Shown here: positions 1-64,000 of the stretch, piece by piece
Layout: every line of letters starts with the position of its first letter
Position numbering within the stretch: the first letter of the stretch is position 1
DNA from: Arhodomonas aquaeolei DSM 8974
GTDB taxonomy: Bacteria; Pseudomonadota; Gammaproteobacteria; Nitrococcales; Nitrococcaceae
Assembly (NCBI RefSeq): GCF_000374645.1
Contig: NZ_KB894801.1
Span: 62,001 to 126,000, forward strand
Direction of reading: 5' to 3'
Length of the DNA: 64,000 nucleotides
Program-made: the position numbers and the translations under genes
Notes under the pieces: generated by a model
Told to the model about the DNA's origin: nothing
Databases searched by the model: none
What the model saw: the letters and a program-made list of their open reading frames with translations, nothing else

Positions 1-333
1 GTCGTCGACGATGAGCACGGTGCGTCCCTTGAGCGGGGTCTGCGGGCGCGCGAGCCAGATCACGTCGCGGCCGACGGTGGAACCGTGGTAGCGCGTGGCA
101 TGGATGTAGTCGACCTCCAGGGGGAACTGCAGCCGCGGCAGCAGCCGGCCCAGGGGGACGATGGCCCCCGTCATGACGCCCAAGACGACGGGCATGGTAC
201 CGCCGAGGCGGGTCTCGATGCGCCGGGCCATGTCGTCCAGCGCGCTCTCCACGGCGGCCTCCGTGTGCAGGATCTCCGCGGTGCTCAGGATCTCGTCCAG
301 CTGCTGTGGCGTCACCGGGTTGTAATCACTCAT
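1..333 (-). CDS. hpt: Hypoxanthine-guanine phosphoribosyltransferase, C-terminus cut by window edge
   Basis: Purine salvage enzyme that transfers phosphoribose from PRPP to hypoxanthine or guanine in the cytoplasm. Only the first 111 codons lie in the window. The N-terminus MSDYNPVTPQQLDEILSTAE resembles gammaproteobacterial Hpt proteins near nagZ. The visible part ends with GRTVLIVDD, the start of the PRPP-binding loop (VLIVDD-I-x-E-G in the family), so the catalytic loop is intact as far as it can be seen. The full protein should be about 185 residues. It lies 86 bp downstream of nagZ on the same strand, and the gap carries its own candidate promoter (371-396), so it may be transcribed both with nagZ and alone. 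Confidence 0.88.
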   Translation of the reverse strand, partial: MSDYNPVTPQQLDEILSTAEILHTEAAVESALDDMARRIETRLGGTMPVVLGVMTGAIVPLGRLLPRLQFPLEVDYIHATRYHGSTVGRDVIWLARPQTPLKGRTVLIVDD

Positions 334-370
334 CGGCGGTCCCTTCTGTCTCCACCGGGTATTGGGGCGT

Positions 371-396
371 CGAGGCGCGCGATTATAGGCGCCTCG
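371..396 (-). promoter_or_regulatory. Candidate hpt promoter inside an 8-bp inverted repeat
   Basis: Perfect inverted arms CGAGGCGC (371-378) and GCGCCTCG (389-396) flank a 10-base centre that, on the minus strand, contains an exact TATAAT (382-387). A start about 7 bases further on would leave a leader of about 40 nt before the hpt ATG at 333. No good -35 box is visible. The symmetrical arms around the -10 could be an operator or a hairpin; this is inference. Confidence 0.4.
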
Positions 397-419
397 GCGC
401 TACGGGGCCACTCGGGGGC

Positions 420-1442
420 TCACCGCTCGAGCAGCGCGGCCGCCTCGCGGGCGCGGCGCCAGTCACGGCTGGCGTGCAGGTCCTTCAGCGCGGGGGCGTG
501 CCGGCCGTGTAGCCGGGCACGGCGCAGTGCGGCAGCGGCATCGGCACCGCCGTGCCAGTCCGGGAGCACGGCGTCCACCGCCCTGCCCTCGTTACCGATG
601 ATGACCATGTCGCTGCCGGCGCCGAGGGCGGTGCGGACGCGCTCGCGCAGGCCGCCGGCGACCGCGGCGCCCGCCATGGAGAGGTCGTCGCTGATCACGG
701 CGCCCTGAAAGCCGAGCCGGCCGCGCAGGATGGTGCCGATCCAGTGGCGCGAGAGGCTGGCGGGCAGGCGGTCCTCCGCGGGGAAGACGATGTGCGCCAT
801 CATCACCGCCTCCAGCCCGTTCATGATCAGCCGCCGGAACGGCACGAGGTCCGCGTCGTGCAGATCCCGGCTATCCCGCGGATCCTCCGGCAGGGCCTCG
901 TGGGAGTCCAGGCGCACGCCGCCGTGACCGGGAAAGTGCTTTGCCACCGCGGCCATGCCGGCGCGGCGCATGCCCCGGACGAGTGCCGCGGACAGAGCGG
1001 TGACGGCCCGGGGGGTGTCCGCCAGGGCGCGATCGCCGATCACCGTGCTCATGCCGTGATCGATGTCGACCACCGGTCCGAGGCCGAGGTCCACGCCCAC
1101 GCCGAGCAGCTCTGCCGCGCCGAGCCAGCCAAGCTGCTCGGCGATGGCCTCCGCCTCCGCGGGTTCGCGCTGCCATAGCCGGCCGAGGCCGCGCTGGGCC
1201 GGAAGCCGGGTGAAGCCGTCGGTGAAACGCTGCACCCGCCCGCCCTCGTGGTCCGTGGCGACGAGCAGCGGCGGCGCGCGCAGCGAGCGGATATCGGCGG
1301 TGAGCGCGGCGAGCTGGTCGGCGTCGGCGAAGTTGCGACGGAACAGGATCACACCGCCCACGGCGGGATCGCGCAGGCGGCGGCGCTCCTCGCCGGTGAG
1401 CGTGAGTCCCTCGATGCCGATCATCAGCGGTCCGAGCGACAT
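420..1442 (-). CDS. nagZ: Beta-N-acetylhexosaminidase NagZ
   Basis: Cytoplasmic glycoside hydrolase family 3 enzyme of peptidoglycan recycling that removes N-acetylglucosamine from GlcNAc-1,6-anhydroMurNAc peptides. At 340 residues it has the single-domain NagZ length. Family motifs are present: DHEGGRVQRF (residues 64-73), KHFPGHG (168-174) and SDDLSM (251-256), which holds the nucleophilic Asp. There is no signal peptide, as expected. The start lies 4 bp after the stop of the upstream L,D-transpeptidase, so the genes are very probably co-transcribed; hpt follows. The pairing with a cell-wall cross-linking enzyme suggests a peptidoglycan turnover unit. Confidence 0.95.
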   Translation of the reverse strand: MSLGPLMIGIEGLTLTGEERRRLRDPAVGGVILFRRNFADADQLAALTADIRSLRAPPLLVATDHEGGRVQRFTDGFTRLPAQRGLGRLWQREPAEAEAIAEQLGWLGAAELLGVGVDLGLGPVVDIDHGMSTVIGDRALADTPRAVTALSAALVRGMRRAGMAAVAKHFPGHGGVRLDSHEALPEDPRDSRDLHDADLVPFRRLIMNGLEAVMMAHIVFPAEDRLPASLSRHWIGTILRGRLGFQGAVISDDLSMAGAAVAGGLRERVRTALGAGSDMVIIGNEGRAVDAVLPDWHGGADAAAALRRARLHGRHAPALKDLHASRDWRRAREAAALLER

Positions 1443-1446
1443 GGGC

Positions 1447-1938
1447 TTACTCGATCACCACCGGCGTGCCCGCGGGCACGCGGTCGAACAGCTCCACCAC
1501 CGCGTCCGGGTGCATGCGGATGCAGCCGTGGGAGACCGGTTGCCCGAGCGGGGACTCCGGCGGGCCGCCGTGGATGTAGATGAACCGGCGCATTGTGTCG
1601 CACCGGCCGAGGCGGTTGTGGCCCGGCTCGGTGCCGCTCAGCCAGAGGATGCGCCCGAGGATCCAGTCCCGCCCGGGATGGGCGTCGGCGAGCGCCCGGG
1701 TATAGCGCTCCCCCGTCGGACGCCGGCCCACGAATACCGCGTCCGCCGGCTCGCCGGCGCCGATGCGCGCACGCACGATGTGCCGGCCCCGCGGCGTGCA
1801 GCCGCTGCCGTCCAGCTCGCCGGCACCATTGGCGCCGGTAGCCACCGGCCAGTCCGCGAGGACGGCGCCGTCGCTGCCGTACAGGCGGAGCCGCTGCGCC
1901 GCGAGGTTCACATGGATCCAGGGGGTGTGCTCAGTCAC
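1447..1938 (-). CDS. L,D-transpeptidase (YkuD domain) without a signal peptide
   Basis: YkuD-fold protein of 163 residues. The catalytic signature is complete: His123-Gly124 followed by SHGCIRM (136-142) with Cys139 as the nucleophile. Family members form 3-3 peptidoglycan cross-links or act on L,D bonds. The N-terminus (MTEHTPWIHVNLAAQRLRLY) enters the domain immediately and has no hydrophobic signal, so as annotated the protein is cytoplasmic or exported by another route. The start overlaps the end of the CYTH gene by 8 bp and the stop lies 4 bp before nagZ. A cytoplasmic role on recycled muropeptides would suit the nagZ context, but that is inference. Confidence 0.88.
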   Translation of the reverse strand: MTEHTPWIHVNLAAQRLRLYGSDGAVLADWPVATGANGAGELDGSGCTPRGRHIVRARIGAGEPADAVFVGRRPTGERYTRALADAHPGRDWILGRILWLSGTEPGHNRLGRCDTMRRFIYIHGGPPESPLGQPVSHGCIRMHPDAVVELFDRVPAGTPVVIE

Positions 1939-2422
1939 CGGTGCGCTCCGCGGCGGTCCACTCGCTGTAGGGGTAACGCACCAGCGAGACGTTGTAGTAG
2001 CGCGGCAGGTGGGAGACTTCCCGTCCCGCCCATTCGGGCCTCGTGAAGGCCTCTTCGGCGCTCGCGAGCTCGACCTCCGCGACCACCAGCCCGGCGTTGT
2101 CGCCCTCGAAGACGTCCACCTCCCAGGTGTGACCGTCCACCGGGACGTGGTAGCGGGTCTTCTCGATCAGTGGCCGGTGGCAGAGGTGGTCGAGCATCTC
2201 CTGTGCCTCATCGGCGGGGATCGCGTACTCGTACTCGCGGCGCTGCACGCCGAGGGTTGCGCCCTTGATGTTGAGCCACGCGCGGGCACCGGCGAGGCGC
2301 ACGCGCACGCTGGCGTGGATGTCGCGGCCGAGGTAGCCCTGGCGCATGGGCTGGCCGGCGTCCGCGGCGTCGCGCCAGGCGTCGCCGGTCACCAGGAATT
2401 TGCGTTCGATCTCTTCGGCCAT
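1931..2422 (-). CDS. CYTH domain protein (triphosphate-tunnel enzyme family)
   Basis: A 163-residue single-domain CYTH protein. The family signature ExExK appears at residues 4-8 (EIERK) at the very N-terminus, and the rest shows alternating basic and acidic strands typical of the eight-stranded tunnel. Members act on triphosphates with divalent metals (inorganic triphosphatase, thiamine triphosphatase, CyaB-type adenylate cyclase); the substrate cannot be told from sequence. It is the first gene of the minus-strand run leading to the L,D-transpeptidase, nagZ and hpt, and it is transcribed divergently from the thioesterase-like gene 67 bp away. Confidence 0.85.
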   Translation of the reverse strand: MAEEIERKFLVTGDAWRDAADAGQPMRQGYLGRDIHASVRVRLAGARAWLNIKGATLGVQRREYEYAIPADEAQEMLDHLCHRPLIEKTRYHVPVDGHTWEVDVFEGDNAGLVVAEVELASAEEAFTRPEWAGREVSHLPRYYNVSLVRYPYSEWTAAERTGD

Positions 2423-2489
2423 GGCTGTATCCGGTCCGTCGTGCGGGCAATGGTATCCTACAGCGGTGTCTCACCCCAGGGAGATCCGC

Positions 2490-2930
2490 ATGCTTACCGC
2501 CTCGGCGCTGCAGGCGCGGTTCAATAACCTGATCCCGCTGAGCCGGGCCATGGAGGTGCTGGTCACCCGGCTCGACGAGGCGGGACTCGAGCTCACCGCG
2601 CCGCTCTACGCCAACCACAACCATACGGGAACGGGCTTCGCGGGAAGCCTCTACAGTCTGGCCTGCCTAGCGGGCTGGGGGTGGCTCTACGCGCTCACCC
2701 GCGGCGCCGGCATCGAGCCGCAGCTGGTACTCGCGGACGGGCAGATTCACTACCACCGGCCCTGCGACGACGAGCTCCACGCCGTCCTCGACGTGCCGGC
2801 GGATCTGGCCGATACGGTGATGGCTACCCTGGGGCGGCGTCGTCGGGCCCGTGCGGAGCTCACGGTATACCTGCCCGGTGCCGAACGTCCGGCGGCGACC
2901 TTCAGCGGCCGGTTCGTCGCCCTGCCCTGA
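2490..2930 (+). CDS. Hotdog thioesterase-like protein (YiiD C-terminal domain family)
   Basis: A 146-residue protein whose central motif NHNHTGTGFAGSLYSLA resembles the putative thioesterase domain found at the C-terminus of YiiD and as stand-alone proteins (hotdog fold; the N-H-x-G-T-x-F-G/A-G-S-L-Y-S core). The presumed reaction is hydrolysis of an acyl-CoA or acyl-ACP thioester; the substrate is unknown. I chose the ATG at 2490 because the purine stretch GGGAGATC lies just upstream and the family begins close to this point. Upstream is a weak extended -10 (TGGTATCCT, 2451-2459). gpmA follows after 97 bp. Confidence 0.75.
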   Translation: MLTASALQARFNNLIPLSRAMEVLVTRLDEAGLELTAPLYANHNHTGTGFAGSLYSLACLAGWGWLYALTRGAGIEPQLVLADGQIHYHRPCDDELHAVLDVPADLADTVMATLGRRRRARAELTVYLPGAERPAATFSGRFVALP

Positions 2931-3027
2931 TCGCGACCCCGGCTCTGGTACACTGCGCGGTCCCGGCGGCCGCGTTCCGCTGATCCGCGGTCGTCCGCCC
3001 AATCAGCCATGACACAGGGGGGAAAGC

Positions 3028-3723
3028 ATGAAGCGTCTCGTGCTGCTGCGCCACGGGCAGAGCGTCTGGAACCTGGAGAACCGCTTTACCGGCTGGAAGG
3101 ACGTCGACCTCAGCGAGCGCGGCCGCGATGAGGCGGCCGGCGCCGGCCGTCTGCTTCGCGAGCACGGCTACTCGTTCGACTACGCCTTCACCTCGGTGCT
3201 TACCCGGGCGATCCGCACGGGCTGGATGGTCCTCGACGAGCTCGACGAGCTCTGGATCCCGATGACCAAGGACTGGCGCCTCAACGAGCGCCACTACGGT
3301 GCGCTTACCGGCCTGAACAAGGCCGAGACCGCCGAGGAGTACGGCGACGAGCAGGTCCACGTGTGGCGGCGCAGCTACGCAACCCCGCCGCCGGCGCTGG
3401 CGGAGGACGACGAGCGTCATCCACGCTTCGATCCGCGCTACCGGCACCTGTCCGCGGGTACCCTGCCGGCGACGGAATCCCTGAAGAGCACCCTGGAGCG
3501 GGTGCTACCCTACTGGGAGAGCGACATCCTGCCGGTACTCCGCGAGGTGGAGACCATGCTGATCGCCGCCCACGGCAACAGCCTTAGGGCCCTGATCAAG
3601 CACCTCGACGGTGTCTCCGACGAGGCGATTACCGGCGTCGAGGTGCCCACCGGCAAACCGCTGGTCTACGAACTCGAGGACGACTGCAGCGTGCGCCGGA
3701 GCTTCTACCTGCACGAGCAGTGA
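3028..3723 (+). CDS. gpmA: 2,3-bisphosphoglycerate-dependent phosphoglycerate mutase
   Basis: Glycolytic and gluconeogenic enzyme interconverting 3- and 2-phosphoglycerate through a phosphohistidine. The histidine phosphatase signature [10 protein letters not shown] starts at residue 6 with His9 as the phospho-acceptor, and [13 protein letters not shown] supplies the catalytic Glu and second basic cluster. The second catalytic His is in AAHGNS. The length of 231 residues is normal for the dimeric dPGM class. A purine-rich site (GGGGGGAAAGC) precedes the ATG. A weak -10-like TACACT lies at 2949-2954. An SDR gene follows 13 bp later and may be co-transcribed. Confidence 0.95.
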
Positions 3724-3736
3724 CCCTGGAGGGGCC

Positions 3737-4465
3737 ATGAGCGAGCCCGAACGCGTAGCGTTAATCACCGGCGGCAACCGCGGTATCGGCTTCGAGACCG
3801 CACGGCAGCTCGCCCGCGCCGGGATCAAACCGGTGCTCACCAGCCGCGACGGCCTGCTGGGCAAGGCGGCGGCGGACAAGCTCCAGAGCGAGGGACTGGA
3901 CGTCGCCTATCATCCCCTGGACGTGACTCGCGAGACGAGCATTCAGGGGCTGATGGACTTCATCGCCAATGCCTTCGACCGGGTCGACGTGCTGGTCAAC
4001 AACGCCGGGATCTTCCCCGAGCATGCGCCCTCGGACGGCACCCCTGCGCCGGGGATCCTGGAGGTGGATCGCGCCACCCTGGACGAACACCTCGCCGTTA
4101 ACGCGTACGGGCCGCTGCGTCTCGCCCAGGCCATCGTACCGATCATGCGCCGGCACGGTTACGGTCGCATCGTGAACGTCACCAGCGGCTACGCCCAGTT
4201 TTCGCGCATGGGCCGGGGCTACCCTGCATACCGCTTCTCGAAGTCCGGGCTCAACGCCATCACCCGGCTTCTTGCCGCCGAGACCGACGGCGAGAACATC
4301 CTCGTCAACGCCGTGGACCCGGGCTGGGTGCGTACGCGGATGGGCGGCGGCCAGGCCAACACCTCGCCCCAGGAGGCGGCGGCCCGGGTCGTCGAGGCGG
4401 CCTGCCTGCCGGACGGCTCGCCCACCGGCGCCCTGTTGCGTCACGGCGAGGCGGTGGCGTGGTAG
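3737..4465 (+). CDS. SDR family oxidoreductase (classical type)
   Basis: A 242-residue short-chain dehydrogenase/reductase. It shows the NAD(P)-binding TGGNRGIG near residue 10, NNAG at the end of beta-4, and the catalytic Ser in NVTSGY followed by YRFSK (Tyr-x-x-x-Lys). It also has the PGWVRTRMGG segment typical of carbonyl-reductase-like SDRs with an extended loop. The substrate cannot be predicted. The ATG at 3737 is preceded by GGAGGGG. The gene is 13 bp downstream of gpmA. A strong hairpin (4522-4550) separates it from the next gene. Confidence 0.88.
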   Translation: MSEPERVALITGGNRGIGFETARQLARAGIKPVLTSRDGLLGKAAADKLQSEGLDVAYHPLDVTRETSIQGLMDFIANAFDRVDVLVNNAGIFPEHAPSDGTPAPGILEVDRATLDEHLAVNAYGPLRLAQAIVPIMRRHGYGRIVNVTSGYAQFSRMGRGYPAYRFSKSGLNAITRLLAAETDGENILVNAVDPGWVRTRMGGGQANTSPQEAAARVVEAACLPDGSPTGALLRHGEAVAW

Positions 4466-4521
4466 CAGGCCATCACCCCGGTGCGTCCGCGCCGCGACGA
4501 CGCGAAACGCGCCGTGTGACC

Positions 4522-4550
4522 GGCCTGTGCCGCGTTGCGCGGCACAGGCC
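4522..4550 (+). repeat. Perfect 13-bp hairpin with 3-nt loop
   Basis: GGCCTGTGCCGCG (4522-4534), loop TTG, then its exact complement CGCGGCACAGGCC (4538-4550). It sits between the SDR stop (4465) and the DUF1499 start (4566). There is no T-run after it on either strand, so it is not a standard intrinsic terminator. It could stabilise an mRNA 3' end or attenuate the downstream gene. Confidence 0.8.
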
Positions 4551-4565
4551 CGGGGCCGGTGTGTC

Positions 4566-5057
4566 ATGACCCGTTTTCTCGGAAAGGCGCTGCTGGTCCT
4601 GGTGGTGCTGGCGGTAATCGCCCCGGCGGCGGCGATCGTCTACAGCGGCGCACCGCTCACCGCCCCGCCAGGCATCGTCACGCGCGTGGTGTTCTACCTC
4701 ACGGACAACCGCGTGAGCACCGTGTCCGGCTCCGCCTGGCCGGAGCGACAGCCCATGGAGGTGTCATCGCCGCCGGACCAGACGTTTGCCGCGGCGCGCC
4801 GGACCGTGCGTGCCCTCGGATGGCAGGTCATCTCGATGAGTCACGGCGGGCACCGACTGTCCGCCGTGGACCGCACACCGCTGCTCGGTTTCGAGGACGA
4901 CGTGAGCCTCCGTGTGGAGGCGGAAGACGAATCCGGCCGGAGCGTCGTGCACCTGCGCTCGGCCTCGCGCGTCGGCCAGGCCGATTTCGGCCGCAATACC
5001 GCACGGATCGTCGCTTTTCGTCAGGCCCTCCGGAAGCGGCTGGACACCGGCGGCTGA
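4566..5057 (+). CDS. DUF1499-like membrane-anchored or secreted protein
   Basis: A 163-residue protein with a clear N-terminal hydrophobic segment (residues about 4-27, LGKALLVLVVLAVIAPAAAI), either a signal peptide or an anchor. The remainder resembles DUF1499-type domains: a P-D-x-T-F-x-A-x-R-x-x-x-x-L-G-W stretch followed by beta-rich sequence with DDV-x-L-R-V. The function of the family is unknown. The frame closes 608 bp before the convergent 3-hydroxybutyrate dehydrogenase gene, a gap that contains the first palindromic repeat cluster. Confidence 0.65.
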   Translation: MTRFLGKALLVLVVLAVIAPAAAIVYSGAPLTAPPGIVTRVVFYLTDNRVSTVSGSAWPERQPMEVSSPPDQTFAAARRTVRALGWQVISMSHGGHRLSAVDRTPLLGFEDDVSLRVEAEDESGRSVVHLRSASRVGQADFGRNTARIVAFRQALRKRLDTGG

Positions 5058-5231
5058 CCGTCACCAATGATGCGGGAACGCGCGGAACGTGCATGGAGCC
5101 GGCGTTTTAGTCGGGCACGATCGACGCGGAAGCCATTTCAGCAGCAGGTACCGCCCTGGCCCTGAACCTGCCAGAGGCAGATCGGGCGCCGCCGTCAGAC
5201 CGTAAGTGGCATCCCGCGGGACCACGGGGAC

Positions 5232-5255
5232 GTCGCGCACCGCACGGTGCACGAC
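5232..5255. repeat. GTCG-type hairpin unit (family B, copy in cluster I)
   Basis: Arms GTCGCGCACC (5232-5241) and GGTGCACGAC (5246-5255) pair at 9 of 10 positions around the loop GCAC. The arm sequence matches the outer arms of the longer units at 18.6-18.8 kb. Confidence 0.65.
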
Positions 5256-5284
5256 CTGCACGGGATCACGGAGTTCAGGGGCAG

Positions 5285-5354
5285 GTCGGCTGCTCCCGGC
5301 AGCCGACGTTGCCGGCACCGCAGGACGGGATGTTGGCTGCCAGGAGGGGCCAAC
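5285..5354. repeat. Two-hairpin element (family A), minus orientation
   Basis: A perfect 9-bp hairpin GTCGGCTGC-TCCCG-GCAGCCGAC (5285-5307) and an imperfect one beginning GTTGGCTGC (5332-5354) flank a spacer. The central 42 bases (5304-5345) are found in inverted orientation at 18926-18967 with two differences, by direct comparison. Confidence 0.8.
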
Positions 5355-5425
5355 CTTGGGGTGGCTCCATCCTGGATGACGGTTCCACAGGACCCGCCGG
5401 TCCCGGGAGCACCCCTCTCCCCCGG

Positions 5426-5450
5426 CCCCTCTCCCGCAAGGGGAGAGGGG
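5426..5450. repeat. CCCCTCTCCC / GGGAGAGGGG hairpin
   Basis: Perfect 10-bp arms CCCCTCTCCC (5426-5435) and GGGAGAGGGG (5441-5450) around the loop GCAAG. A third, direct copy of the pyrimidine arm lies just upstream (5412-5422). Similar pyrimidine/purine hairpins are common intergenic elements in many high-GC proteobacteria. Confidence 0.8.
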
Positions 5451-5463
5451 GGCGCGGCCGCAG

Positions 5464-5486
5464 GTCGGCTGCTCTGGGCAGCCGAC
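5464..5486. repeat. Family A hairpin, second copy in cluster I
   Basis: GTCGGCTGC (5464-5472), loop TCTGG, GCAGCCGAC (5478-5486). The stem is a perfect 9 bp. The arms are identical to those at 5285-5307 while the loop differs, so selection or copying appears to act on the stem. Confidence 0.8.
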
Positions 5487-5613
5487 ATCCTCGCCACACC
5501 GGAAATGGACCGGTCGCCCGACCGCAGCCGACATTCGCCGGACGTGGGGGTGCTTCCGCACCGTGGGACAGGCGCCGCAGTCGTGTGACCTCTCGCGCCA
5601 TCTGCGACGGCAT

Positions 5614-5643
5614 GTCGCACACGGGCCCACGACCGTGCACGAC
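5614..5643. repeat. Family B inner hairpin, cluster I
   Basis: GTCGCACACGG (5614-5624) and CCGTGCACGAC (5633-5643) pair except at two adjacent positions. The same two non-pairing positions occur in the unit at 18789-18817. It ends 22 bp before the bdhA stop codon. Confidence 0.65.
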
Positions 5644-5665
5644 CGACCGGATGGTGTCGCGTCCG

Positions 5666-6451
5666 CTACTGTGCGGTCCAGCCGCCGTCCACCGGCATGG
5701 ACGCGCCGGTGATCTGGGACGCCGCGTCGGTGCACAGGAACGCCGCCAGCGCCCCGATCTGCTCGGGCTGGACGAACTGCTTGGACGGCTGCTTGTGGCG
5801 GACAAGCTCGATCTTGGCGTCGTCGATGGACAGGCCCTGCTCGTCGGCGATCTTCTGGATCTGCGCCTGGATGAGCGGGGTCTCCACCCACCCGGGGCAG
5901 ATCGCGTTGCAGGTGATGCCGCGGTCGGCGTTTTCCAGGGCGATGACCTTGGTCAGGCCGACGATGCCGTGCTTGGCGGAGACGTAGGCGGCCTTGTTGA
6001 CCGAGGCCACCAGGCCGTGGGCGGAGGCGGTGTTGATGATGCGGCCCCAGCCCTGGCGCTGCATGTGCGGCAGCGCGGCGTGGGCGGCGTGAAAGGCCGA
6101 GGAAAGGTTGATCGCGATGATAGCGTCCCATTTCTCCCGGGGGAATTCCTCGGTGGGGGCGGTGAACTGGATGCCGGCGTTGTTGACCAGGACGTCGATG
6201 CGGCCGAAGGCCTCGACACAGTCGGCGATCAGCGCCTCGACCTCCTCCGGCCTGCTCATGTCCGCGGGGTTGTAGCGCACGGTCACGCCGTGCTCCGAGG
6301 CGATGGCATCGGCGATCGCCCCGCCCTCCTCCCGCGGTTCGATACCGTTGATGACGACGTTCGCCCCGGCACCCGCCAGGCTTTCTGCGACCGCGCGGCC
6401 GATGCCGCTGGTGGAACCGGTGACCACTGCTGCCTTGTCTTTCAGAGTCAT
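5666..6451 (-). CDS. bdhA: 3-hydroxybutyrate dehydrogenase
   Basis: NAD-dependent SDR that oxidises 3-hydroxybutyrate to acetoacetate. At 261 residues it shows TGSTSGIG (cofactor loop, about residues 11-18), NNAGIQ, and catalytic Ser in NTASAHG with Tyr/Lys in YVSAKHG. The C-terminal segment contains the Gln/His-rich helix (KQPSKQFVQPEQIG) seen in bacterial 3-hydroxybutyrate dehydrogenases. It is divergent from acetoacetyl-CoA synthetase, the next enzyme of the pathway; together they feed poly-hydroxybutyrate or ketone-body carbon into acetyl-CoA metabolism. A candidate extended -10 promoter lies at 6508-6538. Confidence 0.92.
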   Translation of the reverse strand: MTLKDKAAVVTGSTSGIGRAVAESLAGAGANVVINGIEPREEGGAIADAIASEHGVTVRYNPADMSRPEEVEALIADCVEAFGRIDVLVNNAGIQFTAPTEEFPREKWDAIIAINLSSAFHAAHAALPHMQRQGWGRIINTASAHGLVASVNKAAYVSAKHGIVGLTKVIALENADRGITCNAICPGWVETPLIQAQIQKIADEQGLSIDDAKIELVRHKQPSKQFVQPEQIGALAAFLCTDAASQITGASMPVDGGWTAQ

Positions 6452-6507
6452 GATCCAGATGCTCCCGTCGTCTGATGAGGTGGGGACCGGCGCCCGATCC
6501 GGTGCTC

Positions 6508-6538
6508 ATTATCGCAGTCTCCGCGCGCGCACTTGCAA
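6508..6538 (-). promoter_or_regulatory. Candidate bdhA promoter (extended -10)
   Basis: On the minus strand TGC-GATAAT gives an extended -10 (GATAAT at 6508-6513). A TTGCAA box at 6533-6538 could be the -35, although the 19-bp spacing is long. Transcription would begin near 6501, leaving about 50 nt before the bdhA ATG at 6451. The same 215-bp gap must also drive acetoacetyl-CoA synthetase. It contains a GCCGGC-TCCGCAG-GCCGGC hairpin and a CCGATCGG palindrome of unknown function. Confidence 0.4.
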
Positions 6539-6666
6539 GCGCCGCCGCTCGCCGGCTCCGCAGGCCGGCCCCTCCACTCGCATCGCCCGATCGGTTACGA
6601 TCCCGGGTCGAGGCAGGAGCCGCCGCGAGCGCGGCGGGAAGACAGACAGATCAAGGATCACAAGCA

Positions 6667-8634
<1,968 letters not shown>

Positions 8635-8652
8635 CGCCCGGACCACGGCAGA

Positions 8653-8688
8653 CCGGGCGGCGCATCCCCCGCGCCGCCCGGCCCTTTT
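8653..8688 (+). terminator. Intrinsic terminator after acetoacetyl-CoA synthetase
   Basis: Perfect 11-bp stem CCGGGCGGCGC (8653-8663) / GCGCCGCCCGG (8671-8681), loop ATCCCCC, followed by CCCTTTT and a second CCCCTTT tract. It starts 18 bp after the stop codon. Confidence 0.85.
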
Positions 8689-8766
8689 CCCCTTTCTCTC
8701 CCCGAACGTTTCACCGGCGAGGCGACCGCCGACCTCCCTCGCCGCCCCGCCTGACTTCCGCGTGGT

Positions 8767-9642
8767 CTAGGGCAGCGCGAAGTAGAGAGCGGCGGGGATG
8801 ATGCCCAGCGACATCAGGTTGCCCAGCGCGACGATGGATGCCACCGCCTGCGGTTCCTGGTCGTAGTGCTCCGAGAGCATGTAGTTGAGCACCGCCGGCG
8901 GCAGCGCCCCGAAGACCAGCAACAGCCCGGCCACCGGCTGCGGGGGCTGGAAGATCAGCACCCACGGCACCGCGATGATCAGCCCGGTGACGGGGGCCAT
9001 CAGCGCGCCACCGATGCCGATCCGCCAGTACGAGAGATCCACCTCCGTGAGGCGGATTCCCAGCGCGACCAGCATCAGCGGGATCGCCACGTTGCCGAGC
9101 ATCTCCACGCCGGGCAGGACCAGTCCCGGCAGATGCCAGCCGAACGCCATGCACACGAGCCCGGCGGCGGTGGCCACCACCATCGGGTTGCCCGCGAGTT
9201 CGCGTGCGCCGATTCGCCGGGTGAGCAGCCACAGCCCGACGGTGAAGTGCAGTGAGTTCTCCACCACGAACATCACCACGGCAACGGGCAGTGCCTTCTC
9301 GCCGAAGCCGAAGACCGCCAGCGGCAGTCCGAAGTTGCCCGCGTTGTTGAACATCGCCGGCGGCACGACAGTGCGTACGTCCCAGCCGGTGCGCCGGGCA
9401 ATGAGCCAGGCGATCGGTCCGGAGCCGAGGATCACCGCGGCGGCGCCGAGCGCCGCGCCGCCCAGAGACAGGTCGGCACTCATGCGCTCGGAGAGCACGT
9501 AGAAGATCAGCGCCGGCACGAAGACGTTGACGTTCAACCGGTTGGCGCTGGACATGTCCGCCGGGCGCAGTCGGCCGTAGACGTAGCCCACCAGCACCAG
9601 GCCGAAGACCGGGACGATGATCTCCAGGATACGGAGCAGCAC
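8767..9642 (-). CDS. AEC family transporter (auxin efflux carrier superfamily)
   Basis: A 291-residue inner-membrane carrier with about ten hydrophobic segments in two halves. The N-terminal half has LLRILEIIVPVFGLVLVGY and NVNVFVPALIF; the second half has GLVLPGVEMLGNVAIPLMLVALG, which matches the AEC repeat with its helix-breaking Pro/Gly. Bacterial members export or import organic acids such as malate or malonate; the substrate here is unknown. The start is at 9642, 3 bp after the stop of the carboxymuconolactone decarboxylase family gene, so the two are probably co-transcribed. Confidence 0.88.
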   Translation of the reverse strand: MLLRILEIIVPVFGLVLVGYVYGRLRPADMSSANRLNVNVFVPALIFYVLSERMSADLSLGGAALGAAAVILGSGPIAWLIARRTGWDVRTVVPPAMFNNAGNFGLPLAVFGFGEKALPVAVVMFVVENSLHFTVGLWLLTRRIGARELAGNPMVVATAAGLVCMAFGWHLPGLVLPGVEMLGNVAIPLMLVALGIRLTEVDLSYWRIGIGGALMAPVTGLIIAVPWVLIFQPPQPVAGLLLVFGALPPAVLNYMLSEHYDQEPQAVASIVALGNLMSLGIIPAALYFALP

Positions 9643-9645
9643 CGC

Positions 9646-10035
9646 TTACGCCCCCGGTTCCGCCGTCATCTCCTCGAGCACCCGCCGGGCGTGGCGGAAA
9701 CCCTCCATCCCCGCCGGCATGCCCGCGTAGACCGCCACCTGGAAGAGTACCTCGCGGATCTCCTCCACACTGCACCCCTGATTGACCGCACCGCGCACGT
9801 GCACGCGGAACTCGTCCATGCGGCCGAGGGCGGCCAGCATGCCCAGGTTGATCAGGCTGCGGGTCGGCGTGGCGAGGCCCTCGCGATTCCAGATATCACC
9901 CCAGGCCGTGCGCATCACGAACTCCTGGAACTCGCGGTCGAAGTCGCTGGCATTCGCCAGCGAGCGGTCGACGTGCGCATCGCCGAGCACACGGCGGCGC
10001 ATCGCCTCGCCGCGCTGAAGGCGGTCGTCGGACAT
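9646..10035 (-). CDS. Carboxymuconolactone decarboxylase family protein
   Basis: A 129-residue all-helical protein of the CMD/AhpD-like family. The sequence MSDDRLQRGEAMRRRVLGD, LINLGMLAALGRMDEF and the C-terminal region with the EIREVLFQVAVYAGMPAG motif resemble 4-carboxymuconolactone decarboxylase (PcaC), which acts in the protocatechuate branch of the beta-ketoadipate pathway. No other pca gene is present, so assignment to that reaction is uncertain. It leads a two-gene unit with the AEC carrier, which suggests transport and conversion of an organic acid. Confidence 0.82.
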   Translation of the reverse strand: MSDDRLQRGEAMRRRVLGDAHVDRSLANASDFDREFQEFVMRTAWGDIWNREGLATPTRSLINLGMLAALGRMDEFRVHVRGAVNQGCSVEEIREVLFQVAVYAGMPAGMEGFRHARRVLEEMTAEPGA

Positions 10036-10241
10036 GGTGGGTTCCTCCGTCGGTGTTGCCCCGCCGGGGACGGCGGGTTAGCGTGCCGCAATACTACTAA
10101 CCCGGTCATTGCCAATGCCAGCTCGCCGGGCATCGCCGTGCGTCACCGGGCGCAGGGCGGCCTTGCCGGCATGTCCGGCGATCGGGCGCAATACGGGTCG
10201 ACGACAGACACGCATCCGCCTGGAAGGCGCCGGAACCAGTC

Positions 10242-10718
10242 ATGAGCGAACTGACCCATATCAACGAGCGCGGCGAGGCCCACATGGTCGACGTCGGCGA
10301 GAAGGACCGCAGCCACCGGGTTGCCGTGGCCGAGGGGCGGATCCGAATGGACGCGGCGACCCTCGAGGCGCTGGTCGCCGGTGATCTGAAAAAGGGCGAC
10401 GCCCTGGCCACCGCCCGCATCGCCGGGATCATGGCCGCGAAGCGCACCGCCGACGTGGTGCCGCTGTGTCATCCCCTCGCGCTGACCCATGTCGAGGTCA
10501 AGCTGACCCCCGAACCGGAGGCAGGGGCCGTGCACTGCAGCGTGCGGGCGGAGACCCGCGAGCGCACCGGCGTGGAGATGGAGGCGCTGAACGCGGTCCA
10601 GGCGGCGCTGCTCACGGTCTACGACATGTGCAAGGCGCTTGACCGCGGCATGACCATCGACGGCGTCGGGCTCGTCTACAAGGCCGGCGGGCGCTCCGGG
10701 GAGTGGCGCCGGCAATAG
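10242..10718 (+). CDS. moaC: Cyclic pyranopterin monophosphate synthase MoaC
   Basis: Second enzyme of molybdenum cofactor synthesis, which makes cyclic pyranopterin monophosphate from the MoaA product. The 158-residue protein carries the family motifs [28 protein letters not shown] with the catalytic His, and [13 protein letters not shown], with [10 protein letters not shown] at the C-terminus. The gene stands alone: no moaA, moaB, moaD or moaE is in the window. It converges on the HlyD-type adaptor gene with only 16 bp between stops. The 206-bp gap upstream, shared with the divergent decarboxylase gene, shows no clear promoter. Confidence 0.95.
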
Positions 10719-10734
10719 GCGAGCGGCGCCGGTC

Positions 10735-11928
10735 TCAGCCGCCGGCGCGCTCGCGGATGCGGTCACCGTCCGCCAGTGTGGCGTCCGGGTGGATCACCAC
10801 GCGTTCGCCGGCCTCTAGCCCCGAGCGGATCTGCACCTGCAGCCCGCTGCGCCGGCCGGTCCCGACCTCGCGCAGATGCGCCCTGCCCCCGCTGGCGACG
10901 AACACGGCCTCACCGCCACCGTGGGGGAATACGGCGCTGTCGGGTACCTGGAGGACGCCCTCGCCGGACCAGAGCACGAACGCGCAGTCGACCCGGTAGC
11001 CGTCCCCCAGGCGGTTCCACTGCGCATGTGGCGAGGCCAGCTGCGAGGTGACCCAGACGCGCTGTTCGTCCACGCCCAGGGCCGAGACCTTGGTGAACGC
11101 CGCGGGCTCCACGCGGCTCACACGGGCTTCGAGCGTGGTGTCCCCGCCCCACCCCGTCAGGTCCACGCGCATGCCGGGATGGATGCGCACGGCGTCCACG
11201 GACAGCACATCGGTGCGCACCTCCAGCGAGGCCGGGTCGCCAATTTCCACCAGCGGCGCGCCCCGCTCCACCGGACCGGCGCTCTCGCGGGGCAGCGCGA
11301 GCACCCGGCCCGCCACCGGTGCGCGCACGGCGATGCCCTCGCTGCTTCTGTCGCCCTCGCCATAGTGCAGTACCGCGCGCGCCGAGGCGAGCTCGGCGGC
11401 GGCGACCTGGACGCGGAAGCGTGCCGAGCGCAGCGTGGCTTTGGCGCGGCGATCGGTGGCCCGGACGATATCCAGGTTCTGCGCCGGAGCGTAGCCCTGC
11501 TCGTGCAGCCGGCTCACCCGGGCCAGCTCGGTGGCGGCCCGCTCTGCCTCCGCCTCCGCCGCACCGACGTCGGCGGCGGCCGCGTGCAGGGCCGCCTCCG
11601 CGCTCGCCACGTCGGCCCGAGCCCGGGCCTCGTAGCGCGGATCGAGCAGCTCCGGCTCCTGGGGGTCGATCCGGGTGAGTACCGTGCCCGGGCCCACTGC
11701 GTCCCCCACGTCCAGGTCGATGCGGCGCAGGGCGCCGGATACCGGCGCGGCCACGACATAGCGGTCGCGCACCCGGGTCTGGCCTTCACGTTCGACGGTC
11801 ACCGCCAGCGGTCCCCGGGCCACCACAGCCAGGCTGACCGGCGCCGGGGCCGGCAGGAACGCGTATACGAGGCCGCCGAGGACAGCCACCGCGAGCACGG
11901 CGCCGGCGATGCGTCTGGACCAGGTCAC
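10735..11928 (-). CDS. HlyD/MacA-type periplasmic adaptor of an ABC exporter
   Basis: A 397-residue membrane fusion protein with one N-terminal membrane anchor (residues about 6-24), then a lipoyl-type half (VAAPVSGALRRIDLDVGD), a long Ala/Glu-rich coiled-coil hairpin, the returning lipoyl half (VRAPVAGRVLALPRES) and beta-barrel domains. The open frame extends further upstream but has no good start there. I chose GTG at 11926-11928 because GGGAGTAAGAC precedes it and it immediately follows the permease stop. It would link the FtsX-type permease to an outer-membrane channel; no TolC gene is present. Confidence 0.85.
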   Translation of the reverse strand: MTWSRRIAGAVLAVAVLGGLVYAFLPAPAPVSLAVVARGPLAVTVEREGQTRVRDRYVVAAPVSGALRRIDLDVGDAVGPGTVLTRIDPQEPELLDPRYEARARADVASAEAALHAAAADVGAAEAEAERAATELARVSRLHEQGYAPAQNLDIVRATDRRAKATLRSARFRVQVAAAELASARAVLHYGEGDRSSEGIAVRAPVAGRVLALPRESAGPVERGAPLVEIGDPASLEVRTDVLSVDAVRIHPGMRVDLTGWGGDTTLEARVSRVEPAAFTKVSALGVDEQRVWVTSQLASPHAQWNRLGDGYRVDCAFVLWSGEGVLQVPDSAVFPHGGGEAVFVASGGRAHLREVGTGRRSGLQVQIRSGLEAGERVVIHPDATLADGDRIRERAGG

Positions 11929-11933
11929 GTGTC

Positions 11934-14306
11934 TTACTCCCTTGTCTTGAGTGCGGCCACCAGGCTCAACCGGTTGAGGCGGAACAGGATGAGCACCGCC
12001 GACAGGGCCGCGGCGGCGAGTACCGTTGCCGCCGCGAGGCCGTACGTGACCGGCCCGATGACCAGCGGGATACGGTAGAGGTCCGAATTGAAGCCCCGCG
12101 CGAGCAGCCAGCACAGGCCCGCCCCCATCAGGAACCCCGGCGGGATGGCGGCGAGCGTCAGGACGATCAGCTCGGCGAGTATGATATAGGCCACTTCGCC
12201 GCGGCTGTAGCCGAGCACCCGCAGGCTCGCAAGCTCCCGGGACCGCTCGGACAGCGCGATCCGGGCGCTGTTGTAGACCACCCCGAAGGCAATGCTGCCG
12301 GCCAGTGCGGAGCTGATCAGGGTGAACACGGCCATGATCCGGCCCATGCTCTCGTCGAAGCTCTCGATACTGCGACGTCGGAGTCCGACACCGGCGACCC
12401 TCGGCATGAGCTGAAGTCTGCGGGCGAGTGCCGTCGCCGTCTCCGGACCGGTGGCCAGGTAGGCGCCGGAGACTGCCCGGCCCTCGTCGAGACGGCGGTT
12501 GAGCGCGTCCAGGCGCATGTAGCCCTGTGCACCTAGGTACTCGCGGGCGAATTCGGCCACTGGGATATCCAGTACCGGCCGGGCCCCTTCGAGCACCCGC
12601 ACGCGCACGCTCCCACCGGTGCTCAGTGCGAGGTGCTCGCGCAGGTAGTCGGTGAGGATCACGCCGTCCCGGGGCAGCCGCAGGGGATGGAGCGTGTCGT
12701 CCAGCACGCGGTGCAGCCGGCTTCCCGGTGTCAGGCCCAGGATGCTGGTGCGATAACGGTGCCGGCCGTTGACCAGCTCCACGGATATCGCACGGAACGG
12801 CTCCACGAAGCCCACCGCCGGGTCCGCGGCGAGGCTGTAGAGGGCGTCGTGATCGGTGGGCTCGGTGAAGGTGGCGGTGACGTCCTCCCGCTGGGCGAGG
12901 CCGAACTGGATATCCAGCATGTAATCGATGGCGTCCGTGCCGAACCGGGAGAGCATCATGATGCCCACCGCCGCGGCGATACCGAGCACGGACAGCGCCG
13001 ATTTGCCGCCGTTGCGCGCGAGGTGGCGCACCACCATGCGCGTGGGCTGATCAAGCAGCCGGCGCAGGCCGCTGCGCTCCAGCAGGCTTGCCCGATAGGT
13101 GGGGGGCGGTTCGGGACGCATCGCCTCGGCGGGCGGCAGGCGCGCGGCGGCGCGCACCGCGCCGAGGGCCCCCGCGAGCGCCGCACCCGCGGTGGCGGCA
13201 ACGGCGATCACCGCGGTAGCCGGGTCGAGGCGGTGGATGAAGAACGGGAAGCGGAAGATACCCTGGTAGGCCGTGCTCATCCCGTGGCTCATCCAGCCGC
13301 CCAGGGCGATGCCGAGGGCCGCGGCCACCATCGCCACGGCCAGGATCATCGAGGCGTAGTGCATAGCGATGGTGACGTCGCGATAGCCGAAGGCCTTGAG
13401 GATGCCGATCTGCTCGCGCTGGTTCCGTACCAGCCGGTGAACGACGACGTTGAGCAGGAATGCCGCCACGGCGAGGAACACCAGCGGTATCGTGCGGGTG
13501 AGGACGCCGAGCTCGTGCATCTCGTTGGCGAGGTAGCGGTTGGAGATCTGGTCCGCACGGGGGTGGGCGCCCAGACCGCCGTATCGGTCCACAACGGCGT
13601 CGACCCGGTCCACCACGGCCGCGGCTTCGGCGCCGGCGGTCAGGGTGAACACGGCGCTGTTGAAGGCGCCGTCCATGTCGTAGGCGGTCGCGAGCGGTGT
13701 GCGGTTCATCCACATCACCGCGTAGCGCTCGAAGTCCGGGAGGATGTCGCCGGGGCGGATCTGGTAGATGTGCTCCGGCGAGAGACCGATGCCCACCACC
13801 CGGAGGCTCTGCCGGCGTCCATTGATGATGGCGCCGAGCGCCGCCCCCGGGGACAGGCCGTGCGCCTCGGCGAATGACTGCGAGACCACCACCTCGTCGG
13901 TGGCCGCGGTCCGCGGCAGCCGCCCCTGGCTCAGGTAGAGACGGTTCAGCCCGGGCCGGCGGCCGTCGGGGATGCTCACCAGCTGTGCGGTGGCCGGCTC
14001 CGGGAAACCGGGCACGTCCAGGTTGGCCCGGGCGACGACCCGTGTGCGTGCCGAGGCGACGCCGGGAATGGCGGCAAGGCGCGAGGTGGCCGTCTCCGGG
14101 GCCCGCTTGAGGGAGACGAACACGTCAGCGAACCGGTAGTCCCGGTAGAAGGCGTCCCGGGTGCGCTCCAGCCCGGTGTGGGTGGTGTTGAGCCCCACGT
14201 AGGCGGCAACCCCGCTGGCGAGGACGAGGGCGATCGCAAGCATCGGCCCGCGCAGGTTCCAGAGATCGCGCAGGGCCTTGCGCCGGAGTGCGGACGCCCC
14301 TCTCAC
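11934..14306 (-). CDS. ABC transporter permease with two FtsX-type domains
   Basis: A 790-residue permease of the LolC/MacB class. A first membrane segment after residue 20 ([19 protein letters not shown]) precedes a large periplasmic domain, then three membrane segments around residues 270-380. A second copy follows: an anchor near residue 415-440, a second periplasmic domain and three C-terminal segments ending in [17 protein letters not shown]. The duplicated architecture is typical of large fused FtsX permeases. The ATG overlaps the stop of the ATPase gene in an ATGA arrangement, and the adaptor starts 5 bp after this gene, so all three form one operon. Confidence 0.9.
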
Positions 14307-15043
14307 CAGCTCAGGCTCTCCAGTGGCCGGCGCTCCGCGTTCACCTCCACGCCCGTGATGCGGCCGTCGCTCATGTGCACGACGCGGTCGGCGATCCCGG
14401 CGATGACCGCGTTATGGGTGATCACCGCGGTGGTGGCGCCGACCTCCTCGTTGGCGCGCAGCAGCACCTCCAGTACCCGGATCCCCGTCTGCGAGTCGAG
14501 CGCACCGGTAGGCTCGTCACACAGCAGCACCGCCGGGCGCTTCGCCACCGCCCGTGCGATGGCCACCCGTTGCTGCTCACCGCCGGAGAGCTGCGCGGGG
14601 AAATGATGGAGCCGGGCACTCAGGCCGACCAGTGCCAGCGCGTCCTCCGCGGGCATGGGGTCGTCGGCGATTTCGGTGACGACCTGGACGTTCTCGCGTG
14701 CCGTCAGGCTCGGGATGAGGTTGTAGAACTGAAAGACGAAGCCGACGTGATGGCGGCGGTAGGCGGTGAGCTCACGTTCACCGGCGTGGGTAATGTCGCG
14801 GCCGCGATACAGGACCCGGCCGCCGGAGGGGACGTCGAGGCCACCGAGGATATTGAGCAGCGTGGATTTGCCGCTGCCCGAGGCGCCGAGTATCACCGCG
14901 AACTCGCCGGCGTACAGCTGCGTTGTGACGCCGCGCAGGGCGACGACGTCGATCTCGCCCACCCGATAGGTCTTGGTGACCGATTCCGTGCGGAATACGG
15001 CCTCGCCCTGCTCCGTCGGCGCGTTGTTTCCGCCCTGCGGCAT
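14303..15043 (-). CDS. ABC transporter ATP-binding protein (LolD/MacB class)
   Basis: A 246-residue ATPase with Walker [10 protein letters not shown], signature LSGGEQQR, Walker [13 protein letters not shown] and the H-loop in AVITHN. The GALDSQTG sequence after Walker B is typical of the LolD/MacB/FtsE clade, which pairs with FtsX-type permeases and works mechanically across the periplasm rather than as a classical pore. It is the first gene of the three-gene exporter and is translationally coupled to the permease (4-bp overlap). Likely substrates are lipids, lipoproteins or antimicrobial compounds; the sequence does not decide. Confidence 0.93.
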
Positions 15044-15136
15044 CGTCCCTGCTCCCCGCCGCGCCCCCGGCCGGCACGGCTGCAGAAAGTATACCGCAGT
15101 GTACGGGATCGCCAGCGCGTCTCCCGGGTCAGGACA

Positions 15137-15463
15137 CTAAATCAGCCGATCGATCTTGGCGGCGAGGATGAAGTCGTTCTCATGCAGACCCTGGATCTTG
15201 TGCGTCCAGATCTCGACCTCCACGTGCCCCCAGCCGAAGTGGATCTCCGGGTGGTGCTGCTCCCCCTCGGCAAGCTCGCTGACCTGGTTGACGAACGCCA
15301 GCGCGGAGGCGAAGTCGCCGAACCGGAACGCGCGGATGATCCGCATGGGATCCTCTTCCAGCCGCCATTCCGGGAGCTGGCCGAGATGGCGTTCCGCCTC
15401 GTCGCGGGACATCGGCGGGGTGCCGCCGCGGCACGGGGTGCAGCTCTGCTCGCTGAGTGCCAT
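15137..15463 (-). CDS. 4a-hydroxytetrahydrobiopterin dehydratase (pterin-4a-carbinolamine dehydratase)
   Basis: A 108-residue pterin dehydratase of the PhhB/DCoH family. The EQHHPEIHFGWGHVEVEIWTH stretch carries the active-site His pair and the family's W-x-T motif. An N-terminal CTPCRGG segment (Cys pair plus GG) is commonly present in bacterial members. It normally regenerates the pterin cofactor of phenylalanine hydroxylase (PhhA), but no phhA is nearby. It is divergent from lutABC, and the 167-bp gap holds two palindromes (15494-15511 and 15594-15604). Confidence 0.88.
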   Translation of the reverse strand: MALSEQSCTPCRGGTPPMSRDEAERHLGQLPEWRLEEDPMRIIRAFRFGDFASALAFVNQVSELAEGEQHHPEIHFGWGHVEVEIWTHKIQGLHENDFILAAKIDRLI

Positions 15464-15493
15464 GGTGCGTCCTCCCTGGTCACGGATGGAAAG

Positions 15494-15511
15494 CGGTAAC
15501 CTGCGTTACCG
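15494..15511. promoter_or_regulatory. Perfect palindrome CGGTAAC-CTGC-GTTACCG
   Basis: Seven-base arms (15494-15500 and 15505-15511) pair perfectly around CTGC. It lies 31 bp upstream of the pterin dehydratase ATG and about 120 bp upstream of lutA, so it may be an operator for the dehydratase or a second regulator site for lut. Confidence 0.45.
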
Positions 15512-15565
15512 TCGTCATGGACGACGTGGGGTGTTGGTGGCGTTTTTCAAACCGCCGCCGGCCGG

Positions 15566-15604
15566 TTGAGCTTTCGGGCCCCCGCGGGTAACGTGGTCAG
15601 ACCA
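15566..15604 (+). promoter_or_regulatory. Candidate lutA promoter with GntR/FadR-type operator
   Basis: A TTGAGC box (15566-15571), 17-bp spacer and weak TAACGT (15589-15594) form a candidate sigma-70 promoter. Overlapping its 3' edge is the palindrome TGGTCAGACCA (15594-15604). TGGT-NNN-ACCA is the core recognised by FadR-subfamily GntR regulators such as PdhR and LldR/LutR, which control pyruvate and lactate genes. It ends 26 bp before the lutA ATG, where bound repressor would block initiation. The regulator gene is not in the window. Confidence 0.6.
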
Positions 15605-15630
15605 ATAACGAAGGCCCCGGTTGTGACAAC

Positions 15631-16407
15631 ATGACTGAAGCGACGACAAGCGGCCAGCCCCGGGTCGGGCTGTTCGTCACCTGCCTCGTGGACCTGTTCC
15701 GCCCCCGCGTCGGTTTCGCCTCGGTCCGGCTGCTCGAGCAGGCCGGCTGCACCGTGGAGGTGCCCGAGGGCCAGACCTGCTGCGGCCAGCCGGCCTACAA
15801 TAGCGGCGATCTCCCCGATACCCGGGCCCTTGCGCGCCAGACCATCGAGGCATTCGAAGAGTGCGACTACGTGGTTGGCCCCTCGGGCTCGTGCATCGGC
15901 CAGCTCCGCAAGTATCCCGAGCTCTTCGAGGACGGCGACCCATGGCGCGAGCGCGCGGAGGCGCTGGCGGCGCGCAGCTGGGAGCTGTTCGCGTTCCTCG
16001 TCGACGTGCGCGGCATGAGCCGGGTGACGGCGCGCTTTCCGGCGAACGCCACCTATCACGACAGCTGCTCCGGGCTGCGCCAGCTCGGTGTGAAGGCCCA
16101 GCCGCGGACGCTGCTCGGCAGCGTGGAGGGACTCACGATCACCGAGATGACGGACACCGAGGTCTGCTGCGGCTTCGGCGGGACGTTCTGCGTGAAATAC
16201 CCGGAGATCTCCGAGCGCCTGGTGGACGACAAGAGCACGCGGATCGAGGAGAGCGGCGCGGAGACAGTGCTCGCCGGCGATCTCGGCTGCCTGATGAACA
16301 TCGCCGGCCGGCTACGGCGGCGCGGTTCCGGCGTGCGCGCCTACCACGCCGCCGAGGTCCTCGCGGACATGGGCGACGCGCCGGCGATCGGCGAGGAGGA
16401 CGCCTGA
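15631..16407 (+). CDS. lutA: Lactate utilisation Fe-S protein LutA
   Basis: A 258-residue protein with two CCG (cysteine-rich, heterodisulfide-reductase-like) domains: CCGQPAYNSGD at residues 50-60 and CCGFGGTFCVKYPEIS beginning at 179. LutA, LutB and LutC together form a cytoplasmic Fe-S L-lactate oxidising complex. The length is normal for LutA/YkgE. The stop TGA overlaps the lutB ATG by one base (TGATG), and lutC follows with a 4-bp overlap, so the three are one translationally coupled operon. The operator at 15594-15604 suggests lactate-responsive repression. Confidence 0.92.
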   Translation: MTEATTSGQPRVGLFVTCLVDLFRPRVGFASVRLLEQAGCTVEVPEGQTCCGQPAYNSGDLPDTRALARQTIEAFEECDYVVGPSGSCIGQLRKYPELFEDGDPWRERAEALAARSWELFAFLVDVRGMSRVTARFPANATYHDSCSGLRQLGVKAQPRTLLGSVEGLTITEMTDTEVCCGFGGTFCVKYPEISERLVDDKSTRIEESGAETVLAGDLGCLMNIAGRLRRRGSGVRAYHAAEVLADMGDAPAIGEEDA

Positions 16408-17828
16408 TGGAGGCCCGGACCCACACGTTCAAGGCGAATGCGCGCGCGGCCCTCGCCGATGACAACCTGCGCACGGCGCTGGCCTCGGCCAAGGGCGGAT
16501 TCGTCGCCAAGCGTGCCGGGGCGGTGGAGGCCTTCCCGGACTTCGAGGCGCTGCGCGAGCGCGGGGCGGCGATCAAGGACCACACCCTGGCCAACCTGGA
16601 CCACTACCTCGCCCGCTTCACCGCGAACGTCAGCGAGCGCGGCGGCCAGGTGCACTACGCCGGCGACGACGCGGCGGCCCGTGAGATCATCCTCGGCATC
16701 TGCCGTGATGCCGGGGCGCGGCGGGTGATCAAGTCCAAGACCATGGCCGGCGAGGAGATCTCGCTCAACGAGGCCCTGGAGCGCGAGCACGAGCTGGTGG
16801 AGACGGACCTCGGCGAGTACATCATCCAGCTTGCCAAGGAGCCGCCGAGTCACATCATCGCACCGGCGGTGCACAAGACCCGCGCGGACATCACACGGCT
16901 GTTCGACGAGCATCACCACCACCGCATCGACGGTCCGCTGCGCCCTGCCCCGGAGCTGGTGGCCGAGGCGCGGCAGGTGCTGCGCGAACGTTTCCTGGAG
17001 GCGGACGTCGACATCAGCGGCGCAAACTTCCTGATCGCCGACACCGGCACGGTCACGCTGGTCACCAACGAGGGCAACGCCGATCTCGGCACCACCCTGC
17101 CCCGGGTGCACATTGTCATCGCGGGCATCGAGAAGCTCGTGCCCGGTACCGAGGAGGCATCGACGATGCTGCGCCTGCTCGGGCGCAGCGCCACCGGGCA
17201 GGACATGAGCGCGTATACCACCTTCCTCACGGGCGCACGACGCCCGGACGACCCCGACGGCCCGGACGAGTACCACGTGGTGCTGCTCGATAACGGCCGT
17301 ACGGGCATGCTGGGTAACGAGTTCCGCTCCATGCTCCGCTGCATCCGCTGCGGCGCGTGCATGAACCACTGCCCGGTGTACGGCGCCGTGGGCGGGCACA
17401 CCTACGGCTGGGTCTACCCCGGCCCCATGGGCCAGGTGCTCACGCCGATGTTCCGCGGCCTGGACGGCACTGTGGATCTGCCCAACGCCTGTACCCTGAA
17501 CGGGCGCTGCGGCAGCGTCTGTCCGGTGAAGATCCCCCTGCCCGACCTCATCCGCCACCTGCGGGACTGGCAGTTCGACGCCCACCTGGGGCATCGCACG
17601 ACCCGCTGGGCGCTGCATGCCTGGGGCTGGGTGGCCCGGCGTCCGCGCCTGTATCACCCCCTCGCGCGGATCGGCACCCGGGTGCTGCGCTGGATCGGCG
17701 GCCGCCGCGGCGGCGCGGCGCGGCGCATGCCCCTGGCCGGCGGCTGGACGGACGCGCGTGACCTGCCCCTGCCCTCGGGCACAACGTTCCAGGCGGCCTG
17801 GCGGGCGAAGCGCAAGGAGGACGCATGA
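16407..17828 (+). CDS. lutB: Lactate utilisation Fe-S protein LutB
   Basis: A 473-residue subunit of the LutABC complex. The N-terminal half is the LUD domain (AGEEISLNEALE, ISGANFLIADTGT, GIEKLVPGTEEA). The C-terminal half carries two 4Fe-4S motifs, CIRCGACMNHCP (312-323) and CTLNGRCGSVCP beginning at 362, that relay electrons. After them comes a basic helical tail (to residue 473) found in YkgF-type proteins. I chose the ATG at 16407 because it overlaps the lutA stop and begins at the family's N-terminus. Confidence 0.93.
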   Translation: MEARTHTFKANARAALADDNLRTALASAKGGFVAKRAGAVEAFPDFEALRERGAAIKDHTLANLDHYLARFTANVSERGGQVHYAGDDAAAREIILGICRDAGARRVIKSKTMAGEEISLNEALEREHELVETDLGEYIIQLAKEPPSHIIAPAVHKTRADITRLFDEHHHHRIDGPLRPAPELVAEARQVLRERFLEADVDISGANFLIADTGTVTLVTNEGNADLGTTLPRVHIVIAGIEKLVPGTEEASTMLRLLGRSATGQDMSAYTTFLTGARRPDDPDGPDEYHVVLLDNGRTGMLGNEFRSMLRCIRCGACMNHCPVYGAVGGHTYGWVYPGPMGQVLTPMFRGLDGTVDLPNACTLNGRCGSVCPVKIPLPDLIRHLRDWQFDAHLGHRTTRWALHAWGWVARRPRLYHPLARIGTRVLRWIGGRRGGAARRMPLAGGWTDARDLPLPSGTTFQAAWRAKRKEDA

Positions 17829-18493
17829 GCGACACGGCACAGCGCTTCTTCAGCACCATCCGCCGCGCCCTCGGTCGCGAGGCCGCGCCAGACCCCGAGG
17901 CCATCGAGGCGGAGCGCCGGGCGCTGATGGCGGCGCCCGCGCCGCGCCCGAAATGGAGCGGCGACGACGTCACGCGGCTGCTCACGCGCCTGGAGGCCGC
18001 GGCTGCCACCTCGGAGCGGATCGCCTCCCGCGCAGATATCCCCGCGGCGGTGGCCCGGGTGCTGCTCGATGCCGGGGCCCCCGGCGGGCCGGTGCAGATC
18101 GGTGCCGATCCGCTCCTCGCCGGGCTGGAATGGACGCAGGAAGTGACCGTGGCCAAGGGGATCGATGGCGTGCGCACGGCACCGGCGTCGGTGACGGTGG
18201 CCGTGGCGGGCATCGCGGAGACCGGAACGCTGGTGCTCCGCTCCGGGCCGGATAACCCCACCAGCCTGAATTTCCTGCCCGAACACCACGTCGTGGTGCT
18301 ACGGGCCGGCGACGTCGTGGACTACATGGAGACTGCCTGGGCGCGGCTGCACGCCGACGGCGATCTGCCCCGGACGGTGAACTTCATCACCGGGCCGTCG
18401 CGCACCGGGGATGTGGAGCAGACCATTGAGCTCGGGGCGCATGGACCACGGCGGCTGCACGTGCTGCTGCTGGAAGATCACGACCAGCTGTGA
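17825..18493 (+). CDS. lutC: Lactate utilisation protein LutC (LUD domain)
   Basis: A 222-residue LUD-domain protein, third member of the lactate oxidation complex. The family core is visible: ITxAxxxIAETGTLVLRSG (residues near 120-140), LNFLPEHHVVVLRAGDVV, and the C-terminal FITGPSRTGDVEQTIELGAHGPRRLHVLLLED. The ATG overlaps the lutB stop (ATGA), so translation is coupled. The gene is the last of the operon. Immediately beyond its stop begins the second palindromic repeat cluster, which may protect or terminate the operon mRNA. Confidence 0.93.
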   Translation: MSDTAQRFFSTIRRALGREAAPDPEAIEAERRALMAAPAPRPKWSGDDVTRLLTRLEAAAATSERIASRADIPAAVARVLLDAGAPGGPVQIGADPLLAGLEWTQEVTVAKGIDGVRTAPASVTVAVAGIAETGTLVLRSGPDNPTSLNFLPEHHVVVLRAGDVVDYMETAWARLHADGDLPRTVNFITGPSRTGDVEQTIELGAHGPRRLHVLLLEDHDQL

Positions 18494-18503
18494 CCTTCCG
18501 GCA

Positions 18504-18581
18504 GGTTGTTCACTCGCCACCTCCCCGGGAGAGCGGAGGGACAACCCGGACGACGCTGCCAGCAGGTCCGTGTGAACAACC
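18504..18581. repeat. Family B unit 1 (diverged): 10-bp inverted arms
   Basis: GGTTGTTCAC (18504-18513) is the exact reverse complement of GTGAACAACC (18572-18581), 58 bases apart. The arms occupy the positions of GGTCGTGCAC and GTGTGCGACC in the next unit, showing sequence change with arm complementarity kept. Confidence 0.65.
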
Positions 18582-18608
18582 CTGGACGTTGATCCTGGTC
18601 CGGGGGGC

Positions 18609-18724
18609 GGATGGACGTTCGGGCAGGTCGTGCACCGCAGGCGTGTGACATCCCGGACGGGTCCCGACAGCGTCGCACACGGCCCGCGGCCGTGTGCGAC
18701 CTACCCGAGCTACTCCGGGATAGA
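18609..18724. repeat. Family B unit 2, tandem copy with 13-bp perfect hairpin
   Basis: A 116-bp period is defined by the identical 15-base start GGATGGACGTTCGGG at 18609 and 18725. Inside, GTCGCACACGGCC (18672-18684), loop CGC and GGCCGTGTGCGAC (18688-18700) form a perfect 13-bp stem. An outer arm GGTCGTGCACC (from 18626) can also pair partly with the right-hand arm, so alternative folds are possible. Confidence 0.75.
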
Positions 18725-18830
18725 GGATGGACGTTCGGGTAGCTCGTGCGCCATAAGGCGTGCGACATTCCGGGCCGGTCCCAGCGGCGTCGCACACGGC
18801 CTGCGGTCGTGCACGACCTACCCCCCCCCC
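18725..18830. repeat. Family B unit 3, tandem copy ending in a C10 tract
   Basis: It starts with the same 15 bases as unit 2. The inner hairpin GTCGCACACGGCC (18789-18801) / GGTCGTGCACGAC (18805-18817) pairs except at two adjacent positions. The outer arm GTAGCTCGTGCG pairs with CGTGCACGACCTAC. The unit runs directly into ten consecutive C residues (18821-18830), where unit 2 has only CCC. Confidence 0.7.
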
Positions 18831-18916
18831 GGTGCCCGTCCGCGACGATCTCGTCTGCCGGGCGCAGCCGATCTCGTATGTCTCGGGGTTGCACGGCCAG
18901 GCGACAGATCCCGTAG

Positions 18917-18990
18917 GTTGGCTGCTCCTGGCAGCCAACATCCCCTCCTGCGGTGCCGGCAATGTCGACTACCCCGGGCAGCGGCCGACC
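18917..18990. repeat. Two-hairpin element (family A), plus orientation
   Basis: GTTGGCTGC (18917-18925), loop TCCTG, GCAGCCAAC (18931-18939) is a perfect 9-bp stem. Compared with the GTCGGCTGC stems in cluster I, one C-G pair has become T-A, with both arms changed. A degenerate partner hairpin (GTCGACTAC... GGCCGAC) follows to 18989. Bases 18926-18967 are the inverted match of 5304-5345. Confidence 0.8.
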
Positions 18991-19057
18991 TTGCATTTCC
19001 CGGTGTTGAGGGGGTGAACGGCCAGACGGCTGCACCGCGGTTACGGCGTCGGCCGGA

Positions 19058-19876
19058 TCAATCCCCGCCGGCGGCCGTCTTGTCCCGCGCCTTGGCCTGC
19101 TGGTAGGCGGCCTCCAGGGTGTCGAAATCGCACTCCCCCGGCTGCCGGCCCGTCTCGGCGAGCACGGTCTCCAGGCCCCGGAAACGGCGCTCGAACTTTC
19201 CGTTGGCGGCCCGCAGCGCCTGCTCAGGGTCGCTGCCGAGGTGGCGGCCGAGATTGGCGCAGGCGAACAGCAGATCACCGTATTCCTCGTGGATGTGGTC
19301 ACCGTCGCCGCTCGCCATAGCGTCCTCCAGCTCCGCGAGCTCCTCGCGGAGCTTGGCAATCACCGGCCGTGGCTCGTTCCAGTCGAAGCCGACCCGCGCG
19401 GCACGTTTCTGGAGCTTGACGCTTCGACTGAGCGCCGGGAGCGTGCGCGGGACGTCGTCCAGCAGCCCCGGTTTACGGCCCTCGCCGTCGGCGCGCTGCG
19501 CGCGCTCCGCCGCCTTGATCGACTCCCAGGCGCGGGTCTGGCTTTCCGCGTCGCGTTCCTCCGCCTCGCCGAAGACGTGGGGGTGGCGGCGCACGATCTT
19601 GTCCGCGATGGCGTTGGCGACGTCGTGGAAATCGAAACGCCCCTCCTCCGCGGCGAAGCGGGCGTAGTAGACCACCTGGAAGAGCAGATCCCCGAGCTCG
19701 TCGCGGAGGTGATCGTAGTCGCCCCGCTCGATGGTGTCGGCCACCTCGTAGGCCTCCTCGAGGGTGTGCGGCACGATGCTCCGCCAGTCCTGTTCCAGAT
19801 CCCACGGACAGCCGCCATCGGGGTTGCGCAGGGCGGCCATGATCTCGATCAAACGGTCTACGGGGTGTTGAGGCAT
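19058..19876 (-). CDS. mazG: Nucleoside triphosphate pyrophosphohydrolase MazG
   Basis: A 272-residue house-cleaning NTP pyrophosphatase with two MazG domains. Domain 1 has CPWDLEQDWRSI and EEAYEVADTIE...DELGDLLFQV (the E-x-x-E...E-x-x-D metal site). Domain 2 has LREELAELEDAM and EEYGDLLFACANLGRHLG. The double-domain length matches E. coli MazG (263 residues). Its end faces lutC across repeat cluster II. Its start is divergent from the TetR-type regulator across a 231-bp gap, in which I see only GC-rich sequence and a CCGGCGCCGG palindrome near 20002-20011. Confidence 0.95.
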   Translation of the reverse strand: MPQHPVDRLIEIMAALRNPDGGCPWDLEQDWRSIVPHTLEEAYEVADTIERGDYDHLRDELGDLLFQVVYYARFAAEEGRFDFHDVANAIADKIVRRHPHVFGEAEERDAESQTRAWESIKAAERAQRADGEGRKPGLLDDVPRTLPALSRSVKLQKRAARVGFDWNEPRPVIAKLREELAELEDAMASGDGDHIHEEYGDLLFACANLGRHLGSDPEQALRAANGKFERRFRGLETVLAETGRQPGECDFDTLEAAYQQAKARDKTAAGGD

Positions 19877-20107
19877 TCTGATCTTCCTGCTCTGCGAGGG
19901 GCGAGTATGGACGCCCCCGGCCGCCAGCGCCAGAATACGGCCGGGGATGCCGGCTACGGATCATCCACGCGATGGACCGGCCGCCGGGGATATGACGCTA
20001 CCGGCGCCGGCACCGAGGCAGGGCCGCCGCGCCCTGTCGGGGCGCGGGACGCCGCCCGACGGGCATCCCGCAGTCGGCCAGTGAGGCACAAGAAGGAGAG
20101 GCAGTTC

Positions 20108-20719
20108 GTGGCAAAACCGGTTACACCCGCCACCGCCCGAGGGGAGCGCACCCGCCAGAAGCTGCTCGATGCAGCGGAGGAGGAATTCGGCGAGAAGGGG
20201 TTTCACAGCGCCTCTATCAGCAATATCACCCGCCGCGCCGGTGTCGCCCAGGGCACGTTCTATATCTACTTCTCATCCAAGGAGGCCATCCTCCGGGCCC
20301 TGGTGGAGCACATGAGCCGCGAGCTCCGTCGCTCCCAGAGCGAGGCGGTGCGCGGCTGCAACGACCGTATCGAGGTCGAGCGCACCGGCTTCCGGCAGTT
20401 CCTGCGCTTCGCGCTTGCGCACAAGAACCTCTACCGCATCGTCATGCAGTCCCAGTTCGTGGACCCGGACGTGCATCAGCGCTACTACGAGACGCTGCTT
20501 GCCGGCTACGAGCGCGGCATCGCCGAGGCACAGGCACGCGGCGAGGTCCGCCAGGGCGACCCCCGCGCCCTCGCCTGGGCGCTGATCGGCATGACCTACT
20601 TCTTCGGTAAGCGCTACGCCACCTGGGAGGGCGAGATGCCGGAGGAGCCGGCGATCGAGACCGTCCTCGACTTCATCGAGGCAGGTCTGCGACCGCCGTC
20701 ATCCGGCAGTGCCCCCTGA
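20108..20719 (+). CDS. TetR/AcrR family transcriptional regulator
   Basis: A 203-residue repressor-type protein. The N-terminal helix-turn-helix domain runs from about residue 9 to 55 (RTRQKLLDAAEEEFGEKGF, ITRRAGVAQGTFYIYFSSKEAIL), followed by an all-helical ligand-binding domain. I chose the GTG at 20108 because AAGGAGAG lies 10 bases upstream; the frame is open much further upstream only because of GC bias. The ligand and targets are unknown: the divergent mazG and convergent GST genes are candidates, but neither is a typical TetR target. Confidence 0.88.
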   Translation: MAKPVTPATARGERTRQKLLDAAEEEFGEKGFHSASISNITRRAGVAQGTFYIYFSSKEAILRALVEHMSRELRRSQSEAVRGCNDRIEVERTGFRQFLRFALAHKNLYRIVMQSQFVDPDVHQRYYETLLAGYERGIAEAQARGEVRQGDPRALAWALIGMTYFFGKRYATWEGEMPEEPAIETVLDFIEAGLRPPSSGSAP

Positions 20720-20730
20720 GGTGACCCGGC

Positions 20731-21423
20731 TCAGCGGCGCTGGTACTGCCCGGCACCGAAGAGCAGCCGTTTGGCCTCCTCGTCGAAACCGTTCTGGCGG
20801 GAATCGGCGAGCACGGACACGCCGCGCTGCACGGCCGGGCGGGCCTCTATGGTGTCGTACCAGCGCTTGAGATTCGGGTAGTCGGCGAGGTCCTGGCCCT
20901 GGTTCGCGTGAGGGCGGATCCAGGGGTAGGCGGCGATGTCGGCGATACTGTAGTCCCCGCCGGCCAGCCACTCGCACTCGCCCAGACGACGGTCCATGAC
21001 CCGGTACAGCCGGGACGTCTCGTTGGTATAGCGGTCGTAGGCGTACTGGATGTGCTTGGGCGCGTAATTGCGGAAGTGGTGCGCCTGGCCGAGCATCGGG
21101 CCGAGCCCGCCCATCTGGAACATCAGCCACTCCATGACGCGGTAGCGGGCCTCGCCGTTCGCCGGCAGGAAGCGCCCGGTCTTCTCGGCGAGGTAGAACA
21201 GGATCGCGCCGGACTCGAAGACGCTGATCGGCCGGCCTTCCGGGCCGTCCTCGTCCACGATGGCCGGGATCTTGTTGTTCGGGCTGATGCGCAGGAACTC
21301 CGGCTCGAACTGGTCGCCCTTGCCGATGTTCACGCCGTGGACGCGATAGTCCAGGCCCATTTCCTCCAGTGCGATATGCACCTTGTGGCCGTTGGGCGTC
21401 GGCCAGCTGTAGCAGTCGATCAT
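20731..21423 (-). CDS. Glutathione S-transferase family protein (YfcG/YghU-like, Nu class)
   Basis: A 230-residue GST. The thioredoxin-fold N-domain begins [15 protein letters not shown], with the Thr-Pro-Asn of Nu-class enzymes rather than a catalytic Tyr or Cys. NNKIPAIVD and [13 protein letters not shown] form the glutathione-binding cis-Pro and SNAIL-like elements. The C-terminal helical domain contains [12 protein letters not shown], the family N-cap motif. Relatives act as disulfide-bond reductases. The ATG overlaps the stop of the upstream TPR lipoprotein gene (ATGA), so the pair is co-translated. The convergent TetR gene ends 11 bp away. Confidence 0.9.
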
Positions 21424-21938
21424 GGCTTGTCCTCGGTCTCAGTGCGTTGCGGACAGTGCCCGGCCCCCTGCCAGGTCTGCAGCCCCCGAAGGAGGCAGGC
21501 GGCGAGTGCCGTGGTTCGCTCGTCCCGTGCGGCATCCGCGGGCAGACCTGAATGCGCCTCGACGAGGGAGCGCCACGCGAGCCGGAGCTGCACCAGTCCC
21601 AGGTTGTGGCGGGCCCGGGCCATTGCCGGGTCGGCATCAAGCGCTTGGTAGAAGGCGGCCTCCGCCGCCCGGAGCCGGTCGAGCTCCACCCGCGCGTTAC
21701 CGAGCCGGTACCAGGCATGCGGGTCTCTGGGTGCTGTTTCAAGGTAGCGCTCGTAACGCGTGGCGGCGAGCCGGTAGTGACCGGCCTCGTAGGCACGATC
21801 CGCCGCGGCCTTGTCGTCGCCCTGCCCCATGGGAAACGCCGCGCACCCGCTTGTCACGGCCGCGATGAGCACGAGGAGAACACCGAGTCGGTGTCCCGGC
21901 AGCGATTGCATGACGGAGGCGGACATAGCTAACGCCAC
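21420..21938 (-). CDS. TPR-repeat lipoprotein
   Basis: A protein of up to 172 residues with an N-terminal hydrophobic segment and lipobox VTSGCAA (Cys near residue 32), so it is predicted to be a membrane-anchored lipoprotein. After the lipobox come about two and a half tetratricopeptide repeats ([54 protein letters not shown]). TPRs usually mediate protein-protein contacts. A later in-frame Met (residue 6 or 10) could be the real start. The 221-bp gap to ispG shows an ACCCG-TAAG-CGGGT hairpin but no clear promoter. Confidence 0.75.
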
Positions 21939-22159
21939 TCTTCAGCTCCGGATGGTGTGCCCGTGGACACGAGGCGTGCAGTGTAGCAGCGCAGGCATGC
22001 CCGCCGTGCACCGACGGGCCCCGGTATCGCAGCCCCCTCGCCGTGTGGGCCGGCACCCCGCGCGCATCGCGTATCCGTTCGGGGAGAGGTGGTATTACCC
22101 GTAAGCGGGTTAGTATCATGAGCGGACTACACCCGCTGCATGCGTGAACACCCAGGTCC

Positions 22160-23401
22160 ATGTCCGAATCCGTGATTAACCGGCGCCACAGCGTGCCCGT
22201 CGACGTCGGCGGCGTCACCGTCGGCGGCGATGCCCCCGTCGTCGTGCAGTCCATGACCAACACCGATACCGCCGACGAGGTCGGCACGGCGGTCCAGGTC
22301 GCGGACCTGGCGCGGGCCGGCTCGGAGCTGGTGCGCATCACCGTCAACAACGAGGCCGCGGCCGCGGCGGTGCCGGCGATCCGCCGCCGGCTCGACGACA
22401 TGGGCGTGGACGTGCCCCTGGTCGGGGACTTCCACTTCAACGGTCACCGTCTGCTCACCGCCTACCCGGACTGCGCGGCGGCACTGGCGAAGCTGCGCAT
22501 AAACCCCGGCAATGTGGGCAAGGGCCGCCGGCGCGACCCGCAGTTCGCGACCATGATCGACATCGCCCGGGACTTCGACAAACCGGTGCGTATCGGCGTG
22601 AACTGGGGCAGCCTGGACCAGGACCTGCTGGCCCGGATGATGGACGAGAACGCCCGCCTGTCCGAGCCCGCCCCACCGGCGAGCGTGATGAAGCAGGCAG
22701 TGGTGCGCTCGGCGCTGGACTCCGCCGAGAAGGCCGAGGCCCTGGGGCTGCCCCACGACCGCATCATCCTCTCCTGCAAGATGAGCGTGGTGCAGGACCT
22801 CATCACGGTCTACCGCGATCTCGCCACGCGCTGCGACTACCCGCTGCATCTCGGCCTGACCGAGGCGGGCATGGGCTCCAAGGGCATCGTGGCCTCGTCG
22901 GCGGCGCTGGCGGTGCTCCTGCAGGAGGGTATCGGCGACACCATCCGCATCTCGCTCACCCCGGAGCCCGGCGAGTCCCGGACCCGGGAGGTGGTGGTCG
23001 CCCAGGAGCTGCTCCAGACCATGGGCATGCGGGCATTCACGCCGCTGGTCACCGCCTGCCCCGGTTGCGGGCGGACCACGAGCACCTTCTTCCAGGAGCT
23101 CGCCGAGCAGATCCAGAATCACGTCCGCGAGCGCATGCCGGAGTGGCGGAACCACTACCCCGGTGTCGAGAATATGACCCTCGCGGTGATGGGCTGCGTG
23201 GTCAATGGCCCCGGCGAGAGCCGCAATGCCAATCTCGGTATCAGCCTGCCGGGCACCGGCGAGAAGCCCGTGGCCCCGGTCTACGAGGACGGCGAGAAGA
23301 CCGTCACGCTCAAGGGCGAGCGCATCGGCGAGGAGTTCGTGGAGCTGGTCGAGGACTACGTCGCCCGGCGCTACGGGCGCGGTGCTCACTCCTCGAGCTG
23401 A
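22160..23401 (+). CDS. ispG: 4-hydroxy-3-methylbut-2-en-1-yl diphosphate synthase (flavodoxin)
   Basis: Penultimate enzyme of the MEP isoprenoid pathway, a 4Fe-4S protein that reduces MEcPP to HMBPP. The 413-residue protein starts with the TIM-barrel region ([15 protein letters not shown]). The C-terminal domain carries the cluster ligands CPGCGRTTS and [10 protein letters not shown]. Electrons usually come from flavodoxin or ferredoxin. A 7Fe ferredoxin gene lies convergent and overlaps the last 16 bp of this gene, which is physically suggestive but not proof of partnership. Confidence 0.96.
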
Positions 23402-23709
23402 TCGAGCTTGGCGGTGACCGCCGCCCAGTCGTCGGCGTCCGCCGGCGGCGCCTTCATCGACGTGATCACCGGCCACTGTCCGGCGAGCCGGGCGTTGATC
23501 TCCAGGAAGTATTCCTGGCCTGCCGGCACGCGGTCGTCCGCATGGATCGCGTCCACCGGGCACTCGAACTCGCATAACGCGCAGTCGATGCACTCCTGCG
23601 GGTCGATCACGAGGAAGTTCGGCCCCTCGTGGAAGCAGTCCACGGGGCAGACCTCGACGCAGTCCGTGTACTTGCAGCGGATGCAGGGCTCGGTGACGAC
23701 GTAGGTCAC
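23386..23709 (-). CDS. fdxA: Seven-iron ferredoxin FdxA
   Basis: A 107-residue ferredoxin with the Azotobacter FdI-type pattern: [17 protein letters not shown] near residue 9 (3Fe-4S plus one 4Fe ligand), then [12 protein letters not shown] for the 4Fe-4S cluster, and a C-terminal extension of about 50 residues. I chose GTG at 23707-23709 because it gives the family start [12 protein letters not shown] and overlaps the Rrf2 regulator stop (GTGA). The gene is the last of a coupled thiD-Rrf2-fdxA unit. Its 3' end overlaps the ispG 3' end by 16 bp in opposite orientation. Confidence 0.93.
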
Positions 23710-24190
23710 GCCCGGTGGCCCTCCGCCGCCGGCGCGCTGCGGTGCGCCAGCGCGCCGCAGACGTCGCAGCGCCAGTGCCCGCCGGCGTACTGCCGGGCCA
23801 GGGCCTCGCGGATCTGCGGGCGCTGGACGAAGTCGGCGAGGCGGATGTCGTCCAGGTAGGCGTCCAGGCGTCGGGAGAGGTTGTCCCACAGCGCGCGGGT
23901 GAGCGCACTGCCGCCGCGGGGGCCGCCGCGGCCGTCCGCCTCCATCACCCGGATGATCTCGCCGACGCCGAGCTCCGCCGGGTCGCGGGTCAGGCGGTAG
24001 CCGCCCCCGGGCCCGGGCACGCCCTGCACCAGGCCGGCGTGACGCAGGCGAGTGAAGATCTGGTCCACGTAGGACACGGAGATCCCCTGGCACACCGAGA
24101 TCTCCGCCAGCGGCACCGGCGTGTCGCCGCCGTGGATCGCCAGGTGCATCAGCGCGCTCACCGCATAGCGGCTCTTGGTGGACAGCCGGA

Positions 24191-24194
<4 letters not shown>
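23706..24194 (-). CDS. Rrf2/IscR-family regulator lacking the cluster cysteines
   Basis: A 162-residue Rrf2-family winged-helix protein very like IscR in its DNA-binding half ([49 protein letters not shown]). In IscR three Cys residues around 92-104 bind 2Fe-2S. The equivalent segment here (about 86-101, [15 protein letters not shown]) has none. Instead the C-terminus carries His140, Cys143, Cys146 and His151 ([12 protein letters not shown]), a plausible alternative metal site. It is coupled by 4-bp overlaps to thiD upstream and fdxA downstream, so it may autoregulate this unit or serve as a variant Fe or Fe-S sensor. Function is inferred only. Confidence 0.85.
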
Positions 24195-25006
<812 letters not shown>

Positions 25007-25052
25007 GGTCCATCCGTCGGTTGTCGGCCCGCCATGGCGGGCGGTGAGGCGA

Positions 25053-26606
25053 TCAGGCACCGCCGGTGCGGGCCAGGGCGTCGCGGTCGACTTTGCCCGC
25101 ACCGGTGCGCGGCAGCGACTGTGCGCGGATATAGCGTCTCGGGTGCTTGAACCGGGCGAGCCTCGTGGACAGCCACTCCCCTAGTGACTCGGCGTCCGGC
25201 AGGTTCGCCCCTGCCGCGGGCACGAGCACCGCCACCGGTACCGCCCCCCAGTGCGGATCCGCGGCCGGAAAGACCCCCGCCTCCGCGATGGCCTCGTGGC
25301 CAAGGAGCACGGTCTCGATCTCCTCCGGGGCGATATTCTCGCCGCCGCTCACGAACACATTATCCACGCGGCCGACGATGCTGACACGCCCGCTCTCGTC
25401 CTCGCGGGCGAGATCGCCGGTGTGGACCCAGCCGTCGGCGTCGAGGACGGCGGCGGTACGCTCCGGATCGTCGACGTAGCCGTCGAAGGCATGGGGGCTG
25501 CGCAGCCACAGCTCCCCCGCCCCGCCCCGCGGCGCCGGGGCGCCGTCGTCGGCGACGATGCGGTAGTCGCAGTGCGGGAAGGCGGTGCCCACGCTCCCCG
25601 AGTGACGGACCAGCGCCGCCGGGTCGTCGCCGCGGCCGAGGTGGATGAAGTTCGACGGCCCGGCCTCGGTCTGGCCGTAGCTCTGGCCCACCGCAATCCC
25701 GCGCTCGCGGAACGGCACCATCGCCGCGTCGCTGCAGGGTGCCCCCGCGGTGGTGATTCCGGCCAGCGACGACAGATCGGTATCGGCGAACCCCGGTGCC
25801 GCGCTGATCGCGCGGAGCATCGCCTCCACGGCGCCGAAGTGGTTCACGCGGTGCGCCGCGACCGCGCCGAGCACCGCCACCGGATCGAAGCCAGGCAGCA
25901 GCACCACGCAGCCGCCGGCATGGAGGATCGGTGTCACCGTGTTCCAGCCGCCGATGTGATAGAGCGGGAACAGCAGGAGCTCGCGGCGCTCGCCCAGGCC
26001 GGCCGGGCTGGCGGCGATGAGCTCCAGGGTGTTCCAGGTCATCTGCCGGTGGGAGACGATGCAGAGCTTGGGCACGCCGGTGCTGCCCCCGGTGTGCACG
26101 TAGAGGAACGGCTCGTTGAGCGCGAGGGCGGTATTCCCGGAGGGCGACGCGGGCATGGCGTCCTGGGCCGCAATGGCGTCCGCGTCCAGCCGGTGCCAGT
26201 CGCCGGCGTCCGTGCCGACCCCGGCGACGGCGTCCTCCAGGGCCGGATCGACGAGCACTGTTCGGGCACCGCTGCGGTGGACGAGCGCCGCCATCTCAGC
26301 CGCGGCAAGGCGGTGGCTCAGGGGCACGAGCACGATGCCGGTGCGTCCGCAGGCGAGATAGACCCGCACGGCCTCCACCGTATTGCGGGTCACCAGCCCC
26401 AGGCGGTCGCCACGGCCGATACCGAGGGTATCCGTGAGCCAGTGCGCGGTGCGGGCCACGGCGGCGTCGAGCTCGTCGTAGCGCCAGTGCCGGCCGGTCT
26501 CCGCCTCAATCAGCGCGCACCGGTCCGGGGTGAGCGCGGCCCGCCGGCCGACATAGTCGCCGACCCAGTCCATGGGAATCGCGTTCCAGTCCAGCGGCTC
26601 GTTCAT
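25053..26606 (-). CDS. Class I adenylate-forming acyl-CoA ligase, substrate unknown
   Basis: A 517-residue ANL-superfamily enzyme that would activate a carboxylic acid as acyl-AMP and transfer it to CoA. It shows the P-loop VHTGGSTGVPKLCIVSH, the YGQTEAG motif (A5), DGWVHTGDL (A7), GRVDNVFVSGGENIAPEEIE (A8) and the C-terminal Lys in PRTGAGKVDRD (A10). It resembles MenE and medium/long-chain fatty-acid ligases equally; no men, fad or beta-oxidation genes are nearby. I chose ATG at 26606, preceded by GGAGGGAG, rather than a GTG four codons earlier. It is divergent from tatD. Confidence 0.88.
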   Translation of the reverse strand: MNEPLDWNAIPMDWVGDYVGRRAALTPDRCALIEAETGRHWRYDELDAAVARTAHWLTDTLGIGRGDRLGLVTRNTVEAVRVYLACGRTGIVLVPLSHRLAAAEMAALVHRSGARTVLVDPALEDAVAGVGTDAGDWHRLDADAIAAQDAMPASPSGNTALALNEPFLYVHTGGSTGVPKLCIVSHRQMTWNTLELIAASPAGLGERRELLLFPLYHIGGWNTVTPILHAGGCVVLLPGFDPVAVLGAVAAHRVNHFGAVEAMLRAISAAPGFADTDLSSLAGITTAGAPCSDAAMVPFRERGIAVGQSYGQTEAGPSNFIHLGRGDDPAALVRHSGSVGTAFPHCDYRIVADDGAPAPRGGAGELWLRSPHAFDGYVDDPERTAAVLDADGWVHTGDLAREDESGRVSIVGRVDNVFVSGGENIAPEEIETVLLGHEAIAEAGVFPAADPHWGAVPVAVLVPAAGANLPDAESLGEWLSTRLARFKHPRRYIRAQSLPRTGAGKVDRDALARTGGA

Positions 26607-26697
26607 CGCTCCCTCCACAGGGGTGACACGGGCCGCGGCGACACCGCCGGTGCCGCCGCGTTACCATCCGGGCCATCATTTGAAACGGGAGCGCGCC

Positions 26698-27498
26698 ATG
26701 GATCAACTCCGCCCCCTGGTGGACATCGGGGTCAACCTTACCCACCGACGCTTCGCCGCGGACCGCGATGCGGTGATGGAACGGGCCCGCGCCGCCGGGG
26801 TGGAGACCATGGTGCTGACCGGTGTCGACGTGGCGGGCTCGCAGTCCGCCGCGGCGCTGGCCGCGGACGCGGCGGACTGCGTGAATACCGCCGGCGTCCA
26901 TCCCCATCACGCCTCGGACTGGGACGCGGACACCGCGGCAGCGGTCCGCGCCCTCGCCGGCCGGGCGAAGACCGTGGCCATCGGCGAGACCGGGCTCGAC
27001 TTCAACCGGGACTTCTCGCCACGCCGGGCGCAGGAAAATGCCTTCGCCGCGCAGCTGGAGCTCGCCGCCGAGCTCGGGCTTCCGGTCTTCCTCCATCAGC
27101 GCGACGCGGCCGAGCGTTTCACTGCGATCCTTGCGGACTATCGTGACGCCCTCCCCGGGGCGGTGGTGCACTGCTTTACCGACGGCCGCGACGTGCTCCA
27201 TCCCCTGCTCGACCTGGACTGCCACATCGGGGTCACCGGCTGGGTCTGCGACGAACGTCGCGGAAGCGCGCTGCGGGAATGCCTCGGCGATATCCCGGGG
27301 GACCGGCTGATGGTGGAGACGGATGCCCCTTTTCTGCCGCCCCGGGACATGCGGCCGAAACCGCCCCACGGACGCAACGAGCCGGCGTTTCTCGTCCACG
27401 TCGCCCGGCGCGTCGCCGATCTGCGCGGCGAGAGCGCGGAGGCGCTGGCCGAGGCGACGACGCGCAACGCCCGCGCGTTCTTCCGCCTCGAGGGCTGA
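26698..27498 (+). CDS. tatD: TatD family metal-dependent DNase
   Basis: A 266-residue TIM-barrel hydrolase close to E. coli TatD along its whole length. It has VDIGVNLTHRRF at the N-terminus (TatD proper has Asn where most relatives have His), GVHPHHASDWD, IGETGLDFNRDFS, HQRDAAERF, VVHCFTDG, GVTGWVCDERRG and METDAPFL. It is probably a metal-dependent 3'-5' exonuclease in DNA repair or degradation. The ATG at 26698 follows AACGGGAGCG. It converges on dusA with a one-base gap and is divergent from the acyl-CoA ligase. Confidence 0.93.
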   Translation: MDQLRPLVDIGVNLTHRRFAADRDAVMERARAAGVETMVLTGVDVAGSQSAAALAADAADCVNTAGVHPHHASDWDADTAAAVRALAGRAKTVAIGETGLDFNRDFSPRRAQENAFAAQLELAAELGLPVFLHQRDAAERFTAILADYRDALPGAVVHCFTDGRDVLHPLLDLDCHIGVTGWVCDERRGSALRECLGDIPGDRLMVETDAPFLPPRDMRPKPPHGRNEPAFLVHVARRVADLRGESAEALAEATTRNARAFFRLEG

Positions 27499-27499
27499 A

Positions 27500-28534
27500 T
27501 CAGGCAGCGGCGCCGGCGACGTGCTCCAGGGCGTCGGCGATCACGGCGGCGTCGGCGTCGCGCCGCGGCCCGTGTTCGCTGAGGTGGCGACGCCAGGCGC
27601 GGGCACCGGGCAGGCCCTGGAACAGCCCGACCAGGTGGCGGGTCATCCGCGAGAGGCGCTCACCCGCGGCGATCTCGCGGGCGACGTAGTCCATGTAGGC
27701 CTCGGCCACGGCGACCCGGTCCGGAACCGGCGTCGTCGCGCCGAAGACCCGGCGGTCCGCCTCGGCGAGCACGAAGGGGGTCTGGTAGGCGGCTCGGCCG
27801 ATCATCACCCCGTCGAAGCGCGCCAGCAGTGCCTCGGCCTCGTCCAGGTCCATGACCCCGCCGTTCAGCACGACCTCCAGCCCCGGAAAGGCCGCGCGCA
27901 GCCGCTCGACCCGGTCATAGTCCAGCGGCGGGATATTGCGGTTTTCCTTGGGGCTGAGTCCGTTCAGCCAGGCCTTTCGGGCGTGGATCGTGAATGAGGT
28001 GCAGCCGGCGCCCGCAACGGTCTCGACGAAACGGGCCAGGAAGGCCTCGCTGTCCTGGTGGTCGATACCGATGCGTGTCTTCACCGTCACCGGCAGCCGC
28101 GTGGCCGCACGCATGGCCGCGACCATCTCGGCGACCAGTGCCGGCTCGGCCATCAGGCAGGCCCCGAAGCGCCCGGACTGGACGCGGTCGCTGGGGCAGC
28201 CGCAGTTGAGGTCGACCTGGTCGTAGCCCCACCGTTCGGCAAGCGCTGCGGCATGGGCGAGCTGCTCCGGGTCGGCACCGCCCACCTGCAGGGCGACCGG
28301 GTGCTCGCATGCGTCGAAGTGCAGGAAGCGCCCGGCGCGGCCGTGCCATAACGCCTGCGCCGGCACCATCTCGGTGTACAGGAGGGTCCGGCCGGTGATC
28401 AGCCGCATGAGGTAACGGTAATGCCGGTCAGTCCAGTCCATCATCGGCGCCACGGACAGGCGCCGGTCGGGATCCGGCCGGCGGCCCGTCGCCGCTGCGC
28501 TGCGGTGGGTATCGGTCTCGTGCTCGTTCGCCAT
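27500..28534 (-). CDS. dusA: tRNA-dihydrouridine(20/20a) synthase DusA
   Basis: FMN-dependent enzyme that reduces uridine 20/20a in the tRNA D-loop. The 344-residue protein has the Dus motifs SVAPMMDWTDRHYR (residues near 27), YTEMVPAQAL, DLNCGCPSDRV with the catalytic Cys, and FTIHARKAWLNGLSPKENR. The PPLDYDRV segment and the C-terminal HLVGLFQGLPGARAWRRHLS are characteristic of the DusA subfamily. I chose ATG at 28534 (MANEHETD), preceded by AGGAG at normal spacing. Confidence 0.94.
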   Translation of the reverse strand: MANEHETDTHRSAAATGRRPDPDRRLSVAPMMDWTDRHYRYLMRLITGRTLLYTEMVPAQALWHGRAGRFLHFDACEHPVALQVGGADPEQLAHAAALAERWGYDQVDLNCGCPSDRVQSGRFGACLMAEPALVAEMVAAMRAATRLPVTVKTRIGIDHQDSEAFLARFVETVAGAGCTSFTIHARKAWLNGLSPKENRNIPPLDYDRVERLRAAFPGLEVVLNGGVMDLDEAEALLARFDGVMIGRAAYQTPFVLAEADRRVFGATTPVPDRVAVAEAYMDYVAREIAAGERLSRMTRHLVGLFQGLPGARAWRRHLSEHGPRRDADAAVIADALEHVAGAAA

Positions 28535-28738
28535 CGGCTCCTGCGGGCTTCGCGGCTGGCGTGGCGGGCGATTGTACACCGGCCGGGCCTGTCGCTTCAG
28601 TAGGTGGCCTCCGTCGACGGCGCCGACGCAGTCCCGATCCCGTGGGCGCGGTTGCCGCGGTTATCGGCAGACGATGGTCCCCGCAGGCCGCCGGCTGTGG
28701 CAGACTGCGCCGCTAATCCGGCAAGAACCAGATCCATC

Positions 28739-28984
28739 ATGTCCTTTACCGGTCCAGTCGAGTTCTATACCACCGAGGGATGCGGTCTCTGCGAGGAGGC
28801 CATGGAGATGCTGCATCCGATCGCGCAACGGCTCGCCATCGATATCCAGGTCCGTGAGATCCTCGACGATGACGACTGGGAGGCACGCTACGGTATCCGC
28901 ATCCCGGTGTTGCGCCGTGGCGACACCGGCGCCGAGCTCGGCTGGCCGTTCGACGAGGCGGCGCTGTACCGGTTCCTCCTGTGA
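28739..28984 (+). CDS. Glutaredoxin-like thioredoxin-fold protein (DUF836 family)
   Basis: A small 81-residue protein with a redox CxxC (YTTEGCGLCEEAMEML, Cys at about 15 and 18) and the cis-Pro region RIPVLRRGDTG, matching the DUF836/glutaredoxin-like family of short single-domain thiol proteins. I chose the ATG at 28739; in-frame sequence further upstream is low-complexity and the family starts here. The stop overlaps the GTG of the following L,D-transpeptidase (GTGA), so the two are translationally coupled, which would fit thiol maintenance of a Cys-dependent partner, though the compartments differ. Confidence 0.83.
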   Translation: MSFTGPVEFYTTEGCGLCEEAMEMLHPIAQRLAIDIQVREILDDDDWEARYGIRIPVLRRGDTGAELGWPFDEAALYRFLL

Positions 28985-29523
28985 GCCCGCGCGGTGTGCT
29001 GCTCGCGCTGCTGTTCCTGGTGCTGGCGCCCGCGGCAGCGGCGGCCCCGTGGGTCCTCGTCGATACGGACCGTGACCTCGTGGAGGTGCGCGACGGCGGG
29101 CGTGTCGTCGATGTCTTCGAGGACATCTCCTGGGGCCGCGGCGGCGTCGCCGACCTCCACCTGAACGGTGACGACACCACGCCGACCGGGGATTACCGGG
29201 TCACGCGGATCGACCGTTCCAGCCGTTTCCACGTCTTCATCGGTCTTGATTATCCAACCCTGGAACACCTCTCGCGCGCCTATCAGCGCGGTGTGATTGA
29301 TAATGCGCGCTACCGCGAGCTGCGCGAGATCGCCTACGATGGCCGTCCACTGCCCCAGGACACGGTGCTCGGCGGCTACATCGGGCTGCACGGTCTTGGC
29401 CGCGCCGACCCCGAGTGGCATGAGCGCTTCCACTGGACCGAAGGGTGCATTGCGCTTACCGACGCACAGATCGACCGCCTTCTGGGCTATATTCACGAAG
29501 GCAGCCGTGTCGTCATTCGCTGA
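28981..29523 (+). CDS. Exported L,D-transpeptidase (YkuD domain)
   Basis: A 180-residue secreted protein. An N-terminal signal peptide (residues 1 to about 22, GVLLALLFLVLAPAAAAA) precedes a YkuD domain with His133-Gly-Leu-Gly and the nucleophile motif HWTEGCIALTDAQID near residue 150. The TEGC form is a recognised variant of the SHGC motif. In E. coli such periplasmic enzymes either make 3-3 cross-links or attach the Lpp lipoprotein to peptidoglycan. The next gene on the same strand, 144 bp away, is an Lpp-like lipoprotein with a C-terminal Lys, so Lpp attachment is an attractive role (inference). Confidence 0.88.
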   Translation: MSPRGVLLALLFLVLAPAAAAAPWVLVDTDRDLVEVRDGGRVVDVFEDISWGRGGVADLHLNGDDTTPTGDYRVTRIDRSSRFHVFIGLDYPTLEHLSRAYQRGVIDNARYRELREIAYDGRPLPQDTVLGGYIGLHGLGRADPEWHERFHWTEGCIALTDAQIDRLLGYIHEGSRVVIR

Positions 29524-29559
29524 CGGTAGCGCCGACACGACTGCCGGCCGCGGACAGGC

Positions 29560-29645
29560 TTGCAACGGCCGCGGTGAACAGTGATGATTGGGCCACATAA
29601 ACCGTCCGTCGGGCGGTTGAGCGACATTCGACCAAACCCTATGCA
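29560..29645 (+). promoter_or_regulatory. Candidate promoters for the Lpp-like gene
   Basis: Two sigma-70-like candidates lie in the gap: TTGCAA (29560-29565) - 17 bp - GATGAT (29583-29588), and TTGAGC (29617-29622) - 17 bp - TATGCA (29640-29645). Either would allow transcription of the lipoprotein separately from the transpeptidase. Which is used, if either, cannot be decided from sequence. Confidence 0.3.
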
Positions 29646-29667
29646 CGACAAGGCAAGGAGTTGCTCC

Positions 29668-29976
29668 ATGACTACCACGCTCAGCACTGCGCTCAAGATT
29701 TCCGCCGCTGCGGCCTCCATGGCCCTGCTCGTCGGCTGTGCCTCCCAGGCGCGTGAGGACATGAACGCGCGCATCGACGAGGCGATGATGACCGCCGAGG
29801 ACGCCCAGTCCACCGCCAACGAGGCCCAGTCCACGGCCAACGCCGCCATGGCCGCCGCCGAGGATGCACAGGCGACCGCCGACGATGCCATGAGCGCAGC
29901 CCAGGCCGCGCAGTCGACGGCGGACCAGAACGCCCAGAAGATCGATCGCATGTTCAAGAAGGCGATGTACAAGTAA
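29668..29976 (+). CDS. Lpp/OprI-like alanine-zipper outer membrane lipoprotein
   Basis: A 102-residue lipoprotein. The signal peptide ends at the lipobox LLVGC (Cys24), followed by Ser at position +3 after the acylated Cys, and no Asp at +2, consistent with outer-membrane sorting. The mature part is a heptad-like helix rich in Ala (repeats of AQSTANE / AEDAQAT / AQAAQST), as in Lpp and OprI trimeric zippers. The last residue is Lys (FKKAMYK), as in Braun lipoprotein where it links to peptidoglycan. A strong SD (AAGGCAAGGAG) precedes the ATG and a strong terminator follows, typical of a highly expressed structural lipoprotein. Confidence 0.87.
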   Translation: MTTTLSTALKISAAAASMALLVGCASQAREDMNARIDEAMMTAEDAQSTANEAQSTANAAMAAAEDAQATADDAMSAAQAAQSTADQNAQKIDRMFKKAMYK

Positions 29977-30000
29977 ACACGCCTTCCCGGCCGATCCAGG

Positions 30001-30029
30001 ACCCGCGCCCCTCTGGGCGCGGGTTTTTT
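30001..30029 (+). terminator. Intrinsic terminator after the Lpp-like gene
   Basis: Stem ACCCGCGCCC (30001-30010) / GGGCGCGGGT (30015-30024), loop CTCT, then an uninterrupted T-run to 30029. It is 24 bp after the stop codon and is the clearest intrinsic terminator in the window. Confidence 0.93.
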
Positions 30030-30066
30030 CGTCCGGGCCGACGGTCTCGACGCACAGGAACGCCCC

Positions 30067-31119
30067 ATGTCGCTGTTTCAACGCCTTCGCAACCGCTCCA
30101 CCACGCGCCGCGCCGGTGGTACCGGATATCGCCGGGGGATCGGGCTGGTCGGCGCGCTGATCGTCGTCGCCATCCTGGCGGTGGCCGGCCTCGGCTGGTA
30201 CTGGAGCCAGTCGCCGGCGGCCTTTGACGTGGTCGCGGCCACGGCGCAGCGCATGCCCGAGGGGCGCGATCCCCAGTCGGTACCCGGCAGCGTTACCACC
30301 GCCACGCTCATGAACGTCGCCGGCCGGCTGCTCGACAAGCCGGGCGGCTATATCGGCAACGACGTCATGCCCCCGGGCGTGATCATGGACAACATGCCGA
30401 ACTGGGAATTCGGTGTAATCGTGCAGGTCCGCGATCTGGCCCAGGCCCTGCGCAACGACATGAGCCGTTCACGCTCGCAGTCCACCGAGGACACGGACCT
30501 CGCCATCGCCGAGCCGCAGTTCAATTTTCCCTCGGACTCCTGGTGGTTCCCCGCCTCGGAGAAGGAGTACCGCAAGGGCATCGACGCGGTGGACCGGTAC
30601 TTCACGCGCCTCATCGACAAGGACAATGCGGACACCCAGTTCTACGCCCGTGCCGACAATCTCAACGCATGGCTGGGACTGGTCAACAAGCGTCTGGGCA
30701 GCCTCGCGCAGCGCCTGAGTGCCAGCGTCGGGGAATACCGCTACAACACCGATCTCGCCGGAGACCGGGCCGCCCGCCAGGCGACCCCGGGTCGCGGCGC
30801 TTCGGTGGTGGCGGAGACACCATGGCTGCAGATCGACGATGTCTTCTACGAGGCGCGGGGCAGCACCTGGGCGCTGATGCACTTTCTGCGCGCGGTACGC
30901 GTCGATTTCGCCGGGGTGCTCGAGGACAAGAACGCGGAGGCGAGCATGGATCAGATCATCCGCTCGCTGGAGCAGTCGCAGCGCCCGGTCTGGAGCCCGG
31001 TAGTGCTCAACGGCGATGGCTTCGGGCTGCTTGCCAACCATTCTCTCACTATGGCCTCCTACATCGCCCGGGCCAATGCAGCCATTATCGAGCTGCGCCG
31101 GCTCCTGAGCGAGGGCTGA
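30067..31119 (+). CDS. DUF2333 family protein
   Basis: A 350-residue protein with one N-terminal membrane segment (residues about 25-45, GLVGALIVVAILAVAGLGW) and a long soluble, presumably periplasmic, region. Conserved-looking stretches include LDKPGGYIGNDVMPPG, DNMPNWEFGVIVQVRD, FPSDSWWFPASEKEYRKG and the helical C-terminus ending IIELRRLLSEG, which match the DUF2333 family of gammaproteobacteria. No function is established. It follows the terminator of the Lpp-like gene and so has its own start of transcription. It converges on the glutamine amidotransferase gene 9 bp away. Confidence 0.82.
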   Translation: MSLFQRLRNRSTTRRAGGTGYRRGIGLVGALIVVAILAVAGLGWYWSQSPAAFDVVAATAQRMPEGRDPQSVPGSVTTATLMNVAGRLLDKPGGYIGNDVMPPGVIMDNMPNWEFGVIVQVRDLAQALRNDMSRSRSQSTEDTDLAIAEPQFNFPSDSWWFPASEKEYRKGIDAVDRYFTRLIDKDNADTQFYARADNLNAWLGLVNKRLGSLAQRLSASVGEYRYNTDLAGDRAARQATPGRGASVVAETPWLQIDDVFYEARGSTWALMHFLRAVRVDFAGVLEDKNAEASMDQIIRSLEQSQRPVWSPVVLNGDGFGLLANHSLTMASYIARANAAIIELRRLLSEG

Positions 31120-31128
31120 CGACAGGCC

Positions 31129-31968
31129 CTACCGGGTCACGCCACCGTGGCGGGGATGATGCAGCGGCAGCGGGGTGATCGCCCCGCGCGCCCCCGGCTC
31201 CACCCGCCGCGGCCGTCCTCCCTCGAAGACGATCATCTCCCCGGCCCGGATCGGGCTCCAGACCTCGTTGTCCGTGAGTGGCTGGGTCGCGATGACCGTC
31301 ACCACATCGTCCGGCGTGGTGACCTCGGCGAAATCCACGCACACCTCGGCGTCCCGCAGCCGCGCCTCGCCGAACGGCGCGCAGCGCGTCAGCCAATGCA
31401 GATGTGTCGAGCAGTAGGTGTGGAGCACCTGGCCGTCCGAGAGCAGCATATTGAATGTGCCCTGCTCCTGCAGGCGTGCACACAGCTGGCGCAGGTAGCG
31501 CCAGGCCGTCTCCCGCCGCCGCGGCGGCCGCGGGAACCGCTCCCTGAGCTCGCCGAGCAGCCAGCAGAAGGCGTACTCGCTGTCCGTGTTGCCAATGGGC
31601 CGGTAGTGACGCATGGGCCAGCGACGCACGCCCCGCAGGCGCCCGTTGTGGGCGAATGCCCAGGGCCGGCCCCAGAGCTCACGCTGGAATGGATGGGTGT
31701 TCTCCAGCGTGACCGGGCCATGGGTGCCCTGGCGGATGTGGCAGATGACGTTGCGGCTCTTGATGGAGTAACGCTGGATCAGCCTCGCCACCTCGGAGTC
31801 CGCGCTCGGTGCCGGGTCGTGGAAGATGCGGCAGCCGCGATCCTCGTAAAAGGCGATCCCCCAGCCGTCCCGGTGGGGCCCGGTGAGGCCGCCACGCTGC
31901 ATCAGTCCGGTGAAGCTGAAGCAGATATCGGTGGGGACGTTCGCGCTCATGCCCAGCAGCTCGCACAT
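31129..31968 (-). CDS. Class II glutamine amidotransferase (YafJ-like)
   Basis: A 279-residue Ntn-type amidotransferase. The catalytic Cys is the second residue (MCELLGMS), exposed after Met removal. HRDGWGIAFYEDRG, HIRQGTHGPVTLENTHPF and FAHNGRL are the glutamine-binding and oxyanion motifs. The protein has only the glutaminase domain, like E. coli YafJ and the DUF3412-linked family, so the amide acceptor is unknown. The start is 14 bp downstream of the CoA pyrophosphatase stop on the same strand, so the two are probably co-transcribed. Confidence 0.9.
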   Translation of the reverse strand: MCELLGMSANVPTDICFSFTGLMQRGGLTGPHRDGWGIAFYEDRGCRIFHDPAPSADSEVARLIQRYSIKSRNVICHIRQGTHGPVTLENTHPFQRELWGRPWAFAHNGRLRGVRRWPMRHYRPIGNTDSEYAFCWLLGELRERFPRPPRRRETAWRYLRQLCARLQEQGTFNMLLSDGQVLHTYCSTHLHWLTRCAPFGEARLRDAEVCVDFAEVTTPDDVVTVIATQPLTDNEVWSPIRAGEMIVFEGGRPRRVEPGARGAITPLPLHHPRHGGVTR

Positions 31969-31982
31969 GGTATCGCGGCGCC

Positions 31983-32588
31983 TCAGGGGGTCTCGGGGGC
32001 TTCGGGGCAATCGGCAAGCAGGCGGTACAGGTCGCGGAGGATCGCCGCGGTCGCGCCCCAGATGTAGTAGTCCCGGTACGGGATCGCGCACAGGCGGTAG
32101 CGACGTCCGCCGTGGCTGACCGGGTGTGGGCGGTGGTTGGTCACGTCGAGCACATACTGGAGCGGCACCTCGAAGATCTCGTCCACCTCCACCGGGTCCG
32201 GTACCAGGTGCGCCTGCGGATCCACCAGTCCTACCCAGGGCTGGATGCGGAAACCGGTGCCGGTGGGATACTCGGGCAGCGATCCGAGCAGCTCGACCGA
32301 CGTCTGCGACAGACCGATCTCTTCCTCCGCCTCGCGCAGGGCGGCGGCCAGACTGGACGGGTCGTGCGGTTCGATGCGTCCGCCCGGAAAACTGATCTGC
32401 CCCGCATGGGCACGGAGGTGGGGCGTGCGGCGTGTGAGGATCAGGTGCAGGCCCTCGGGGCGCTCGACCAGTGGCACGAGCACGGCGGCGGGATGCAGCG
32501 GGGCGTCCTCCGGGATCGCGGCGCGGACCGGCATGCGAGCCGCGGCGAAGCGCTCTCTCACCCAGCAGGACTGAACCGGAACGGTCAT
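31983..32588 (-). CDS. NUDIX CoA pyrophosphatase (NudL/YeaB-like)
   Basis: A NUDIX hydrolase that would cleave CoA to 4'-phosphopantetheine and 3',5'-ADP. The NUDIX box is complete (GGRIEPHDPSSLAAALREAEEEIGL region) and is preceded by LTRRTPHLRAHAGQISFPG, the UPF0035 signature specific for CoA pyrophosphatases. Two ATGs are close together. I chose the second (32588, MTVPVQS, 201 residues) because AAGG lies 5 bases before it, whereas the first (32600) has no SD. A perfect TATAAT lies just upstream (32618-32623). Confidence 0.9.
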   Translation of the reverse strand: MTVPVQSCWVRERFAAARMPVRAAIPEDAPLHPAAVLVPLVERPEGLHLILTRRTPHLRAHAGQISFPGGRIEPHDPSSLAAALREAEEEIGLSQTSVELLGSLPEYPTGTGFRIQPWVGLVDPQAHLVPDPVEVDEIFEVPLQYVLDVTNHRPHPVSHGGRRYRLCAIPYRDYYIWGATAAILRDLYRLLADCPEAPETP

Positions 32589-32617
32589 GGGTACCTTCAT
32601 GCAAACGTAATACGAGG

Positions 32618-32623
32618 ATTATA
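32618..32623 (-). promoter_or_regulatory. Candidate -10 box for the CoA pyrophosphatase gene
   Basis: TATAAT on the minus strand, 30 bases upstream of the preferred ATG at 32588, giving a leader of about 23 nt. No convincing -35 box is visible. Confidence 0.4.
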
Positions 32624-32694
32624 AGGCTTCGTCGCGCCGACGACAGGACCGTTCGCTCCCGTGGGGAGGACGTGCCTCGGGGGACAAATTCAGT

Positions 32695-32700
32695 CATAAT
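32695..32700 (+). promoter_or_regulatory. Candidate -10 box for the outer-membrane barrel gene
   Basis: CATAAT on the plus strand 32 bases before the ATG at 32733, within a short AT-richer stretch (ACAAATTCAGTCATAAT). No convincing -35 box is visible. Confidence 0.3.
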
Positions 32701-32732
32701 GGGGTCGGATTCCGAGGACTAACGGCCCGGCC

Positions 32733-33332
32733 ATGCGTTATCTCAACGGTATACTGGGGACATTGGCGATTCTGGCGGCTACCACCGGGCCGGCGGCGGC
32801 CGGTGACGTGTGGCACAGCCCCATGCGCCCGCAGCTCGAGCTCACCACCGAGCTGAGCGAGGCGCTGGATGTCCGTTTCGGAATCAGCACGGACACGGAT
32901 CCAACGGTGGGCAGCGGCTGGCGGGGCTATGTCCCCACCGGGCGGCAGGGGCTCGGGGCATCGGCGATGGTGGACTGGGAATTCCCCGCCGCCTCCGGCG
33001 TACGCCTCACTGGCGGCGCCTTCTACGGCAATTCCGACTGGGGCTGGCAGGAGAGCCGCGCGCGCATGGACGACGGTCATGACGCGACCAGCTACGGATT
33101 CGACAGCAGCGGTGACTGGACGCCCTACCTCGGTCTGGGCTGGGACCAGCACTTCGGCGAGGACAGCCGGCTGGGGCTGCAGCTCGACATGGGCGTGAAG
33201 TTCGAGGGCGTCACGGACCTCGACCGCAACGATCAGCTCGATCGTATGCGCGAGGAGGCGGCACTGAGCACGCAGTTCGAAAGCTTCCGCTACGTCCCGA
33301 TGTTCTCCGCCGGGGTCGAGTACCGGTTCTGA
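32733..33332 (+). CDS. Predicted small outer-membrane beta-barrel protein
   Basis: A 199-residue protein with a signal peptide (residues 1 to about 23, GILGTLAILAATTGPAAAG) and a beta-strand-rich mature part with alternating polar and aromatic residues. The C-terminal residue is Phe in VEYRF, the usual BAM recognition signature of outer-membrane barrels. Repeated strand-like segments such as GLGASAMVDWEF, RLTGGAFYGN, YLGLGWDQHF and GLQLDMGVKFEG suggest an eight-stranded OmpW/OmpA-sized barrel. I do not recognise a specific family. It converges on cheV with 12 bp between stops. Confidence 0.72.
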   Translation: MRYLNGILGTLAILAATTGPAAAGDVWHSPMRPQLELTTELSEALDVRFGISTDTDPTVGSGWRGYVPTGRQGLGASAMVDWEFPAASGVRLTGGAFYGNSDWGWQESRARMDDGHDATSYGFDSSGDWTPYLGLGWDQHFGEDSRLGLQLDMGVKFEGVTDLDRNDQLDRMREEAALSTQFESFRYVPMFSAGVEYRF

Positions 33333-33344
33333 TCGCGGGCGTCG

Positions 33345-34259
33345 TCAGCCGGCGACGCCCTCGCCCTCCTCCAGCATCGCGTTCACGTAACGGCCCAGCT
33401 CGCTGGCGTCGAACTTCGCCAGGAAGTCGTCCGCACCAACCTTCTCGACCATCGCCCGGTTGAATACGCCGGACAGCGAGCTGTGGAGCAGGATCTTCAG
33501 ACCGCGCAGGCGTTCGTCGGATCGGATCCGGCTGGTCAGGGTGTAACCGTCCATGCGGGGCATCTCGATATCGGAGATCACGAGCGCGACCGAGGCCAGT
33601 GTTTCCTCGTCCGTGTCGTGCAGCCACTCCAGGGCCTCCTCGCCGTTCTTGGCCACGGTCACGTCCCAGCCCGAGGGCTCGAGCGTGCGCCGGATCTGGT
33701 TGCGGGCGACGCTGGAGTCGTCCACCACCAGCAAGCGGTTGCGCTGGGCGGGCGCGGTGCTGTGCTGGAAGTCCACATCCAGGGGCACCGGATCGCCCAT
33801 GACCTCCGCCAGGACCTTTTCCACGTCGAGGATCTGCACGAGGACACCGTCGACGCGGGTTACCGCGGTAACGTAGCCGCGGTCGGCAATGTGCTGGGGA
33901 GGCGGGAGGACATCCTCCCAGCTGACGTTGACGATGCGGTCCACCTCGTCGACGAGGAAGCCCTGTACCGCCCGGTTGTACTCCGTGATCACCACCGAGC
34001 TGGCGTCCCCGTGCTCCGTGGAGCGGATCGCCTGGGCGAGATCGATGATCGGGATGGTCTGCCCCCGCAGGTGCGCGATACCGCGCACGCCTGGGCGGGA
34101 GTCCGGCATGACCGTCACGCGGGGTGAGCGTATCACCTCGCGGATCTTGAACACGTTGATCCCGAAGTGTCGCCGCCCGATCTTGAACAGCAGCATCTCG
34201 AAGCGGTTGTGTCCCGCCAGCTGAGTGCGCTGATCGATGCTGCCCATAGCCTTGGCCAT
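33345..34259 (-). CDS. cheV: Chemotaxis coupling protein CheV (CheW-receiver fusion)
   Basis: A 304-residue CheV. The N-terminal CheW-like domain (residues about 15-165; FEMLLFKIGRRHFGINVFKIREVI, PGVRGIAHLRGQTIPIIDLA, FLVDEVDRIVNVSWEDV) is followed by a receiver domain with acidic pocket and phospho-acceptor Asp in LVISDIEMPRMDGY and the switch Ser/Lys region (LLHSSLSG, DFLAKFD). CheV couples receptors to CheA and adapts through phosphorylation. I chose the ATG at 34259 (MAKAMGS). A sigma-28-like promoter lies 43-69 bases upstream. No other chemotaxis gene is in the window. Confidence 0.94.
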   Translation of the reverse strand: MAKAMGSIDQRTQLAGHNRFEMLLFKIGRRHFGINVFKIREVIRSPRVTVMPDSRPGVRGIAHLRGQTIPIIDLAQAIRSTEHGDASSVVITEYNRAVQGFLVDEVDRIVNVSWEDVLPPPQHIADRGYVTAVTRVDGVLVQILDVEKVLAEVMGDPVPLDVDFQHSTAPAQRNRLLVVDDSSVARNQIRRTLEPSGWDVTVAKNGEEALEWLHDTDEETLASVALVISDIEMPRMDGYTLTSRIRSDERLRGLKILLHSSLSGVFNRAMVEKVGADDFLAKFDASELGRYVNAMLEEGEGVAG

Positions 34260-34301
34260 ATGATTGCCCCCGTCCCGTCCAGTTGATCCCCGACGACCAT
34301 T

Positions 34302-34328
34302 ATATCGGCCGTGGATCGATGGGCTATA
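34302..34328 (-). promoter_or_regulatory. Candidate sigma-28 (FliA) promoter of cheV
   Basis: On the minus strand TATAGCCC (34321-34328), 11 bp, then GCCGATAT (34302-34309). The consensus is TAAAGTTT-N11-GCCGATAA, so the -10 matches 7 of 8, the -35 about 4 of 8 and the spacing is exact. The leader would be about 35 nt. A caveat is that the same stretch also contains TATAAT (34299-34304), a possible sigma-70 -10. The -35 overlaps a perfect palindrome GGGCTATAGCCC (34321-34332). Confidence 0.5.
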
Positions 34329-34330
34329 GC

Positions 34331-34349
34331 CCTTCCGGCTCACGGAAGG
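34331..34349. repeat. 7-bp perfect hairpin upstream of cheV
   Basis: CCTTCCG (34331-34337), loop GCTCA, CGGAAGG (34343-34349), directly beside the GGGCTATAGCCC palindrome. The remaining sequence to the divergent diguanylate cyclase gene (34350-34546) shows no other clear feature. Confidence 0.45.
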
Positions 34350-34546
34350 CCGTATCCGGAAAGCCGCCCCCGCGGTGGCCGTCCACGAACGGACATAACC
34401 CGTGCCGCACACGCCGGGCGGTGTCACATGCCGTTTGCGTTCTCCAGCCGGGACCGGTACATGTGCAGTGAAGGGGGGTGGCGCACGGATATTCGCCACT
34501 CTGTGATACGCGCTGACGAAGCGCTTCGCTCCAGGGGTGCGAGTCC

Positions 34547-36265
34547 GTGAGCCTGAAGACCCGTTTCCTGCTCCTTGCCGCGACGCTGATCGCGCTGGCC
34601 TCCGTTGCCGCCTGGGTCGCCTTCCAGCGCATCGCCGAGGGCATTATCGAGCAGTGGGGACAGCGGACCGCCGAGCTCCAGGTTCAATACGACAGCGCCC
34701 GGCTCCTGCAGCCGCTGGAGCGTGAGATAGCCCTCGCCCGCCAGCTGGCCGACTCGCTGGTGCTGAGGCGCTGGGCGCTCCAGCCGGACGAGCCCGCACT
34801 CAAGGAACAGGCCCTCCAGGAGATGGAGAGCTTTCGCCGTAACTTCCGCAGCAACAGCTACTTCGTCGCGCTGCGGGACTCCGGGGCCTACTATCACAAC
34901 AACGCCGCGAACGAATTCGAGGGGCGGGAGCTGCGCTACCACCTGGATCCGGACGATCCGTCGGACGCCTGGTTCTACCGGCTCATCAAGGAGGGGCGGG
35001 ACTTCCACCTCAACGTCAATCCGGACGAGGAGCTCGGCGTCACCAAACTCTGGATCGACGTCCTGCTGCGCGCCGACGACGGGCGCATCCTCGGAATCGT
35101 GGGCACGGGCATGGAGCTCGAGGGCTTCCTGCGGGACATCGTGGATCTCAGTCAGCCGGGTATCACGACCCTGTTTGTCGACTACAACGGCGCGATCCAG
35201 CTCTATCGTGATCAACGTCTTATCGATTTCGCGAGCATCGTCAAGTCGGAGGGCCAGAAGAACACGATCGACCTGCTCCTCGACACCCCGGCGGACGAGG
35301 CACGCTTCGAGGACATGATGGCCTCCCTGCGTGAAGGGGACGGCGGGCCGACCGCGATCCGTACCGACTTCGTCTCGGTCAGCGGTGAGCGTCACCTCGC
35401 CGGGATCGCCTATCTGCCCTCCATAGGCTGGTACGAGGTCACGCTGCTGGACCTGGACACGCTGATGCCGGTGAGCCGATTCGCGCCCGTGGCGGTGGTG
35501 TTTGCCGTCGCCCTGCTGCTGAGCCTGCTCGTCTTCCACTTCGCCGTTCAGAAACAGATCCTGGGACCGATCGGCGCCCTGGAGAGCGCGATGAAGCGTG
35601 TGCGTCAGGGGGACCTGGCCCCGGGCCCGCTACCCTCCGGGCCGGGTGAGATCGGCCGGCTCATCCAGCACTTCGACGGCATGGCCGGGGCCATCCGGTC
35701 CCAGACCGAAGAGCTGGAGCGCAAGGTCGCGGCGCGCACGGAGGCCCTGCATAACCTCGCGCGCATCGACCCGCTCACCGATCTCATCAACCGCCGGGGC
35801 ATGACGGAGCTCCTCATCGAGGAGGTCGCACGTAGTGCGCGCCAGCACAGTCATTTCGGGTTGATCTGGCTCGACCTCGACCATTTCAAGACCCTCAACG
35901 ACAGCCTCGGTCACTCCGCCGGCGATCACGCGCTCACCGAGGTCGCGCGACTGCTGCGGGCGAGCCTGCGTGACTACGATCACGCCGCGCGCTGGGGCGG
36001 CGACGAGTTCCTCGTTCTACTCTCGCCCTGTGACGCCCGGGTGCTCGGTCAGATCGCGGAACGCATCCGCGCGAGCATCGAGTCGGATGCCCGCGCCATC
36101 GGGCAGCCGCTGACCGTCAGTGTCGGCGCCTATCTGGCCCGTCCGGGCGAGGACATGGAGCGAGTGCTCCGGCGTGCCGACGAGGCCCTGTACGCCGCCA
36201 AGGCCGCCGGCCGCAACGGCCTGCGTATCGCCGGTCGCGGAGGAACCGCAAGACCATCGGTGTAG
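34547..36265 (+). CDS. Membrane-bound diguanylate cyclase with periplasmic sensor and HAMP
   Basis: A 572-residue c-di-GMP synthase. A first membrane segment (residues about 6-24) is followed by a periplasmic sensor region of about 280 residues (Cache-like), a second membrane segment (about 310-330, FAPVAVVFAVALLLSLLVFHF), a HAMP-type linker (GPIGALESAMKRVRQGDL), a short coiled coil and a GGDEF domain. The active site GGDEF is intact at residues 484-488 (RWGGDEFLVLL). There is no EAL domain. The start is GTG at 34547. It is divergent from cheV, so motility and c-di-GMP genes share one control region. Confidence 0.92.
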   Translation: MSLKTRFLLLAATLIALASVAAWVAFQRIAEGIIEQWGQRTAELQVQYDSARLLQPLEREIALARQLADSLVLRRWALQPDEPALKEQALQEMESFRRNFRSNSYFVALRDSGAYYHNNAANEFEGRELRYHLDPDDPSDAWFYRLIKEGRDFHLNVNPDEELGVTKLWIDVLLRADDGRILGIVGTGMELEGFLRDIVDLSQPGITTLFVDYNGAIQLYRDQRLIDFASIVKSEGQKNTIDLLLDTPADEARFEDMMASLREGDGGPTAIRTDFVSVSGERHLAGIAYLPSIGWYEVTLLDLDTLMPVSRFAPVAVVFAVALLLSLLVFHFAVQKQILGPIGALESAMKRVRQGDLAPGPLPSGPGEIGRLIQHFDGMAGAIRSQTEELERKVAARTEALHNLARIDPLTDLINRRGMTELLIEEVARSARQHSHFGLIWLDLDHFKTLNDSLGHSAGDHALTEVARLLRASLRDYDHAARWGGDEFLVLLSPCDARVLGQIAERIRASIESDARAIGQPLTVSVGAYLARPGEDMERVLRRADEALYAAKAAGRNGLRIAGRGGTARPSV

Positions 36266-36312
36266 TGGCCCTCCCGAACGGCGGCGCCCGGCGCGCCGCC
36301 GTTTGCGCTTCG

Positions 36313-36687
36313 CTACATCGCATCCCCGATGTCGTCTCCAGCCGGCGTCCCCTGGTGAAAGATCATTCGCCAGCATCCGGATTCCCTGAGCCAGACAGAG
36401 GAACGAAACGCGTGCCGGCTCAGACGGCCATCCGGCGATACGTGAGCCGCGCGGTAGGTCACCAGTACGGCGTCCGGCGCGATCCTCTGGTAACGGAAAC
36501 CCTCGGCATGAACACCGGGCGGTTCCCGGTCGCTCAGGTTTGCAAGGATGGAGTCGCGGCTATGCTCCCGTCCGGAGTAGCCGATCTCGCGGAATTCCGG
36601 ATGCAACAGCACAAGCAGCCGGTCGCGGAACTGCCGCCGTACGCACCGGTGCAGCTCCCGCTCCAGTGCCTCCAGCTCCTCCATCAC
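36313..36687 (-). CDS. DUF4440/SnoaL-like NTF2-fold protein
   Basis: A 124-residue single-domain protein (MMEELEALERELHRCVRR, LLVLLHPEFREIGYSGREHSRDSI, VLVTYRAAHVS, SSVWLRESGCWRMIFHQGTPAG) matching the DUF4440/NTF2-like pattern: an N-terminal helix, a curved sheet and the closing W-R-M-I-F-H-Q-G-T motif. Such proteins may be enzymes or small-ligand binders; the function is unknown. The ATG overlaps the stop of the upstream HAD hydrolase gene (ATGA), so the two are translationally coupled. Confidence 0.8.
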   Translation of the reverse strand: MMEELEALERELHRCVRRQFRDRLLVLLHPEFREIGYSGREHSRDSILANLSDREPPGVHAEGFRYQRIAPDAVLVTYRAAHVSPDGRLSRHAFRSSVWLRESGCWRMIFHQGTPAGDDIGDAM

Positions 36688-37289
36688 CCCGCGGAACGCG
36701 TCGCGCCGAGATGCAGCGCGAGCTCGTCGAGGTGATCGACGATAAGGTCGGCCTCGAGCGCGAAACGGCCGTTGCGCTCGTTGCGCAGCAGGCAGGCATG
36801 GGCGCCGGCGGCGCGGGCGGTCTGCAGATCGTAGACGAAATCGCCGACGTAGATCATGCGCGCCGTGGGCACGCCCAGTTGCGCGGCAATCCGGTGCAGG
36901 CCGTCGGGATCGGGCTTGGGCTGGCAGTCCTCCCGGGTTAGCACCAGGTTCACCGGGATATCCAGCGCCCGGTGCATGTGCTCGGTGGTGATGCGGGCAT
37001 TGCGGGTGAGAATGGCCGTCGGCACACCGGCCGAATGCAGGCCGGCGAGCAACTCGCGGGCACCGGGGATCCAGGTCGCGGCCTCGGCACCGGCCATTTC
37101 ATGCCGCTCGATCACTGCCCACGCCCGTTCCACCGCGGCCGCGTCGCCCAGCGTCTCCATGTGCTCGATAAGGCCGATTCCCTCAGGGAAGCCGAGCTCC
37201 CGGCGCATGGCCGTGAAGTCGAGGCGGGAATCGACCAGGGTGCCGTCCAGGTCGAATGCCACGGCGTCGATGCCCGTGCGGTAGTCCAT
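36684..37289 (-). CDS. HAD family hydrolase (subfamily IA phosphatase)
   Basis: A 201-residue HAD phosphatase. Motif I FDLDGTLVDS carries the nucleophilic Asp, motif II is AILTRNAR, the motif III Lys is in CQPKPDPD and motif IV is MIYVGDFVYDLQTA. A helical cap (residues about 20-85) sits between motifs I and II as in the phosphoglycolate phosphatase/GMP-IMP nucleotidase-like subfamily. The substrate is not identifiable. It leads a coupled pair with the DUF4440 gene. The 110-bp gap to the ArsR-type regulator shows nothing recognisable. Confidence 0.9.
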   Translation of the reverse strand: MDYRTGIDAVAFDLDGTLVDSRLDFTAMRRELGFPEGIGLIEHMETLGDAAAVERAWAVIERHEMAGAEAATWIPGARELLAGLHSAGVPTAILTRNARITTEHMHRALDIPVNLVLTREDCQPKPDPDGLHRIAAQLGVPTARMIYVGDFVYDLQTARAAGAHACLLRNERNGRFALEADLIVDHLDELALHLGATRSAG

Positions 37290-37399
37290 ACGTCCTCCCG
37301 ACGGTCCGGCACCGTCGCGTCGTGGTAAAGGCCCGAGGGTGACTCAGTCTACGCGAATGCCGCCCGTGCCACATACCGGCCGCAGCGGTGGACCGACGG

Positions 37400-38116
37400 T
37401 CATTGCCCGTGCGGGGATGCCGCGCGCTCCGGATCGACCCCCAGATACCGTTTCAGCGCCTGTCGTCCCGCCGGTGTGACCTGTATGACCCGCGGCTCGC
37501 GGGAACGCCGGAGCCATCCGCGGTCACACAGTGACTCGAGCAGCCGTCGGCCTAGAGGCCCCGCCAGGTGATGCTCGCGTTCGGTGGAGTCCAGACACTG
37601 ACGGGCGATCCCGCGGCGCGTGGGCCGGAGCGTGTCGACGTCAATTCCAAGCGCAGAGAACCAGGTCGCTCCGCTCCGGCTCACCTCGAAACGCTTGTCC
37701 GCCACCGCGACGAGGAAGCCCTGGTACACCAGGGCACGTGTGACGAGCACGCCGACCCGGCCGGCCAGATGGTCGTAGCAGGTGCGGCAGTGGCGCAGCA
37801 GCCGGCCCTTCCGACCCACGACAGTGCGTGCCGGTTGCGGCAGCGGACGTATCGCGGCGAGCTGCTCGACCGCCTGGGCGACGTGATCCCCCGCCATGCG
37901 GTAGTAGCGGTGTCGTCCCTGTGTTTCCATCGCCAGGAGTCCGCCGGCATGCAGCCGTGCCAGATGGACGCTCGCGGTCTGCGGCGTAATACCCGCGGCG
38001 CGGGCAAGCTCTCCCGCGGGACGGGCACGGCCATCGGTCAGGGCCATGAGCATCATGGCCCGGGCCGGGTCGGCCATCAGCCAGGCGGCGTGGGCGAAGC
38101 CGGGTGACTCGGGCAT
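37400..38116 (-). CDS. ArsR-type winged-helix regulator with extended C-terminal domain
   Basis: A 238-residue protein. Residues about 10-85 form an ArsR-like winged helix (ALTDGRARPAGELARAAGITPQTASVHLARLHAGGLL, RHRYYRM). The C-terminal half is longer than in metal-sensing ArsR proteins and holds CRTCYDHLAGRVGV plus a second winged-helix-like region ending in VTPAGRQAL. The metal-binding ELCVCDL motif of ArsR/SmtB sensors is absent, so it probably senses something else. It is divergent from an MFS exporter; the 128-bp gap holds a direct repeat ACCATCACCG (38184-38193 and 38196-38205) that could be an operator. Confidence 0.85.
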   Translation of the reverse strand: MPESPGFAHAAWLMADPARAMMLMALTDGRARPAGELARAAGITPQTASVHLARLHAGGLLAMETQGRHRYYRMAGDHVAQAVEQLAAIRPLPQPARTVVGRKGRLLRHCRTCYDHLAGRVGVLVTRALVYQGFLVAVADKRFEVSRSGATWFSALGIDVDTLRPTRRGIARQCLDSTEREHHLAGPLGRRLLESLCDRGWLRRSREPRVIQVTPAGRQALKRYLGVDPERAASPHGQ

Positions 38117-38244
38117 CGGTGTTCCTCCCTCTGCAGGGGACAGCGTACCGCGTCACCGGAATCGATGCTTCGTCCCGCGGCGAACCATCACCGGCACCAT
38201 CACCGCGACACTGTCCGCCTCCGTTCAACCGAGGTCAGCTGTTT

Positions 38245-39627
38245 ATGGTGGACTCCATCGAAGCCCCGGGGCCGGGTGCTCATCCCGCCGTGCCGGTCCG
38301 GCGCCGGCGGGTGCTCGTCACACTCTGTCTGGCTGTGCTCGCGGCACAGGTCGACACGGCGGTGGTCAACCTGGCCGTCCGCCCTATCGGCGTGTATTTC
38401 TCGGCCGGGGTAGATACGTTGCAGTGGGTCGTCGACAGCTACAATGTCGTCTATGCGGCGCTACTGCTCTCCGGCGGTCTGCTCGGCGATCTCAAGGGGC
38501 GCCGGCGTATCTTCCTCGCGGGTGCCGTGGTTCTGACTGCGGCGTCTCTCGCCTGTGCCCTCGCCCCGTCCCTGGGCATCCTGATCGCCGCGCGCGCCAC
38601 CGCCGGACTGGGGGCGGCGTTGCTCGTCCCGGCATCACTGGCGATCATCCGGGTGGTTTGGCCGGAGCCCGCCGGTCGGGCCCGTGCGCTCGGCATCTGG
38701 GCTGCCTGCAACGGGCTCGCCATGGCCCTGGGCCCCACCGCCGGCGGTGTCGTCATAGATAGCCTGGGCTGGCCGGCGGTCTTCATGGTGGTCGTACCGC
38801 TTACGGCGGCGTCTGTGCTCCTCGCCCTGCCCTCGCTGCCGGAGTTCGCCGATGCCGCCGGCCGGTCGCTCGACACCGCCGCCCAGGTTGCCGGCGCGTG
38901 TGGTCTGGCCGCACTGGTCTTCGCGACCGTCGAGGCGCAGGGGCGGCCCGCAGCCGCCGCCGTGTCGGCCGTCGGGGCCGTCGCCGCCCTGGCGATCTTC
39001 GTGCGCATCGAGCGCTCGCGCGGTCATGCCGCCATGGTGCCGCTGGACCTGTTCAGCAACGGAACCTTTAGCGGCGCCATGACGGCAACGGCCGGCATGA
39101 CGTTCGGGATGTACGGTGTGCTCTTCCTGCTGCCGTTGACCTGGCAGAGCACCGGACGTCTGGATGCCGCCGCCGCGGGCATAGCGCTGATGCCGATGGC
39201 GCTGTTGTTCGTTCTGGTCTCACCACTGTCCGCGCGGGTGGTGCGGCGTATGGGGACGCGGCTTGCCATCAGCTCCGGGATCGCTCTCATCGCCGGGGCA
39301 CTGCCCGGCATCGGATACGGTGCGCCCCTCGGCAACCTCGTTCCGGCCGAACTCGCCCTGGCCCTGACCGGCGTCGGCATGGGCCTTGCGACCGGACCAC
39401 TGATGGGCGTCGCGGTCGGCGCGGTGACGTCGGCCCGCGCCGGTACGGCCGCCTCCCTGATCAACGTTGCACGAATGGTGGGTGCAACCACTGGCGTCGC
39501 TGTGCTGGGGGCGGTGTATGCCGCGGCCGGCGGCGGCAGCTACGGACTGGCCGCCGCCATGCTCGCGGGCGGCGTGGTCCAGGCGGGGTGCGCGGGCATC
39601 GCCTGGTTTTCACTCCCCGCTTTATGA
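38245..39627 (+). CDS. MFS drug/H+ antiporter (DHA2, EmrB/QacA-like, 14 TM)
   Basis: A 460-residue inner-membrane exporter with about fourteen hydrophobic segments. MFS motif A is present as GGLLGDLKGRRRIFLAG, motif C as ALGPTAGGVVIDSLGW and the D1 motif as DTAVVNLAVRPI, which together indicate the DHA2 family. I chose the ATG at 38245; the open frame upstream is low-complexity. It is divergent from the ArsR-type gene, a classical repressor-exporter layout, and is followed by an MDR reductase gene 222 bp downstream. The gap 39628-39849 shows no feature. Confidence 0.9.
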   Translation: MVDSIEAPGPGAHPAVPVRRRRVLVTLCLAVLAAQVDTAVVNLAVRPIGVYFSAGVDTLQWVVDSYNVVYAALLLSGGLLGDLKGRRRIFLAGAVVLTAASLACALAPSLGILIAARATAGLGAALLVPASLAIIRVVWPEPAGRARALGIWAACNGLAMALGPTAGGVVIDSLGWPAVFMVVVPLTAASVLLALPSLPEFADAAGRSLDTAAQVAGACGLAALVFATVEAQGRPAAAAVSAVGAVAALAIFVRIERSRGHAAMVPLDLFSNGTFSGAMTATAGMTFGMYGVLFLLPLTWQSTGRLDAAAAGIALMPMALLFVLVSPLSARVVRRMGTRLAISSGIALIAGALPGIGYGAPLGNLVPAELALALTGVGMGLATGPLMGVAVGAVTSARAGTAASLINVARMVGATTGVAVLGAVYAAAGGGSYGLAAAMLAGGVVQAGCAGIAWFSLPAL

Positions 39628-39849
39628 GCCCCTTGATCCACACGCGCGCCAAGCCGCCGCGTACTCACGGGACGGCGGGTGCGGTGGCACGGACAGCGGA
39701 CCATCGCGGCCAGTGACGCCCGGGACTGCGGCGCGGGCGTCTCCGGGCACCGCCGGTGCATGAAGCCGTCTCCGCCCTCTGCTACCGTTGCGTTCATCCA
39801 TGGATCGTTCCGTGACCACCGCGGTCAGGCCTCGCCGGCAGGGACCACA

Positions 39850-40818
39850 ATGAAGAACGCCTCGCTCTGCTACCGCTCGTTCGGGCCGCCGCTGGACAAC
39901 CTGGAGCTCGTCGAGTCGGACGCGGTATCCCGCCCCGAAGGAGCCCTGCGTGTGGCCATGTCGCTCGTGCCGGTCAACCCCTCCGATCTGATCCCGGTCA
40001 CCGGCGCGTACGCGCACCGGATCGCACTGCCCGCGGTCGCCGGCTACGAGGGGGTGGGCGTGGTGGTCGACGCGTCGCCGGCGTACTCCGGGCTGATCGG
40101 ACGGCGCGTCCTGCCCTTGCGGGGGGCCGGGACCTGGCAGCGGTTCGTGGACTGCGATCCCCGGCTCGCGGTCCCGGTACCGGAGGACGTCGGCGACGTC
40201 GTCGCCGCGCGCGGCTACATCAATCCCTTGGCGGCAACCATGTTGTTGCGGCGCTGGCCGGTCCGGGGCAAACGCGTGCTGCTGACCGCTGCCGGATCGA
40301 CGTGTGCCGGGCTTCTCGGCACCTGGGCCCGGCAGGACGGTGCCGCGGAGGTGAACGGTATCCTCCGCTCCCCCGGTGGCGCGGCCCGGCTGTCGGCCCT
40401 TGGGATCGCGCCCGTGTCCCAGAACGATAATCGCGCGATCGATCGTCTCGCGGACGGGGCCGACCTCACCTTCGATGCCCTCGGCGGCTCGCTCGCCACC
40501 CGGATACTGGCACGCATGAAGCCCGGCAGCTCGTTCGTCGGTTATGGACTGCTGAGCGGTCGGCCGGTCGTTCCCTCACGTTCAAACCGTGCCGGACTGT
40601 ACCGGTTTCACCTCCGCGACGAGATCGCGCCGATGGCGCCGGCCGCATGGCAGCAGGCCTTTCGTGTGCTGTGGCCCCGTTTGCTGCGCACGGCACTGCC
40701 GGAGGTCGCCACCTTTCCGCTCGCGCAGTGGCGCGCCGCGATCAGGCATTTCTCGACACCGGGGACGGGGAAACCGTTGATTGGTTTCGGTGCCGCAGAC
40801 AGGGGGTCGGCCATTTAG
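39850..40818 (+). CDS. Zinc-independent MDR oxidoreductase (quinone oxidoreductase/enoyl reductase type)
   Basis: A 322-residue medium-chain dehydrogenase/reductase. The N-terminal GroES-like domain (VPVNPSDLIPVTGAY, PAVAGYEGVGVVV) lacks the zinc ligands of alcohol dehydrogenases. The Rossmann part is VLLTAAGSTCAGLLGTWARQDG, and FDALGGSLATRIL follows as in 2-enoyl reductases and quinone oxidoreductases. The ATG at 39850 is preceded by AGGGA. It is probably NADPH-dependent and may detoxify an unsaturated carbonyl or quinone, which would fit the neighbouring exporter and regulator; that link is inference. The following 184 bp to tRNA-Ser shows nothing recognisable. Confidence 0.85.
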   Translation: MKNASLCYRSFGPPLDNLELVESDAVSRPEGALRVAMSLVPVNPSDLIPVTGAYAHRIALPAVAGYEGVGVVVDASPAYSGLIGRRVLPLRGAGTWQRFVDCDPRLAVPVPEDVGDVVAARGYINPLAATMLLRRWPVRGKRVLLTAAGSTCAGLLGTWARQDGAAEVNGILRSPGGAARLSALGIAPVSQNDNRAIDRLADGADLTFDALGGSLATRILARMKPGSSFVGYGLLSGRPVVPSRSNRAGLYRFHLRDEIAPMAPAAWQQAFRVLWPRLLRTALPEVATFPLAQWRAAIRHFSTPGTGKPLIGFGAADRGSAI

Positions 40819-41002
40819 CCGGGCACGTCAGCGGGTGACACGCAGCACAGTCGCCGTGTATGACGGGCGACGGGGTTGTGTGCACGTGGTCTCATCTCAC
40901 GGTCGTGCGTGGATGCGGTCAGGCCGGGCGGCGGGTGTGTACCGTCCACGTCGCTGGCCGTCGCGGGATCAGCTCGGCCCGTGCCCGTAACAGGTGGGGA
41001 GA

Positions 41003-41090
<88 letters not shown>

Positions 41091-41145
41091 GTGAGCGCGC
41101 TATTCTCGCCCGGGGCGTGTCCCGACTCAAGCGTCGGGGACGAGG

Positions 41146-42000
41146 TCACCGCAGCAGCGCCGCTGTCTCCGCATAAGCGTTCTCGATCTCGTCTACGAGG
41201 CCCTCGCAGTTCTGGGGCGTCAGCCCCGCGAGCGCCCATGCCGGCGATGTCTCCGGTACGATCCCGCCAGCATCGGTGATACCCTCGCTGAAGCCGATGG
41301 ACAGGCGGCTGCCGAGATGCACGATCGCCGCCGGGCCACCGTGGATCTCCGCCCCCTCGGGATGCACGTGCCAGCGCACGGCCGCCGAGACGGCCTCCGG
41401 GAGCCGCCACGACGTCAGCAGCTCACCCCCGACCACCGCCTCGTCGCTCTCCATGACCGCGCGCTCGATAGTAAGCAGCGGGTCGCTGCTGTCATGGAGC
41501 TCGTGGAGGAGTGCGCTGCGCGCCGCCTCGGGTAGCATCAGGCATACGACGATACTGCCGACGTCGTGCAGCAGCCCGCCGAGGAACGCCCGCGCCGGGT
41601 CCATGCGTGCGGTTGCGCGCACGGCGACGCGGGCGCAGGTCACCGCCGCGTGGGCCGAGCGCCGGAAAAAGTCGTCCATGTTGACCAGTTCCGGCGGCAC
41701 GCCGCGGAAGCTCTCGACCACCGACGTGGCCAGCACGAGGCCGCGGACCTCCTCCGCACCGAGGAGCATCACGGCCTCCTCCACCGTGGCCACCTCGCGG
41801 CCGACGCCGTAGTACGGGCTGTTGACCATGCGCAGCACGCGAGCGGTCACGCCGGCGTCGACGCCGATGATCCGGGCGATGCGTGCCGGCGTCCATTCCG
41901 GCCGCTCGAGCTCGACGGTCAGCTGACCGTAGACCTCCGGCGGGGATGGCAACTCCCCGAGGGTGCGGACGAGGTCGTGTGCGGCAGGCCCCGCACTCAT
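41146..42000 (-). CDS. HDOD domain protein
   Basis: A 284-residue protein with one HDOD domain covering most of its length (LPSPPEVYGQLTVELE, RIIGVDAGVTARVLRMVNSPYYG, MLLGAEEVRGLVLATSVV, FRRSAHAAVTCARVA, GGLLHDVGSIV). HDOD resembles HD phosphohydrolase domains but lacks a full set of metal ligands and usually acts in signalling. The ATG overlaps the stop of the upstream GGDEF/EAL gene (ATGA), so the two are made together, pointing to a c-di-GMP-linked regulatory function. Confidence 0.92.
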   Translation of the reverse strand: MSAGPAAHDLVRTLGELPSPPEVYGQLTVELERPEWTPARIARIIGVDAGVTARVLRMVNSPYYGVGREVATVEEAVMLLGAEEVRGLVLATSVVESFRGVPPELVNMDDFFRRSAHAAVTCARVAVRATARMDPARAFLGGLLHDVGSIVVCLMLPEAARSALLHELHDSSDPLLTIERAVMESDEAVVGGELLTSWRLPEAVSAAVRWHVHPEGAEIHGGPAAIVHLGSRLSIGFSEGITDAGGIVPETSPAWALAGLTPQNCEGLVDEIENAYAETAALLR

Positions 42001-43874
42001 CCCGTCTCCCCCCGTCGCGCCCCGCTGCCCGGCGGCGCCGGCCGCTCTCCGGCGGTGTCCGGTGGCATGAGCCCGGCATAGCCCGGCAGCTCGACGCGGG
42101 CGATGGGGGTCTCGCGGGCCTCGCCGAGATAATGGCCCTGGACGTAATCGACGCCGAGCTTGCGCACGGCCTCGAATGCGGCCTCGGTCTCGACGAATTC
42201 GGCAATGGTTTCCTTACCGAGACTGCGCGCGATGGAGATCATGTGGCGCACCAGGGCCTGATCCACCGGATCGTTGGCCACATTAACGATGAAGCTGCCG
42301 TCGAGTTTCAGGTAGTCCACGGGGAAGTGCTTGATATAGTTGAAGGTACTGAACCCCGAGCCGAAGTCGTCGAGCGCGAAACGGCAACCCAGGGCCCGCA
42401 GCCGGGCGATCAGCTCGCGGCTGCGCGCCATGTTCTCGATCGCCGCGGTCTCGGTGATCTCGAAGAGCAGGCGGTCCGAAGGCACGCGGCTCATCTCCAG
42501 CCGCCGGGCCAGGAGGTCGAAGAGCTCGCGGTTGAGGAATGCGTGGGCGGAGAGGTTCACCGAGACACGGACGTCGCGTTCGCCGCGCGGCTGGGCGGCA
42601 AGAAAATCCAGCGCCCGGTCGACCACCCACATGTCGAGGCGGTGTATGAGGCCGGTGCGCTCCGCCACGGGGATGAACTCCCCGGGCATGCACACATTGC
42701 CGTCGCGGTCGCGCATGCGTAGCAGGCATTCGTAGTGCGTGATGCGCCCGTCGCGGGTACGCACGATCGGCTGGAAGCACAGGAACAGCCGGTCGCGCTC
42801 GATCGCCTCGCGGATCAGCGGTGCCCAGGTGTGGTCGCGCCGGAGGTAGTCCAGCTCGGGGTCACCCTCACTGTAGGCGTGCACGCGATTGCGGCCGTGC
42901 TGCTTGGCCACGAAACAGGCCTGATCGGCCCTTGCCATCAGCTCGCTGACCGTCGCCCCACCGCTGCCCGACTCGACCCCGGCGACACCGATACTCGCGC
43001 AGGTGCGGTACTGGCGACCGCCATGCTGGAAGCCATGGCCTTCAAGCTCGCCCCGTATGACCTCTGCCCGCTCGAGGGCCTGCTCGGCGGTGAGGTTCTC
43101 CAGGAGGACGGCAAACTCGTCGGAACCGATCCGGGCGACGGTATCGGTACGGCTTGCGTGCCGGCGCAGCAGACGCGAGACCTGGACGAGAAAGCGATCG
43201 CCGGCTTCATGCCCTTCCAGGTCATTGACCAGCTTGAACCGGTCCATGTCGATGAGCAACAGCGAGCACGGGCGATCGAGGCTGGTGGCGCGAAAGATCG
43301 CGAGCTCGATAGCCTCCTTGAGACGACGGCGGTTCCAGAGACCGGTGAGATCGTCGTGATAGACGAGGTGCTCGAGCCGCGACTCCATGACCCGCAGCTC
43401 CGAGACCTCGGACTCCAGTGCCCGTTCGCGCAGGCGCAACGCACGGTGTTCGGCCTGGGTCCAGAGCAGCAGCGAGAAACGGTGGGCCATGCCCTCCTGC
43501 GCCTCACCGGTGGTGAGCACGTCGAGAAGCCCCCGCTCCCGGGCAGCCGCCAGATCGCCGGGACGCACGCCGGCGCGGGAGCGGCGCAGCAGGACCAGGC
43601 CGACCCCCGCCTCCTGCGCCAGCGCCAGCAGATCCCGGCCTGGACGGCTGTCCGCCTCGCCCAGCAGTGTCTCGCCCACGACGGCGAGGAGCATGTTGCT
43701 ACGGGGATCATTGATGCATGCCCGCAGATGCTCACGCACGCCCTCCAGACTGTGGACCACGCCACGGACGCTGAGACCGGCGGTCTGGAGGTTGCTGGAT
43801 GTCGCCATGGCCACGGCGGGCTCGCCGTCGGCGATCAGAATCGAGCCCTCTCCGCCGTGCTCAACAGCAGCCAT
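41997..43874 (-). CDS. GGDEF-EAL bifunctional c-di-GMP protein with degenerate GGDEF motif
   Basis: A 625-residue cytoplasmic protein: an N-terminal receiver-like region (about 1-140) without clear receiver acidic residues, a coiled coil, a GGDEF domain (about 165-340) and an EAL domain (about 345-590). The GGDEF motif reads GSDEF (250-254). EAL reads ECLLR (382-386), keeping the metal-binding Glu382. Asn440, Glu472, Asp502-Asp503 (DDFGSGFS), Lys523 and Glu559 are also kept, so phosphodiesterase activity is likely. The cyclase activity is uncertain. It is coupled to the HDOD gene. The 227-bp region upstream shows only a CGCCG-TTAT-CGGCG hairpin (44023-44036). Confidence 0.92.
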   Translation of the reverse strand: MAAVEHGGEGSILIADGEPAVAMATSSNLQTAGLSVRGVVHSLEGVREHLRACINDPRSNMLLAVVGETLLGEADSRPGRDLLALAQEAGVGLVLLRRSRAGVRPGDLAAARERGLLDVLTTGEAQEGMAHRFSLLLWTQAEHRALRLRERALESEVSELRVMESRLEHLVYHDDLTGLWNRRRLKEAIELAIFRATSLDRPCSLLLIDMDRFKLVNDLEGHEAGDRFLVQVSRLLRRHASRTDTVARIGSDEFAVLLENLTAEQALERAEVIRGELEGHGFQHGGRQYRTCASIGVAGVESGSGGATVSELMARADQACFVAKQHGRNRVHAYSEGDPELDYLRRDHTWAPLIREAIERDRLFLCFQPIVRTRDGRITHYECLLRMRDRDGNVCMPGEFIPVAERTGLIHRLDMWVVDRALDFLAAQPRGERDVRVSVNLSAHAFLNRELFDLLARRLEMSRVPSDRLLFEITETAAIENMARSRELIARLRALGCRFALDDFGSGFSTFNYIKHFPVDYLKLDGSFIVNVANDPVDQALVRHMISIARSLGKETIAEFVETEAAFEAVRKLGVDYVQGHYLGEARETPIARVELPGYAGLMPPDTAGERPAPPGSGARRGETG

Positions 43875-44101
43875 GAATTAGTGCCCCTTGGTTTCTTTTT
43901 TCAGGGCAGGATCACCCCGTTGGGGCCGTTAGTGGTCGGGGCCCCGTTTCGAGCGCATTCACGCTTTGTCCCCCAAGCAGCTGTTACTAAAGCATATCGG
44001 ATGCGCTTTCACAAATGACGCCGTTATCGGCGACCCGCCACCGCCTTCGGAATCACGGGCGCCGCCCCCATACTGAACGCATCGTCCGCCAAGGAACCGG
44101 G

Positions 44102-44713
44102 ATGCCCTCAATGACTGTGACCCTGCTGATCATCGGCGTGACCGTCGCCGTCTCCCTCGCCGCCTGGCAGCGCCCCACGCTGTTCGACGCGCTGATCTAC
44201 TGGCCTCCGGGCGTGGCGCGGGGCGAGTGGTGGCGGCTGCTCACCCACGGCTTCATTCACGCCGACGGCGCTCACCTGCTGTTCAACATGGTGACGTTCT
44301 ACTTTTTCGGCCGGGTCATGGAGCAGGTGCTGGTGCCCTACATCGGCGCGCCGGGCTACGCGCTGTTCTACCTCGCGGGGATCGTGGTCGCCATCGTGCC
44401 GACGCACATGCGTCACCGCCACGACCGCCTGTACCGCAGCCTGGGTGCCTCCGGTGCGGTATCCGCGGTCCTGTTCGCCTATATCCTGCTGCAGCCGTGG
44501 TCGACCCTGCTGGTGTTTTTCCTGCCGGTACCCGCGATCATCTTCGCCGTCGCGTATGTGGGCTACTCGGTCTGGGCCGACCGCCAGGCATCGGATAACA
44601 TCAACCATGGTGCCCATCTCGCCGGGGCCGCTTGGGGCGTGGTGTTCATGCTCGTGCTGGAGCCGCGGCTGGCGGGCCACTTCCTCCATGCACTGCTGAC
44701 CCCGCTGGGCTAG
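44102..44713 (+). CDS. Rhomboid family intramembrane serine protease
   Basis: A 203-residue membrane protein with six predicted helices. The catalytic dyad is visible: Ser118 in GASGAVSA and His172 in HLAGAAWG. The L1-loop WR motif (EWWRLLTHGFIHADGAHLLFNM) is also present. Rhomboids cleave transmembrane substrates inside the membrane; the substrate is unknown. Two ATGs lie close together (44102 and 44111). I chose the first because AAGGAACC lies at normal distance before it. A short CGGCCG-CAT-CGGCCG hairpin follows the stop. Confidence 0.9.
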   Translation: MPSMTVTLLIIGVTVAVSLAAWQRPTLFDALIYWPPGVARGEWWRLLTHGFIHADGAHLLFNMVTFYFFGRVMEQVLVPYIGAPGYALFYLAGIVVAIVPTHMRHRHDRLYRSLGASGAVSAVLFAYILLQPWSTLLVFFLPVPAIIFAVAYVGYSVWADRQASDNINHGAHLAGAAWGVVFMLVLEPRLAGHFLHALLTPLG

Positions 44714-44824
44714 CCGGCCGCATCGGCCGTGACGCCGCCCTTTCATTGGTCGACCGGGGGCTCCTGCTGCGTTAGCTTTGTCGCAGAGGAACGGATTCAG
44801 TGACGAACCGACCATGTTCCATGC

Positions 44825-45724
44825 ATGAGTGAACAGCGCCTCCCCTGGGACGACCTCCGGCTGGTCCTGGCGATTGCGCGTACGGGTTCCCTGTCCGGGG
44901 CGGCACGCCGGCTCCGGGTCAGTCACGCCACCGTCTATCGCCGCCTCGGTGACCTGGAGCGGCGTCTCGGCGTGCGCCTGTTCGAACGCCAGCGAAGCGG
45001 CTACACGCCGACGCCCGCCGGCGAGGAGGCCGCCGCGGCGGGCAAAAGGGTCGAGGACGAGGTCCTCGCGGTGGAGCGCCGGGTCGTCGGTCAGGACCTG
45101 CGGCCGTCCGGTACCGTTCGGGTGACCACCACGGACAGCCTGCTTCTCGGTCTGCTCTCGCCGCTGTTCGCCCGTTTCCGCCGCCTCGAACCCGACATCG
45201 CCCTGGAAGTCTCGGTGTCGGACGTGCTGTTCAGCCTGCCCCGGCGCGAGGCGGATGTCGCCCTGCGGGTGACCAGGCGGCCGCCGGAGCACCTCGTCGG
45301 CCAGTGTATCGGCACCCTGGCCCAGGCGGCGTATGTCTCGCGGGATCTCGTGACCGATCCGTCCTCGTCCCCGGATCCGGAAGAGCTGGACTGGATCGGG
45401 CCGGACGAGAGCTGGAGTCAGCGGGAGCTGATCCGGTGGATGGACGCGAGTGGCCACGATGGGCGCTGCCGGTTCCGGGCGGACACCCTGGTCGGCATGT
45501 ACGCGGCGGTGCGGGAGGGGATCGGCGCGGGGGTGCTGCCCTGCTATCTCGGCGACGCCGAGCCGCGCCTCACTCGTCTGACTGCACCGGTGCCGGAGCT
45601 TGCCATGGACCTGTGGATCCTGATGCATCCGGATCTTCGCGGGGTGGCGCGCATCCGGGCCTTTGCCACGTTCATGCGCGAGGCGGTGCGCGCCCTGCAG
45701 GACCGTCTCTCCGGCCACGGCTGA
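44825..45724 (+). CDS. LysR-type transcriptional regulator
   Basis: A 299-residue LysR regulator. The N-terminal winged helix (residues about 6-65) contains DLRLVLAIARTGSLSGAARRLRVSHATVYRRLGDLERRLGVRLFERQ, split by normal family spacing. The effector-binding domain follows (FARFRRLEPDIALEVSVS, VALRVTRRPPEHLVGQ, GIGAGVLPCYLGD). LysR regulators commonly control a divergent gene, but the upstream neighbour here is the rhomboid gene in the same direction, so the target is unclear. Confidence 0.92.
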   Translation: MSEQRLPWDDLRLVLAIARTGSLSGAARRLRVSHATVYRRLGDLERRLGVRLFERQRSGYTPTPAGEEAAAAGKRVEDEVLAVERRVVGQDLRPSGTVRVTTTDSLLLGLLSPLFARFRRLEPDIALEVSVSDVLFSLPRREADVALRVTRRPPEHLVGQCIGTLAQAAYVSRDLVTDPSSSPDPEELDWIGPDESWSQRELIRWMDASGHDGRCRFRADTLVGMYAAVREGIGAGVLPCYLGDAEPRLTRLTAPVPELAMDLWILMHPDLRGVARIRAFATFMREAVRALQDRLSGHG

Positions 45725-45801
45725 TCCGGCACCGCGGTTCGCCCCGGGATCATGGTTGTACGGGCATTACGATGCCCCGCCCGCCTGCACCGGCCACTCC
45801 C

Positions 45802-46032
45802 CTACGGAGTGCCGCGGCACCGCTGCGGTAAGGCCGCCGCCCCGCCGTCCCGGCGGCGGGCCCGCCGTCGGAGCGCGCGCGCGGCGCGAAACAAGGCCCG
45901 CAACGCTGCGCTGATCAGGTACAGCGTGACGGCACCGCGAGCGGCAGCCTGCATCTCCAGGCTCTGGTGCATCAACGTGCCGGTACGCAAATCGTTGTCA
46001 GGTGTGGGCACCTTCCGGTTTTCCGCATTCAT
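45802..46032 (-). CDS. Small hypothetical basic protein
   Basis: A 76-residue open frame with a good ribosome site (GGGAGGTCGCC before ATG at 46032). The first half (MNAENRKVPTPDNDLRTGTL, MHQSLEMQAAARGA) is polar. Then comes a hydrophobic-basic stretch (VTLYLISAALRALFRAARALRRRARRR) that could form an amphipathic or membrane-active helix. I do not recognise a family. The frame is better organised than a random GC-rich frame, but translation is not certain. It converges on the LysR gene, and its upstream region has strong palindromes (46170-46226). Confidence 0.45.
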   Translation of the reverse strand: MNAENRKVPTPDNDLRTGTLMHQSLEMQAAARGAVTLYLISAALRALFRAARALRRRARRRDGGAAALPQRCRGTP

Positions 46033-46169
46033 GGCGACCTCCCTTGATGTCGCGATCCCGCGTCCGCCCGCTACCGATTGCCGGGTCGAACCGCACTACG
46101 CCGTGATCAGCGTGTTCCGGGAAGCGTAAGCCTGTTCCTGAATGCAAAAAATTCCATATAGGCGGGGAT

Positions 46170-46191
46170 TGAGTTTGCATTAGTGCAAACT
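46170..46191. promoter_or_regulatory. Perfect AT-rich palindrome GAGTTTGCA-TTAG-TGCAAACTC
   Basis: Nine-base arms (46170-46178 and 46183-46191) around TTAG, in an unusually AT-rich patch of a GC-rich chromosome (neighbouring AAAAAATTCCATATAG, 46145-46160). On the minus strand TATATG near 46156 could be a -10 for the small gene at 45802-46032, with the palindrome just upstream as an operator. No regulator is assigned. Apart from this and the next two hairpins, the 287-bp gap 46033-46319 has no other feature. Confidence 0.55.
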
Positions 46192-46209
46192 CTTGGGCGT
46201 GATCGTCGA

Positions 46210-46226
46210 GGGTGCGCAACGCGCAC
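46210..46226. repeat. GGTGCGC-AAC-GCGCACC hairpin
   Basis: Perfect 7-bp arms (46210-46216 and 46220-46226) with a 3-nt loop, 19 bp from the AT-rich palindrome. Its function is unknown. Confidence 0.5.
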
Positions 46227-46273
46227 CGAGCGGACAAGGCAGCGGGTCGGGATCACCGGATGTCTTTACGCAC

Positions 46274-46318
46274 GGCAGGCCCCCCACCGTGATCCGTGGG
46301 GGTGGGAAGTGTCCTGCC
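46274..46318 (-). terminator. Two-part stem-loop directly after pyrD
   Basis: GGCAGG (46274-46279) pairs with CCTGCC (46313-46318), and inside it CCCCCAC (46281-46287) pairs with GTGGGGG (46296-46302). It begins one base beyond the pyrD stop. There is no T-run, so it is a possible non-canonical terminator or mRNA 3'-end stabiliser. Confidence 0.45.
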
Positions 46319-46319
46319 G

Positions 46320-47363
46320 CTACGTCTCGGCCGGCGACGGTCGCAGCGACTCGTCCCGGAGCGCCCTGGCGCACTCGCCAATCAGGCCCGGCCCCCGGTA
46401 AATCAGGCCGGTATAGAGCTGGATCAGCGCCGCCCCGGCCCGGCGCCGTGCCGCCGCGTCATCGTCGCAGGTGATACCCCCGACACCGATCAGCGGGACC
46501 CGGCCATCGAGCGCCCCGGCGAGTTGCGTGAGCGTGCGGCCGGCGCGGTCACGCAGCGGGGCGCCGCTCAGTCCCCCGGTCTCGGCGGCCATGCGGCTAT
46601 CGGTAAGGCCGTCCCGGGACAGCGTGGTGTTGGTCGCGGTAACGCCGTCGATGCCGCAGGCGAGCACGCGCTCGGCCATGACCGCGACCTCGCCCGCGGC
46701 CATGTCGGGCGAAATCTTGATCACCAGCGGGACGCGTCGGCCGTGCCGGCCGGTGAGACGTTCCCGGGTCTCGCACACCGCCTCGAGCAGCGCGCCCAGG
46801 TGATCGCCGCCCTGGAGCTCGCGCAGGCCGGGGGTGTTCGGTGACGACACGTTCACCACGACGTAGTCCGCGTGGGCGTAGACCCGTTCCAGGCAGTGCC
46901 GGTAGTCGTCCACCGCGGCGGTCAGCGGGGTGTCCCGGTTTTTGCCGATGTTGACCCCCACGACGCCCTCGAACCGCCGTGCCTGGAGGCGCCCGACCAG
47001 ATGGTCCACGCCTTTGTTGTTGAAGCCGAAACGGTTGATCAGGGCGGTATCGCCGGGCAGGCGGAACAGTCGTGGGCGCGGGTTCCCCGGCTGCGGGCGC
47101 GGCGTCACCGTGCCCACCTCGACGAAGCCGAAGCCCAGCGCACCCAGGGCGTCGACGTGGTCGCCGTTTTTGTCGAGGCCGGCCGCCAGTCCCACCGGGT
47201 TGGGGAAACGCAGGCCCATGACCGTGACCGGGTCACCGGCGGGCGGCCGCGCGGCCAGCCCGTTCAGCCCCAGGGCATGGAGCCGGTCGAGGCCGGCAAG
47301 GGTCAGCTCGTGGGCACGTTCGGCATCCAGTGAGAACAGCAGCGGACGGATCAGGCGGTACAA
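46320..47363 (-). CDS. pyrD: Dihydroorotate dehydrogenase (quinone), class 2
   Basis: Membrane-associated FMN enzyme of pyrimidine synthesis that oxidises dihydroorotate with quinone. The 347-residue protein has the class 2 N-terminal amphipathic extension (MYRLIRPLLFSLDAERAHEL) and the FMN-site motifs GLAAGLDKNGDHVDAL and GFVEVGTVTPRPQPGNPRPRLFR. NRFGFNNKGVD, the catalytic Ser region VVVNVSSPNTPGLR and IGVGGI near the C-terminus are also present. The gene appears monocistronic: the PilZ-like gene ends 60 bp upstream on the same strand and could be co-transcribed. Confidence 0.95.
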   Translation of the reverse strand: MYRLIRPLLFSLDAERAHELTLAGLDRLHALGLNGLAARPPAGDPVTVMGLRFPNPVGLAAGLDKNGDHVDALGALGFGFVEVGTVTPRPQPGNPRPRLFRLPGDTALINRFGFNNKGVDHLVGRLQARRFEGVVGVNIGKNRDTPLTAAVDDYRHCLERVYAHADYVVVNVSSPNTPGLRELQGGDHLGALLEAVCETRERLTGRHGRRVPLVIKISPDMAAGEVAVMAERVLACGIDGVTATNTTLSRDGLTDSRMAAETGGLSGAPLRDRAGRTLTQLAGALDGRVPLIGVGGITCDDDAAARRRAGAALIQLYTGLIYRGPGLIGECARALRDESLRPSPAET

Positions 47364-47422
47364 CGGCGCACTCCAGGCCGGCGGTGGCCGCCCCGGCGGC
47401 GTGCGGGGCGGGTTGAGGGCGA

Positions 47423-47725
47423 TCAGTCGTCGCGGCGCAGGCGGCCGCTGACGCGGAAGCGGTTGCCGGGGCGGACGTCGACCTGTTCCACCTCCATGAC
47501 CGCTTCCAGCGGATGGGGCTCGTCGGGGCGCTCCGGCACGCGCAGGCGCAGGCCCGCGCCGGGGACCACGGCGGCGTCCGTCTCGAAGGTGACCCGCTCG
47601 GCGGCGATCTGCAGGTCGGCCCCCTGCTGGATCCGCCGGCTGCCCTGCTCGCGGAAGGTTACCTCCGCCGCGGAGAATTCACTGCGGAAGCGGTTACGCG
47701 GTTCGGTATCGGTGGATATGCTCAT
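47423..47725 (-). CDS. PilZ-like small protein
   Basis: A 100-residue protein (MSISTDTEPRNRFRSEFSAAEV...) with an N-terminal RNRFR element resembling the RxxxR of PilZ c-di-GMP-binding domains and a beta-rich body ending GNRFRVSGRLRRDD. The second PilZ element (D/N-x-S-x-x-G) is not clearly preserved, so c-di-GMP binding is uncertain. I chose the ATG at 47725; upstream in-frame sequence has no coding look. An extended -10 promoter candidate lies at 47759-47788. It precedes pyrD on the same strand. Confidence 0.55.
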   Translation of the reverse strand: MSISTDTEPRNRFRSEFSAAEVTFREQGSRRIQQGADLQIAAERVTFETDAAVVPGAGLRLRVPERPDEPHPLEAVMEVEQVDVRPGNRFRVSGRLRRDD

Positions 47726-47758
47726 CGTCGTCACCCCCAGCTCGGAAAACGGCGCGGG

Positions 47759-47788
47759 ATTATCCCATCCCGACCCCGTCGCTGCCAT
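47759..47788 (-). promoter_or_regulatory. Candidate promoter for the PilZ-like gene (and pyrD)
   Basis: On the minus strand ATGGCA (47783-47788), 18 bp, then extended -10 TGG-GATAAT (GATAAT at 47759-47764). Transcription would start near 47752, about 27 nt before the ATG at 47725. Confidence 0.45.
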
Positions 47789-47965
47789 ACGATGGTGTCG
47801 TCATGGACGCGGGCACACAGGCCCGCGGACCTGCCCGCGAGTCGCGACCCCCGGCCGCCCTCCGCTGGCGACCTGCCAAGCATGGTCGCTCGCGGCACGT
47901 TTTGCCAGCCGGCCGCCCCGGCCACCGTGTTACGCTTGCCGTCACCCATGTGTAACGGGACTACC

Positions 47966-48442
47966 ATGAGCGACACCCTGCCCGAGCTCGCACCGCGGCT
48001 GAGCGCCATCATCGAGGCGCTGACGCCGGCGTCCATCGTTGCCGTCGGAGGCGGACTGGCGCCGGAAGAGCGCTGGCACGCGATCACTACGACGCTCGCC
48101 GCCGACGATGCGCTGGGACATCTGCAGCCGGGCGTGCGCTTCGATCTGGCTCTGGCGGACGCCGCCACCGGGCCCGCTGGAGAAGACGCCGCCGTGATCC
48201 TGGCCCGCCTGCGCGACCTGTGCGCGAGGCACGTGCTGGTGGCTACCCATGATGGCGCCGCCGCGCCCTGGCGGCGGCGTGACCTCGTCGGTCTCGGTTA
48301 TGTCCATCTCGGCGACTGCGTCGAAGGCCGACGCGAGGTGCGGTTGTTCGAATTCGATATCTCCACCTACAAGACGACGCCGGACTGGTTGAGCCCACGC
48401 AACTGGGCCAATCCGGAAATGTGGGACCGCTACCGCTGGTAG
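47966..48442 (+). CDS. DUF6231-like conserved hypothetical protein
   Basis: A 158-residue soluble protein. The C-terminal stretch FDISTYKTTPDWLSPRNWAN followed by PEMWDRYRW, and the SIVAVGGG segment, resemble a conserved gammaproteobacterial family of unknown function (DUF6231 by recollection). Its middle (FDLALADAATG, LRDLCARHVLVATHDG) suggests a Rossmann-like alpha/beta fold. I chose the ATG at 47966; another ATG six codons upstream (47948) is possible. The 3' end overlaps the convergent hydrolase gene by 13 bp. Confidence 0.7.
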   Translation: MSDTLPELAPRLSAIIEALTPASIVAVGGGLAPEERWHAITTTLAADDALGHLQPGVRFDLALADAATGPAGEDAAVILARLRDLCARHVLVATHDGAAAPWRRRDLVGLGYVHLGDCVEGRREVRLFEFDISTYKTTPDWLSPRNWANPEMWDRYRW

Positions 48443-49290
48443 ACGCCGGCCGCGCGGAGCCAGTGCAGGACCCTGTCGGCCACCGGCTGCCAGTGCGGCT
48501 CCAGCATCATGCCGTGTCCCACCCGGCCGGCGAGTTCGTAGTCCGCGCCGATCTGCTGCGCCGCGGAGCGCAGCTCTTCCGGTGCGAACAGCGCGTCCTC
48601 CGCGGCGGCCACCAGCAGTGTCGGCACCCCGGCCCGGCGCAGCGCCGCGGCACTCGGCAACGGTCCGAACGTCATCTCCCACAACGCCCGGGGCGATTCC
48701 CGCTGCATCAGCGGCGCGAAACGCTCGACCACTGCGTCCGGGACCCGCGGTGAGAACAGGGCGCGGCGGGCCACGTCGATATCCACCAGCGCCGGACCGG
48801 CCCCCTGAAGCATCGAGAGCTGGCCGGCGAGCATCGGGTCGCGCCCCATCAGGCGCAGGCCGGAGCCCAGCAGCCCGGTGGGCGGGACCGGTGCCAGCAG
48901 CACCGCTGCCGCAACCTCGTGCCGCGCGCGCTCGATCAGGCGCTGCACGACGAACCCGCCCATGGAGTGGCCGACGAGGATGCAGGGTTCCCCGGTCCGG
49001 GCCATTACCGACTCGACGTCCGCCACGTAGGCGGCGATGCCGGCGGTATCCAGGCGTCCGCCGCTGTCGCCGTGGCCGCGCAGGCTCACTGCGAGGCCGG
49101 GCACGCCGGCCGAGGCCAGGTGGTCCAGCCAGTGGGCCTGCCAGCACCAGGCGGCCGCATACGCACCGTGGACGAGGATCACCGGCGGTGAGCGGCGCCG
49201 GTGCACAGGCAGACCCGGGTGACGCACCTCCAGCGACGGCACCGGCCCTGCCGCCATGGCGTCCAGCCAGTCCGTCCAGGTACCGAACAT
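48430..49290 (-). CDS. Alpha/beta hydrolase family protein
   Basis: A 286-residue alpha/beta-fold hydrolase. It shows the oxyanion-hole HGAYAAAWCWQ, the nucleophile elbow GHSMGG (Ser), an acid in AAAEDALFAPEE and the catalytic His in RVGHGMMLEP near the C-terminus. The substrate (ester, lactone or lipid) is not predictable. The ATG overlaps the stop of the upstream MFS gene by one base (TGATG), so uptake or efflux and hydrolysis are produced together. The 3' end overlaps the DUF6231-like gene by 13 bp. Confidence 0.88.
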   Translation of the reverse strand: MFGTWTDWLDAMAAGPVPSLEVRHPGLPVHRRRSPPVILVHGAYAAAWCWQAHWLDHLASAGVPGLAVSLRGHGDSGGRLDTAGIAAYVADVESVMARTGEPCILVGHSMGGFVVQRLIERARHEVAAAVLLAPVPPTGLLGSGLRLMGRDPMLAGQLSMLQGAGPALVDIDVARRALFSPRVPDAVVERFAPLMQRESPRALWEMTFGPLPSAAALRRAGVPTLLVAAAEDALFAPEELRSAAQQIGADYELAGRVGHGMMLEPHWQPVADRVLHWLRAAGVYQR

Positions 49291-50546
49291 CAGGCCTGTC
49301 CCCGCCGGCCGAGGACAAACCAGACCAGGCCGGCGGACTGCAACAGCGCCAGCGTCCCGAGGCAGACCGTGTAACCGGTAGCGCCGTAAGTGCTGGTCGC
49401 CGGATCCTCCCAGAGGTGAAGTACGCCGCCCATGCCCCACTGCACCGCGAACGCGCCAACGAACACCAGCAGATTCAGCGCGGTATTCGCGCGTCCGGCC
49501 AGCTGGCCGTGGAAGTGCTGCGAGAGCGCGGCGTACGGCACAGTGCCGGAGGTGCCGAGGAGACCGAAGGCCATCCACAGCATCAGCGGGAAGGCGCCGC
49601 CGGAGAGGATCAGCGCGATCTCGACGAGCAGGAAGCCCGTCATGCCGCACACGGCGACGGTCCCCGGTGCCACCCCGCGCCGCGCGAACCGGGTCGCCAC
49701 GGTGCCGGAGAGCAGGAAGCCGGCCACCACCGCCAGGCTCAGCCCGGTGAGATGCAGGGCCACGCCGCCGCGGTCCAGCCCGGCCACGTCCCGTAGCCAC
49801 GGCCCCGCCCACAGCCCCTGTATGGCGAGGAACGCCGCCTGCGAGGCAACCGTGAACGGTGCCAACCGCCAGAAATAGCGGTCGCGGAAGACCTTGGCAA
49901 TCCCACCGAGCTGCTGTCCCAGGCCCAGATGCGCCGGGGCCTCCTCGTGTTCCGGCGCAACCTGGAGCAGTGTCAGCGAGATGAGCACGGAAAAACCCGC
50001 GAGACCGATGAACAGCATCTCCCAGCTCGTAAAGCCGAGCAGCCACTCCACCGGGGCGGTTGCGGCGAGGGCGCCCGTGCTGCCCACCGCCATCAGGCAG
50101 CCGTTGATGAACGGCAGCCGGCGCGCCGGGAACCACTGCACGAAGGCCTTGAACGCGGCCATCATGCAGCCGGATACGCCGAGACCGATAAACGCGCGCC
50201 CGACGGTCAGGCTGACCAGCGAGTCCCCCTGGGCGAACAGCCACGCGCCGAGCCCTGCGATCAGCAGCAATGCGGCCTCGACCCGCCGCGGGCCGAAACG
50301 GTCAAGCAGCATCCCCAGCGGCAGCTGGGCAACGGCGAACGCCAGGAAGAACGCGCTGGTGAGCAGCCCCAGGTCGGCGGCATTGATACCCGTGTCCGCC
50401 ACCAGGTTGGGGGCGATCACGGAATTGACCGTTCGGTAGATGTAGGACAGGAAATAGCCGAGGGCGAACGGCACGAACACGCAGAGCGCCGTTGCCACGC
50501 CTGGCCTTGTCGATGTCTGTCCCGCCATGTCGCCGGAGGAGCTCAT
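49290..50546 (-). CDS. MFS transporter (12 TM), substrate unknown
   Basis: A 418-residue major facilitator with about twelve hydrophobic helices. The N-terminus ATALCVFVPFALGYFLSYIYRTVNSVIAPNLV and the motif A-like GMLLDRFGPRRVEAAL are typical, as is GRAFIGLGVSGCMMAAFKAF, which resembles the phosphate/sugar-phosphate or nitrate porter clades. Immediate overlap with an alpha/beta hydrolase gene suggests transport of an ester or amide substrate that is then cleaved. The 205-bp region to pepN shows no clear regulatory element. Confidence 0.88.
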   Translation of the reverse strand: MSSSGDMAGQTSTRPGVATALCVFVPFALGYFLSYIYRTVNSVIAPNLVADTGINAADLGLLTSAFFLAFAVAQLPLGMLLDRFGPRRVEAALLLIAGLGAWLFAQGDSLVSLTVGRAFIGLGVSGCMMAAFKAFVQWFPARRLPFINGCLMAVGSTGALAATAPVEWLLGFTSWEMLFIGLAGFSVLISLTLLQVAPEHEEAPAHLGLGQQLGGIAKVFRDRYFWRLAPFTVASQAAFLAIQGLWAGPWLRDVAGLDRGGVALHLTGLSLAVVAGFLLSGTVATRFARRGVAPGTVAVCGMTGFLLVEIALILSGGAFPLMLWMAFGLLGTSGTVPYAALSQHFHGQLAGRANTALNLLVFVGAFAVQWGMGGVLHLWEDPATSTYGATGYTVCLGTLALLQSAGLVWFVLGRRGQA

Positions 50547-50751
50547 GCCCTGCCCCCTGTGCCCGAAAGCGATGCAGTCTAACAGAGGCCCCGGGGGGCG
50601 GCATGGCGCGGTGCGGAACGGCGGTGGCCGTCACCGGTCAATCGTGCAAGGCGTCCCTAGGCCATACCGGTCTGGGGCGATACCCTAGTGTCCTGGTCCA
50701 GGACATCGGGGATCCGTCGCCGCGGACCCGAAACCGGAATTGGGAGAATCG

Positions 50752-53403
50752 ATGAGCACCGAGCCCGCCACCGTTTACCTCAGTGACTACACGTCCCCGG
50801 CCTACCTTGTCGACGAGGTGGCCCTGGACTTCGAGCTCGGCGACGAGGAGACCCTCGTCTATTCACGGCTGCAAGTGCACCGCGCGGGGCATACGGCACC
50901 CGGCTCGCCGCTGGTGCTGGACGGCGAGGACCTCGCGCTGGAGGCGCTGGCCATCGACGACCGCCCCCTGGACGCCACCGAGTTCGACGTCGACGAGCGC
51001 TCGCTGACGCTCGCCGGCGTGCCGGAGCGCTTTACCCTGTCCGTCACCACGCGGCTGCGGCCCCAGGACAATACCCGGCTGGAGGGGCTGTACCGTTCCG
51101 GCGGGATGTTCTGCACCCAGTGCGAGGCCGAGGGCTTCCGCCGGATCACCTATTTCCCGGACCGTCCCGACGTGATGGCACGGTATACCGTGACCATCAC
51201 CGCCGATCGCGGCGCCTGTCCGATACTGCTGTCCAACGGCAACCCGGTGGGTAGCGGCGAGCTCGACGACGGCCGTCACTGGGTGCGCTGGCACGACCCC
51301 TTCCCCAAGCCGAGCTACCTGTTCGCGCTGGTCGCCGGCGACCTGCACTGCCACGAGGACCGGCACACGACCCCCTCCGGGCGTGATATCCGCCTGGCGA
51401 TCTACACCGAGCACGCCAACGCCGGGCGCACGGCCCACGCCATGCGTTCGCTCAAGGCGGCGATGGCCTGGGACGAACGGACCTACGGGCTCGAGTGCGA
51501 CCTCGACAACTACCTCGTCGTAGCGGTCGGCGACTTCAACATGGGGGCGATGGAGAACAAGGGGCTGAACATCTTCAACACCCAGTACATCCTCGCACGG
51601 CCCGACGTCGCCACGGACGCCGACTACACCAATATCGAGGCGGTGATCGGCCACGAATACTTCCACAACTGGACCGGCAACCGCGTCACCCTGCGCGACT
51701 GGTTCCAGCTCAGCCTCAAGGAGGGGCTGACGGTCTTCCGCGAGCAGCAATTCAGCGCCGACCGCGGCGCGCCGGCGGTGCGCCGCATCCAGGAGGTACG
51801 TACCCTGCGTGCCGCCCAGTTTCCCGAGGACGCCAGCCCCATGGCGCACCCCGTGCGCCCGGGCGCGTACGCCGAGATCAATAATTTCTACACCGCGACG
51901 GTGTATATGAAGGGCGCCGAGGTCATCCGCATGTACCACACCCTCCTGGGCCAGGAGGGGTTCCGCCGCGGACTGGACCTGTATTTCCGGCGTCACGACG
52001 GCCAGGCGGTGACCTGCGAGGACTTCCTTGCGGCGATGGCGGACGCCAATGACGTCGACCTCGGCCAGTTCGCCCGCTGGTATAACCAGTCGGGCACCCC
52101 GGTGATGCGTGTCAGCGACGAGTACGACCCGGCAGACGGCCGCCTCACGCTGACCGTCACCCAGGAGACCGCACCGACGGCGGACCAGCCGGATAAGGCG
52201 CCGCTGCACATCCCGCTCGCGATCGGCCTGGTCGGGGCGGACGGCGCCGACCTGCCGGTCCGTCTCGCCGGCGAGACGGATGCCCCGGCGCCGGGCACCC
52301 GTGTGCTGGACGTGCGCGAGCCGGAACAGCGTTTCGTGGTGGAGGGACTGACGGAACGGCCGGTACCGTCTCTGCTCCGCGGCTTCTCCGCACCGGTGCG
52401 TCTGGACTATGACTACACCGACGAGCAGCTGGCCTTCCTGTTCGCCAACGACAGCGACGCCTTCAACCGCTGGGAGGCCGGCCAGCGCCTGGCGACGCGC
52501 ATCCTGCTGCGCTGGGTGGAGAATGGTGTCGGCGAGGTCCCTGCGACGTTCGTCGATGCGTTCCGCGAGACACTCAACGACACGGCGGCGGACCCCGCGC
52601 TCGTCGCCGAGGCCCTCACCCTGCCCGGCGAGGGCTTCATCGCCGAGCAGATGGCGGTCATCGAGGTCGACGCGATCCACGAGGCGCGCGAACACCTCCG
52701 CGCCGCCCTCGCCCGCGCCCTCGCCGCGGACCTCCGCACGGTCTATACCCGCAATGCGGTCGATGGCCCCTACCGGCCCGAGGCGGAGGACATGGGCCGT
52801 CGGCGGCTGCGCAACGTCGCCCTCGACTACCTCGCCACGGTGGAGGACGACGCGCTGGCACGCTGCCTGGCGCACTACCGCGAGGCGGACAACATGACCG
52901 ACACCATGGCCGCCCTCGCCCTGCTCGCCGACCGCCCGGATGCGGAGGCCGAGGCCGCGCTGGAGGCGTTCGCGGAGCGCTGGCGCGACGATCCGCTAGT
53001 GCTGGACAAGTGGTTCCGCGTGCAGGCGCTCTCCCGCCGCGAGGACGCCTTCGAGCGCGTGCGCGCCCTCGCCGCGCACCCGGCATTCGATCCGCGCAAC
53101 CCCAATCGCCTGCGTTCGCTGATCGGTGCGTTCTGCCAGGGCAACGCCGTGCGTTTCCACCGCGCGGACGGTGCGGGCTACACTTTCCTCGCGGACTGGG
53201 TCATCGAGCTGGACGGGATGAACCCGCAGGTCGCCGCGCGCCTGGCCAAGACGCTGAGCCGCTGGCGGCGCTACGATCCCCGGCGCAGTGAGGCCATGCG
53301 GGCCGCGCTCGAACGGATCGAAGCGCGTCCGGCGCTGTCCAAGGATGTTGGCGAGGTCGTGGCGCGCAGCCTCGAACGCTCAGAGGATCATCACAACGGG
53401 TAA
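50752..53403 (+). CDS. pepN: Aminopeptidase N
   Basis: Broad-specificity M1 metallopeptidase of 883 residues, the normal length for gammaproteobacterial PepN. The substrate-anchoring GAMEN is at 265-269. The zinc site is HEYFH at 301-305 with the third ligand Glu324 (LKEG). The N-terminal beta domain (LSDYTSPAYLVDEVALDFEL) and the long C-terminal helical domain are complete. I chose the ATG at 50752, preceded by GGGAGA. prc follows after 4 bp, so the two proteases are probably co-transcribed. Confidence 0.95.
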   Translation: MSTEPATVYLSDYTSPAYLVDEVALDFELGDEETLVYSRLQVHRAGHTAPGSPLVLDGEDLALEALAIDDRPLDATEFDVDERSLTLAGVPERFTLSVTTRLRPQDNTRLEGLYRSGGMFCTQCEAEGFRRITYFPDRPDVMARYTVTITADRGACPILLSNGNPVGSGELDDGRHWVRWHDPFPKPSYLFALVAGDLHCHEDRHTTPSGRDIRLAIYTEHANAGRTAHAMRSLKAAMAWDERTYGLECDLDNYLVVAVGDFNMGAMENKGLNIFNTQYILARPDVATDADYTNIEAVIGHEYFHNWTGNRVTLRDWFQLSLKEGLTVFREQQFSADRGAPAVRRIQEVRTLRAAQFPEDASPMAHPVRPGAYAEINNFYTATVYMKGAEVIRMYHTLLGQEGFRRGLDLYFRRHDGQAVTCEDFLAAMADANDVDLGQFARWYNQSGTPVMRVSDEYDPADGRLTLTVTQETAPTADQPDKAPLHIPLAIGLVGADGADLPVRLAGETDAPAPGTRVLDVREPEQRFVVEGLTERPVPSLLRGFSAPVRLDYDYTDEQLAFLFANDSDAFNRWEAGQRLATRILLRWVENGVGEVPATFVDAFRETLNDTAADPALVAEALTLPGEGFIAEQMAVIEVDAIHEAREHLRAALARALAADLRTVYTRNAVDGPYRPEAEDMGRRRLRNVALDYLATVEDDALARCLAHYREADNMTDTMAALALLADRPDAEAEAALEAFAERWRDDPLVLDKWFRVQALSRREDAFERVRALAAHPAFDPRNPNRLRSLIGAFCQGNAVRFHRADGAGYTFLADWVIELDGMNPQVAARLAKTLSRWRRYDPRRSEAMRAALERIEARPALSKDVGEVVARSLERSEDHHNG

Positions 53404-53407
53404 GCCC

Positions 53408-55468
53408 ATGAAACGTCTCTTCTCGGTCCTGGCCACCGCGATCCTCGCGGTGGCGCTGACGGGGGCGGCGACTGCCCAGTCGCTGCCCCGTCCCACGTCG
53501 CTGCAGCAGGGGGAGGCCCGGCTGATTGCCGAGCTGCTCAGCCAGTACCATATCCGTGACCAGGCGGTGAACGACGACCTCTCGCGGGCCGTCTACCGGG
53601 CGTACTTCGACGCCCTCGACCCGCAGCGCTACTACTTTCTTGCCAGTGACATCCAGTCGTTTTCGGGCTACCGCACCGAGCTCGACGAGATGGTGCGCAA
53701 CGGCCGGCTCGACCCGGCGTGGGAGATCTTCAACCGCTACTACCAGCGGGTCCGCGAGCGCGTTGACTATGCCCTGTCGCTCCTCGACGGGGACTTCATC
53801 CGCAACGGCGAAGGGCGATTCCAGCTCGACCGGGACGACGCGGACTGGGCGGCCAGCAGCGACGAGCTGGACGCGCTCTGGCGCAAGCGCGTGCGTCACG
53901 ACGCCCTCACCCTGCGGCTCAACGACACGCCCTGGTCGAAGGTCCGGGAGACCCTGCGCGGACGCTACGAGCGCATGGCACGGACGCTCGGTCAGTATCG
54001 CCCGGAAGACATCTTCCAGACGTTCATGAACGCCTGGGCCGGGCGTTATGACCCGCACACCAGCTACCTCTCACCGCGTCGCTCCGAGAACTTCGACATC
54101 AACATGAGTCTGTCGCTGGAGGGCATCGGCGCGCTGCTCAAGGGCGAAGGGGCGTACACCGAGATCGTCGAGCTCATCCCCGGCGGGCCCGCCTCGGGCA
54201 GCGGTGAGCTCTCCCCCGGCGACCGAATCATCGGCGTCGCCCAGGGCGACGGCCGGATGGTGGACGTAGTCGGCTGGCGGCTCTCGGACGTTGTCGAGCT
54301 GATCCGCGGTCCGCGCGAATCCGTCGTGCGCCTGCGCGTGCTCCCGAGCGAGGCCGGTGGCAGCGCCTCCCCCGAGGTGGTGAAGCTCACCCGCAACCGC
54401 ATCGAGCTGGAGGAGCAGGCCGCGAGTTCGCGGGTCATCGATGTGGACGAGGGTCTCAACGCCCGGCGGATCGGCGTGATCACCATCCCCGCGTTCTACA
54501 TGGACTTCCAGGCGGCCGAGGCCGGTAAGAAAGACTATCGCAGCACCTCACGGGACGTCGCCGACCTCATCGACGGTTTCGACGGCAAGGTCGACGGCAT
54601 CGTGCTCGACCTGCGCGGCGATGCCGGCGGCTCCCTGGAGGAGGCGACCCGCGTGGCCGGTCTGTTCGTGCCCGAGGGGCCGATGGTCCAGGTCCGCCGC
54701 AGCAGCGGCGACCGCGAAGTCCTGCGTGACAAGGACGACGGCACCACCGCCTACGACGGGCCGCTCACGGTACTGGTCGACCGCTTCAGCGCCTCCGCCT
54801 CGGAGATCGTGGCCGGCGCACTGCAGGACTACGGCCGTGCGGTCATCGCCGGCGACCGCACCTTCGGTAAGGGAACGGTGCAGACCCTCGTCGACCTCGA
54901 GCGTTTCGGGCTGGACGGCGACGAGCCCACCGGCCGGCTCAAGATGACGGTGGCCAAGTTCTACCGGATTACCGGCCACAGCACCCAGCTTCGCGGTGTC
55001 GAGCCTGACATCGATCTGCCCATCGCCAGCCCGGACGAGACCGGTGAACGTGCCACGGACAACCCTCTGCCCTGGGACGAGATCGATGACGTGGCGTTCC
55101 ACCATCGTGCTGCCCCGCTGCCTCTCGAGCGCCTGCGCGAGCGCCACGAGGAGCGGATGAAGACCGATCCGGCCCTGCAGGCGCTGGCCGGCGAGGTGGC
55201 CCGGCAGGAGGCGGCCCAGGCGGATACCACGGTATCCCTGGACGAGGCGGTGCGTCGTGACAGGGCCGACAAGGCCCGGGCCGCGAGGCTCAAAGCGGTC
55301 AACCGTGAGCTCGAGGCGCTGGGCCGTTCCCCGGTGGAGAGCCTGGATGACCTCTCCGACGACAATCGTCCGGATCTGGTGCTGCGTGAAGGGGCACGCA
55401 TCACCGCCGATTTGGCCGAGCTGACCGGCTCGGATCCGGCACGTCATACGGCGGCGGCGGAGGAGTAA
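53408..55468 (+). CDS. prc: Carboxy-terminal processing protease Prc (Tsp), S41A
   Basis: Periplasmic protease of 686 residues. A signal peptide (residues 1-23, ending ATAQ) leads into the N-terminal helical domain. A PDZ domain (about 225-330; SLEGIGALLKGEGAYTEIVELIPGGPA) precedes the S41 core. The catalytic Ser463 is in FSASASEI and Lys488 is in RTFGKGTVQT, with the conserved Asp474 between them. The length matches Tsp of E. coli. Prc degrades tagged and misfolded periplasmic proteins and processes PBP3 and some murein hydrolases. It is 4 bp after pepN. Confidence 0.95.
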   Translation: MKRLFSVLATAILAVALTGAATAQSLPRPTSLQQGEARLIAELLSQYHIRDQAVNDDLSRAVYRAYFDALDPQRYYFLASDIQSFSGYRTELDEMVRNGRLDPAWEIFNRYYQRVRERVDYALSLLDGDFIRNGEGRFQLDRDDADWAASSDELDALWRKRVRHDALTLRLNDTPWSKVRETLRGRYERMARTLGQYRPEDIFQTFMNAWAGRYDPHTSYLSPRRSENFDINMSLSLEGIGALLKGEGAYTEIVELIPGGPASGSGELSPGDRIIGVAQGDGRMVDVVGWRLSDVVELIRGPRESVVRLRVLPSEAGGSASPEVVKLTRNRIELEEQAASSRVIDVDEGLNARRIGVITIPAFYMDFQAAEAGKKDYRSTSRDVADLIDGFDGKVDGIVLDLRGDAGGSLEEATRVAGLFVPEGPMVQVRRSSGDREVLRDKDDGTTAYDGPLTVLVDRFSASASEIVAGALQDYGRAVIAGDRTFGKGTVQTLVDLERFGLDGDEPTGRLKMTVAKFYRITGHSTQLRGVEPDIDLPIASPDETGERATDNPLPWDEIDDVAFHHRAAPLPLERLRERHEERMKTDPALQALAGEVARQEAAQADTTVSLDEAVRRDRADKARAARLKAVNRELEALGRSPVESLDDLSDDNRPDLVLREGARITADLAELTGSDPARHTAAAEE

Positions 55469-55548
55469 CCCCCGCCGCGGGTCTTGCCCTCCTCGGCCCG
55501 GCATCGCAGAGTGTAGGGCCACCGGGCCAACGCGGGGATTTCTCTCGA

Positions 55549-56976
55549 ATGCAGCGGCTTGTGCAGTTTCCGCTCGACAATCCGTGGCTGTCCGCCCTGT
55601 TCTGGGTGGTCGTGACCGTGGCCGTGCTCTACCTGGCGAGGCGACCGGCACGCCGGTGCATCCGGGTGGGCGGCACCGGCCTCGCCCGGGGCCTGCAGCG
55701 GGCCCATGCGCAGCTGTCGGCCGTCCGCCGGCGGCTCGGACGGACCTATCGCCGCCTGCTGGTGGCCTATGTCCGCGAGGGTGCGCGCGTGCGCACCGAA
55801 CGTGAGCTTGCCCATCTCGAGCACACGATACAGCGGGACCTCTCCGGCTTTCCCCACCTCCAGCAGGTGCTCACCGGCCAGCTGCGGGACCTGGAAGCGG
55901 ACTACCGCCAGACGGAGGAGACACCACCACGGCCGCCGGAGTGGGTTCGGGCGGTGGACTCCGTGGTCTCGCTGGAGCGCCCGGACGACCCGTCCGTGGC
56001 CCGTGTGCTGGACGACATGCACGCCACGCTGGAACGCGCCTGTCACAACACCCTGCAGAGCTACCGTTCGGCCAGTCATCGCCGGCACCGGGTGATCCGG
56101 CGCATGGTGCCGATCTGGCGGCGCATGAGCCGTACGCTGGAGACGATCCGCGGCGGTGTGGAGCGTGTCGAGGGCCGTGCGGCGGCGCTGGACCGGCGCA
56201 TTGCGGTCTTCGAGCGCCTGAGCCAGCGGGAGAGCGATCCGGTCCGCCGCGCCGCCGGGCAGGCGCTGGTCCGCTGGATCGGAGCCCTGCTTGCCCTGGC
56301 GGTCACCGCGACCGCCGCCGTGACCCTGCACGCCCTGCTCGTGCGGCCGCTCAACGAGATCGGCGCGGCCACCGGTACCGGGCCTGCCGGAATACCGTTC
56401 TCCGCCTGGTTGTCAGCGACGTTCATCAGTGTCACCGCCCTCGCCGGCTTCGTGCTGGCGGAAACCACGCGGGTGACGCGTATGGTGCCGGCCCTGGGCA
56501 ATGCGCGGACGGCGATACGTACGGGATTCGGAGTCCTCGCGGGCACGGTGCTCGCCTTGTTCGCGGTGATGGCCGGCGCGCTGGCGCTCACGCGCGACTA
56601 TCTATTCGCCCTCGATGCCGCCGGGGATGCGCTGTTCGCCGGCGGCACCGCCTCGATCGCACCGCCCGTATTCATGTGGACGCCGGCACTGGTCGAGGCG
56701 GGTCTGGCCTTCACCCTGAGCCTGGTCGTGGCGCTCATCCCCATACCGCTCGAAAACACCCTGCGCCAGGGCCTGGTCGCGATTACGGCGGCCGCGGTCG
56801 CGCTCCTGCGGGTGCTGGACGCGGTCGTGCGTCTCGCCACGGCAACCTGCGTATTCCTGACCCGCCTCGTCCTGGCGCTCTACGACCTGATCGTCTTTCT
56901 GCCGCTGTTCGTTGAGCGTGCCGTACGCCGCCGCCGAACAGGGACCACCACGGAGGCCCCGGAGGGCGCCACGTGA
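55549..56976 (+). CDS. Uncharacterised multi-pass membrane protein with long basic helical region
   Basis: A 475-residue protein I do not recognise. An N-terminal membrane segment (about residues 13-31) is followed by about 200 mostly helical, charged residues (Arg-rich, likely coiled coil), including TERELAHLEHTIQRDL and RRHRVIRRMVPIWRRMSRTL. Then come several hydrophobic segments (about 242-265, 285-307, 327-352, 372-400) and a long amphipathic-hydrophobic C-terminal run to about residue 455. It starts 80 bp after prc and overlaps the next, secreted protein gene by 4 bp (GTGA). The layout suggests an envelope complex; function unknown. Confidence 0.75.
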   Translation: MQRLVQFPLDNPWLSALFWVVVTVAVLYLARRPARRCIRVGGTGLARGLQRAHAQLSAVRRRLGRTYRRLLVAYVREGARVRTERELAHLEHTIQRDLSGFPHLQQVLTGQLRDLEADYRQTEETPPRPPEWVRAVDSVVSLERPDDPSVARVLDDMHATLERACHNTLQSYRSASHRRHRVIRRMVPIWRRMSRTLETIRGGVERVEGRAAALDRRIAVFERLSQRESDPVRRAAGQALVRWIGALLALAVTATAAVTLHALLVRPLNEIGAATGTGPAGIPFSAWLSATFISVTALAGFVLAETTRVTRMVPALGNARTAIRTGFGVLAGTVLALFAVMAGALALTRDYLFALDAAGDALFAGGTASIAPPVFMWTPALVEAGLAFTLSLVVALIPIPLENTLRQGLVAITAAAVALLRVLDAVVRLATATCVFLTRLVLALYDLIVFLPLFVERAVRRRRTGTTTEAPEGAT

Positions 56977-57560
56977 GGGGATGTGGCATTACCCGCGCCA
57001 CGGCACTGGCGGCGCTGCTGGCCACCGGCACCGGAATCGCGGCCCCCGGGACCGGGACGCGCCACTGCCTGCTGGTGGACCCGGCGGCCGCCGCCGCGGT
57101 CCCGCCCCAGGTCCTGTTCTCACAGATGGGCCGTCCCGACGCCGGGGACACGCTGCGCATCGTTGTCGGGGCCGACCGGGTGACGGATGTCACGCTCTCC
57201 CCGCGCCCGGGCCTGCGAACCGCGGAGCTGCTGGCCGGTGCCCGAGGGCTGGCGTCAGCGGGATCGGCAGCGGACGGCGGTACGGCCTGGCGGCCGTCGC
57301 CGGCCCGGTGCCTCGGTGACGGTATGCCCACGCGTGTGGTGGTGGCCGGACGTCTGACAGCGACGCCCGCCCCGGAGAAGGTGGCGGCGGGGACGCTCGC
57401 CGACGTCACCCTGCTGTCCCTGCCGGTCGGCGACGATGCCGGTGACGAGACCGGGCTGGATGCCTGGCGAAAGGCCTGGCCGGCGGCAACGCCGGTGCGG
57501 CTGATGCCCCTCGCGGGACCGGAGCTGCCGGCGACGGAGGAGTCGTCCGACGACGGCTGA
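56973..57560 (+). CDS. Uncharacterised secreted protein
   Basis: A 195-residue protein starting with GTG that overlaps the previous stop. A signal peptide is likely (residues 1 to about 24, ATALAALLATGTGIAA). The mature part is Ala/Pro/Asp-rich with only two Cys (CLLVDP near 32 and RCLGDG near 113) that could form a disulfide. The segments TLRIVVGADRVTDVTLSPRPGL and GTLADVTLLSLPVGDD suggest beta strands. I recognise no family. Translational coupling to the membrane protein upstream implies they work together in the envelope. Confidence 0.65.
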   Translation: MRGCGITRATALAALLATGTGIAAPGTGTRHCLLVDPAAAAAVPPQVLFSQMGRPDAGDTLRIVVGADRVTDVTLSPRPGLRTAELLAGARGLASAGSAADGGTAWRPSPARCLGDGMPTRVVVAGRLTATPAPEKVAAGTLADVTLLSLPVGDDAGDETGLDAWRKAWPAATPVRLMPLAGPELPATEESSDDG

Positions 57561-57661
57561 ACGGCCCCTGGCTCTGTCCGACCCGGCGATCCCGTCCGGC
57601 GGGCCGTTGCCGGCCGCGTGGGCCCGTGTGCCATGCCGGGATTCCGGATTCAGGGGGCTAG

Positions 57662-59398
57662 CTATGCCGGCTCCATGTGCACGACGACGAGCTGCAGGCG
57701 TTCACGGCCGCGGTAGGCGTTGACGTCCAGGCGGTAGGCCGCTCGCACCGCGCCGTCCAGATCATCCCAGCCGTGGTCCGCGCCGCCGAAGGCGATCGCG
57801 TCCACCACCGGCCCGCCCTCCACCGGCGAGAGCCGCAGCTTGAGATGGCTGCCCCCGACGATCCGGCGCTCACGCACGGCGAACGTCCCCTCGAAGACCG
57901 GCTCGGGAAACGCCTGGCCCCACGGGCCGCCGTTGCGCAGCCGTGCCGCGAGCTCCAGGGTGAGCTCATCCGGCGCCAGCGTGCCGTCGGTGAGTACCGT
58001 GGCGTCCAGGTCGGAGGCGCTGACCCAGGACTTTACCGTCTCCACGAAGGCCTCCCGGAATCGTTCCAGATGGGCCTCCGGCAGCGATAGTCCCGCCGCC
58101 ATGGCGTGTCCGCCGAAACGCGGGATCAGCCCGGGATTGAGGGTGTCAATACGCTCGAGCACGTCCCGCATGTGCAATCCCGGAATGGACCGTGCGGAGC
58201 CCTTGAGCATGCCCTCCTCCCCTGCCGGGGCAAAGGCGATTACCGGGCGGTGGAAGCGCTCCTTTACCCGCGAAGCCACGATGCCGATGACGCCCTGGTG
58301 CCAGTCCGGATGTGCCAGGCACAGGCCCGGCGGGACACCGTCGTCGTCCATCTTCGCGACCAGCTCGTCCACGTGGGCCACGGCCTCGGCCTTCATCCGC
58401 CCCTCGATCTCGCGGCGCTCGCGGTTCAGTCCGTCAAGGCGCTCGGCGAGTCCGCGGGCGTGGGCGGGGTCGTCGCTCAGCAGGCACTCGATACCCACGG
58501 ACATGTCGTCAAGGCGCCCGGCGGCGTTAAGCCTCGGCCCCAGGGCGAAGCCGAGGTCCGAGGCAACGACCCGGGCGGCGGTGCGCCCGGAGACGTCCAG
58601 CAGCGCCTGTATCCCAGGGCAGCCCTGCCCCGCGCGGATCCGTGCCAGGCCCTGCTGGACCAGGGTGCGGTTGGTGCGGTCGAGCGGCACGACGTCCGCG
58701 ACGGTGCCCAGGGCGACCAGATCGAGAAACGCCGCGAGGTTGGGAGGTGCCATGCCGTTGGCGTCGAACCAGTCCGCGGCCGCCAGGCGGCGGCGCAGCG
58801 CGGCCATGACGTAGAACACCACCCCGACGCCGGCGAGCGCCTTGCTCGGGAACGGGTCGCCGTGGCAGTTGGGATTCACGATGGCATCAGCCGACGGCAG
58901 CGTCGGCCCGGGCAGATGGTGGTCGGTAACGATCACGCGAATGCCCGCGTCACGCGCCGCGGCGACACCATCGAGGCTCGATATGCCGTTGTCGACCGTA
59001 ACGATGATATCCGGCGAGCGCTCGCGGGCGACCTCGACGATCTCCGGGCTCAGGCCGTAGCCGTACTCGAACCGATTGGGGACGAGGTAGTCGACATTCG
59101 TCGCGCCCATCGCCCGGAGGGCGCGTAGGCCCACCGCGCAGCTGGTCGCACCGTCAGCGTCGAAATCGCCCACGAAGAGCACCCGCTGATCGCCCTGTAC
59201 CGCTTCGGCGAGCAACGCCGCGGCGGCGTCGGCGCCGCCGAGGGTGGCCGGGTTGGCGAGCGTCGCGAGTGCCGTGGAAAGATCGGCCGGGTCGTCGATA
59301 CCCCGTGCCGCGTAGACCCGGCGGAGCACCGGGTGCCAGTCCGGCGGCATGCGGTCGGGATCGCCGGTGATCGCGCGACGCTCCAGACGTGCGGCCAT
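57662..59398 (-). CDS. recJ: Single-stranded-DNA-specific exonuclease RecJ
   Basis: A 5'-3' single-strand exonuclease of recombination and mismatch repair, 578 residues. The DHH phosphoesterase motifs are visible: VLFVGDFDADGATSC (motif I, D-x-D), VTVDNGIS, IVTDHHLPGPTLPSADAIVNPN (motif III, DHH) and the DHHA1 region with RFGGHAMAAGLSL and GGSHLKLRLSP. I chose the ATG at 59398 because it overlaps the stop of the RpfE-like gene (TGATG). It converges on the uncharacterised pair; the 101-bp gap holds 7-bp inverted arms ACGGCCC and GGGCCGT. Confidence 0.95.
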   Translation of the reverse strand: MAARLERRAITGDPDRMPPDWHPVLRRVYAARGIDDPADLSTALATLANPATLGGADAAAALLAEAVQGDQRVLFVGDFDADGATSCAVGLRALRAMGATNVDYLVPNRFEYGYGLSPEIVEVARERSPDIIVTVDNGISSLDGVAAARDAGIRVIVTDHHLPGPTLPSADAIVNPNCHGDPFPSKALAGVGVVFYVMAALRRRLAAADWFDANGMAPPNLAAFLDLVALGTVADVVPLDRTNRTLVQQGLARIRAGQGCPGIQALLDVSGRTAARVVASDLGFALGPRLNAAGRLDDMSVGIECLLSDDPAHARGLAERLDGLNRERREIEGRMKAEAVAHVDELVAKMDDDGVPPGLCLAHPDWHQGVIGIVASRVKERFHRPVIAFAPAGEEGMLKGSARSIPGLHMRDVLERIDTLNPGLIPRFGGHAMAAGLSLPEAHLERFREAFVETVKSWVSASDLDATVLTDGTLAPDELTLELAARLRNGGPWGQAFPEPVFEGTFAVRERRIVGGSHLKLRLSPVEGGPVVDAIAFGGADHGWDDLDGAVRAAYRLDVNAYRGRERLQLVVVHMEPA

Positions 59399-60420
59399 CA
59401 GGCGCGCTCCAGGTGGTGGGCCAGTGCGCGGACCCGGCGCCAGATGCGGTGGCCGTCGCCGCGCCGGCACCGCCAGCCCGGAACGCCGCCGGTATGGATC
59501 CGGATCTCGCTGCGGCGGCCGGACGCCAGGGCCGCAGTGAATGCTGGGACCCAGTGGCTCTCGAAGCGCTGCAGCGCTGCGAGCCACCCCTCAAGGTCGC
59601 CACTGGTGATCGCGGCGTCCGGCGCCGCCCAGTGGACGATGTCGTGACCGTCCCCCTCGGGCAGGCGACCGTCGTCGACAAGCGGTTCGTGCGCCGCCCC
59701 GCCGCTGGCGAGCGCCAGTCCGGCAAGCACCGGGTCGCCGGTGAATGTGCGGCTGCCAGCGAGGACGCCGCCGGGCTCCGGGTGGGGGGCGTAGCCGCCC
59801 CCCCAGAACCAAAGTCCGTTCACCGTCAGACGGCCCGCGTCCTCACGGGCCGCGTTGAAGGCGAGCCCGTGAAGCAGCATCTGGGTCTCGTTGAGCAGCC
59901 CGCGCCAGGCACGGCCGTCCTCGCCCTCGGGCAGGAAGGCGTCGATGTAGCGGCCCGCCAGCTCACGGGTCGAGGCGACCTCGGGGCCAGGGCGAGCCGG
60001 CGTGACCAGGCGCAGGAACAGACGGGATCCGATCGCGGTCACGGTCAGCCCGTCCTCGCGGAACAGGCCGTTGAACGCGTCGGCGACGGCCTGCGCCTCC
60101 GCCGGCTCGAGGCTTGCCGCGTCACCGGCGAAGGCCAGAAGCCGGTCGCGGTCCGGGCGCAGATGGAGCGGGTCGGCGCAGTACCACAGGGCCTCGTCCG
60201 GGCTGCCGCCGGCGCCGGCGAGCCCCAGTGCGCCGGCGCCGGGGAAGGCGGACGGCCACGGGGCGATGCCTTCCGGGGCGGACACCCGCAGCCGGGACGC
60301 ACGGGCCAGTAGTCGCTCCGTGGCGGGCACACGTCCCGTCTGCGCCAGGTGGTCCCGCAGCTGCGGCGGCAGCGGCCCAAGCAGCCCCGGTGCCAGGAAG
60401 TCGAGGCGCGGCGCCCTCAC
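59398..60420 (-). CDS. RpfE-like protein (COG4255 family)
   Basis: A 340-residue protein resembling the family annotated as RpfE/phosphoglycerate-mutase-like proteins, found beside recJ in Xanthomonas and many gammaproteobacteria. Diagnostic stretches are LWYCADPLHLRPDRDRLLAF, NETQMLLHGLAFNAARE, NGLWFWGGG and the C-terminal WRCRRGDGHRIWRR. The alkaline-phosphatase-like metal motifs of true cofactor-independent mutases are not evident, so no reaction is assigned. The stop overlaps the recJ ATG by one base, and thrC ends 8 bp upstream on the same strand, so a thrC - RpfE-like - recJ transcript is likely. Confidence 0.75.
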   Translation of the reverse strand: MRAPRLDFLAPGLLGPLPPQLRDHLAQTGRVPATERLLARASRLRVSAPEGIAPWPSAFPGAGALGLAGAGGSPDEALWYCADPLHLRPDRDRLLAFAGDAASLEPAEAQAVADAFNGLFREDGLTVTAIGSRLFLRLVTPARPGPEVASTRELAGRYIDAFLPEGEDGRAWRGLLNETQMLLHGLAFNAAREDAGRLTVNGLWFWGGGYAPHPEPGGVLAGSRTFTGDPVLAGLALASGGAAHEPLVDDGRLPEGDGHDIVHWAAPDAAITSGDLEGWLAALQRFESHWVPAFTAALASGRRSEIRIHTGGVPGWRCRRGDGHRIWRRVRALAHHLERA

Positions 60421-60427
60421 AGTGTTA

Positions 60428-61564
60428 TCAGGACAGACGGCCGAGGATGGCGTCTTTCACCGCGCCGGTGGTCGCGTCCACGGTGCTCACTGCGCCGTCG
60501 GCATGCTGCTTCGCCACGTCCGGGTCCTTGAGGCCGTGGCCCGTGAGCGTGCACACGACGGTGCTGCCGGCCTCGATCCGCCCGGAGCGGACATCGCGCA
60601 GGGTGCCGGCGACCGATGCCGCCGAGGCCGGCTCGCAGAAGATGCCCTCATGGTCGGCGAGCATGCGCTGGGTGGCCAGGATCTCCTCGTCGGTGAGCTC
60701 GTCGAACCAGCCGCCGGACTCGCTGCTGGCCGCCCAGGCGTAGTCCCAGGACTGGGGATTGCCGATACGGATCGCCGTGGCCACCGTCTCCGGCTCGCTC
60801 ACCGCGCCGCCGCGCAGGAACGGCGCGGAGCCGCTGGCCTGGTAGCCGACCATGCGCGGGCGCTCGCGGACCACACCGCTGTGGAACGGGCGGTGACCGC
60901 AGGGCAGGTACGCCGCCGTCGGCGGGTCGTGGGGTCCGAGGGCGAGCTCCGAGTAGCCCATCCAGTGCGCGGTAATGTTGCCTGCGTTGCCCACCGGCAG
61001 GCAGTGGTAGTCCGGCACCCGCTCGAGCTCCTCGACGATCTCGAACGCGGCGGTCTTCTGACCCTGAAGACGGTAAGGGTTGACGGAATTGACGATGCTC
61101 ACCGGGGCCTGCTCGGCGAGCTCCTTGACGATGCGCATGCCGTCGTCGAAGTTGCCCCGGATCTGCAGCACCGTCGCACCGTGCATGATCGCCTGGGCGA
61201 GCTTGCCCAGCGCGATCTTGCCGTCCGGGATGAGCACGAAGGCCTTGATACCGGCCCGGGCGGCGTATGCCGCCGCCGAGGCCGACGTGTTGCCGGTGGA
61301 CGCGCAGATGAGCGCCTCACTGCCCTCGGAGACGGCGTGGGTCACGGCCACGGTCATGCCGCGGTCCTTGAACGAGCCGGTCGGATTGAGCCCCTCGTAC
61401 TTCACGTAAAGGTCAACGTTGCTGCCGAGCGTACGCGGGATGTTGTTGAGCCGGATCAACGGCGTGGCGCCCTCGCCGAGGCTCACGACGCGCACGTCGT
61501 CGGCCAGCGGAAGGCGGTCATGGTACTTGTTGACGAGGCCGGTGTAGCGGGTTCTGAACGGCAT
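60428..61564 (-). CDS. thrC: Threonine synthase
   Basis: PLP enzyme converting O-phosphohomoserine to threonine. The 378-residue protein is of the shorter, fold-type II class: [13 protein letters not shown] carries the PLP-binding Lys, [17 protein letters not shown] binds the cofactor phosphate region, and [16 protein letters not shown] is the glycine loop. I chose the ATG at 61564 (MPFRTRYTG), preceded by GGAAGGAC. It follows hom by 66 bp on the same strand, so hom-thrC form the threonine branch. Confidence 0.95.
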
Positions 61565-61630
61565 AGGTCCTTCCAAGTGACAACCAGCACGGGCGCGTGC
61601 AGGGAATGGACCGCGGTGCGGTCCGGCGCA

Positions 61631-62941
61631 TTATTCCAGTGTTTCCACCCGGATGCGATGCACCTGGCCGCGGATCGCCTCCATCGCCTCGATGGCCTCG
61701 CAGGCCTGGTTCATCTGCATCTCCTCGACCCGGTGGGTGAGGATGATCACCGGCACGTCCTCGGCGCCCGGTGCCGGCTGTTTCTGGATGATGGCCTCGA
61801 TGCTGATGCCGGAGGCGCCGAGCAGCCGTGCCACCTCGGCGAGCACACCGGGGCGGTCGAGCGCCTGCATGCGCAGGTAGTACGCCGTCTCCACGCGGTC
61901 CATGGGGACGACGGGGTCGTTCGAGAGCGCGTGGGAGTGGAAGGCGAGGTACGGCACCCGGTCCTCCGGGGCCAGGGTGAACTCGCGCACCACGTCCACC
62001 AGGTCGGCCACGACCGCGGACGCGGTTGGCTCGGCGCCCGCGCCCGGACCGTAGTAAAGGGTCGGCCCGAGGGCGTCTCCGTGGATCATGATGGCGTTCA
62101 TCACGCCATCGACGCTCGCGAGCAGCTGGCGCTTGGGCAGCAGGGTCGGGTGCACCCGCAGCGCGATGCCGGTCTCGGTGCGGCTCGCGATGCCCAGGTG
62201 CTTGATGCGGAACCCGAGCTCGTCGGCGTAGGCGACGTCCTCCTGGCCCACGTGCGAGATGCCCTCGACGTGCACCTTCTCGTACTGCAGCGGGATACCG
62301 AAGGCGATGGACGCCAGGATCGTGAGCTTGTGCGCCGCGTCCACGCCCTCGACGTCGAAGGTCGGGTCCGCCTCCGCGTAACCCAGGCGCTGGGCTTCGG
62401 CGAGCACATCGCCGAATTCGCGATCGGCGTAGAACATCTCCGAGAGGATGAAGTTCGCGGTGCCGTTGATGATGCCGGCGAGCCACTCGATATGGTTGCC
62501 GACCAGACCCTCGCGGATCGCCTTGATCACCGGGATGCCGCCGGCCACCGCCGCCTCGAAGGCAATGGACACGCCCTGCTCCCGCGCCCGCTCGAAGATC
62601 TCGTTGCCGCTTGCCGCGATCAGCGCCTTGTTGGCGGTGACCACGTGCTTGCCGAGTTCGATGGCGCGGAGGGTGAGGTCCTTGGCCAGGGTCTCGCCGC
62701 CGATGAGCTCGACGATAATGTCGGTCTCCGGATCCTCCACCACCTCGAACGGGTCGGTGGTCAGACGGATGCCCTCGGTGGAGCAGGTGCGCGGGCGGTC
62801 GAGATGCCGCGCGGCAGCGTGCACGATCTCGATGTCGCGCCCCGCCCGGCGGCTGATCTCGTCGCGATTGCGCTGCAGCAGGTTAATCGTGCCGCCGCCG
62901 ACCGTGCCCAGGCCCAGAAGGCCGACCTTCACCGGTTTCAA
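61631..62941 (-). CDS. hom: Homoserine dehydrogenase with C-terminal ACT domain
   Basis: Reduces aspartate semialdehyde to homoserine; 436 residues, monofunctional (no aspartokinase). The NAD(P) loop [16 protein letters not shown] is followed by [38 protein letters not shown] and the catalytic acidic region [17 protein letters not shown] with its Lys. The C-terminal ACT domain ([22 protein letters not shown]) suggests threonine feedback inhibition. It overlaps the alaC stop by 4 bp (ATGA), which places alaC-hom-thrC in one operon. Confidence 0.96.
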
Positions 62942-64000
62942 GAGCTCGCCTCCTTCAGGTAACCGTCTCTGCGAAACATCTGTTTGATCCCGCGAATCGC
63001 CTGCCGCGTGCGGTGTTCGTTCTCGATCAGGCCGAAGCGCACGTGGTCGTCGCCATAGTCACCGAAGCCGATGCCCGGCGACACCGCCACCTTTGCGTCG
63101 GCGAGGAGCTTTTTGGAGAATTCCAGCGAGCCCATGTCGCGGTAGGGCTCCGGGATGGGCGCCCACACGAACATGGTCGCCTTCGGCCGCTCCACCGCCC
63201 AGCCTGCCTGGTTGAGCCCGTCACAGAGGGCGTTGCGACGCCGCCGGTAGGTCTCGCGGATCTCCTCGACACAGTCCTGCGGGCCGTCCAGGGCGCTGAT
63301 CGCGGCGACCTGGATGGGCGTGAACATGCCGTAGTCGAGATAGGACTTCATGCGCGCGAGCGCGGCGATCAGCTTGTCGTTGCCGCAGACGAAGCCGACG
63401 CGCCAGCCCGGCATGTTGTAGCTCTTCGACAGCGAGAAGCACTCGACCGCCACCTCCTTCGCCCCGGGCACCTGGAGGATCGAGGGGGCCTGGTAGCCAT
63501 CAAAGACGATGTCCGCGTACGCGAGGTCGTGGACGACCCAGATGCCGTGCTCACGGCAGATGTCGACCACGCGCTCGAAGAACTCCAGGTCCGCGCAGTT
63601 GCCCGTCGGGTTGGAGGGGAAGTTGAGGATGAGCATCTTCGGCTTGGGCCAGGTGTCCTTGATCCCCTTCTCCAGCTCCTCGAAGAAGTCGACCCCGGGC
63701 ACCAGCGGCACGTGGCGGAGGTCCGCGCCGGCGATGACCACGCCGTAGGGGTGGATCGGGTAGCTCGGGTTCGGTACCAGCACGTTGTCGCCCGGCCCAA
63801 GCGTGGCCAGGGCGAGGTGTGCCAGCCCCTCCTTGGACCCGATGGTGACGATGGCCTCGGACTCGCGGTCGAGCGTCACGTCATAACGCCGCGCGTACCA
63901 GTCGCAGATGGCCTTGCGCAGGCGCGGGATGCCGCGGGACATGGAGTAGCGATGGGTGTCCGGGCGCTGGGCGGCCTCGACCAGCTTGTCCACGATATGT
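62938..64000 (-). CDS. alaC: Alanine/pyruvate-forming aminotransferase AlaC-type, N-terminus cut by window edge
   Basis: Class I/II PLP aminotransferase; 351 or more residues are visible and the first 40 or so lie outside the window. It shows the [11 protein letters not shown] region, [31 protein letters not shown] (Asn-Pro cofactor pocket), [12 protein letters not shown] and the PLP Lys in [16 protein letters not shown]. The sequence follows AlaC (glutamate-pyruvate aminotransferase) and related aminotransferases that are often placed before hom in gammaproteobacteria. Its stop overlaps the hom ATG, so the genes are translationally coupled. Confidence 0.9.

Follow-up and report, generated by a model that had tools for sequence, protein, structure and literature searches.

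The 564-bp intergenic stretch that separates lutC from the convergent mazG gene (positions 18494-19057 of the 64,000-nt stretch of Arhodomonas aquaeolei DSM 8974 DNA analysed here, called the window) most probably consists of mobile-element debris at a convergent gene junction; we put the probability of this account as a whole at roughly 0.82. An old non-autonomous element of ~300 bp, composed of a left end of IS481 type, a REP pair that it had captured and an end module, would have inserted where the stop codons of lutC and mazG overlapped to form a CTAG site. Tandem duplication of its REP part would have followed, as would the gain of a REP from a different family and of another end module; we infer this order of events. 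The copy in the window is now probably without a function of its own, or with an incidental one. The tandem, diverged hairpins of this region are thus explained without a new class of RNA. The account also suggests that a DDE-transposon derivative can take along REP pairs, which are usually linked to RAYT genes, and that convergent genes with overlapping stop codons can offer a CTAG target at which an insertion should do the host little harm.

The upstream gene, lutC (17825-18493, + strand; LUD domain, Pfam PF02589, 93 bits), ends in a TGA stop codon (18491-18493) that falls within the terminal sequence TGTGACC of the element. All parts of the cluster were placed on the + strand. Unit 1, an IS481-family left end with a start-codon hairpin, occupies 18489-18587 according to the covariance model CM R1 (18487-18597 as nhmmer module X) and is followed by a spacer common to dispersed composites (18588-18617). 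Unit 2 (18618-18706; nhmmer module A, 18620-18704) is a REP-A pair, consisting of a REP on the + strand with a GCAG head (about 18621-18649) and an inverted REP on the - strand with a GTAG head (18672-18704). Unit 3 (18707-18823; nhmmer module A, 18736-18821) is a tandem duplicate of the spacer and the REP-A pair. The cluster goes on beyond unit 3 with the right-end module C of the composite, which terminates at CCAG (18836-18903; nhmmer, 55 bits), a copy of REP-B (GTAGGTTGGCTGCTCCTGGCAGCCAACATCC; 18909-18945, nhmmer 18913-18943, 43 bits), a family arrayed around the second RAYT gene of this genome, and a second copy of module C, likewise terminating at CCAG (18957-19025; nhmmer, 44 bits). The convergent neighbour mazG lies at 19058-19876 (- strand; NF007113, 340.6 bits). 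A run of 10 Cs (18821-18830) was seen between unit 3 and the first end module. Within its own genome, a 751-nt query spanning the intergenic stretch has at least 89 matches, a lower bound with 40 of the 184 first-look candidates scored. At 5282-5647, the window holds a second cluster, in which nhmmer identifies one diverged REP-A pair and three copies of REP-B.

An earlier, sequence-only reading of this region had described units 1 to 3 as three diverged tandem copies of one long hairpin. Its description of the structures was accurate: perfect 10-bp arms (GGTTGTTCAC/GTGAACAACC) lie inside 18504-18516 and 18569-18581 in unit 1, unit 2 has a perfect 13-bp hairpin (18672-18684/18688-18700), and the hairpin of unit 3 (18789-18801/18805-18817) pairs at 10/13 positions by Watson-Crick rules and at 11/13 when G-U is counted, with start-to-start spacings of 122 and 116 bp. 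The alternative pairing between neighbouring arms that it had pointed out also exists between units 2 and 3 (18672-18700 with 18789-18817, 79%; 18621-18635 with 18809-18823, 93%), which is what a duplicated palindrome should show. Compared with shuffled sequences, unit 1 alone folds with a z-score of -1.14 (31/200 shuffles fold equally well), unit 2 with -2.34, unit 3 with -2.96 and REP-B with -3.68. The hairpins are real, but they are two different things. The notion of a single tandem family holds for units 2 and 3, which are homologous (84% identity over 68 nt at a spacing of 117 bp, local score 111), but unit 1 resembles unit 2 over a short stretch only.

It could be argued from that short stretch that all three units belong to one REP/BIME family, with unit 1 as the most diverged copy. 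The best ungapped 28-mer shared by units 1 and 2 is in register and 68% identical (19/28; P 0.0002 vs. shuffles, chosen post hoc), and their local alignment scores 25 (P 0.007). However, unit 1 is no closer to unit 3 than shuffled sequence is (local score 16, P 0.49), and a model of IS481 leaders aligns unit 1 from its first to its last position. Moreover, a REP-A pair, whole or partial, came after the leader at 9/9 places in the fetched loci (partial in the first copy of L002, in L004 and in L018), while REP-A pairs in these loci also occur without a leader. We therefore disfavour a single family strongly, as very improbable, and treat the two kinds of hairpin separately.

By sequence comparison, unit 1 is the left end of an IS481-family insertion sequence. 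CM R1, trained on 19 IS481 leaders of which one is that of the genome's own autonomous element (on contig C8) and none is a composite copy, matches 18489-18587 over model positions 1-99 of 99 (38.3 bits, E 9.4e-7), and this is its sole match in the window up to E 1. The model arms fall at 18504-18518 and 18567-18581, with 3/15 pairs non-standard, and GTG occupies the position of the start codon. The related genome G003 has a complete IS481 element whose left end is 77% identical to unit 1 over 96 nt and whose protein is an IS481-family transposase (NF033577, 317.7 bits vs. a cut-off of 224; LZ_Tnp_IS481 and integrase core domains). An IS481 transposase ORF is absent from the cluster, the protein search of the whole genome finding such ORFs only on C8, on C3 and weakly on C26. 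Since the DDE transposase ORF is missing, we class unit 1 as IS481-derived and not as a member of IS481; with the transposase gene gone, the fold in the window would be a relic. In its own genome, CM R1 matches at least seven further places, one being the autonomous C8 element (150 of 921 first-look candidates scored, two weak reverse-strand rows left out). Apart from that autonomous element, the genome-wide search adds no leader place outside the composites.

Units 2 and 3 are, on sequence grounds, tandem copies of a REP pair (BIME) of the GTAG type. Each consists of a REP on the + strand followed by one on the - strand; the left head of unit 2 is GCAG, and both heads of unit 3 are GTAG. Among 31 complete or nearly complete REP-A copies from the fetched loci, the head is GTAG in 24/31 on the left and 22/31 on the right, and 94.2% and 83.9% of the cells of the two stems are paired. 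Allowing up to 3 mismatches, the genome contains 62 copies of the inverted REP, vs. 0 for a reversed control. The duplication covers the spacer and the REP pair, and the four other aligned composites carry one pair each. Similar REP-A-like pairs (GTAGGTCGTGCAC... / ...GTGCACGACCTAC) were seen at three loci (L113, L115 and L120) of G004, a genome from another genus of the same family.

The genome has two RAYT genes (NF047646, 173.6 and 170.4 bits). The one that we call RAYT-A (C3:201590-201991, 170.4 bits) has REP-A on both sides, and the second (C10:42614-43015) adjoins a 125-bp tandem array of REP-B. This array of ~125-bp REP-B pairs (L009 11639-12832, on C10) lies directly downstream of the second RAYT gene and contains a run of Ns. 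As a test for RAYT genes, PF01797 gave a false negative, scoring both below its cut-off (19.2 and 18.3 bits vs. 23), and NF047646 found both. RAYT proteins read the REP hairpin as a single strand, and RAYT-A presumably moves these REP-A repeats. REPs have been proposed to be mobilised by TnpA-REP/RAYT (in parts of PMC8266576 and PMC2817692). Copies of REP-A or REP-B also lie within a few hundred bases of the starts of five contigs (C16, C17, C18, C20 and C31), so these repeats may break the assembly.

The leader (module X), the REP pair and module C recur together as a non-autonomous element of ~300 bp. Five dispersed composites, including that of the window, align pairwise at 74-83% over 274-307 columns, spacers included. 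Composite ends, with boundaries set by eye, abut CTAG or a one-transition variant of it in 14/15 cases (6 exact), the exception being internal to the tandem composite pair of L002. By comparison, these five tetramers account for 1.5% of window positions, and CTAG alone for 0.02%. The composite in the window is flanked by ACCAGC and GCCAGA, a putative duplication that is no longer exact. Over the whole 64-kb window, CTAG occurs 12 times vs. 178.5 expected from base composition. The tandem pair of L002 contains a chimera (1642-1754) in which the left half of a REP-A pair is joined to the right half of the IS481 leader, which suggests recombination or slippage between modules.

How the composite moved can be read in two ways. 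A profile of the IS481 terminal repeat recognises the left end of five composites and the right end (module C) in 0/6, so it is the left end, together with the CTAG-like flanks and the dispersal of the copies, that speaks for movement by an IS481 transposase, which we think likely. The IS481 transposase of this genome is present as two pieces with shared sequence, on C8 and C3, which stop at contig ends and have a different terminal repeat; a matching transposase thus seems to have been lost or to be unassembled. Alternatively, the composite could be a BIME moved by RAYT that acquired an IS481 end by chance and was never moved by an IS481 transposase. The unrecognised right end would agree with this, as would the presence of both REP-A and its RAYT gene in the genome. 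We nevertheless regard it as unlikely: it does not account for CTAG-type sequences at nearly all composite ends or for homology over ~300 bp, spacers included, among the five dispersed copies, and most REP-A pairs in the fetched loci have neither X nor C arranged in this way. An IS481-type unit that carries REPs as cargo fits these observations better and is possibly new; among the matches listed in open-licence PubMed Central, no title concerned such a composite or a CTAG target point at convergent stop codons.

The junction itself was compared in 23 relatives, of which 22 have mazG and five have lutC within the fetched flank of up to 1.5 kb. In G003, lutC and mazG overlap in CTAG (-4 bp), which both genes use as a TAG stop; elsewhere the two genes overlap by 17 bp (G012) or lie 42 (G025), 214 (G024) and 961 bp (G030) apart. 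Profiles of modules X, A, B and C, all of which match the window locus, had no match in the lutC-mazG loci of these five relatives up to E 0.1. The CTAG overlap without modules in G003 indicates that the 564-bp stretch was probably inserted; as the module-free junctions come from other genera, the insertion is bracketed at the level of the family and above. In the window, the TAG of lutC appears to have decayed to CAG, with the gene ending two codons later at the TGA inside the element.

These data also bear on the proposal of the sequence-only reading that the cluster is a new class of tandem structured element or a 3'-UTR RNA after lutABC. A structured RNA of the host, or a bidirectional terminator or stabiliser for lutABC and mazG selected in place, would suit the position between convergent genes, the supply of the lutC stop codon and the strong hairpins of units 2 and 3. 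At the composites examined in this genome, an ORF of at least 120 codons ends within 33 bases of the edge at 8/8 left and 5/6 right flanks, a weak count because, at such a G+C content, long ORFs often arise by chance; for comparison, 6/24 readings at the 12 CTAG sites of the window end an ORF of such length. However, the same junction exists without modules in five relatives, the composites recur at other loci, and the cluster contains no terminator-like site (a stem followed by a T run). A promoter-like site was not found in the cluster either, and a comparison with Rfam found no known RNA family there. We consider a host RNA improbable, and the idea of a new structured class gives way to an IS481-family left end (unit 1) and a duplicated REP pair (units 2 and 3). 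Autonomous IS481 copies show no general preference for convergent stops, an ORF of at least 120 codons running into the site at 4/17 left and 4/16 right flanks; the left count refers to L217-L233 and L160, and L116, the same element as L119, would make a fifth.

The origin of the unit 1 hairpin is best seen in the parent elements. The G003 element and searches with its protein yielded 29 loci with inspected left ends, corresponding to 21 distinct elements, 19 of which have such an end and 2 of which do not. Left out before the count of 19 were seven duplicates (L229, L235, L237 and L239-L242), L236, which has no terminal repeat ahead of its start, and L234/L238, which are a single element (48% identity) without such an end. 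NCTAGN precedes the left end in 18/19 parent elements. With right ends located by requiring CTAG or TTAG, the target duplications are exact copies of NCTAGN in 11/17, share the CTAG core in 5/17 and differ in 1/17, in keeping with the published IS481 target NCTAGN (in part of PMC3053399).

In the minimum-energy fold, at least two bases of the start codon are paired with the inner terminal repeat in 19/19 leaders, vs. 3.5 expected from shuffles, and the leaders fold with a mean z-score of -4.06 (range +0.7 to -6.9). A stem of at least 8 pairs through the start codon was found within range in 14/19 IS481 leaders vs. 0/36 ORF starts of the window; a looser definition of pairing is satisfied by 11 of these 36 control starts. 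Start codon and terminal repeat combine as ATG/CAT in 10, GTG/CAC in 5 and ATG/CAC in 4 of the 19 leaders, the first base of the start codon being unpaired in the last four (ATG opposite CAC). The loop contains an invariant T and a near-invariant G. Among distant IS481-family elements, inspection of 13 loci by eye revealed no clear copy of the hairpin, a weak negative because several start codons could not be fixed or the matched frame was not the gene; in three of them (L191, L201 and L208), pairing near -62 involves one or two bases of the start codon.

The earlier reading had proposed a covariation test over genomic copies, and the outcome differs between the two kinds of hairpin. Across the 19 IS481 leaders, 32 cells of the helix are altered on both sides vs. 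10.1 in shuffles (0/500), and the covariation score is 0.297 vs. 0.106 (0/500). Two weaker measures are less clear: the number of pairs altered on both sides (7/15 vs. 5.0, 25/500 shuffles) is not decisive, and the number of pair types is not above shuffles (280/500). Shifting the partner arm lowers the paired cells from 84.6% to 33-51%. For the REP-A pair (31 copies), covariation is not clearly above shuffles, with the score matched by 35/500 and the changes on both sides by 61/500, and among the genome's own unit 1 copies plus the G003 element it is weak (term -0.08; 3/29 pairs). The suggestion that arm pairing has been under selection thus survives for the fold of unit 1, in the parent IS481 elements, and not for a tandem RNA.

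The predicted hairpin may repress translation of the transposase. A read-through transcript from outside the element would carry both arms and fold over the start codon, hiding it, and one initiated between the arms would be without the left arm and leave the start codon free. The promoter hexamers of the Bordetella pertussis IS481 would lie between the arms; these hexamers and the conserved T and G of the loop fit with an internal transcript start. The hexamers themselves were mapped in B. pertussis (in part of PMC11774165), and the words stem, hairpin and secondary structure do not occur in that article.

We propose, at about even odds, that in a subgroup of IS481 the terminal repeat also serves as a translational lock. 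In read-through transcripts, the same end that the transposase binds would form the left arm and cover the start codon, and these two sequences would change together; non-autonomous descendants would keep the fold, carry REP pairs as passengers and be able to settle harmlessly where convergent stops overlap in CTAG. The terminal repeat and the start codon would co-evolve because both are arms of one hairpin, which gives a testable rule for this subgroup. The start-codon hairpin is possibly new, with no report of it among the matches listed in the open-licence PubMed Central literature. An Rfam scan of 8 IS481 loci returned only an unrelated manganese riboswitch (RF00080, 59 bits), at L222 588-712, near the IS481 element.

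REP/BIME elements and MITEs are well described (in part of PMC3733652). The cluster resembles the IS481 family, with its NCTAGN target, in its left terminal sequence, the position of the leader hairpin and its CTAG-type flanks, but has no transposase gene, no recognisable right terminal repeat and a REP pair inside. With GTAG-tagged REP/BIME elements and their RAYT (TnpA-REP) it shares the GTAG head, the imperfect palindrome, inverted pairs, dozens of copies and a REP-flanked RAYT gene; unlike these, the REP pair lies inside an IS481-type unit and is tandemly duplicated with it. The 62 places counted here are those of the inverted partner, whereas the usually quoted figure of >100 per genome counts single REPs (in part of PMC2817692). 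Like MITEs, the composite is short, repeated, close to genes and without a transposase ORF, with strong hairpins and copies homologous from end to end, but its terminal inverted repeat is recognised at the left end only. The mRNA leader of the IS10 transposase also buries its ribosome-binding site. Structures over the start region of the transposase are known from IS200 and ISPpu9 as well (in parts of PMC3196728 and PMC8450116, respectively). All three share with the prediction made here a 5′ structure over the region of the mRNA in which transposase translation starts; the IS481 subgroup would differ in that the inner terminal repeat itself supplies the left arm, with the start codon lying within the right arm.
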